Below are positions 1 through 27,506 of a stretch of 27,506 nucleotides of DNA, piece after piece. This DNA is from a virus. The stretch covers positions 1 to 27,506 of IMG/VR virus record IMGVR_UViG_3300011115_000894. The stretch is one strand, 5' to 3'. The notes below the pieces were generated by a model, which saw nothing but the letters and a program-made list of their open reading frames with translations, had not been told where the DNA came from and did not search any database. Every line of letters begins with the position of its first letter. Position 1 is the stretch's first letter. Made by a program: the position numbers and the translations under genes.

Positions 1-105
1 ATAGATGCTCATGCACAATGGGAAGTGCAGGAATTTGCTAAAGCAATTGACAAATTAATTGCTCCCCTTTTCCCAGTTTCGTGGCAGACTCTAACAACTA
101 AATAA
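1..105 (+). CDS. thyX: FAD-dependent thymidylate synthase, C-terminal end (partial)
   Basis: An open frame runs in from the left edge and stops at TAA 103-105, giving 34 residues. The text HAQWEVQEFAKAIDKL followed by APLFPVSW resembles the C-terminus of phage and bacterial ThyX, where a conserved QWEIR-type helix is followed by a short LFPV tail. ThyX makes dTMP from dUMP using FAD, NADPH and methylene-tetrahydrofolate. Its position 23 bases before the ribonucleotide reductase gene fits a nucleotide-synthesis operon. Only the tail is visible, so the call rests on a short match and on context. Confidence 0.7.
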   Translation: MDAHAQWEVQEFAKAIDKLIAPLFPVSWQTLTTK

Positions 106-128
106 GACACCCACTAGGAGTTCATTAC

Positions 129-2018
129 ATGGCAGATGCTTTATCACCGTTTCAATCTTTTATTTTTATTTCCCGTTATTCTCGTTGGCTTCCTTCACAG
201 AATCGCCGTGAGAGTTGGGACGAGTGTGTAGACCGTTGGTGGAATTATTTCACCGATAAGGTTCCATCATTGTCAGAAAGACCTGATGTCAGAGAAGCAA
301 TTTTAAACCTTGAAGTTCTTCCTTCAATGAGAAGTTTGATGACTGCAGGTATTGCTCTTGATCACGATAATACTTGTTTGTATAACTGCTCATATCTTCC
401 AATTGATTCTGTTGAATCCTTTGCAGAACTGTTTGTTATTCTTATGAATGGCACAGGTACTGGATATTCTGTAGAGCGTCAATACACCGATAAACTTCCA
501 ACGGTTGCTAATAAGATTGTAAAGAATTTTGATAAGGTAATCGTTGTCGAAGATTCAAAGGAAGGTTGGGGCGATGCGCTTAAAACACTATTCAATGATC
601 TCTATTCCGGTAAGCATCCTAAGTGGGACTTGTCAAAGGTTCGACCATCTGGTGCACGACTTAAAACTTTTGGTGGTCGTGCTTCTGGTCCTGCTCCACT
701 AGACAATTTATTCAAATTTTTGGTTAAGGTCTTCTATAACTCACAAGGACGTAAACTTTCAGCATTAGAGTGCCATGACACATGCTGTGCCATTGCCAAT
801 GCCGTAATCGTTGGTGGCGTTCGTAGATCAGCCATGATTTCTCTCAGTGACCTGGGAGATCGTGAAATTGCCATGTGCAAGAGTGGTGCATGGTGGGAAC
901 AAGCCGGATTCCGGTCTTACGCCAATAATTCAGCAGTTTATCGTGGTAAGCCCCCTATGGGACAGTTTCTTGAGGAGTGGACCTCTCTGTACAACTCCCA
1001 CAGCGGAGAACGCGGCATGATCAATCGTAGGGCTCTACAGGAGCAAGCGGTGAAGTGGGGACGAGAGGAAAACTGTGAATATGGTACCAATCCATGTGCA
1101 GAAATTATTCTGAAACCTTTCGAATTTTGCAATCTTTCAACGGTGGTAGTTCGTACTGATGACACCGCAGCCAGCCTGAAAAAGAAGATTGAAATTGCCA
1201 CTATTATTGGGACTGTACAGTCTACTTTTGTGAAATTTCCTTATCTTCGTCCTGAGTGGAAGAAGAACTGTGAAGAGGAAAGATTGCTTGGTGTTTCCAT
1301 GACAGGAATTTTTGATAATAAACTTACCAGTGGTCTTGAAGGTAAGCCAAAATTAGTTCGACTTCTTGAGAATCTTCGTGACCATGCAACGGCTACAAAT
1401 CTCAAATGGGCAGAGAAGTTGGGTATTAATCCTAGCAAGTCAATCACTTGCGTCAAGCCAGAAGGCACTACTTCTTGCTTGGTGGATTCAGCTTCGGGTT
1501 TACATCCACGCTATGCGGATTATTATTTCCGCAGAATACGGTTGGACAAGAAAGATCCTTTATATAACTTGATGAAGGATCAAGGAGTCCCGTGCGAGGA
1601 TGATGTGATAAACCCAACTTCTACTGCCGTATTTACTTTTGCAATGAAGGCTCCTCGTGGTACTGTGACTACAGAAGATCTTCGTGCACTTGACCATCTT
1701 GATCTGTGGAAAACATATCAGGAGCATTACTGTCATCACAAGCCTTCAATCACCGTCAACTATAAGGATAGTGAATTCCTTGAAGTAGGCAATTGGTTGT
1801 GGGAGAACTTTGATGTGGCAACAGGTATTGCATTCCTTCCTGGAAGTGATAATCACACATATGCTCAGGCACCATTTGAGCAAATTGATTCTGCAACATA
1901 TGCAGCACACCCAAAGGTCAAGGTTAACTTCAATGATCTGATGAAGTATGAATCAGAAGATAATACAGAAGTTGGTAAAGAATTTGCTTGCAGTGCAGGT
2001 GGATGTCAGATAGTGTAA
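129..2018 (+). CDS. nrdJ: Adenosylcobalamin-dependent (class II) ribonucleoside-triphosphate reductase
   Basis: 629 aa, monomeric class II type (RTPR). It reduces ribonucleotides to deoxyribonucleotides with a thiyl radical generated from coenzyme B12, feeding phage DNA synthesis. The key residues are visible. C87 in NCSYLP and C334 in CNLS form the reducing pair. N321-P-C323-A-E325 carries the radical cysteine and its helpers. C323 and C334 are 11 apart, as in the Lactobacillus enzyme. C621 and C626 in the C-terminal CSAGGC are the tail cysteines that re-reduce the active site. RPSGARLKTFGGRASGP and CVKPEGTTS are further family motifs. It is about 100 residues shorter than the Lactobacillus enzyme. 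AGGAG at 116-120 lies 8 bases before the ATG. It follows thyX in what looks like one operon. Confidence 0.95.
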   Translation: MADALSPFQSFIFISRYSRWLPSQNRRESWDECVDRWWNYFTDKVPSLSERPDVREAILNLEVLPSMRSLMTAGIALDHDNTCLYNCSYLPIDSVESFAELFVILMNGTGTGYSVERQYTDKLPTVANKIVKNFDKVIVVEDSKEGWGDALKTLFNDLYSGKHPKWDLSKVRPSGARLKTFGGRASGPAPLDNLFKFLVKVFYNSQGRKLSALECHDTCCAIANAVIVGGVRRSAMISLSDLGDREIAMCKSGAWWEQAGFRSYANNSAVYRGKPPMGQFLEEWTSLYNSHSGERGMINRRALQEQAVKWGREENCEYGTNPCAEIILKPFEFCNLSTVVVRTDDTAASLKKKIEIATIIGTVQSTFVKFPYLRPEWKKNCEEERLLGVSMTGIFDNKLTSGLEGKPKLVRLLENLRDHATATNLKWAEKLGINPSKSITCVKPEGTTSCLVDSASGLHPRYADYYFRRIRLDKKDPLYNLMKDQGVPCEDDVINPTSTAVFTFAMKAPRGTVTTEDLRALDHLDLWKTYQEHYCHHKPSITVNYKDSEFLEVGNWLWENFDVATGIAFLPGSDNHTYAQAPFEQIDSATYAAHPKVKVNFNDLMKYESEDNTEVGKEFACSAGGCQIV

Positions 2019-2025
2019 ATCACTT

Positions 2026-2097
2026 TCCTTGGTAGCTCAATGGTAGAGCGGGCGGCTGTTAACCGCCAGGTTACTGGTTCGAGTCCAGTCCGAGGAG
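2026..2097 (+). tRNA. tRNA-Asn (GTT)
   Basis: The acceptor stem TCCTTGG pairs with CCGAGGA with one G-T wobble. The D-arm is GCTCAATGGTAGAGC, the anticodon stem GGCGG/CCGCC encloses loop CTGTTAA (anticodon GTT), and the T-loop is GTTCGAGT. Length is 72 nt with discriminator G; CCA is not encoded. It sits 7 bases after nrdJ and before a terminator, so it is probably co-transcribed with nrdJ. Confidence 0.95.
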
Positions 2098-2117
2098 TTT
2101 AAAAATCTGTAATAATT

Positions 2118-2142
2118 AATCCCCGCAAGGGGATTTTTTATT
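2118..2142 (+). terminator. Rho-independent terminator after tRNA-Asn
   Basis: AATCCCC (2118-2124) and GGGGATT (2129-2135) form a 7-bp stem with a GCAA tetraloop, followed by a T run at 2134-2139. It ends the thyX-nrdJ-tRNA unit just before the late promoter of the protease gene. Confidence 0.9.
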
Positions 2143-2149
2143 CTAAATA
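2142..2149 (+). promoter_or_regulatory. T4-type late promoter box, protease gene
   Basis: TCTAAATA. With T4 geometry (box at -13 to -6) transcription would start at 2155, three bases before the ATG at 2158. Confidence 0.75.
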
Positions 2150-2157
2150 TTAATGCC

Positions 2158-2955
2158 ATGAGTATGAGGGCTTTAATCCTCGCACTGTGTCTGGCGACAA
2201 GCACTGCTTGCAATAGCATATCCTGCCCCCAAAAATTTGAAGAAGCAGAACAGAACAAAACACTAGGAGTAGCGGGAGTTCCCTCATTTCTTTTGGATTC
2301 ATCGAAGTACGATTCCATCGACAATGATGAGGATGACCGCTACTCCTGTGTAGGTGCTTTAGTTACACAACATGTTGATATAATAGGTTCAGCGGTTTTA
2401 ATTCATCCAAGAGCAATACTGAGTGCGAGACATTGCTTTAGTGATCCTGATAATTTTCCTTGTTATTTCTGGACACATAGTGGACAACTAGTAAGAATTA
2501 TAAAAGTAATTACTAAAGAACCATATTATACTGGAATGTTAATCAATGATATTGTTATTTGTATTCTTGAGGAAGATTGTGTTGAACCACCAACAAATCT
2601 TATAAAAACAACTTTTGAATTAGTTCCCGGTGAATCTTTAATCACTGTTGGTTGGAGTCTAGGCTATAAAAAAGTAAGTCAAAAAGGTGTGATGAGTTAT
2701 TATGGAAGTTTGATCGAAGACAATGGTCAGATTATGAGAATGCTTGCAAATAAAGGATCAATATATTTTGGTGATTCTGGTGGTGCAGTATTTGAAGATA
2801 ATGGTAAGTTAGCAGGTATAATTGATTTTATGAGTATAGATCCAGAAACACAATCTGTTTTGGATAATGGTGCTGCAAAAATTGATTATTATTATCCATG
2901 GATAGATACTATTATGAAACAGGAAGTCTGTGACTGGCCTTGGTTTTCGGAATAA
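2158..2955 (+). CDS. Exported trypsin-like (S1 family) serine protease
   Basis: 265 aa. The chymotrypsin-fold triad is visible: His92 in LSARHC, Asp131 in NDIVI and Ser207 in GDSGGA, at roughly the usual spacing for the family. A hydrophobic N-terminus (ALILALCLATSTAC) looks like a signal peptide. Cys18 could be a lipoprotein cysteine, but the residue at -3 is Ser, so the lipobox is weak. Several further cysteines (C23, C64, C93, C102, C134, C141) could form disulfides, which fits an exported protein. The start is ATG 2158, or 2164 six bases on. The gene follows a terminator and has its own late box, so it is probably expressed late. Trypsin-like proteases are unusual in T4-type phages. The role is unknown: host envelope, a defence protein, or a virion-borne enzyme. 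Confidence 0.85.
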   Translation: MSMRALILALCLATSTACNSISCPQKFEEAEQNKTLGVAGVPSFLLDSSKYDSIDNDEDDRYSCVGALVTQHVDIIGSAVLIHPRAILSARHCFSDPDNFPCYFWTHSGQLVRIIKVITKEPYYTGMLINDIVICILEEDCVEPPTNLIKTTFELVPGESLITVGWSLGYKKVSQKGVMSYYGSLIEDNGQIMRMLANKGSIYFGDSGGAVFEDNGKLAGIIDFMSIDPETQSVLDNGAAKIDYYYPWIDTIMKQEVCDWPWFSE

Positions 2956-2958
2956 ATA
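2951..2958 (+). promoter_or_regulatory. T4-type late box, resolvase gene
   Basis: AATAAATA. The stop codon of the protease (TAA 2953-2955) lies inside it. The predicted start at 2964 falls inside the first ATG (2962), which favours the second ATG at 2971. Confidence 0.55.
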
Positions 2959-2970
2959 TCCATGTATCAT

Positions 2971-3510
2971 ATGTTAATAGGAATCGATTATTCTATAACT
3001 TGCCCTTGCTTGTGTATATTTGATGAACGCAAGACCTTTAAGTTTGAGAATTGTTTTTTTTATTATCTTACCAATACTAAAAAGTATGCTAATAAAATTA
3101 CATCAAATATTACTGGTGAATCATTTCAAGAATACGTACAAGATGTAGATCGATTTGACACCATATCAGAATGGGCAACCAATCTTTGCATTGGTGCTGC
3201 GGATGTTGGTATGGAAGGTTATGCATATGGTGCAAAAGGTAGAGTATTCAATTTAGCTGAGAACATGGGGCTTCTTAAATATAAGCTCTACAAGCATGCC
3301 ATTCCTGTAACCATCGTAGAGCCATCTAAAGTAAAGAAATGCGCCACAGGCAAAGGTAATGCTGATAAACAGGTAATGTACGATACCTTCAGTAAAGAAA
3401 CAAACACTGATTTAAAATCAATGTTTGATCAGAAAACTTTAAGTAATCCTGTCACAGATGTTATTGACAGTTATTATGTTTTAAAAGCTTTGATAGAATC
3501 CAAGGGCTAA
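2971..3510 (+). CDS. RuvC-like Holliday junction resolvase
   Basis: 179 aa from ATG 2971 (alternative ATG 2962 adds MYH). The RNase H-fold nuclease pattern is visible: Asp6 in LIGIDYS on the first strand, Glu82 in GMEGYAYG, and Asp163/Asp166 in PVTDVIDSYYV near the C-terminus. A RuvC-like basic stretch CATGKGNADKQV lies at about 124-135. RuvC-like enzymes cut four-way DNA junctions. In phages this removes recombination branches before packaging. Start 2971 puts the GIDYS strand at the N-terminus as usual and lies 7 bases after the predicted late transcription start. The 3' end overlaps the convergent zinc-ribbon gene by 4 bases. Confidence 0.8.
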   Translation: MLIGIDYSITCPCLCIFDERKTFKFENCFFYYLTNTKKYANKITSNITGESFQEYVQDVDRFDTISEWATNLCIGAADVGMEGYAYGAKGRVFNLAENMGLLKYKLYKHAIPVTIVEPSKVKKCATGKGNADKQVMYDTFSKETNTDLKSMFDQKTLSNPVTDVIDSYYVLKALIESKG

Positions 3511-3818
3511 TCTAAACTACCATTACGAAAATCGGATGATCTATCCAATTTTTCATGGAATCGTTTAGGAACGTGACCGCTGGTTTTAATTCGATCACAA
3601 ACTTCTTTCCACGCACTACCACACACCTTTGAAGGAGATAGAGTGGCATCCATCATTATTCCACCATTACCCGTTGAATAGTCTGACCAATCTCTAATAA
3701 TTTTCTTTTTCTTACATTTTGGGCATGGATCTTTAGTTGGTGTTTCTCTATCTTTAATTAAAAGAGATACTTCGAATTTGTGATCACACTTTTCACACAC
3801 ATATGCATAAGTTGGCAT
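3507..3818 (-). CDS. FmdB-like zinc-ribbon protein
   Basis: 103 aa starting MPTYAYVCEKCDHKFE, with a second CPKC pair about 25 residues on, forming a four-cysteine zinc ribbon of the FmdB/CxxC regulatory type. These are small proteins of poorly defined role, sometimes linked to transcription. ATG 3818 is preferred over the upstream TTG 3824 because the family starts MPxYxYxC and AAAGGA at 3825-3830 is 6 bases upstream. The start lies 2 bases beyond the stop of the HNH gene, so the two are translationally linked. The C-terminal half (DYSTGNGGIMMDATLSPS onward) is not recognised. Confidence 0.75.
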   Translation of the reverse strand: MPTYAYVCEKCDHKFEVSLLIKDRETPTKDPCPKCKKKKIIRDWSDYSTGNGGIMMDATLSPSKVCGSAWKEVCDRIKTSGHVPKRFHEKLDRSSDFRNGSLD

Positions 3819-3820
3819 GT

Positions 3821-4309
3821 TCAATCCTTTTTAAATAAAATCATAATAGATTCAAGAAAGAATCCATAAGTAGGTTCTTTTGGTTTAGTTTTAAGTTGCA
3901 TTTTGGCTTCTTTTAAAGATCTACTACCTTTATATAGGTTGCAATCTTTACATGCAGTTACTAAATTGGTCCACGAAGATGATCCACCTTTACTTCGGGG
4001 TGTAATATGGTCAATTGTTGCAGTTTCCTTGTATAAATCCCTTCCACAATACTGACAACAATAAGAGTCTCTACGAAAGATATTTTGTCTAGATGGGGCT
4101 AATTTTTTATGTGGTAATTTAACGTAATATTTAAGAATTAAAACTTTAGGAATTTTAATAACATTCTTAACTAATTGAACTTCATGAAAATTTTCTGAAT
4201 CGTAATCCACATAAACTTTATTTTTCAAAATAAGCTTGTATGCCTTATTAAGATTGATAACATTTATAGGAGATTGGTCGAAGTTGAGCAGGAGAACCTG
4301 TTTCGACAT
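3821..4309 (-). CDS. HNH endonuclease
   Basis: 162 aa from ATG 4309. The C-terminal half has the classic HNH pattern: RRDSYCCQYCGRDL (zinc cysteines C85, C88), TIDHITPRSKGG (Asp100, His101), WTNLVTAC (Asn115) and CKDCN with KGSR. The N-terminal 70 residues (VLLLNFDQSPINVINL) are the conserved strand-rich leader seen with this HNH class in bacteria and phages. It may be a free-standing homing-type nuclease or a packaging nuclease; the sequence does not decide. A late box on the minus strand (4320-4327) would start transcription 5 bases before the ATG. The longer frame to 4351 runs through the opposing promoter and is rejected. Confidence 0.88.
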   Translation of the reverse strand: MSKQVLLLNFDQSPINVINLNKAYKLILKNKVYVDYDSENFHEVQLVKNVIKIPKVLILKYYVKLPHKKLAPSRQNIFRRDSYCCQYCGRDLYKETATIDHITPRSKGGSSSWTNLVTACKDCNLYKGSRSLKEAKMQLKTKPKEPTYGFFLESIMILFKKD

Positions 4310-4319
4310 ACGCTTTAAG

Positions 4320-4327
4320 TATTTAGA
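4320..4327 (-). promoter_or_regulatory. Late box on minus strand, HNH gene
   Basis: TCTAAATA read on the minus strand. The predicted start is 4314, five bases before ATG 4309. It lies back to back with the plus-strand box at 4332-4339, with 4 bases between them. Confidence 0.6.
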
Positions 4328-4331
4328 AAAT

Positions 4332-4339
4332 TCTAAATA
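4332..4339 (+). promoter_or_regulatory. T4-type late box, 580-aa gene
   Basis: TCTAAATA. The predicted start is 4345, five bases before ATG 4350. There is no Shine-Dalgarno between box and ATG. Confidence 0.75.
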
Positions 4340-4349
4340 TTTGATACCC

Positions 4350-6092
4350 ATGGATAATAAAAATAATAGAGCCTTTTACTGGGAAGTCAAGGATTTTTTA
4401 AATAAAAAGTCCGAAACCTTCGAACCAAAGAAAAATTCATTAAAAGATAGCATTAATGGTATTTTGAACGAAAAGAATACAATTCGTCAAAATTCTTTTA
4501 ATCCTAATACCAATACTACTAAAGATGTTAGTAAATATTTACATACATTGATGGGAGAAGAAAATAAAGCTCTTCCTAGTAGCATTGCACATGCTAAAAA
4601 TAGTCTTGTCAACCCTTTTGCACTGAATGAAGTTAATCAACCATCAGTTGGTAGCAATACTTCCACAAGACCTAGTTGGAAAGACCAGAATCCAGAAAAA
4701 TACGCTGAGAATGTACAAAAACGTCAGGATCAAGAAACTGCACGTAAAACTCAACGTGAAACAAATGTACGACGAACTAAAGAAGATGAAGCATCTGCAT
4801 TTAATAAATCCAGACCAGAAGATTCTATGTTGCAAGGACCAACTGAAAGTGGTGGTAATGTTGGCGATCAAGCAAAAGCAGCACAGGGACTTCAAATGGG
4901 TTTAAATGGTAATCCAAATTTACCATCCGATACTCCAGAAAATAGAGAAAAATTAAAAACTTTTAGAGCTGATAAAGATAGAGAAACTCGTTCTTCGGCA
5001 ATTGCTGCTACTGTAGAAAGACTATCTGGAAAAGATCCTGCTTCTCTTACTGCAAAAGAAAATGCCGAACTTCAAATGGCAAATGTTTATATGAAAGGTG
5101 GAAGTCTTTCAAAGGGTGATTCCGGTTTAGAATCTAAAGTAAGAGAAAAACTTTCTACAAGTATGGCACCCAAAGTTGGTTCCGCATCCGCAGCACGAGA
5201 TCAAGCATATCAAGGACCAACACAAACTGGTGGAAATGTTGCTGATGATCCATTAAAATATAGTGTAGATAGTGCGATGCAACGAACTCTTGGAAGAAGT
5301 ACTGAAAATCTTGCTCAATCCACTCAAAATGCTGTTGGTCGTGAAGCTGAAATTAAAAAGCAAGAAGATGCAGCTGTTTCAGATAAGATCAAACAAGATC
5401 GCTATGACAAAATGCAAGGACAAAGAATTCAAGGTACAAACATGACTTATGCTGACTATAAGTCAAAGTTTGGCAAAGATTATAATGCATTTGACAAAGG
5501 CGAAAGTTCCATGCTTAATAAAGTAGCTGGTGCGGGTCGTTATGGATCAGAAGAAGCACGTCAAGGAGCAATATCTTCTTACCAATTCAATCAAACCTAT
5601 GATAAGCAAAACACTGCTATGGCACAAAAGGGTGGCGAACTTACAAGACAGGTTGATAAATCACAAGTTGAACTAGACCGTTTCAAGAACATGACTCCTG
5701 CAGAACGTCAAGCTGCTGCTCGTCAAGAAGTTTCTAATATTCAAGCACAACCTGGATTTGTTGCAGGTGTTGCAAAAAATATGGCATCTGGTATTAATCA
5801 AGCTCAACAAACTGCAAATAAAGCTAAAGAAAATGCCAAATTTGCTCAAAGAGCTGCACAACCAGGAAAAGTTGGAGTTCCAAATTTAATTTCTAAACCA
5901 GCAAATGTAAACGCACCAAATCTATTAGCAAGAGATAATAGAATGCCACTTACACCAGATTTGCTCAGTAGAGTAGCACAACCACAAAAGACTCCACCAT
6001 ATGGTGGAGTTGGGTCAGTAAATTATAATAAAGCTCCAAGTCTAATTTCACGACCAGGACAAACTCCTCCAGATTCATTACGAAGACGCTAA
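4350..6092 (+). CDS. Hydrophilic late protein with GPTxxGGNV repeats, probable virion/internal protein
   Basis: 580 aa from ATG 4350 (MDNKNNRAFYWEVKDFL). No enzyme family recognised. It is rich in Gln, Ala, Lys and Asn and lacks membrane segments, with long stretches likely disordered or helical. MLQGPTESGGNVG at residues 160-172 returns as AYQGPTQTGGNVA at 286-298 and again in the next gene. The C-terminus has degenerate repeats (PNLISKP, PNLLARD, PDLLSRV, PSLISRP) and ends basic (RRR). The start is set by the late box, because extending upstream would overlap the divergent HNH gene and promoter. Late expression plus lack of enzymatic features suggests a structural, scaffold or internal head protein; this is inference. 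Confidence 0.7.
   Translation: MDNKNNRAFYWEVKDFLNKKSETFEPKKNSLKDSINGILNEKNTIRQNSFNPNTNTTKDVSKYLHTLMGEENKALPSSIAHAKNSLVNPFALNEVNQPSVGSNTSTRPSWKDQNPEKYAENVQKRQDQETARKTQRETNVRRTKEDEASAFNKSRPEDSMLQGPTESGGNVGDQAKAAQGLQMGLNGNPNLPSDTPENREKLKTFRADKDRETRSSAIAATVERLSGKDPASLTAKENAELQMANVYMKGGSLSKGDSGLESKVREKLSTSMAPKVGSASAARDQAYQGPTQTGGNVADDPLKYSVDSAMQRTLGRSTENLAQSTQNAVGREAEIKKQEDAAVSDKIKQDRYDKMQGQRIQGTNMTYADYKSKFGKDYNAFDKGESSMLNKVAGAGRYGSEEARQGAISSYQFNQTYDKQNTAMAQKGGELTRQVDKSQVELDRFKNMTPAERQAAARQEVSNIQAQPGFVAGVAKNMASGINQAQQTANKAKENAKFAQRAAQPGKVGVPNLISKPANVNAPNLLARDNRMPLTPDLLSRVAQPQKTPPYGGVGSVNYNKAPSLISRPGQTPPDSLRRR
5991..6010. repeat. Perfect 20-bp palindrome
   Basis: A 10-base half (ACTCCACCAT) is followed at once by its exact reverse complement. 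It lies inside the C-terminal coding part of the 580-aa gene, coding TPPYGGVG. It may be chance from Pro/Gly codons or a protein-binding site. Confidence 0.5.
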
Positions 6093-6112
6093 TTAGTTAA
6101 GGATCACTCACA

Positions 6113-7825
6113 ATGCATAAATCAAACCAATTAGTAGAATCGCTTCTTTTTGAAAGGTATAATAATAAATTATTACTTGAAAAAGAAGATTTGGGATCTG
6201 GTGATCCTGGGGAGAAAACTGTTCTTGCTCCTAAAAAAGTTTCTGCTAGTAGAAAAAAGTTTGAAGATGCAGTTGCCGCAGAACAAGCAAGAGCTACAGA
6301 AGAAAATAAAAAATTAGGTCTTCCAGCTACGAATGAACATCAAGCAAGATTAGCAGTATTGTATAAAACTCCGGGAATGGCAGCGGAACTTTCTCCAAAA
6401 GAATATGAAAAGCTTGTAGGAAGCACATCAAAACCTCTTTATATTGAAAAAGTAGGAAGTGGTTTTGCTCATTCTTCTGAAGGAGCAAAACAAGAAGATG
6501 ATATGCTCCAAGGACCTACCGAAGGTGGTGGTAATGTTGGAGGTAAAGAAGCAAGACCTTCTAAAATGATTACTCCTGCTCATTTATCTTATGATAATAA
6601 AGGGTCTATAGAAAGAACGGCTCAGGCAGCATGGGAACACATTACTGATACAGATAAAGTTAGACAAGATGTTGCTCTTGGTATTTTAACTGGTGGTCTT
6701 GGTAGAGCTATTCCTGGACTTGCAGGAATGGTTGCCAACAAAGCTGGTCAATTAGCTGCTAGTAAAGCGGCTGGAGTCGCAGCTCAGGCAGTAACCCAAA
6801 CTGCGGCAAAAGCAGCCACCAATGTTGCTCTAGCCGGTACAATGGGATATATGACAGCTAAAGATATCGAAGCTGGGGCAAAAGAAGAAGAAAAAGGAAA
6901 AGCTGTAGGATCTTTAGAAAAAACTACTGGTAGTTTTATTGGAAGTTTACCAGGATTTTCGGTTGGCGCAAAAATTACAGGTTCAAAATTACCGGGTGAA
7001 ACTGCTGGACGTGTTAGAGCTGGATATGAAGCCCCTCTTCCCCCTACACCACAACCGGTATCTTCCAAGCGTACTGGACAATACACGGAATTTGTATCCC
7101 CAAAATTTAAAAAATGGATAGGAGCCGCTGCTCTTGCTGCTCAATTAGCAGCAGGTACTCCAGAAGCATCAAAACCTTTTTCAGTAGAACCAGCTTCTAC
7201 TAAAATATCATTTGTAGAACCTTCTAGTTCTGGTGCAAGAGTTTCAGAAATTGCAAATAAATTAACTGGTGAAACTGCTCGTACAGCAGAAGCTCCAACA
7301 AAAACTGCACCAGCTGAAACTAAGGTAATTTCTTCAGCTGAAACCAAGGCTACTAAAGAAGCTTCTACCAGTGGTGGATCTAAATCTGCTCAAGATGCTG
7401 TATCAAAAGGTAAAGAAGTTCCCGAAGTTAAAGCTACTCAACAAGCTCCAGCTCAAATTAAACAAGAAGCTCCATCACAAGTTAAACAAGAAGCTCCAGC
7501 AAAAGTCAAAGATGAAGCTCCGGCTCAAGTTAAACAAGAAGCTCCAGCAAAAGTCAAAGATGAAACTCCAGCAAAAGTTGAAGATAAGATTACAGATAAA
7601 AATAATACTTCAGAAAAAGTAAAAGACGAAGTAACATCTAAAGCTAAAACAAAAAAACCATTTGAAGAAATAGAAAATGCTAAAATTCCATTAAATGGTG
7701 GTGGAGTTGGTAAAAAAGTAGCAGATTTGGGATTATTTAAAGCCACCGGATCTGATGTTCAGGGTCAAGTTGGATTAAGCCGTTCACAATTGGGAAGATA
7801 TTCTACCATTTTACAACAACGGTGA
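6113..7825 (+). CDS. Late protein with [LI]xE-rich leader, Ala/Gly hydrophobic core and KxEAPA repeats
   Basis: 570 aa. AAGGA lies about 9 bases before the ATG. The N-terminus (NQLVESLLFERY, then KLLLEKED) holds several [LI]xE sites of the kind cut by T4-type prohead protease. MLQGPTEGGGNVGG at about 131-144 repeats a motif of the upstream gene. Residues 185-320 are Ala/Gly-rich with amphipathic to hydrophobic helices (LGILTGGLGRAIPGLAGM, then VALAGTMGYM), and a second short hydrophobic helix (WIGAAALAAQLAAG) lies near 340. An 8-residue repeat follows at 445-492. The combination (packaging-type leader, membrane-active helices, charged repeats) suggests an internal protein that meets a membrane during injection. 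No family recognised. Confidence 0.65.
   Translation: MHKSNQLVESLLFERYNNKLLLEKEDLGSGDPGEKTVLAPKKVSASRKKFEDAVAAEQARATEENKKLGLPATNEHQARLAVLYKTPGMAAELSPKEYEKLVGSTSKPLYIEKVGSGFAHSSEGAKQEDDMLQGPTEGGGNVGGKEARPSKMITPAHLSYDNKGSIERTAQAAWEHITDTDKVRQDVALGILTGGLGRAIPGLAGMVANKAGQLAASKAAGVAAQAVTQTAAKAATNVALAGTMGYMTAKDIEAGAKEEEKGKAVGSLEKTTGSFIGSLPGFSVGAKITGSKLPGETAGRVRAGYEAPLPPTPQPVSSKRTGQYTEFVSPKFKKWIGAAALAAQLAAGTPEASKPFSVEPASTKISFVEPSSSGARVSEIANKLTGETARTAEAPTKTAPAETKVISSAETKATKEASTSGGSKSAQDAVSKGKEVPEVKATQQAPAQIKQEAPSQVKQEAPAKVKDEAPAQVKQEAPAKVKDETPAKVEDKITDKNNTSEKVKDEVTSKAKTKKPFEEIENAKIPLNGGGVGKKVADLGLFKATGSDVQGQVGLSRSQLGRYSTILQQR
7445..7588 (+). repeat. Six tandem 24-bp repeats coding (A/T)PAxVKxE
   Basis: Six consecutive 24-base units code APAQIKQE, APSQVKQE, APAKVKDE, APAQVKQE, APAKVKDE and TPAKVEDK. 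Units 3 and 5 are near identical at DNA level, so copy number could change by slippage or recombination. Confidence 0.9.
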
Positions 7826-7849
7826 TATAATGTGTATTGAGATATGTGT

Positions 7850-8509
7850 ATGATATATAAGAAATTTATCCATTTACCTACCGTATTATCTGAATCATTA
7901 ATAGAAGCATATAAAAACGGAAAACGGTTTTATACTACTCCAGATGGTGACTTCCCAAGTGTTACCACAGTTGTTGGTTGGCAAAAACAGGCGTTTTTTG
8001 CTAAATGGAGAGAAAAGAATCCCGAAGAAAGCAGACGAGTTTTAAGTAGAGGAACAAAATTTCATAGTACTGTTGAAATATATTTAAAAAATGAAGATTT
8101 ACACTATGATGAAATGTTATCACAAAATAAAGCTTTATTTGCATTAATAAAACCAGAACTTGATAAGATCGATAATATAGTTGCTATAGAAAGTCCTTTA
8201 TGGTCAAAAACTTTAGGACTAGCAGGAAGAACTGATTGTATTGCTGAATATGATGGAAAACTTTCTATCATCGATTTTAAAGCTAGTACCAAAGAAAAAC
8301 GTCTCCAGGATATTGATAATTATTTTGCACAGGCTACTGCATATGCATTAATGTATCAAGAAAGAACTGGTATGATTATTGAAAATTTTGCAATATTAAT
8401 TGCATGTGAAGATGGAATTAAACAGGTTTTTCAAGGTAATCCATTGCATTATGTCAAATCTTTAAAAACTTTAATCAACAAATATAGGAATGCAAATGGA
8501 ATATCATAA
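7850..8509 (+). CDS. PD-(D/E)XK exonuclease, RecB/MGME1-like
   Basis: 219 aa from ATG 7850 (ATG 7844 is possible but a GAG at 7839-7841 spaces better to 7850). The nuclease core is visible: His72 in RGTKFH, Asp129 in LAGRTDCIAEYDG, Asp142 and Lys144 in SIIDFKAS, and the QATAY motif starting at Gln161. These match RecB-family / mitochondrial genome maintenance exonuclease 1-like proteins found in many phages, metal-dependent nucleases acting on DNA ends. A DNA recombination or end-processing role is likely. It overlaps the next gene by 14 bases. No late box is seen, so it may be read from upstream. Confidence 0.85.
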   Translation: MIYKKFIHLPTVLSESLIEAYKNGKRFYTTPDGDFPSVTTVVGWQKQAFFAKWREKNPEESRRVLSRGTKFHSTVEIYLKNEDLHYDEMLSQNKALFALIKPELDKIDNIVAIESPLWSKTLGLAGRTDCIAEYDGKLSIIDFKASTKEKRLQDIDNYFAQATAYALMYQERTGMIIENFAILIACEDGIKQVFQGNPLHYVKSLKTLINKYRNANGIS

Positions 8510-9095
8510 TATTAAAACTATAGAAGAGTCTGTAAATAGCCGTAATTCACGATTATGGGCAAAGATGAATGATAATTCTAGATCAGAGTCTAATAGAAAT
8601 AAGTTTGTGGAAGAACATGGTGGTTTTTTTTATAGACAAGGGCGTTACTGGACTTGGAAAAGTAAAACCGAAGTACAAAATGGTTATTGGTTAAAACGTG
8701 TAGATACTGATGAAAAAGTATTTTTTTCAAGCATGACGCAATTTGCAATTGCTAATGGTTTAACTGCAGTTAAAATTTGTGAATTATTAAATGGTAAGAG
8801 AAAGACATATAAGGGGTGGACTGCTGTTGAACTTCGTGCAGTGAAATCTGAACCTGGAAGCCATACCAAAGTAAAGGCACCAGTAAAGAAAAAAGTTGGT
8901 GTCCCAAAACAAGCGACCTTTATTCATATGGAAACTAACCAAATTATTGTAGTGGATAATATTAAACAATATGCTAAACAAAATGGTATGGATCCTGCTC
9001 AATTATATAAAGTTTCAACCGGTAAAATCAAAAGTTGTCAAAAATTGAGGCTTTTTAATCCTTTGGAACAATATCGTCCTTCTAAGGATACATAA
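8496..9095 (+). CDS. NUMOD/helix-turn-helix repeat protein, homing-endonuclease-like DNA-binding modules without a nuclease
   Basis: 199 aa from ATG 8496; AGGA 8486-8489 is 6 bases upstream, whereas ATG 8490 has no spacing. The protein holds two similar modules of about 50 residues. The first is WLKRVDTDEKVFFSSMTQFA then NGLTAVKICELLNGK. The second is TFIHMETNQIIVVDNIKQYA then NGMDPAQLYKVSTGK. Each is a short beta hairpin followed by a helix-turn-helix, as in NUMOD1/IENR1-type modules attached to GIY-YIG and HNH homing endonucleases. No catalytic domain is visible. It could be a remnant of a homing endonuclease or a stand-alone DNA-binding regulator. Its start lies inside the end of the exonuclease gene and its TAA lies in the late box of the next gene. 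Confidence 0.6.
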   Translation: MEYHNIKTIEESVNSRNSRLWAKMNDNSRSESNRNKFVEEHGGFFYRQGRYWTWKSKTEVQNGYWLKRVDTDEKVFFSSMTQFAIANGLTAVKICELLNGKRKTYKGWTAVELRAVKSEPGSHTKVKAPVKKKVGVPKQATFIHMETNQIIVVDNIKQYAKQNGMDPAQLYKVSTGKIKSCQKLRLFNPLEQYRPSKDT

Positions 9096-9098
9096 ATA
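9091..9098 (+). promoter_or_regulatory. T4-type late box, 788-aa gene
   Basis: CATAAATA. The predicted start is 9104, two bases before ATG 9106. The upstream stop codon (TAA 9093-9095) lies inside it. Confidence 0.8.
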
Positions 9099-9105
9099 TT
9101 TGAAG

Positions 9106-11472
9106 ATGAACTTCAAACACCTTTTAACTAAATTATTTGAGGCCCGTACTATTTCCGAAGATTATACCGGTACTGGGGAAGCGGTAGCTAAAGAGCAAGC
9201 AAAAGCAAGCTCGAGTGACCAAAAATCAAAAGATGCTGCAAGAAAACGTGTTGAACGTGCACGACAGATTCCACGTGATAGAAAATCTAAAGATGAATTG
9301 GTACGTGAGATTATTGCGGTTAAAACCAAAAGTGGTACAATCCAATTAATTTTTAAAGATTCATATAATAAAGATACTCATACCAAATTGAATGACCAGG
9401 AATTAAGTATTCCTGAAGCAAATCAAATTACCTCCGATCCTAAATTTGAACAAACAAGAGCTTCTGTGCTTTTGTTTGGAGATACTAAAGAAAAGAAAAC
9501 AGAAAAGAAAGAACCAAAAGAAAAAGGTTCAGAAGCCAAACAAGAAGCGGAACCTGCACAGGCAGAAACTCCTGCACAACAAAAACCTAGAAAACTAACA
9601 CCTCAACAAATGACGGATGCTTTGAGTCAAATGGGTCCAGAACAGCTTGCTATGGTTCCCATGAATGTTAGACAGGATTATTTTAAATCCATTAGAAATC
9701 CTCCGACTGCAGTTGATTTTGACCATATGTCTTATGAAGACTTGTCTGTTAAATATGGTATTAATCCTGGATCCGATCTTCCATATAATCAACAAGTTTT
9801 AAATGCATTGGTATTTCTTGCAAAAACAAAGGCAGGTGCAAGCGATCAAGAGATATCTACTTACACAGCATTATCTCCAGCCGCGATGGAATTTACTCGT
9901 GCGGCATTTGGTCAAGCTAGAAAGATTCTTAGTCAGATTGGCGATCAATGTATTCAAGATTTAGTTTCAAATATTGAACAAGGATCCAAATCTGTTAACA
10001 GTGAAGGTTCCAGTGATATGCAATGCGGAACTTACCGATTTAAAATTGCTGCTGGTGGTGAGATGAGTGTATCTACCACAGCTTTTGATCAAAAGAATAA
10101 AAATTTTAAAGGGTATTTGGCATCTGCATTAACATCAGCATTACAACAAGAATTTGCACAACCCTCTCAAGAAAATACATCTAAGGTACTTGAAAATATT
10201 CGAGAGCTTTCTAAAGGCTTTTCATCTACACTTATTTCCAATGATTCTTTACAAGCAATTCTTTCAAATCCAAAATATATGGAAGAATTACAAAATACAC
10301 CAGTTATTGATGATAATGGTGTAGAACAAGGAACCGTACTTGATAATAATGGAAACCTAAATCCAATTGCAAGTCTAGACAATTATCAAACTAAAATTTC
10401 TGAATTTAAGAAAGATATTGTAAAATCTGTAAAGAAGTCTACAAACAATCCTTTTTCTCAAATTGTTAGTGATAAGTTATTAAAATTAATGTTACGTGGT
10501 GATGGTATTACGGCACCAGAAATTGCTCCAACACATGTTATAACTGTAAACGGTGTCTTTCCAATGAATGACGCTTATTTTAATGAGATTTCAAAGACTG
10601 CAGCATTAGAAGCCAAACCTTCAAAAGATCTAACTGCTGTTGATAATATTGCAAACTATAAGCCAGCAGCAGCGGAAAAGATGAGTAAGTTTAAAGCTAT
10701 CATCGAAGCTAGAATTCCTAAACAACCAAAACTAAACTTAAAAGATCTTGTCGTTCAAAAAGATCAAATTGATGTAAGTGGTGTACTTGCTAATGCTGTT
10801 GCAAATTCATTTGATTTTGATTTTAATGCAAGTTTGTTACCAGGATTTGCACCAAAAGATATCAATGTAGTTGAATTCAACTATGTAACTATAAATGGAA
10901 AAACTACTAAAATTCCTGTTGTAAGAAATGAAAAAATAGCTACAAAACTTTTAGGTGAAGGTTGTTTCATTGTAAATGATATATTGATTGAATCTCTTAC
11001 TAATGATTTTGTTTTAGAATCATTATTAAAAATAAATTTAATCAATGAAACAGAAGCAGAACTTCTTGAAAGTGGAATTGTTAATTTACTAGAAGCTTCT
11101 GATGCAACCAACATTAATTTACTTACAATATATGATAATATAAATGCTAGAATTGATGAAGACTCAGAACTCTTTCATGATTTATTAACTCTCTTAAATG
11201 ATGAATATCAAAGAGATTATAAACTAGAATATAGAAATTATCATGGTAAATCCAAACAACGTAAACAACGAGCTGCAAGAACTCGTGCAAGAGAATTGAT
11301 GAAGAAGAAAGGTATTGTTAAAAAGGGAGATGGAAAAGATATCGACCATCGCAAACCATTACGTTCGGGTGGATCTAACAGTATAAATAATTTACGTGTT
11401 CGTAAAAAATCGAACAATCGTGCAGATAATGGTCATAAAAAAGGTGAAAAACAAAATAAGGACTGGAAATGA
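9106..11472 (+). CDS. Large late protein with capsid-targeting-like leader and C-terminal HNH-like domain
   Basis: 788 aa from ATG 9106; the in-frame TTG 9100 is rejected because it lies before the predicted transcription start. The leader MNFKHLLTKLFEA offers an LFE|A site, matching the T4 prohead protease rule (L/I-x-E before a small residue). Residues about 125-165 are a charged Lys/Glu/Pro/Gln linker. The middle is unrecognised and mostly helical. The last 70 residues switch to a very basic region with paired RKQRAARTRARELMKKKG, then GDGKDIDHRKPLRSGG and SINNLRVRKKSNNR. This is an HNH-like pattern (DH, N, N/R) of the kind often fused to phage proteins; zinc cysteines are absent. An internal head protein carrying a nuclease tail is the favoured reading. 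The next gene overlaps by 4 bases (ATGA). Confidence 0.75.
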   Translation: MNFKHLLTKLFEARTISEDYTGTGEAVAKEQAKASSSDQKSKDAARKRVERARQIPRDRKSKDELVREIIAVKTKSGTIQLIFKDSYNKDTHTKLNDQELSIPEANQITSDPKFEQTRASVLLFGDTKEKKTEKKEPKEKGSEAKQEAEPAQAETPAQQKPRKLTPQQMTDALSQMGPEQLAMVPMNVRQDYFKSIRNPPTAVDFDHMSYEDLSVKYGINPGSDLPYNQQVLNALVFLAKTKAGASDQEISTYTALSPAAMEFTRAAFGQARKILSQIGDQCIQDLVSNIEQGSKSVNSEGSSDMQCGTYRFKIAAGGEMSVSTTAFDQKNKNFKGYLASALTSALQQEFAQPSQENTSKVLENIRELSKGFSSTLISNDSLQAILSNPKYMEELQNTPVIDDNGVEQGTVLDNNGNLNPIASLDNYQTKISEFKKDIVKSVKKSTNNPFSQIVSDKLLKLMLRGDGITAPEIAPTHVITVNGVFPMNDAYFNEISKTAALEAKPSKDLTAVDNIANYKPAAAEKMSKFKAIIEARIPKQPKLNLKDLVVQKDQIDVSGVLANAVANSFDFDFNASLLPGFAPKDINVVEFNYVTINGKTTKIPVVRNEKIATKLLGEGCFIVNDILIESLTNDFVLESLLKINLINETEAELLESGIVNLLEASDATNINLLTIYDNINARIDEDSELFHDLLTLLNDEYQRDYKLEYRNYHGKSKQRKQRAARTRARELMKKKGIVKKGDGKDIDHRKPLRSGGSNSINNLRVRKKSNNRADNGHKKGEKQNKDWK

Positions 11473-12245
11473 TATCAAATAAAGCCAAACATTTAGTAGA
11501 AACAGTATTTGAAAAATCTGGTCTTGGCAAGTGGTTTAATAAAGAAACTATTACTGAACCTGCACAACCAACACAATTTGTTGTTGAAGGAACTGGTAAT
11601 GTAGTAAATATGTCTTTTGATGAAATCAAAGCAGACAAATTATCACCTTTTGATATTGTTATTAATAAACATGGAAAGATGTTTAATGTTGATTCTGTAG
11701 AAATTAATGAGAATGCGGTAAATATTATTTTTATTGATAACAATAATAATGAAATTGCAGAAACATTTTTACCAGAAACTGTAATGGGATTTGTAGATAA
11801 TGTATATACAACATCATATAATGAATTTGGTGATAAAATTGAAATATACGAAGATTCAAAGAAAAAAATTAAACTTAATAAAATTATGTCAGGTGATGTA
11901 AAAAAGTATAAAGTATATGTTAAAAATGATAAAGGTAATGTTGTTAAAGTAAATTTTGGTGACCCTAATATGGAAATTAAGCGCGATAATCCAGCACGAA
12001 GAAAGAGTTTTCGTGCCAGACATCATTGTGAGAATCCAGGACCACGTTGGAAAGCAAGATATTGGGCTTGTCGAACCTGGAGCACAAAGTCTGTTTCATC
12101 TATGTTAAAAGAAGAAACTAATGTATTACATTATGAAAATAATGACAATATAATCAACCACGAAATTGTTGAACACACAATCAATTCTATTCAAAATTTA
12201 AAATATGACCCAAATCTTTGGGGGCATTTAAACGAGTCTAAATAA
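11469..12245 (+). CDS. Phage protein with conserved Arg/His/Cys-rich C-terminal motif, probable virion-associated
   Basis: 258 aa. ATG 11469 overlaps the preceding TGA (ATGA), with AAGGA 6 bases upstream, so it is translationally coupled to the 788-aa protein. The N-terminus (AKHLVETVFEKSG) has LVE and VFE sites like other leaders in this block. The middle (about 45-160) is rich in short strands. Residues about 165-205 hold a dense motif: VNFGDPNMEIKRDNPARR, SFRARHHCENPGPRWKARYW, then ACRTW. I recognise this block as recurrent in T4-like and other large phages but cannot give it a function. Metal or nucleic-acid binding through its His, Cys and Arg residues is possible. Confidence 0.65.
   Translation: MISNKAKHLVETVFEKSGLGKWFNKETITEPAQPTQFVVEGTGNVVNMSFDEIKADKLSPFDIVINKHGKMFNVDSVEINENAVNIIFIDNNNNEIAETFLPETVMGFVDNVYTTSYNEFGDKIEIYEDSKKKIKLNKIMSGDVKKYKVYVKNDKGNVVKVNFGDPNMEIKRDNPARRKSFRARHHCENPGPRWKARYWACRTWSTKSVSSMLKEETNVLHYENNDNIINHEIVEHTINSIQNLKYDPNLWGHLNESK
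12237..12244 (+). promoter_or_regulatory. Possible late box overlapping a Shine-Dalgarno
   Basis: TCTAAATA, containing most of the TAA stop of the upstream gene. The predicted start is 12250, five bases before ATG 12255, which would remove most of the AAAAGGAAG ribosome site at 12244-12252. Read-through with that site may be the main mode. Confidence 0.4.
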
Positions 12246-12254
12246 AAGGAAGCC

Positions 12255-12812
12255 ATGAAATTTAAACAACTATTATCTAAAATCGATACCTTACATGAAA
12301 ATGCACCAGAACATACTTTTGGTGGTGGTCTTTACATTGGTGATGCTGGTCGCGGTAGTCTCAGTGCTCTAAGCGATAAAGGGACGTTTAATATTAAACT
12401 CCCACATTCAATAGACGCAATCAATGCCATGCTTAGTGCCTTTTCGTCAAAGGATTACATTGATCCCGAGGGTGTATTGGCTGTAGTTAAACTAAAGTTA
12501 AATCATTTTGGTTTTGACTTTGATGCAAAGAATTGCAAAAAAGCAGAAAATCAAGATGGTGTAACAAATTTCCCACTTGTTCAGTATGGTAGTCCACAAC
12601 TCGGTGTATATGGTCAAAACCCATATGATGATGTTAATAAGAAGGGCTTTAATCAGGGCGATGGCATTACAGAAAAATTGGGTCATGGACTCCAACTTTC
12701 TGTTAGTGTTCAAAAGAACCCAAACGGATTGCGACGTGTATTTTTAGTAATTGCCCCTAGTGAACCTAATCAAGAAGTTGGCGGTAGTACTGACTGTGGA
12801 TGTATGCATTAA
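12255..12812 (+). CDS. Unrecognised late protein with FKQLL leader
   Basis: 185 aa. Good ribosome site AAAAGGAAG ahead of ATG. The leader MKFKQLLSKIDTLHEN is of the same style as the packaging-type leaders in this window, though the [LI]xE site is less perfect (LHE). The body is soluble, with glycine-rich turns (HTFGGGLYIGDAGRGS) and a C-terminal CGCMH that could bind metal. The predicted alternation of strands and one helix (SIDAINAMLSAF) suggests a small mixed fold. No family recognised. Its TAA stop abuts the box of the next gene. Confidence 0.6.
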   Translation: MKFKQLLSKIDTLHENAPEHTFGGGLYIGDAGRGSLSALSDKGTFNIKLPHSIDAINAMLSAFSSKDYIDPEGVLAVVKLKLNHFGFDFDAKNCKKAENQDGVTNFPLVQYGSPQLGVYGQNPYDDVNKKGFNQGDGITEKLGHGLQLSVSVQKNPNGLRRVFLVIAPSEPNQEVGGSTDCGCMH

Positions 12813-12815
12813 ATA
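12808..12815 (+). promoter_or_regulatory. Possible late box, 131-aa gene
   Basis: ATTAAATA. The predicted start is 12821, one base inside ATG 12820-12822, so it is either leaderless with a one-base shift or not used. Confidence 0.45.
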
Positions 12816-12819
12816 CTAT

Positions 12820-13215
12820 ATGAATGAAAAACAACATTTGACAGAAGAAAACTTTAACAACTTCTGTCAAAGTTGTTATTTCAACCCAGAGTGTTCTGGG
12901 AAAAATGAATACATTGATGATTTAAAACGCATCAAATATATTAAACGCCTATTACAAAAAGCACATAAACAAAAGACTTTAAAAGCAATAAGAGAACGGT
13001 TAATACTCAACCATCTTATAATTTTAAGAAATGTATTTGGCGAAGAAAATTGTGCTAGAATTTTATTTTTTAATTTTGAAACAAGACTTCATTCATATTT
13101 GAAGTCTTTTTTGGTTTTTCTAGAATTTAATATTCAAGATATCCCAGAAGTTAACTATAATAAAATTAATACAGAAACTCGTATAGATAAAAAATTGTCT
13201 ATCACAGAATCATAA
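12820..13215 (+). CDS. Conserved phage hypothetical protein (NHLIILRNVFG family)
   Basis: 131 aa from ATG 12820 (MNEKQHLTEENF); the longer frame to 12751 would overlap the previous gene by 62 bases and is rejected. CQSCYFNPECSG near the N-terminus has three cysteines in a CxxC..C pattern. The second half, LNHLIILRNVFGEENC then ARILFFNFE then LKSFLVFLEF, is a block I recognise from many T4-like phages, always of unknown function. It is helical and partly hydrophobic but not a clear membrane protein. A terminator-like hairpin lies inside the gene (13083-13112). The TAA falls in the late box of the next gene. Confidence 0.65.
   Translation: MNEKQHLTEENFNNFCQSCYFNPECSGKNEYIDDLKRIKYIKRLLQKAHKQKTLKAIRERLILNHLIILRNVFGEENCARILFFNFETRLHSYLKSFLVFLEFNIQDIPEVNYNKINTETRIDKKLSITES
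13083..13112 (+). terminator. Terminator-like hairpin inside the 131-aa gene
   Basis: AAGACTTCA (13083-13091) pairs perfectly with TGAAGTCTT (13100-13108). The loop is 8 bases and a run of six T follows (13107-13112). By structure this is a credible intrinsic terminator, but it lies within coding sequence. A role as attenuator of transcription entering from upstream is possible. Confidence 0.5.
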
Positions 13216-13218
13216 ATA
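13211..13218 (+). promoter_or_regulatory. T4-type late box, 568-aa gene
   Basis: CATAAATA. The predicted start is 13224, one base before ATG 13225. The TAA stop of the upstream gene (13213-13215) is inside it. Confidence 0.8.
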
Positions 13219-13224
13219 TTTAAT

Positions 13225-14931
13225 ATGAGAACCAACCCTCTAGTTCCAGCATTTTTTTATTATAAGTTTGCGGAAGCTATAAGTGCACCATTTACTTCTT
13301 TATCCGCCTATTCGGCGGGAGTAATTGATTCTGAAGGAAATATCATTAAGCCAGAAAGCAGTCTGGATCCATTTGAATATTTTGTTATCAAATTAAAAAA
13401 AATATTTGCTCAATTACCTTATGGAACAACAAAAGCAAGTTTAGCATCTTACATTCCAGCTCTTCAAATGTTTTCAGAAGAAGCTAAAAATTATGGAATG
13501 AATTTTGAGCATTTAAACTTTTTTGTTGAAGGTTTGATTGCATGTGAGTCAAATGGAGAATTAAGTTATCTTGATTTAGTGGAAGATATGGGGTCTGCTA
13601 ATTTAGGTGGACCCGCTTCATCACCTTCAGCTAATACTGGAGGAGTATCTGGTGTAGATTTACCTATGCAAAAAGGTGTCATGAAAAGAAAATCTATACT
13701 AGGATTTGAAAATTCATGTGAGATGTTTGATGTATGCCCAGACCACTATGAAGGAATCAAATCTGCCAAAGCATGGAGACATGTTCCAGAGAGTGAAAGC
13801 AAGTCTTATCTACAAAGATATCAGAGAAGAAATGGCAAAGGAAAGCTGGCCATAAGAAATTCTGATACCGGAGAAGTGCATTTTATTTCTATGAATCCAC
13901 AGAGTTTCTTGGAAGAATATGGTCTAAAAGGATTAGAAATCGTGAATGAAAGTGTTGTCAAGGATTATACGGACTCTGTAAAGGATGATGAAATAAACGT
14001 GGCAACAAGAACAAATGCTCACGAAATTGAGCCTCTAGAAATAAGCGGAAAAGAATTAAAAACTACCGCTGAAATATTAAGACAAAGATATGAAGATGAA
14101 AAGCAAAAAGAAGACAAGCAGAAGAAGCAGCCTTATCTAAAAGCTGGATCTGCAGAAAAATATGCAGCAGGAACTGAGTTAGAAAAAAGTATTCCAACTG
14201 CACTTGAGATAATGAAACGATTGGGAAATCGAGGAGCGGAAATTGCTCAAAAATGGCATGGCCAATTCAGACACTCGGCAGAAAAAGAAATATCAACACA
14301 CGGGGAACCGGATTACTATGGTTTGGGAAATTTAGAGGGGTTAGAAGATTTAGAAAATCCTAAAGATCTCATTAAAGCTTTTGATGCAAAAAATATAAAA
14401 GCCAGGGGGCAAGTAAATATAGATCCAACAGAGTTTTTTAAAGATACACAAGTTAGTGGTGTCAAAGGGTTCCCAACTGTTTCTGGAACCCCTGCCCATA
14501 TAGCAAGAGCATTGGCAACAAAAACTGGTGATACAAGAGAATCTGCAAGAATAAGATCTGAGATTCTTGCTCCGTTTTATTCAGACCCTGTAGTTAAAGA
14601 TAAACTTCGCACCCATTACATGAGCCAAACCTTTCCACAAAATGATGAAGTGTCGTTAAGATTGGCAACAAAAAAAGGAAGAGAGTTAATTCCAATAGGC
14701 GTTGCGGATGCTGAAACAATCTTAAGAAAAGGAATCTCTCTAAGAACAACTAGGGGCGGCTCTCAACCAGTAGAAAAATCAAAATTGGGAATACAGTCTA
14801 GCAGTGATTTTGGTGTTATTGCTGTTGGAAAAAATAATCCTCTCCAGACATTGCCTAGAGAGGATCAATTTAATTTAGAAAGATTGTCGCCAGAACTAAA
14901 AAAATTTAGTTCTTGGTTAAGAACAACTTAA
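13225..14931 (+). CDS. Large late protein with conserved phage N-terminal domain, probable structural/internal protein
   Basis: 568 aa. The first 95 residues (FYYKFAEAISAPFTSLSAY, GVIDSEGNIIKPES, FEYFVIKLKKIFAQLP) match a recurrent N-terminal domain of T4-like and other large phages: an amphipathic start, a GxIDxxGxxxK turn and a long helix pair. Its function is unknown to me. A Gly/Ser/Ala/Pro linker (LGGPASSPSANTGGVSG) at about 128-145 separates it from a unique body. The body is charged and helical at 280-320 (RYEDEKQKEDKQKKQ) and ends in a unique C-terminal domain that contains HGQFRHSAEKEISTHGEPDYY and, further on, TRESARIRSEILAPFYSD. The modular form, a shared N-terminus plus a variable C-terminus, recalls packaged effectors. 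It is expressed from a leaderless-type late promoter. The stop overlaps the convergent gene by 4 bases. Confidence 0.65.
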   Translation: MRTNPLVPAFFYYKFAEAISAPFTSLSAYSAGVIDSEGNIIKPESSLDPFEYFVIKLKKIFAQLPYGTTKASLASYIPALQMFSEEAKNYGMNFEHLNFFVEGLIACESNGELSYLDLVEDMGSANLGGPASSPSANTGGVSGVDLPMQKGVMKRKSILGFENSCEMFDVCPDHYEGIKSAKAWRHVPESESKSYLQRYQRRNGKGKLAIRNSDTGEVHFISMNPQSFLEEYGLKGLEIVNESVVKDYTDSVKDDEINVATRTNAHEIEPLEISGKELKTTAEILRQRYEDEKQKEDKQKKQPYLKAGSAEKYAAGTELEKSIPTALEIMKRLGNRGAEIAQKWHGQFRHSAEKEISTHGEPDYYGLGNLEGLEDLENPKDLIKAFDAKNIKARGQVNIDPTEFFKDTQVSGVKGFPTVSGTPAHIARALATKTGDTRESARIRSEILAPFYSDPVVKDKLRTHYMSQTFPQNDEVSLRLATKKGRELIPIGVADAETILRKGISLRTTRGGSQPVEKSKLGIQSSSDFGVIAVGKNNPLQTLPREDQFNLERLSPELKKFSSWLRTT

Positions 14932-15140
14932 TCCTGAATAAAGTTCTTACAACACTTAGGCTTTGAACAGCCAGCATTTGATCTGGCTTCTGTGATTATC
15001 TTATTGTGGGCATCATCCCACCCAGTAGCCCATTCCTGCCAATAAACACTAGTAGACTCATATACATTGGATGCCTTCTCTGCACCGCCCATACGGGCTT
15101 TGTAGCCCTTCTCATATGCTTCACCTGCAATGTATGTCAT
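14928..15140 (-). CDS. Small protein resembling ribosome modulation factor
   Basis: 70 aa. AYEKGYKARMGGA followed by WQEWATGWDDAHN matches the pattern of the RMF family (GYxAxxxG, then WxxGWxxA), in which a small basic protein dimerises 70S ribosomes. This copy is longer than E. coli RMF (55 aa) and adds a cysteine-rich tail (CSKPKCCKNF). If it acts like RMF it could hold or redirect host ribosomes; several phage genomes carry RMF-like genes of untested role. AGGAG lies 7 bases before the ATG, which overlaps the stop of the upstream 144-aa gene by 4 bases. Confidence 0.5.
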   Translation of the reverse strand: MTYIAGEAYEKGYKARMGGAEKASNVYESTSVYWQEWATGWDDAHNKIITEARSNAGCSKPKCCKNFIQD

Positions 15141-15571
15141 TGGAATTCTCCTGGATTATCGATAGGCTTAATAACAATTTGATTAAGCAACTTATCTAAT
15201 GCCTTAACATGTGCATACTGTTCTTGAATAGCAAGGTATCCACGAATCTCAATAAGTTTAAAATATTCTTCTTGAGTAAATGGAGTAGTCTTGGGCTTAT
15301 TCTTAATAGGTCTACGAGAAGGCTTTGGTGGATTGTTTTGGTTAAATGGTTTCTTCTTATTCTCTTGAGCCCATTTATCCAACATGTCATCCATGTTAAG
15401 ATAGTCACGAAGACTATCGGCAGGGTTTTCACCATTACGCATTTGATCCCACATTTTCTTAAATTCTGGACTAGTATTACCAAAGAAGAAGAATCCGTTA
15501 TTTGGATTATTCTCTTCGCTATCGTCACCATTTTGCCAATTTCTAAAATCGTTATAATCTGAATTTCCCAT
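15137..15571 (-). CDS. Hypothetical protein, acidic then basic Pro-rich
   Basis: 144 aa. AAAGGA is a few bases upstream of the ATG. The N-terminus is acidic and Asn-rich (NGDDSEENNPNNGFFFFG), the centre is basic and proline-rich (NPPKPSRRPIKNKPKTTP), and the C-terminal 45 residues form a helical hairpin (EYFKLIEIRGYLAIQEQYA). The layout suggests a small protein-protein adaptor. No family recognised. It sits in a compact minus-strand operon between the 98-aa and RMF-like genes. Confidence 0.65.
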   Translation of the reverse strand: MGNSDYNDFRNWQNGDDSEENNPNNGFFFFGNTSPEFKKMWDQMRNGENPADSLRDYLNMDDMLDKWAQENKKKPFNQNNPPKPSRRPIKNKPKTTPFTQEEYFKLIEIRGYLAIQEQYAHVKALDKLLNQIVIKPIDNPGEFQ

Positions 15572-15580
15572 TAGTTTCCT

Positions 15581-15877
15581 TTAGACATCAAAAAATTGTT
15601 CGTAAACTTGCTTACCACGGTTATCTGTTACAGAAACAAATCGAACATGACGTTCAATTGAATCACTGATATTTAGAGGGTCTTTCGGACCAAACTCAAT
15701 GGTCTTGATCCATGCAGGACATCCACCAATGGAAATTCGAACCTCAGTTCCATTTGCATCAGTGCCATAAAAATCAAAGGAAGACTTCTCTCCATTATAA
15801 TAGGTGAAAAAACAATCAATATGATCATACTTCTTGCGAAGTTCATCAAACGACATCATTGTGGCAGTTTTAGCCAT
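15581..15877 (-). CDS. Hypothetical protein
   Basis: 98 aa from ATG 15877 (MAKTATMMSFDELRKK). The longer frame to 15949 overlaps the 57-aa gene in another frame and is rejected. The start overlaps the stop of that gene by 8 bases (ATGGCTAA), so translation is probably coupled. Alternating hydrophobic residues (FDFYGTDANGTEVRISIGG, HVRFVSVTD) suggest a small beta-rich domain. Function unknown. Confidence 0.65.
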   Translation of the reverse strand: MAKTATMMSFDELRKKYDHIDCFFTYYNGEKSSFDFYGTDANGTEVRISIGGCPAWIKTIEFGPKDPLNISDSIERHVRFVSVTDNRGKQVYEQFFDV

Positions 15878-16043
15878 TGGGCAGTCTCTTTTGCTTGACA
15901 CACACAGGAAGTTGACCACTCGCGTCAAGAATGCGAAGTGTACCAACACGAGCCTTCATAAGGCTCTGAATACGATTGCGCTTCATGCGTTCTTCACGCT
16001 TCTTATGAGCACGCTTAGTAATACGTTGTTTTGAGTTAGGCAT
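15870..16043 (-). CDS. Small basic protein, 57 aa
   Basis: ATG 16043 to TAA 15870-15872. It starts MPNSKQRITKRAHKKREERM and stays strongly basic, then becomes more hydrophobic (RVGTLRILDASGQLPVCV). The N-terminal half is likely one long basic helix that binds nucleic acid. GGAG lies 12 bases upstream. Support is the tight coupling to the next gene, the lack of competing frames and a late box at 16064-16071. No family recognised. Confidence 0.6.
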   Translation of the reverse strand: MPNSKQRITKRAHKKREERMKRNRIQSLMKARVGTLRILDASGQLPVCVKQKRLPNG

Positions 16044-16063
16044 AATAATAATATACTCCGGTT

Positions 16064-16071
16064 TATTTATT
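16064..16071 (-). promoter_or_regulatory. Late box on minus strand, 57-aa gene
   Basis: AATAAATA read on the minus strand. The predicted start is 16058, giving a 15-base leader before ATG 16043, the longest in this window. The TAA of the upstream 118-aa gene lies inside it. Confidence 0.5.
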
Positions 16072-16423
16072 CGTCAAGTAAATCAACTCTGGATTGAAGA
16101 TCATCGAGTTTATCCATGAGTTCTTCTAATTTGTCAGTAAAGTCAGTAAAGTTTTTAGATGTAAGAATGGTTTCCAGTTGTTTGAGTCGTTGTACTAAAT
16201 GTTCATTTTTAATCTCTAATTCTTTCATTCTAGCATTGAGTGCTTGATTGATAGCATTTTGGTTTGACCCAGGTTCGGTCAAACCATTTAGAGATGGATC
16301 GTATTCGTAATGTTTAGGAGATTTATACATTTTTTTAGCTTGCTTGGCTTTATCCATATTTTTTAACACTGAATCTTTAATAAAATATTTATTTGTTTTA
16401 GGTAACTCTTTAGGCGTTTCCAT
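16067..16423 (-). CDS. Hypothetical coiled-coil protein
   Basis: 118 aa from ATG 16423 (METPKELPKTNKYF). Upstream in-frame ATG 16429 lies inside the promoter region. The last 60 residues (MKELEIKNEHLVQRLKQLE, then DKLEELMDKLDDLQSRVDLL) have heptad hydrophobic spacing typical of a coiled coil. The start site predicted from the sigma-70 promoter is exactly the A of ATG 16423, so the message looks leaderless and early. Function unknown; an oligomeric adaptor or regulator is possible. Confidence 0.7.
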   Translation of the reverse strand: METPKELPKTNKYFIKDSVLKNMDKAKQAKKMYKSPKHYEYDPSLNGLTEPGSNQNAINQALNARMKELEIKNEHLVQRLKQLETILTSKNFTDFTDKLEELMDKLDDLQSRVDLLDE

Positions 16424-16429
16424 AGTCAT

Positions 16430-16457
16430 ATTGTACACATATCCAAGAGTAAGTCAA
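16430..16457 (-). promoter_or_regulatory. Sigma-70-type promoter, coiled-coil gene
   Basis: -35 TTGACT (16457-16452), 16-base spacer, -10 TACAAT (16435-16430). Six bases later comes ATG 16423, the predicted +1. The -35 abuts the preceding terminator. Confidence 0.75.
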
Positions 16458-16487
16458 ATAACAAATCCTCGTTTTCACGAGGATTTG
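16458..16487 (-). terminator. Terminator of the tmRNA/tRNA unit
   Basis: A perfect 10-bp stem CAAATCCTCG (16462-16471) / CGAGGATTTG (16478-16487) with a 6-base loop. On the minus strand a short T-rich tail follows. It closes the 44-aa gene, tRNA-Tyr, tmRNA unit. Confidence 0.75.
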
Positions 16488-16523
16488 GGTCGATTCAGAT
16501 GCGGGAGACCAAACCCCACTGCT

Positions 16524-16568
16524 TTAAGCAGCCATTGCTAATTGGTTAGCAATCATGATTTGCAACTG
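16524..16568 (-). other. tmRNA tag reading frame (candidate)
   Basis: The frame ending at TAA 16524-16526 reads LQIMIANQLAMAA if resumed at TTG 16568, 11 bases after a five-pair PK1 second stem ending about 16578. The end LAMAA resembles tmRNA tags (LAA/VAA). A competing resume codon GCA at 16563-16561 with the upstream AGTT context gives ANHDC then stop. The exact resume point is not settled. Confidence 0.55.
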
Positions 16569-16646
16569 TTTATTTACGACACTTGTTACCCGTGTCGGGT
16601 ATCTCCTTCTTCATTACTCACCGCCAATCGAAACCTGGTCAGGCCC

Positions 16647-16743
16647 TTAAGAGCCCTATGACATGCCATAGGGCGGTACCCCGCTGCTACGAGGATTTGG
16701 CTCGGCTCACCATAAGACTGCAGGATCTTATGAATATGCCTAA
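16647..16743 (-). ncRNA. tmRNA intervening (excised) segment
   Basis: 97 bases between the acceptor 3' end and the coding-piece 5' end. It holds two perfect hairpins: CATAAGA/TCTTATG (7 bp) and GCCCTATG/CATAGGGC (8 bp), the latter ending shortly before the GGGCCTG 5' end. In permuted tmRNAs this segment is removed by RNase processing. Confidence 0.75.
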
Positions 16744-16800
16744 TGGACCTGTCGGGAATCGAACCCGAGTGTTGGACAATTTTCAATCCGATATCAACAA
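16744..16800 (-). ncRNA. tmRNA acceptor piece
   Basis: It carries the T-arm and the 3' acceptor strand CAGGTCC with discriminator A at 16744. No CCA is encoded. Taken alone it looks like half a tRNA with no 5' partner; the partner is 98 bases downstream at 16646. TTGTCCAAC before the T-arm can pair with ATTGG of the coding piece (helix 2 start). The 5' end is not defined. Confidence 0.85.
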
Positions 16801-16806
16801 TACCAA

Positions 16807-16889
16807 TGCAAGAGGAGGGATTCGAACCTTCGTAGAAATTAATCAGCAGATTTACAGTCTGCCCTCGTTGTCCGCTTGAGTACTCTTGC
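16807..16889 (-). tRNA. tRNA-Tyr (GTA)
   Basis: The acceptor GCAAGAG/CTCTTGC is perfect. The anticodon stem GCAGA/TCTGC encloses CTGTAAA (anticodon GTA). A long variable arm, as in bacterial class II tRNAs, and T-arm AGGTTCGAATCCCT are present. 83 nt with discriminator A; CCA is not encoded. Its 3' end is only a few bases from the tmRNA acceptor piece, so the two are likely one precursor. Confidence 0.95.
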
Positions 16890-16894
16890 GTAAT

Positions 16895-17029
16895 TTATTT
16901 AGGTGATTTTTTAGACTTTTTCTTTACTGGCTTCTTTTTAAAAATTGCTTCATAATTTTTACCATATTGTTCTAAATTTACGTGTCTAGGAGAACTTCCT
17001 TTACCTGCACCATGTGAACCGTAAGTCAT
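16895..17029 (-). CDS. Small basic protein, 44 aa
   Basis: ATG 17029 to TAA 16897-16895. The N-terminus is MTYGSHGAGKGSSPRHVN, then a short central stretch (LEQYGKNYEAIF), then a very basic tail rich in Lys and Pro. The predicted +1 of a strong sigma-70 promoter is exactly the A of the ATG, with no Shine-Dalgarno, so the message is leaderless. Promoter quality and the late box overlapping its stop support a real gene. N-terminal motifs of the type SHGxGKGSxPR occur in small phage proteins, function unknown. Confidence 0.65.
   Translation of the reverse strand: MTYGSHGAGKGSSPRHVNLEQYGKNYEAIFKKKPVKKKSKKSPK
16896..16903 (-). promoter_or_regulatory. Late box in front of tRNA-Tyr
   Basis: CCTAAATA on the minus strand. 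The predicted start is 16890, one base before the tRNA 5' end (16889). The TAA of the 44-aa gene (16897-16895) overlaps the box. Confidence 0.65.
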
Positions 17030-17035
17030 AACAGG

Positions 17036-17063
17036 AGTATAGCATATAGAACTTTTGTGTCAA
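17036..17063 (-). promoter_or_regulatory. Sigma-70-type promoter, 44-aa gene / tRNA-Tyr / tmRNA
   Basis: -35 TTGACA (17063-17058), 16-base spacer, -10 TATACT (17041-17036), then six bases to ATG 17029. It probably drives early transcription of the small gene, tRNA-Tyr and tmRNA to the terminator at 16458-16487. Confidence 0.8.
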
Positions 17064-17070
17064 CTAAATA
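17063..17070 (+). promoter_or_regulatory. T4-type late box, 207-aa gene
   Basis: ACTAAATA. The predicted start is 17076, the A of the ATG. It touches the -35 of the divergent early promoter (17058-17063), so the two promoters could interfere. Confidence 0.85.
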
Positions 17071-17075
17071 ATAAT

Positions 17076-17699
17076 ATGAAGAACAAAGGTTATTACGGTT
17101 GGATTCATTCCTTAAACGAAGCCGCTATGCAATCTCAACAAAATGGTATTGATATGCTAGCTGAACAAGCCGCACGTAAAGGTGAAATGCTTACTGAAGC
17201 TAAAAAGCCAAATCGCAGTGAAGCAGGAATAGCTGCAAAAAGAGCTCGTGAAGCTGCAGATACTGCAAAGCGGCGTGAGAATAGAGAAGCTGCTGCTAAA
17301 GCAGCAGCAGAAGCTGCAAAATCCGGCAAGGGCGAACTTAGTGATTTTGATTTTGAGGGATTTCAGGATAGAGTTGCAGAAGTCAGAGCTGAAAAAAAGG
17401 CTGCTGGTAGTGATGTTCAACGTGTAGAAACTGGATATCATGGAGATGCGGATGACTCATATGATCCAACAGATCCAGATTCTGGTACAGAAGAAATTGG
17501 TAGACTGCCTTCTTTTCCATGGGCTCATGATATTAAACCAGCAGGCAATGTAAATGCTGTTATTGACGATGCATCAGATGGTGTAATCGGTGATGAAGAA
17601 GAACCAGAAGATGAAGGTAAATACGAACTTCCTACCAAGAACTGGAAAACAGTCAAGGAATCAGTATCACAAAAGATTTCTAGATTTTTAAGAAATTAA
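17076..17699 (+). CDS. Conserved T4-like phage late protein (KGYYxWIH family), probable internal/core protein
   Basis: 207 aa from ATG 17076. MKNKGYYGWIHSLNEAAM is an N-terminus I recognise from T4-like marine phages, function unknown. SLNE|A at residues 12-16 fits the prohead protease rule (L-x-E before Ala). Residues 45-90 are Ala/Arg/Lys/Glu-rich and would form a long charged helix, similar in style to prohead core proteins. The C-terminal half is acidic (DDSYDPTDPDSGTEE, EEEPEDEG). Late box with zero-length leader. The stop overlaps the convergent 68-aa gene by 4 bases. Confidence 0.65.
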   Translation: MKNKGYYGWIHSLNEAAMQSQQNGIDMLAEQAARKGEMLTEAKKPNRSEAGIAAKRAREAADTAKRRENREAAAKAAAEAAKSGKGELSDFDFEGFQDRVAEVRAEKKAAGSDVQRVETGYHGDADDSYDPTDPDSGTEEIGRLPSFPWAHDIKPAGNVNAVIDDASDGVIGDEEEPEDEGKYELPTKNWKTVKESVSQKISRFLRN

Positions 17700-17902
17700 A
17701 GATCTGGGTTTCCGATTTCCCGAGTCCATTCCCATTCTTGCCACAGCATTCTAGCAAAGTCATCGTCAGGATCATGACGGCGCATTTCTAATTCTGCTAG
17801 ACCAGGTGCTGAGATGGCAGCATCCATTTCCCACGAAAGCCAAAACCATTCACCCTTCTTAAGAAGGTTGTTGGTAATGAGACATCGAATGTCTTTAGAC
17901 AT
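17696..17902 (-). CDS. Hypothetical protein, 68 aa
   Basis: Trp-rich and acidic (GEWFWLSWEMD, then MLWQEWEWTREIG). It starts MSKDIRCLITNNLLKKG; the CLITNNLLKKG text resembles the start of small zinc-free phage proteins, but no family can be named. The ATG follows the stop of the 81-aa gene by one base, so it is probably co-transcribed. Its end overlaps the 207-aa gene by 4 bases. Confidence 0.6.
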   Translation of the reverse strand: MSKDIRCLITNNLLKKGEWFWLSWEMDAAISAPGLAELEMRRHDPDDDFARMLWQEWEWTREIGNPDL

Positions 17903-17903
17903 A

Positions 17904-18149
17904 TTAATTTACATAATACGCGGTCATACCAGTTGGTAATGTATTTGGAATAGCATACACTTGCATTGGGAAAAAGTTTGGTGTATTATCAAATGTAATA
18001 ACTGTATTAAAAGTTACACCAGAAGTGTTTACTAGACTCAAAGTAACTCCAGCTCCTGCTACTAATGAACCAGAGAATAAAATACCTTTGTGCTTTGGAA
18101 TTTTTGAACCGATTGTAATTGGAGTTGCTTGGAAGTATTTGTCGTACAT
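17904..18149 (-). CDS. Small beta-rich late protein, possible virion accessory
   Basis: 81 aa (MYDKYFQATPITIGSKIPK). Alternating hydrophobic/Thr/Ser/Val residues (GAGVTLSLVNTSGVTFNTV, ITFDNTPNFFPMQVYAIP) suggest a small beta sandwich like phage decoration or fibre-associated proteins. This is a guess from composition. A late box on the minus strand places the predicted start 3 bases before the ATG, unlike most minus genes, which look early; this supports a virion-related role. Confidence 0.6.
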   Translation of the reverse strand: MYDKYFQATPITIGSKIPKHKGILFSGSLVAGAGVTLSLVNTSGVTFNTVITFDNTPNFFPMQVYAIPNTLPTGMTAYYVN

Positions 18150-18157
18150 GTTACAAA

Positions 18158-18165
18158 TATTTAGG
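18158..18165 (-). promoter_or_regulatory. Late box on minus strand, 81-aa gene
   Basis: CCTAAATA on the minus strand. The predicted start is 18152, three bases before ATG 18149. The TAA of the upstream gene (18163-18161) is inside it. Confidence 0.7.
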
Positions 18166-18448
18166 AATTTTTAAATGATTCGCTTGTCCAAAATACCTCT
18201 AACCATTTGGGGTCATCTACAAAATTAGACATCCAAATACATCTATGCACATTACCAATCTTTTTTAATATTCCAATTTGATATGATGTACTTCCAGTAT
18301 ATTGATCGACCTTTACAGTATATGGTAAAGACGATTCAACTTTATCAATAAAATTTTGAATGTATTCTGGATATACCGGTTTTACAATAGGAGGTAGTGG
18401 TTTAATCTTCCTTTTTGCATATTTGGACGTTTTTCTTGTTTTTGCCAT
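18161..18448 (-). CDS. Hypothetical protein, basic N-terminus
   Basis: 95 aa. It starts MAKTRKTSKYAKRKIKPLPP, a strongly basic tail likely to bind nucleic acid or acidic partners, followed by a compact domain (YIQNFIDKVESSLPYTVKVD, then WMSNFVDDPKWLEVFW). No family recognised. It is divergent from the 67-aa gene with 22 bases between starts. No convincing minus promoter is visible in that gap. Confidence 0.6.
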   Translation of the reverse strand: MAKTRKTSKYAKRKIKPLPPIVKPVYPEYIQNFIDKVESSLPYTVKVDQYTGSTSYQIGILKKIGNVHRCIWMSNFVDDPKWLEVFWTSESFKNS

Positions 18449-18457
18449 AGTAATTTC

Positions 18458-18465
18458 AATAAATA
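18458..18465 (+). promoter_or_regulatory. T4-type late box, 67-aa gene
   Basis: AATAAATA. The predicted start is 18471, the A of the ATG. Confidence 0.75.
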
Positions 18466-18470
18466 ATTAT

Positions 18471-18674
18471 ATGAATAACATAAATGAAGGTAATGTTTTT
18501 AATGTTGAAACATCAGAAATTAGTTCAAATAGAAGTGATGAACTAACTGATGTTAAAAAAACAATGATGGATAAATTTTGGGCTTCTATGGCTCGTCAAG
18601 GAATATCTTCAAAACAAGCTAAAGAAATTATTGCTGCTACTTTCCCCAAAGATCAAAATATTCCCAAAGATTGA
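18471..18674 (+). CDS. Small late hypothetical protein, 67 aa
   Basis: MNNINEGNVFNVETSEISSN then DVKKTMMDKFWASMARQG, ending in a helical segment (SSKQAKEIIAATFPKDQ). The start is set by the late box; the longer frame to 18360 runs through the divergent gene. The end overlaps the convergent 66-aa gene by 22 bases. No family recognised. It lacks a clear [LI]xE leader. Confidence 0.6.
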   Translation: MNNINEGNVFNVETSEISSNRSDELTDVKKTMMDKFWASMARQGISSKQAKEIIAATFPKDQNIPKD

Positions 18675-18853
18675 GATAATTTTTTATTTGGTGATTTAAA
18701 ATGATCTTCAAAAAGATTCATCAATTCTTCTTTTCTTTTAACTTGTTTATTATAGTCTTTTTGAGTATCTTTACCATCAGTTTCAAGCCTACCAATACGG
18801 TATAAAACTTGACCAAATTCATATATGAGTTCTTCTAAAGTTTTATTATCCAT
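18653..18853 (-). CDS. Hypothetical helical protein, 66 aa
   Basis: MDNKTLEELIYEFGQVLYRI then a charged helix (KDYNKQVKRKEELMNLFED) and a basic end. Probably two helices with coiled-coil character. AGAGGA precedes the ATG by 3 bases, but the predicted +1 (18856) lies 3 bases before the ATG, so that sequence may not be in the message. It has a consensus sigma-70 promoter, so early expression is likely. Function unknown. Confidence 0.65.
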   Translation of the reverse strand: MDNKTLEELIYEFGQVLYRIGRLETDGKDTQKDYNKQVKRKEELMNLFEDHFKSPNKKLSQSLGIF

Positions 18854-18862
18854 GTTCCTCTT

Positions 18863-18890
18863 ATTATACAGGTAAATCTACACAAGTCAA
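18863..18890 (-). promoter_or_regulatory. Sigma-70-type promoter, 66-aa gene
   Basis: -35 TTGACT (18890-18885), 16-base spacer, -10 TATAAT (18868-18863). The predicted start is 18856, three bases before ATG 18853. Confidence 0.85.
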
Positions 18891-18892
18891 AT

Positions 18893-18900
18893 ACTAAATA
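18893..18900 (+). promoter_or_regulatory. T4-type late box, EF-hand-like protein gene
   Basis: ACTAAATA. The predicted start is 18906, the A of the ATG. It lies two bases from the -35 of the divergent early promoter. Confidence 0.85.
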
Positions 18901-18905
18901 ATAAT

Positions 18906-19586
18906 ATGAATTACTTAGAACAATACTACAAAAATATCTGCGAACAACTTCAGTCCCAAATTGATCTTCTTGAGAAGCGATTTGATATTAGTAAATTTAA
19001 TAAATCCAAAAAGACTGGCAAGAAGGATGATAAGAAATCTGATAAGAAGGCTGGCAAAGACTATGATGGTGATGGTAAAGTAGAATCCGCTAAGGATGAA
19101 TATTTTGGATCTAAAGATAAGGCTATTAAGAAAGCCATTGTAGATAAGAAGAAAAAGAAGAATATTAAAGAAGGTAGAGAAATTTCTGGTGGTCAATTCA
19201 CTTATGGTGGATTCCCAAGAATTCTAACCGAAGCCCGATATAACATTCCAGTAAAAGCTACTGATAAGGATATGGAAGATCCTTCTCAAGTTGGAATGCT
19301 TGAATTTGAAAAATTAATGAAAAGTGGTTCACATCCTATGATGGGAAACCAAAGTGTAAATGGTCAACGTGGTATTTCACCAGAAATTAGAAAAGAAGCA
19401 TTAGAACACATTGACGCTTTAAAGAAACACTCTTCTGGAAAAGTTGAAGGTTATTCTAAAGATCACCCAGTGTACAAACAAGGAATGGCAGCATACCAAT
19501 TCTTTAAAAAGAACTTCCCAGCATTTGGTGTTGAAGATGAAATTGGTGAAGATTACGGAATTGAAGGTCATTCCCCGTCTGAGTAA
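18906..19586 (+). CDS. T4-like phage late protein with EF-hand-like loop and prohead-protease site
   Basis: 226 aa. It starts MNYLEQYYKNICEQLQSQID with LLEKRF, a helical start I recognise from T4-like marine phages. Residues 33-50 are Lys/Asp-rich and run into DYDGDGKVESAKDEY (about 53-67), which has the DxDxDG calcium-binding pattern of EF-hand/dockerin loops, then GSKDKAIKKA. RILTE|ARYN at about 105-113 is a clean L-x-E|A site, so the Lys-rich N-terminal part may be cut off in the head. The C-terminal half is a soluble helical domain (IRKEALEHIDALKKH) with no known family. A terminator follows. Confidence 0.7.
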   Translation: MNYLEQYYKNICEQLQSQIDLLEKRFDISKFNKSKKTGKKDDKKSDKKAGKDYDGDGKVESAKDEYFGSKDKAIKKAIVDKKKKKNIKEGREISGGQFTYGGFPRILTEARYNIPVKATDKDMEDPSQVGMLEFEKLMKSGSHPMMGNQSVNGQRGISPEIRKEALEHIDALKKHSSGKVEGYSKDHPVYKQGMAAYQFFKKNFPAFGVEDEIGEDYGIEGHSPSE

Positions 19587-19613
19587 GATTCTTACTAAAT
19601 TATATTCACATAC

Positions 19614-19645
19614 AACAGCCCCGAGATGTTCGGGGTTGTTTCTTT
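19614..19645 (+). terminator. Rho-independent terminator
   Basis: The 11-bp perfect stem with one G-T pair runs 19614-19624 and 19630-19640 (core GCCCCGA/TCGGGGT), loop GATGT, with a TTTCTTT tail. It separates the EF-hand-like gene from the next late promoter. Confidence 0.92.
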
Positions 19646-19652
19646 ATAAATA
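19645..19652 (+). promoter_or_regulatory. T4 consensus late promoter, nucleotidyltransferase gene
   Basis: TATAAATA, the exact T4 consensus. The predicted start is 19658, the A of the ATG. It follows directly after the terminator. Confidence 0.92.
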
Positions 19653-19657
19653 TTTTT

Positions 19658-20527
19658 ATGATCAAACATATAGGTGCCAAATGGTATGTTCTCGATTCGT
19701 CTGGAAAAAAAGTTTTGGGTAAGCACCCATCTAAAGATAAAGCAGTTGCTCAGTTACAGGCTATTGAAATATCAAAGAAAAAACACCAAGAGTCTAATGA
19801 ATCAAAAATTGTTGGATTTGCTAATTTTTTAAAAGAAGAATTAAAATCAACTCTTCAATATCATGAACAATTGAATCCAAAGATCTGGGATGGGTATTCC
19901 TTAAAATCTGATGTTAAAGATAAATTAGTTGAAATTGGACATACTTGGGTTTCATGGGCAAATATTCCATCTGAAGCCATTAAAGATTTAATTTTAGTTG
20001 GTGGTAATGCAAATTATAATTACACCCCACAATCTGATATCGATCTTCATATTTTAGTTGATGTTGATGCTATTCCTAATTGCCCAGATTTTATTGATGA
20101 CTATTTAAAAGATAAAAAACAATTATGGTCACTTACACATGATATAACAATACATGGTAATGATGTTGAAATATATGCTCAAGATATGAATGATGGGTTT
20201 TCTAAAGACCAAGGAGTTTATAGTTTAACCAAAAACCAATGGTTGTCTGAACCAGTTTACCAAGAAGTAAATCTTAATAATCCAAATATTATAAAGAAAG
20301 TTCAAGAATATATTGAACAAATAGATTCTTTGATTGCTTCAAATGCTGAGGATGAATCATTTCATAAATTGAAAGAAAAATTTAAAAATATGAGATCTGG
20401 TAGTATTGCCAAATATGGTGAATTTTCACATGGAAATTTAATTTTTAAAGAACTCAGAAATCTTGGGTATCTTGATAAAATTAATACTTACATTAAGTCT
20501 AAACAAGATAACAGGCTGAGTTTATAA
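19658..20527 (+). CDS. Predicted nucleotidyltransferase with N-terminal KWxV module
   Basis: 289 aa. Residues 113-140 carry the nucleotidyltransferase strand-turn: LVGGNANYNYTPQSDIDLHI, with Asp127 and Asp129 as the metal pair and Glu171 (DVEIYAQD) as the likely third acid. The usual GS of the motif is GG here. The first 45 residues (GAKWYVLDSSGKKVLGKHPS, AVAQLQAIE) are a short module recurring in large phage proteins (KW, G, LGxH, QLxAIE). Such phage nucleotidyltransferases are widespread but their substrate is unknown; tRNA, nucleotide or protein modification are options. It is driven by a consensus late promoter, so it may be a virion component. FLKEELK at 57-63 offers a weak LKE site. Confidence 0.75.
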   Translation: MIKHIGAKWYVLDSSGKKVLGKHPSKDKAVAQLQAIEISKKKHQESNESKIVGFANFLKEELKSTLQYHEQLNPKIWDGYSLKSDVKDKLVEIGHTWVSWANIPSEAIKDLILVGGNANYNYTPQSDIDLHILVDVDAIPNCPDFIDDYLKDKKQLWSLTHDITIHGNDVEIYAQDMNDGFSKDQGVYSLTKNQWLSEPVYQEVNLNNPNIIKKVQEYIEQIDSLIASNAEDESFHKLKEKFKNMRSGSIAKYGEFSHGNLIFKELRNLGYLDKINTYIKSKQDNRLSL

Positions 20528-20530
20528 ATA
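20523..20530 (+). promoter_or_regulatory. T4 consensus late promoter, 164-aa gene
   Basis: TATAAATA. The predicted start is 20536, two bases before ATG 20538. The TAA stop of the upstream gene (20525-20527) is inside it. Confidence 0.9.
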
Positions 20531-20537
20531 CCATAGT

Positions 20538-21032
20538 ATGAAGACCTTTAAGCAATATTTATTGGAAGCAAATGAAATTGTTCCATTTGATTATAAAGAT
20601 AAACAACCAAAAGTAAATGATCATAGAGATCATGTACTTGGACAATTTTTAAATTTTGTACAAAATGAACTTCCACATGCAGGAGAAGATGATTTTGATT
20701 CCAATGGAGAATTTAAAAAGCATCTAAGTGGATCAATATCTACCATTTTGGGTGATGACCCTCAACACTTTGGTGCATTGCACAAACAACTCACTACTGA
20801 TGAAGAAGGTAAACCAAAAGAAGCAGATTTATTTGATGCACTGCAACATATCACTAAACATACAAGTGATACCCTTTTGAAAGCAAAAGGAAAAAATATT
20901 AGTGATTCTGATTATGATTCTATAATAGCTTCAAAAAAAACAATTCAAGACCATCTTGATAAACAAGCTGATGCAAATATTAAACGAGCAAAGAAACCAA
21001 ATATGGATAGTCTGCTCGATATAAAAATATAA
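20538..21032 (+). CDS. Probable packaged internal head protein with T4-type capsid-targeting leader
   Basis: 164 aa. MKTFKQYLLE|AN closely resembles the capsid-targeting sequence of T4 internal proteins (MKTYQEFIAE|A), which directs proteins into the prohead and is removed by the gp21-type protease after [LI]xE. The mature part would start ANEIVPFDY. The rest is a soluble, acidic, mainly helical domain (RDHVLGQFLNFVQNELPHAG, then TKHTSDTLLKAKG) of no known family. The leader, size and late promoter all fit an injected internal protein. Confidence 0.75.
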   Translation: MKTFKQYLLEANEIVPFDYKDKQPKVNDHRDHVLGQFLNFVQNELPHAGEDDFDSNGEFKKHLSGSISTILGDDPQHFGALHKQLTTDEEGKPKEADLFDALQHITKHTSDTLLKAKGKNISDSDYDSIIASKKTIQDHLDKQADANIKRAKKPNMDSLLDIKI

Positions 21033-21052
21033 AAAACGGAAATATAATAACA

Positions 21053-21862
21053 ATGCTGCGATTTAAACAATATCTTTTAGAAGTTACCTTAGCTGATATA
21101 TTTACAGGAACTAATCAAGCAGCAGAAGATAGCAAAAATATGAGAAGTCCTTTAAGAAAGGATTATCCCGAAGGTGATGCGGGGCAACAACAATATCTTG
21201 ATGCATTAAAAACTTCTTCAGTAAAGCAAAGAGAAGTTGGAAACTCTATGACATCAACTGCATCTGGTCAAGCTAAAACTTTAGCAAATACACAATCTGC
21301 ATTACAAACAGCTAAAACTGTAGCCGATACTGGTTTATTAGTTGGAGCTACAGTTGTTCCCGGAGTTGGAACCGCATTAAATGCTGGAGTAAAAGCTATT
21401 GAAAGTGGTCTTGCTGCGTCAGAAGGAGAATATGGAGAAGCAGGAGCAAAGGCTCTCGAAGCTGTGTTGCCATCAGCTGGAAGATTGCTTCCGGCTGCTA
21501 AAGGTGTATCAACAGCAGTAAAGGCTATTGCCAATCCAATTTCAACCGCTATTGAGCAAGGAGCAGCACAGTCTGGATTAGTTCGTAGTGCAGTTAACTT
21601 AGGAGCATCTGCACTTAAAACTATTACACCACAACTTGGGCAACAGGGTACCGCTCTTGTGGCAGGTGTTCTTCCACGTGTTGGAGTAAAAGTTGCATCA
21701 AAAGAAATAGCAGGATCACTTAAACCGGTTGTTTCTAATGCTTTAAATACAGCTAAAACTTTAAGTGGTGATGTTGTAAATACTATAGCACAAAATATGC
21801 AACCCACTAATTCAAAAAGATCTGTTGCAGCTAGACCCACTCCTAATATACCAAGAGCATAA
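21053..21862 (+). CDS. Probable packaged protein with FKQYLLE leader and long Ala/Gly hydrophobic region
   Basis: 269 aa. MLRFKQYLLE|VT repeats the leader of the upstream gene. Residues 88-235 are Ala/Gly/Val-rich with hydrophobic helices broken by glycine and proline (VADTGLLVGATVVPGVGTAL, ALEAVLPSAGRLLPAAKG, LGQQGTALVAGVLPRVG). The GVGTAL text recalls membrane-associated or pre-toxin hairpins, but no family can be named. It resembles the Ala/Gly core of the 570-aa protein. A packaged, membrane-active protein released at injection is a fair hypothesis. No clean late box is seen; an ATATAATA lies just upstream. It is probably read from the 20523 promoter. Confidence 0.65.
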   Translation: MLRFKQYLLEVTLADIFTGTNQAAEDSKNMRSPLRKDYPEGDAGQQQYLDALKTSSVKQREVGNSMTSTASGQAKTLANTQSALQTAKTVADTGLLVGATVVPGVGTALNAGVKAIESGLAASEGEYGEAGAKALEAVLPSAGRLLPAAKGVSTAVKAIANPISTAIEQGAAQSGLVRSAVNLGASALKTITPQLGQQGTALVAGVLPRVGVKVASKEIAGSLKPVVSNALNTAKTLSGDVVNTIAQNMQPTNSKRSVAARPTPNIPRA

Positions 21863-21874
21863 ATTTAAATTTAT

Positions 21875-22132
21875 TTAATTGGTTGCTTGAACCCAATCTT
21901 GATGCACTAAATGGTTTCCACCATAGCCACCCTTGAGTTGTGAGACATCCCAAAGAATCTCATCACCAACCTTGATATCTTCGGTTAACTTATCACCAAT
22001 GGCAATCACAGTACTCCAAATGAACTTAGACTTAGAACGCTCTTGGTAGATAATACCAAACTCGTTGGTCTTCTCTCCACCAAAAGTAGTCTTGACCCAA
22101 ATGTATTTGCCGATAGGTTTAAACTTTGCCAT
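21875..22132 (-). CDS. GroES-like co-chaperonin
   Basis: 85 aa. KFKPIGKYIWVKTTFGGEK, GIIYQERSK then TVIAIGDKLTEDIKVGDEIL follow the GroES fold: a first strand KPxGxxxxVK, a short mobile-loop region, then V-x-A-x-G and K-V-G-D. The C-terminus (GYGGNHLVHQDWVQA) takes the place of the usual L-x-EEDILA. Phage versions (T4 gp31 and relatives) replace host GroES so that GroEL can fold the large capsid protein. It is at the low end of GroES length (about 95). It is convergent with the 269-aa gene, 12 bases apart, and begins 2 bases after the HNH gene stop. Confidence 0.65.
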   Translation of the reverse strand: MAKFKPIGKYIWVKTTFGGEKTNEFGIIYQERSKSKFIWSTVIAIGDKLTEDIKVGDEILWDVSQLKGGYGGNHLVHQDWVQATN

Positions 22133-22133
22133 A

Positions 22134-22625
22134 TTATTTCTTATTATTTTTTCCTGCGAATGTGTTTGTCTGTGAATGACAATTTGGGCATAATAATCTT
22201 AAATTATTTAATCTATTGTCTGTTCCATTACCGTTGATATGATCTAGTTGAAGTGACAAGGGTTTATTGTTCCATAAATTTGTTAAACCACATTGGTTAC
22301 ACATATTTGTAATTATGTTTTCTTTTAATAATCTTTTTTTTAAGTTAGATCTAGAATGTTTTGAATTTTTAGATAATAATTCATTTATAGGAAGTTTCTT
22401 TCCCCCTTTAGGTCTATTTTTATTTGTTCCACGCCCTAAAGGAATATGACTAAAATCAATATTATCATGAATTAAACGTTTCTGTAACGTTTTTGAATTG
22501 CCACCTTTATTTTCATAACCATAATGTTTTAAAACACTTCCTAAAGTATCTGCATTTTTTATAAGATTTTCTAGTTCTTGTTTATCTATTTTCCAAAAAA
22601 TGGATGTTTTAGGTCTATTGGTCAT
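22134..22625 (-). CDS. HNH homing-type endonuclease
   Basis: 163 aa from ATG 22625 (MTNRPKTSIFWKIDKQELEN). The C-terminal HNH is clear: CNQCG, then SLQLDHINGNGTDNRLNNLR (Asp-His and Asn), then LLCPNCHSQT. The N-terminal 70 residues look like a helix-turn-helix (LGSVLKHYGYENKGGNSKTL). This is the common free-standing phage HNH type. The late box at 22631-22638 predicts transcription starting at the A of ATG 22625. The longer frame to 22688 would run through the tRNA-like hairpin and is rejected. Confidence 0.92.
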   Translation of the reverse strand: MTNRPKTSIFWKIDKQELENLIKNADTLGSVLKHYGYENKGGNSKTLQKRLIHDNIDFSHIPLGRGTNKNRPKGGKKLPINELLSKNSKHSRSNLKKRLLKENIITNMCNQCGLTNLWNNKPLSLQLDHINGNGTDNRLNNLRLLCPNCHSQTNTFAGKNNKK

Positions 22626-22630
22626 ATACA

Positions 22631-22638
22631 TATTTAGT
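22631..22638 (-). promoter_or_regulatory. Late box on minus strand, HNH gene
   Basis: ACTAAATA on the minus strand. The predicted start is 22625, the A of the ATG. Confidence 0.75.
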
Positions 22639-22684
22639 AGAACAATACATTCGATGTAGTATGTTCTACCAACTGAACTAACCC
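22637..22684 (-). other. tRNA-like hairpin / possible tRNA 5'-half remnant
   Basis: On the minus strand the sequence TTAGTTCAGTTGGTAGAAC matches a tRNA D-arm almost perfectly. It is followed by a stem around an ATCGAAT loop, but no T-arm or 3' acceptor follows. The inverted repeat GTAGAACA...TGTTCTAC (22637-22669) makes a strong hairpin. It lies between the 148-aa gene stop and the late box of the HNH gene. Confidence 0.4.
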
Positions 22685-23131
22685 TCAAAATCTAAACGGT
22701 TCTTCCTTCATAATTATACCCTTCATACGAACCCGTTCTTCTTCACATAATGTAATAATCTGTCTTCCTACAGAACATTGTGTTCCAGGTTTGCCAGTAA
22801 TCTGACAGACATTATATGATTTGTATTCATATTCCGTAATTATATTCGTAGCCTTGCCCCAGAGATCAGCATCTTCGGTGAGAAAACTACAATAGAATCT
22901 AAGACCACCAAACTTTTCTTTAATTTGGTCAATGGTGATACCAATCATATACTCCTCTTCCTTAAGTGGATAATTGGCATACGACTCAACTAGTAGAGGA
23001 GTCAGTTTAGAACATAGTTCATCAACAAGGTTCACCCATCCATCAGGCAGATCAGAGTATGATGATTCTGACATATTAGCAAACACAAGTGGATGTTTCT
23101 CTGTAAGTTTTTTAATATTATCACTTATCAT
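22685..23131 (-). CDS. Conserved hypothetical protein (KEKFGGLRFY family)
   Basis: 148 aa. DQIKEKFGGLRFYCS is a motif I recognise in many phage and plasmid proteins of unknown function. It is normally preceded by a GWxxLVxEL helix (here DGWVNLVDELCSKL) and followed by a Cys-containing segment (SYNVCQITGKPGTQC, then ITLCEEE). The cysteines probably bind zinc. The start overlaps the stop of the 36-aa gene by 11 bases. Confidence 0.7.
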   Translation of the reverse strand: MISDNIKKLTEKHPLVFANMSESSYSDLPDGWVNLVDELCSKLTPLLVESYANYPLKEEEYMIGITIDQIKEKFGGLRFYCSFLTEDADLWGKATNIITEYEYKSYNVCQITGKPGTQCSVGRQIITLCEEERVRMKGIIMKEEPFRF

Positions 23132-23231
23132 TATCTTTACCTAGCATAAGACATGTTATGTATACAAGAAATCCAATAGCAGCCAATGCATCTAAACTTA
23201 AAATAATTATTCCAATAGTTCTATTACTCAT
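23121..23231 (-). CDS. Small single-pass membrane protein, 36 aa
   Basis: ATG 23231 to TGA 23123-23121: MSNRTIGIIILSLDALAAIG continues hydrophobic to MLG and ends KDNDK. One transmembrane helix of about 25 residues is predicted by eye. It starts 5 bases after the tRNA-Glu 3' end and overlaps the next gene by 11 bases. No clear ribosome site, so the call is tentative. Confidence 0.45.
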   Translation of the reverse strand: MSNRTIGIIILSLDALAAIGFLVYITCLMLGKDNDK

Positions 23232-23235
23232 TCAG

Positions 23236-23310
23236 TGATCCTAATGGGATTTGAACCCATGTACTGAGATTGAAAGTCTCATGTCCTTGACCGGGCTAGA
23301 CGATAGGACC
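23236..23310 (-). tRNA. tRNA-Glu (TTC)
   Basis: Acceptor GGTCCTA/TAGGATC (one wobble), anticodon stem TGAGA/TCTCA with loop CTTTCAA (anticodon TTC), T-arm ATGGGTTCAAATCCCAT. 75 nt, discriminator A, no encoded CCA. The sequence is close to typical bacterial tRNA-Glu. Confidence 0.95.
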
Positions 23311-23316
23311 GTAAAT

Positions 23317-23324
23317 TATTTATG
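23317..23324 (-). promoter_or_regulatory. Late box in front of tRNA-Glu
   Basis: CATAAATA on the minus strand. The predicted start is 23311, one base before the tRNA 5' end (23310). The spacer (ATTTAC) is similar to that of tRNA-Tyr (AATTAC). Confidence 0.65.
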
Positions 23325-23343
23325 CTCATTCTCTCGATGAACA

Positions 23344-23634
23344 TTAACTTTCATACATAGCGTCTTTGGCTACCCACAATTGGGTCTGTGCCTCACGCTC
23401 TGCATCCTTAGCATAGAAGGTCATCTTCATCTCATAGTAATCCCGTTCCTTGGTAAGAAACTGAATTCGTTCTGATGCTTCACGCAACAGATCACGCACT
23501 ACCTTGTGAGCAAAGTCAGAGTGTTCCTCAAGACGAGCCACAAGAGTAGTTGAATCATTGATCGGTGCATTATCATTTGTCTGTGTCATTGTCATTGCAA
23601 TCTTTTCTCCGAGTGTGGGTGGTTTAATTCTCAT
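23344..23634 (-). CDS. Helical hypothetical protein of the ERD tandem family
   Basis: 96 aa. AAGGA lies 8 bases before the ATG. The central part (RLEEHSDFAHKVVRDLLREA, then IQFLTKERDYYEMKM) is a coiled coil with the L-x-KERD motif shared by the genes at 23853, 24229 and 24468, but it lacks their GWDC motif. Function unknown. It overlaps the 78-aa gene by 11 bases in a coupled minus-strand operon. Confidence 0.65.
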   Translation of the reverse strand: MRIKPPTLGEKIAMTMTQTNDNAPINDSTTLVARLEEHSDFAHKVVRDLLREASERIQFLTKERDYYEMKMTFYAKDAEREAQTQLWVAKDAMYES

Positions 23635-23860
23635 TGGTATTTTCCTTTCGAAACTTATTCATAAATTCACACTTACAATGCTTGAACTCAATGTCATCTG
23701 TGTGAATGAGAAGACCATCCCATTCATCACACCAATGCCATCCATTTTTAAGTTCCTCTGCTGTGAGCATGACAATAAAATCTTCATCGTCAAATGGCTG
23801 CATCAGAAAATCAAATCGTTCCTGAGTCATTCCGTGTTTTATAAATTCTTCATCAGCCAT
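23624..23860 (-). CDS. Hypothetical acidic protein, 78 aa
   Basis: MADEEFIKHGMTQERFDFLM then DDEDFIVMLTAEELKNGWHW and a CKC near the end. Acidic and Trp-containing. The ATG overlaps the stop of the 127-aa gene (ATGGCTGA). It has no ERD or GWDC motif, so it is an unrelated insert within the tandem family. Function unknown. Confidence 0.65.
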   Translation of the reverse strand: MADEEFIKHGMTQERFDFLMQPFDDEDFIVMLTAEELKNGWHWCDEWDGLLIHTDDIEFKHCKCEFMNKFRKENTNEN

Positions 23861-24236
23861 TGGTTTTTTCTTCCTGTGCTAACTTCTGCAAAGTGTTGTG
23901 ATGCTTGGCAGCAATCTTTTGGTAACTATGTTCAATAGCAGTTATCATATCAAAGCAGTCCCATCCACGCTCATTTGCATATTGCATTGAATGCACATCT
24001 TTAAAACCTAATGCTGGTTGTGGATCACATCGAGCCAAGTCATTGGCTCTTCGCATTGCTGATTCGGAATCAAGTCTACCCCGAGTAATAGCAGAAGACA
24101 TTTCTCGTCTAGCCTGATCTCGTTCCTTAGTGAGTCGAATCACATCTTGACGAAGTTGTGACTCTGCTGACAGAAGATCTGACAGATTTGGAAATGCATC
24201 CCCATGATCATTATCGCCTACGAAAACATCAGACAT
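23853..24236 (-). CDS. Tandem-family protein with ERD...ARRE and GWDCF motifs
   Basis: 127 aa from ATG 24236 (MSDVFVGDNDHGDAFPN), with a strong AAGGAGG 9 bases upstream; the frame to 24317 is rejected because it overlaps the previous gene. A helical segment (LRQDVIRLTKERDQARREMS) is followed by QYANERGWDCFDM and a C-terminal helix. The same two motifs occur in the next two upstream genes, so they are likely duplicates. Function unknown. Confidence 0.7.
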   Translation of the reverse strand: MSDVFVGDNDHGDAFPNLSDLLSAESQLRQDVIRLTKERDQARREMSSAITRGRLDSESAMRRANDLARCDPQPALGFKDVHSMQYANERGWDCFDMITAIEHSYQKIAAKHHNTLQKLAQEEKTNG

Positions 24237-24471
24237 TAGTATTTTCCTCCTTGAAGCAATCCCATCCCATTTTAATGGCATACTCCTGTGGAGTGTATCT
24301 TCTTGCATACTGCCCATTTACTTCTGCATAACACAAATTACGCCTCGACTCATCCCGTTCTCTTTCCAAACGAGAGATTTTTGCATATGCTTCCGATAGA
24401 GTCTGAATGACATCATCGGGAAGATCAGTTCTCTTAGATTCATAACGAAGATGTAGTGCAATATCTTTCAT
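24229..24471 (-). CDS. Tandem-family protein with ERD...SRRN and GWDCF motifs
   Basis: 80 aa from ATG 24471 (MKDIALHLRYESKRTD), AAGGA 6 bases upstream. LERERDESRRNL then YAIKMGWDCFKE correspond to the motifs of its neighbours. The protein ends just after the GWDCF motif. Its end overlaps the next gene by 8 bases. Function unknown. Confidence 0.7.
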   Translation of the reverse strand: MKDIALHLRYESKRTDLPDDVIQTLSEAYAKISRLERERDESRRNLCYAEVNGQYARRYTPQEYAIKMGWDCFKEENTNV

Positions 24472-24674
24472 ATTGTTTCCTTGTAGCAATCCCATCCTTT
24501 GCGCTCTGCCACGGCTTCCCTAGACTCTGGCTTGAAGTGGTTGGATATCCAATCGCAAACCTCACGCCGCGCTTCATCTCGTTCTACTTTAAGTTTGTTC
24601 ATGTCTTCTATGCAGTTTTCATGCATAATATTTCCATCGCGCCACATTCTGAGTTCAAGCATATCGTCATTCAT
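24468..24674 (-). CDS. Tandem-family protein with ERD...ARRE and GWDCY motifs
   Basis: 68 aa (MNDDMLELRMWRDGNIMHEN). AAGGAGG lies just upstream. LKVERDEARREVCDW then VAERKGWDCYKE match the family. The ATG overlaps the stop of the metallophosphoesterase gene by 4 bases. This is the shortest member and keeps both motifs. Function unknown. Confidence 0.7.
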   Translation of the reverse strand: MNDDMLELRMWRDGNIMHENCIEDMNKLKVERDEARREVCDWISNHFKPESREAVAERKGWDCYKETI

Positions 24675-25219
24675 AATGCCTCCTTGTGAAGTGCCGCCAC
24701 TTTGTTTCGTATCTCATCGATACTAATAGGAGTATATCCTATTCTCTCCACACAGCAAGAGAAATATCTTAGATCTGTCACACCTTCTGAAAGCATAACT
24801 TCTTCAGCATGAAGGTGTGCGTGAATATTTAACCAAGATGCATTTCGCTTGGCTCTCCACAGAGACATTGGGTGAATAGGAATATGCGAAAGAATTTCAT
24901 TGTCTAACTTGTGATACGCACGAACATCTCGAAAGTACTTGGCATACTTTGAGAGTTCGAGAATATCATGATTGCCCTTGATTAAAACTTTTGAACCATT
25001 GAGTGCTTCAAGAATTTTTAAATCTTTTGGGTTGAACGCCACATCACCCATGACATACACCTTGTCACCCTTGGAAACAGTCCTATTCCAATTCTCCCTG
25101 ATGACAGTATCACCTTCTTCGGCTGATGCATATGGACGAACCTTCTCGCCATTTGCGCGAGTGAAGCGATACATTGCTTCGTGTCCAAAGTGTGGGCAAC
25201 CAATGAAGTACGTGGTCAT
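24671..25219 (-). CDS. Calcineurin-like metallophosphoesterase, atypical first motif
   Basis: 182 aa from ATG 25219 (MTTYFIGCPHFGHEAM). Metallophosphoesterase motifs are visible: GDVAF at about 62, KVLIKGNHD at about 84-92, SHIPIHP and NIHAHLH in the C-terminal third. The first motif, normally D-x-H (as in SDTHFGH), reads CPHFGH, so the usual first Asp metal ligand is Cys. Members hydrolyse phosphomonoesters or diesters, including nucleic acids and nucleotides. Substrate unknown. It sits in a minus-strand operon with 4-base to near-zero spacing. Confidence 0.85.
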   Translation of the reverse strand: MTTYFIGCPHFGHEAMYRFTRANGEKVRPYASAEEGDTVIRENWNRTVSKGDKVYVMGDVAFNPKDLKILEALNGSKVLIKGNHDILELSKYAKYFRDVRAYHKLDNEILSHIPIHPMSLWRAKRNASWLNIHAHLHAEEVMLSEGVTDLRYFSCCVERIGYTPISIDEIRNKVAALHKEAL

Positions 25220-25220
25220 A

Positions 25221-25409
25221 TCACTTTCCAACAGTAATGGTAATCTTCTGACAGAGTTGCATACTCATAAGAAACAATGTACTAGCAGCAAACGTGAGCA
25301 TGGCTAGAATAGCCAAGTCAAGCAGTACAGAGAATGCACCCGGTGGGGGCATAAGAGAAAGAATGTAACGCTTAGGGGTAGGCTTGGTGATTTTCTTTTT
25401 AGTAGTCAA
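25221..25409 (-). CDS. Small single-pass membrane protein
   Basis: 62 aa if it starts at TTG 25409, which has AGAAGGA 7 bases upstream and an 11-base overlap with the preceding stop. ATG 25442 would add 11 residues, has no ribosome site and overlaps by 44. The body reads TTKKKITKPTPKRYILSLMP then a transmembrane helix (FSVLLDLAILAMLTFAAST). The N-terminus resembles the MTTK start of the neighbour. It could be a holin-like or superinfection-related membrane protein; nothing decides this. Confidence 0.6.
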   Translation of the reverse strand: MTTKKKITKPTPKRYILSLMPPPGAFSVLLDLAILAMLTFAASTLFLMSMQLCQKITITVGK

Positions 25410-25662
25410 TTTTATTCCTTCTGATTTTTTGAATTCTTCCATAACGACGACGAGCACAGGCAACAATCTTCTTGTACTCTAGAGCAGTACATTCAAAGCC
25501 AAGATCAAAACTATTCTTACCCATCATCATACCCGAACCCATAAATTGCTTTGGGTAACGATTCTCTAGTCCTCGAGAAATTTGAAAATAATTTCCACGA
25601 TTGTAGACGAATGAGTAGTAATACTTCTTTGCTTTAACTTTTTTAAGTGTTTTAGTAGTCAT
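25399..25662 (-). CDS. Hypothetical basic protein, 87 aa
   Basis: MTTKTLKKVKAKKYYYSFVY, then IVACARRRYGRIQKIRRNK. Strongly basic and Tyr-rich with a Met-rich middle (GSGMMMGKN). Nucleic-acid binding is possible. No ribosome site is evident; the upstream stop is 2 bases away, so re-initiation is possible. No family recognised. Confidence 0.6.
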   Translation of the reverse strand: MTTKTLKKVKAKKYYYSFVYNRGNYFQISRGLENRYPKQFMGSGMMMGKNSFDLGFECTALEYKKIVACARRRYGRIQKIRRNKIDY

Positions 25663-25663
25663 T

Positions 25664-25933
25664 TTATTTTTTATTGTTATTTAATACGTGTTTAATAGAG
25701 TTGAGAGATTGTTTAGTTGGAACATATAGTTTTTCTTGTGAAACCCATTCAGATGCTTTTACCATCCATGCTGCTAATTTAAAAATTGCAACCGGATCAT
25801 GAATATGTGCTTTCTTTGGTTCATATATACTCAGTTTTGTATGGTAAACTCGTATACTTCGTTCACCTGTTGGAGATTCAACACATTCAGAAATAAAACT
25901 TTTATTTGTAAACGGATGTGGTTTTGGTGACAT
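25664..25933 (-). CDS. Hypothetical protein, 89 aa
   Basis: MSPKPHPFTNKSFISECVES then SIRVYHTKLSIYEPKKAH, with an amphipathic helix (AIFKLAAWMVKASEWVSQ). No recognised family, no membrane segment. It lies in the same minus-strand run, 11 bases after the 76-aa gene stop. Confidence 0.55.
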   Translation of the reverse strand: MSPKPHPFTNKSFISECVESPTGERSIRVYHTKLSIYEPKKAHIHDPVAIFKLAAWMVKASEWVSQEKLYVPTKQSLNSIKHVLNNNKK

Positions 25934-25944
25934 TTTATTACAAG

Positions 25945-26175
25945 TTAGTTGTCGTCTTCTAAATCGTCGTCATCGGGTCCGGCAGACCATCCACCGTCAT
26001 CATCTTCGACTAAATCTTCGTAATCACTTTCAGTCTCACCAATTTGTTTTAACTTTCGGTATTCCCATACCGGGTGTGATGTTGCATTCCATTCATAAAG
26101 AACGGTTCGCATAACTTCAATTTTCTCGTGAAGAAGATCATTTTCTGCTTTTAGTATCTCAAGTTCTTTGCTCAC
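25945..26175 (-). CDS. Coiled-coil protein with very acidic tail
   Basis: 76 aa from GTG 26175 (VSKELEILKAENDLLHEKIE), 7 bases after the upstream stop. The ATG-containing frame to 26316 would overlap the 78-aa gene by 134 bases and is rejected. The N-terminal half is a leucine-zipper-like coil. The C-terminal third is almost all Asp/Glu (YEDLVEDDDGG, then DDDDLEDDN). Acidic tails of this type can mimic DNA, so a regulator or inhibitor is conceivable. Function unknown. Confidence 0.55.
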   Translation of the reverse strand: MSKELEILKAENDLLHEKIEVMRTVLYEWNATSHPVWEYRKLKQIGETESDYEDLVEDDDGGWSAGPDDDDLEDDN

Positions 26176-26182
26176 GTTTATA

Positions 26183-26419
26183 TTATTTCCAATTCTTATT
26201 GATAAGAGTATAGTGTCCGTCATTACGAATGAATTTAAGGATGCCATCAGCAAAAGCCTTGTCACCATCAAAAAGAATGGTAAAGGCATCTTCAAGTCTA
26301 ATGTAGTTGTATTCAAACTCAGGCTTCACCTTAGACATCCATTCAATGAACATATATTCATTGCCGCTGAAGGTGGCATGGTTAATACCGATCTTTGATC
26401 TCTTGGTTGTCGTGTTCAT
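26183..26419 (-). CDS. Hypothetical early protein, 78 aa
   Basis: MNTTTKRSKIGINHATFSGN then YMFIEWMSKVKPEFEYNYIR, ending HYTLINKNWK. A small mixed domain of no known family. The predicted transcription start is exactly its ATG, so it is likely the first gene of the minus-strand early run reaching down to about 25664 or further. Confidence 0.65.
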   Translation of the reverse strand: MNTTTKRSKIGINHATFSGNEYMFIEWMSKVKPEFEYNYIRLEDAFTILFDGDKAFADGILKFIRNDGHYTLINKNWK

Positions 26420-26425
26420 ACCAAT

Positions 26426-26453
26426 ATAATAACTTATATAGAGTGATTGTCAA
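26426..26453 (-). promoter_or_regulatory. Sigma-70-type promoter, 78-aa gene
   Basis: -35 TTGACA (26453-26448), 16-base spacer, -10 TATTAT (26431-26426), six bases to ATG 26419. The upstream stop codon (TGA 26452-26450) lies inside the -35. Confidence 0.7.
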
Positions 26454-26884
26454 ACAACTCGTTTACGTTTTAATGAAATAAATGCAGACATACCAAGAAT
26501 AACACCCATGCCCGGAGAAGGAACGGGAGTAGGTGCAGCACCACTTGATTCTGTCATCTGAAATGCACCCATCGAGATGCTCTCGATTCGATCATACATG
26601 ATTGGAATTGCAAATTGCTGATCAACCATTTGAATGGTCTTGACCAACACTCCACCATTGTAAATTTTATAGATCCATAGACCATCAGCCGTTCCCATAA
26701 ACAAATTTGATGAAAAACTTGTGACGGCAACTGTAGGAGGCTCAATAGCATTACCCCAAGGTTCCATCATAGTATATGCAGAGTCAAAGGTTAATCTGTT
26801 TGTATATGAAACTTCCACATACATGGAACCCTGATATACAGAATCATGAAACATCTGACCAGCAGAGTAGAGCGTAGAGATCAT
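26450..26884 (-). CDS. Protein with PEP-CTERM-like C-terminal sorting signal
   Basis: 144 aa from ATG 26884 (MISTLYSAGQMFHDSVYQGS). The C-terminus has a short linker (SSGAAPTP), VPSP, a hydrophobic run (GMGVILGMSAFISL) and a basic end (KRKRVV). This is the layout of PEP-CTERM exosortase signals, with VPSP in place of VPEP. The body is beta-rich (VEVSYTNRLTFDSAYTMM, TADGLWIYKIYNGGVLV). No obvious N-terminal signal peptide is present, which is odd for an exosortase substrate. GTG 26899 is rejected because it lies in the -10 region. Confidence 0.6.
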   Translation of the reverse strand: MISTLYSAGQMFHDSVYQGSMYVEVSYTNRLTFDSAYTMMEPWGNAIEPPTVAVTSFSSNLFMGTADGLWIYKIYNGGVLVKTIQMVDQQFAIPIMYDRIESISMGAFQMTESSGAAPTPVPSPGMGVILGMSAFISLKRKRVV

Positions 26885-26890
26885 ATAGTT

Positions 26891-26918
26891 AGTATACACT
26901 ATAGAATTGACATTGCAA
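26891..26918 (-). promoter_or_regulatory. Sigma-70-type promoter, PEP-CTERM-like gene
   Basis: -35 TTGCAA (26918-26913), 16-base spacer, -10 TATACT (26896-26891), six bases to ATG 26884. Same geometry as the other early promoters here. Confidence 0.65.
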
Positions 26919-26920
26919 GG

Positions 26921-26928
26921 TATAAATA
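26921..26928 (+). promoter_or_regulatory. T4 consensus late promoter, 134-aa gene
   Basis: TATAAATA. The predicted start is 26934, two bases before ATG 26936. Confidence 0.92.
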
Positions 26929-26935
26929 TTGTACC

Positions 26936-27340
26936 ATGAAGAAATTTAAAGAATTTTTATCAGAATCAAATGATCTCTATGAAGAGAAAGATGCTTGTTA
27001 CCGTAAGGCTATGGCATCATATGGTAAGTGGTCAGCAAGAGCAGCCCAAGCAGCAGCCAAGTGTCGGAAAGCCAAGGGACAGGTCAGTAAGACCAAAGAG
27101 GGTGCAAATCTAAAACGCTGGGAGAAAGAAGATTGGAAAGATACCAAATCAGGGAAAGATTGTGGTGCAGGTGGTAAGAATGAATATTGCCGACCTACCA
27201 AGAGAGTCAGCAAAGAAACCCCAAAGACATCATCAGAGATGTCATCAAAGGAACTCAAGAGTAAGAAGGCAGAGAAGTCAAGAGTAGGAATGCATGGAGC
27301 ATCAGGTAACAAAGTTTCACCTACAAAGAGAAACAAATGA
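26936..27340 (+). CDS. Basic probable internal head protein with capsid-targeting leader
   Basis: 134 aa from ATG 26936. The leader MKKFKEFLSE|SNDLY fits the T4-type capsid-targeting peptide with an LSE cut site. The mature protein is very basic: DACYRKAMASYGKWSARAAQ, CRKAKGQ, KRWEKEDWKDTKSGKDCG, YCRPTKRVSKETPKTSSE. The last block (CG, CRPTKRVS, TPKT) recurs in small basic phage proteins; I believe this is the DUF5872-type family, but I cannot check. DNA binding inside the head is likely from charge. The next gene overlaps by 4 bases (ATGA). Confidence 0.7.
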   Translation: MKKFKEFLSESNDLYEEKDACYRKAMASYGKWSARAAQAAAKCRKAKGQVSKTKEGANLKRWEKEDWKDTKSGKDCGAGGKNEYCRPTKRVSKETPKTSSEMSSKELKSKKAEKSRVGMHGASGNKVSPTKRNK

Positions 27341-27506
27341 AAAGTTTTAAAGAATTTTTAGAAAATTATGATGTTTACCTTGATATGCCCAATAAGCCTA
27401 AAGAAAAGAAATATAAGGCAAATGTAATAGTAACTGACCAAGAAGGAAACAATCATACATTCTCTATTAGTTCAGATGATAATATTCGTACAGAAGCACA
27501 TAAGAC
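27337..27506 (+). CDS. Start of another protein with capsid-targeting-like leader (partial)
   Basis: 56 residues visible before the window ends. MKSFKEFLENYDVYLD matches the leader pattern of the preceding gene, with FLE as candidate site. Then KYKANVIVTDQEGNNHTFSI, probably a small beta domain. The start overlaps the previous TGA (ATGA), so it is co-expressed from the 26921 late promoter. Confidence 0.7.
   Translation, partial: MKSFKEFLENYDVYLDMPNKPKEKKYKANVIVTDQEGNNHTFSISSDDNIRTEAHK

Follow-up and report, generated by a model that had tools for sequence, protein, structure and literature searches.

Two-piece tmRNAs have been found in 53 phage genomes, mostly aquatic and including that of the T4-like phage Melnitz (2022; PMC9004378), and a curated database holds 79 phage tmRNAs (PMC11915505). 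A permuted tmRNA in a phage is not a first. The gene described here, found in 27,506 nucleotides of viral DNA (positions 1 to 27,506 of IMG/VR record IMGVR_UViG_3300011115_000894, the window), represents a separate, phage-only lineage. Melnitz EXVC044M (MZ577097; PMC9004378) is comparable in that a T4-like (Kyanoviridae) aquatic phage carries a two-piece permuted tmRNA. Its tmRNA is alpha-type (106.7 bits with alpha_tmRNA, over the cut-off), whereas that of the window is closer to beta-type. Melnitz encodes CCA and a 14-aa tag, ANDNYVPVDYALAA; the window gene encodes no CCA and an 8-aa tag. A glutamine riboswitch follows the tmRNA in Melnitz, whose intervening segment (IVS) is unrelated to that of the window; neither riboswitch model (RF01739, RF01704) matched the window region or the IVS of its relatives.

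The betaproteobacterial tmRNA (RF01850) shares with the window gene the order of its parts, the resume codon, aligned with GCc AAc, and the ...AMAA end of the tag. The beta tag is 10 aa long (consensus ANDEHFAMAA, read from the beta_tmRNA model), in contrast to 8 aa, without CCA, in the window. In the beta-like contigs L042 and L157 the IVS extends the acceptor stem, which the window IVS no longer does. A further phage-borne tmRNA, of the DS6A type, has no tag and is reported to inhibit the host tmRNA on expression in E. coli (cited in PMC11915505); the tag of the window gene is complete.

The window gene lies at 16804-16488 on the minus strand and runs from an acceptor piece through a 97-nt IVS to a coding piece (Table 1). 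The initial annotation had proposed a permuted two-piece tmRNA, and this identification holds: Rfam model RF04321 (tmRNA_permuted, gathering cut-off 47 bits) matches 16524-16804 (-) with 71.4 bits (E 4e-12), ARAGORN also calls a permuted tmRNA at the locus, and about 60 distinct relatives keep the structure. All the parts of a complete gene are present (acceptor stem, G3·U70, A73, T-arm, PK1, tag, PK2 and terminator), and the T-arm/acceptor pattern of the window had 0 matches in 100 shuffles. The IVS boundaries first given, 16743-16647, are exact; the acceptor piece had been started at 16800 and in fact begins at 16804, with the P2 strand. The coding piece closes with a second pseudoknot, reaching about 16488, and the terminator follows at 16487-16462.

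Table 1. Features of the tmRNA unit and their coordinates in the window.
Feature	Position	Strand	Remarks
Sigma-70-like promoter TTGACA-16-TATACT	17036..17063	-	11/12 consensus matches; suggestive, class not above chance
44-aa basic, Lys-rich ORF, MTYGSHGAGKGSS...KKSPK	16895..17029	-	First gene of the unit; conserved in relatives
tRNA-Tyr(GUA)	16807..16889	-	No encoded CCA; 2 nt before tmRNA; ARAGORN, Rfam tRNA 48.8 bits
Acceptor piece	16744..16804	-	P2 strand GGUAU; T-arm 16768-16752; CAGGUCC 16751-16745; A73 16744; RF04321
IVS, 97 nt, predicted to be removed	16647..16743	-	Covariation in 40 sequences
IVS helices	GGC/GCC closing; hairpin b 16732-16711; c 16694-16679; d 16674-16653	-	Covariation
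IVS loops b and c	CUGC 16723-16720; GCAG 16687-16684	-	Complementary
Acceptor 5' strand GGGCCUG	16640..16646	-	G1 at 16646; G3 of G3·U70 pair
PK1, CGACAC/GUGUCG + GUAAC/GUUGC	16562..16597	-	Paired changes in relatives
Tag reading frame	16524..16550	-	Resume codon GCU 16550-16548; tag ANQLAMAA (8 aa); stop UAA 16526-16524
PK2, GUGGG/CCCGC + GGUC/GACC	16488..16519	-	Second-stem complementarity in relatives
Intrinsic terminator, CAAATCCTCGTGAAAACGAGGATTTG + TTATTT	16462..16487	-	11-bp stem, T-rich tail

Relatives were collected from IMG/VR by two routes. With the 790-aa window protein as query, 23 related contigs were found, 14 of them with an RF04321 match above the cut-off, and a pattern for the PK1 region matched 64 contigs. 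Removal of duplicates left 63 tmRNA sequences, 60 of them complete. The two strands of the acceptor stem, GGGCCUG and CAGGUCC, pair at 7/7 positions including G3·U70, so that the 7-bp pairing of the halves claimed earlier, with the alanine determinants G3·U70 and A73, is present in full. G3·U70, G1-C72 and A73 occur in 60/60 complete relatives; ten distinct stems are represented, with compensating changes among them, and pairing is 7/7 in 59 relatives and 6/7 in the remaining one. Encoded CCA is absent from the window gene and from all 60.

The covariance models alpha_tmRNA, beta_tmRNA and cyano_tmRNA had been put forward for checking the gene; tmRNA_permuted recognizes it, and these three all fall below their cut-offs (RF01849, 50 bits; RF01850, 84; RF01851, 70, respectively). 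The window scores 54 bits with the beta and 24 with the cyano model and has no alpha_tmRNA match. In nine records tested the best scores were 56 bits for beta_tmRNA, 27.6 for alpha_tmRNA and 35.9 for cyano_tmRNA, again below the cut-offs. The family is divergent, since every lineage-specific model scores below its cut-off. The beta model was the top one in 8/9 records, the exception being G010 (cyano 34.7 versus beta 32.8 bits). The family is nearest the betaproteobacterial form, as a matter of resemblance and not of membership.

The H-type pseudoknot expected ahead of the tag was found (PK1). In six relatives it takes the form CGUUAC/GGAACG + GCAAC/GUUGC, with two stem pairs altered on both sides (A-U to U-A and C-G to U-A). 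An alternative RNAalifold helix around the tag, CAG-UUGC/GCAUCUG, was dropped in favor of the PK1 pairing GUAAC/GUUGC. The second stem of PK2 is highly variable among relatives yet complementary, for example CCCGGUUUU/AAAACCGGG. A resume codon, GCC or GCU, lies 10-11 nt past PK1 in 60/60 sequences (11 nt in the window), the spacing of E. coli tmRNA, and that of the window coincides with the resume site of beta_tmRNA. Among the 60 relatives the tag occurs in 21 DNA variants, which specify 12 different peptides; each is 8 aa long and in frame, and the stop is UAA (45) or UGA (15). This frame is kept despite 1-nt indels immediately upstream and the two types of stop codon. ARAGORN proposed the tag VVNKQLQIMIANQLAMAA and Rfam the resume codon GCA; both were rejected on the frame evidence, because the GCA frame misses the conserved tag end in the 24/60 members with an 11-nt gap, the window included, and in many of those 24 it hits an early stop.

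Tags elsewhere in the family include AAPMRMAA, ANELAMAA and ANYMAMAA, and the Ala-Ala end is retained. This variety, in a tag shorter than the 10-aa betaproteobacterial consensus, would fit a phage tmRNA that acts mainly as a competitor, displacing the host tmRNA so that a different, shorter tag alters which proteins are degraded in infection. The end that marks proteins for degradation is intact, however, so that no escape from degradation is evident, and a competitor of this kind is possible but on the unlikely side. The preferred reading is that the gene very probably encodes a working permuted tmRNA for host-assisted ribosome rescue in infection; we infer that it would be expressed, processed, charged, active in tagging and of benefit to the phage.

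On this preferred reading, the tRNA-Tyr/tmRNA transcript would be cut at A73 and G1 by host enzymes (RNase Z and RNase P are expected), which would release the 97-nt IVS and leave the acceptor and coding pieces joined through the acceptor stem and P2. CCA would come from the CCA-adding enzyme of the host, whose AlaRS would charge the tmRNA by way of G3·U70 and A73. No SmpB was found in any of 24 records, most of them fragments, so host SmpB would serve in delivering the charged tmRNA to stalled ribosomes. Translation would resume at GCU and append ANQLAMAA, whose Ala-Ala end should mark the product for proteases of the ClpXP type. The phage would probably gain in that ribosomes and tagging capacity stay available during destruction of host mRNA. 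The proposal of the initial annotation, that the phage governs ribosome rescue while host mRNA is being degraded, is plausible.

The distribution of the gene bears on whether it is kept for use. The tmRNA is flanked by the 15581 gene and the 44-aa ORF in the window and ten relatives (in one of the ten, L005, the contig stops before the ORF). L012, L020 and L023 have both neighbor genes and no tmRNA between them, and carry the tmRNA elsewhere in the same record; in L022 it is likewise elsewhere in the record. Some fragments have no tmRNA at the syntenic site. Relocation in at least three relatives with an empty syntenic site argues for selection. Since tRNA-like genes are often acquired by phages, and tmRNA genes are integration sites (PMC9004378), the gene could be a passenger captured from a host and kept without function. 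Compensating changes, conservation of the frame and retention with relocation over about 60 divergent contigs speak against this, as does the failure to find a cellular copy: one exact-motif scan of 84,980 cellular species genomes with the PK1-region motif, which divergent copies could escape, found no member of the family. The four exact matches in those genomes, considered as a possible cellular source, were all unrelated sequences and none a tmRNA. A functionless passenger is highly improbable. Comparison of the sequences establishes structure, conserved determinants, tag frame and retention in the lineage.

Blast searches of 50,697 phage records with the tmRNA region and with a hand-made family consensus of 165 nt brought up nothing beyond tRNA-Tyr matches and chance hits, and in this collection no isolated phage has the lineage. 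A phage-only two-piece tmRNA lineage is kept in many aquatic phages of the T4-like kind, also where the gene has relocated, and it makes the question of why lytic phages carry a ribosome-rescue RNA addressable by comparison.

The IVS is itself a folded element. Both perfect spacer hairpins described earlier, CATAAGA/TCTTATG and GCCCTATG/CATAGGGC, are present, together with a third, CCUCG/CGGGG. The folding energy of the 96-nt part 16648-16743 is -35.2 kcal/mol (z -2.5). Across 40 sequences 93.4% of cells pair, double-sided pair changes number 10 against 4.5±1.2 in shuffles, and the covariation score is 0.164 against 0.081±0.006 in shuffles and at most 0.050 in slid controls, the safer of the two since shuffling leaves relatedness in place. 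In the closing helix, for example, the window has C-G exchanged for G-C. Loop and linker bases are near-invariant among relatives. Loop b (CUGCAA in the family) stands opposite loop c ((U/A)GCAG), and one relative alters both, to CUGUAA/UUACAG; there is moderate evidence for a loop-loop contact, resting mainly on invariance and this single double change.

The length of the IVS falls into classes in the 60 complete genes: 5-6 nt (12), 71-73 nt (6), 95-99 nt (36) and 165-173 nt (6). The closing helix and hairpins b and c are common to the 71-99-nt classes, with hairpin d in the longer. Where the IVS is only 5-6 nt the two predicted cut sites would be nearly adjacent. Contigs with an IVS of this length are L159, L173, L174, L175, L186, L190, L200, L210, L212, L213, L217 and L038. 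A different folded IVS of about 165-173 nt (GGTTAGCGGCGTGGTAGGGACACGCAG...CCTTCCTAACC) is near-identical in seven contigs (L167, L168, L178, L208, L211, L218 and L235), between A73 and G1; Rfam offers no credible match for this class of about 166 nt.

The 12 relatives that keep just 5-6 nt show the longer IVS to be dispensable, and an IVS of about 100 nt occurs in other permuted tmRNA genes too, as would be expected of an unselected spacer with hairpins by coincidence. That explanation is quite unlikely in view of covariation well over both shuffled and slid controls and of the near-invariant loop and linker bases. The IVS is itself conserved as a folded RNA, with a probable role in folding or processing of the precursor. 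Identity with a glutamine riboswitch, a ribozyme or another known RNA was set aside, with no credible Rfam match, as was an existence outside tmRNA genes: 62/62 motif occurrences found lie inside them. Once freed, the IVS might act alone as a compact functional phage RNA of 71-97 nt, or it might be a sensor gating tmRNA maturation, although either role seems rather unlikely. The covarying helices, the apparent loop-loop contact and the exchangeability of the IVS are new here, and its conservation and exchangeability suggest that the removed segment of a permuted tmRNA can have a function of its own.

The gene is the last of a minus-strand unit in which a promoter-like site is followed by the 44-aa ORF, tRNA-Tyr, the permuted tmRNA and the terminator. 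Control by phage promoters, as once proposed, has one good sigma-70-like site (17063-17036) in its favor; promoter-like matches overall are at chance (7 versus 5.0±2.4). The 44-aa ORF, which lies upstream of the tmRNA site, is conserved in relatives at 54-90% over 26-30 aa. Among 61 relatives, 23 tRNA-Tyr genes were located in the 500 nt upstream. The neighboring tRNA-Tyr and the T4-like nature of the phage, both part of the first reading, also stand: the tRNA is immediately adjacent, and the T4 markers are found in a collinear 126-kb relative, G019, and not in the window. The window fragment has a class II ribonucleotide reductase gene and no T4 marker gene, and a reading from the window alone as not T4-like was overturned by G019, which encodes gp23, gp20, a T4-type terminase, a T4-type capsid scaffold and a UvsW-type helicase, and whose family B DNA polymerase is closest to those of T4-like cyanophages.

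Several minor observations accompany these results. Proteins of 618, 570 and 790 aa are encoded on the plus strand of the window at 4236-6092, 6113-7825 and 9100-11472; they have no Pfam match and either no PHROG match or one of unknown function only, and those of 618 and 790 aa have no match in the 50,697 phage records. In L167 (about 5080-5165), L178 and L168 a tRNA-sized GCGTAG...CTACGC element lies between tRNA-Gly and tRNA-Tyr. It combines a long hairpin with a T-arm-like GGGTGCAAGCCCC, is called by neither ARAGORN nor Rfam, and is possibly an unusual or degenerate tRNA. A short T-arm pattern brought up many more viral contigs (L039-L158) in which ARAGORN calls tmRNAs, some of the standard and some of the permuted form. 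Their tags are very varied (e.g., AKTDTPAANNIVAFTRIPTANARQLATV), which suggests that phage tmRNAs are diverse.
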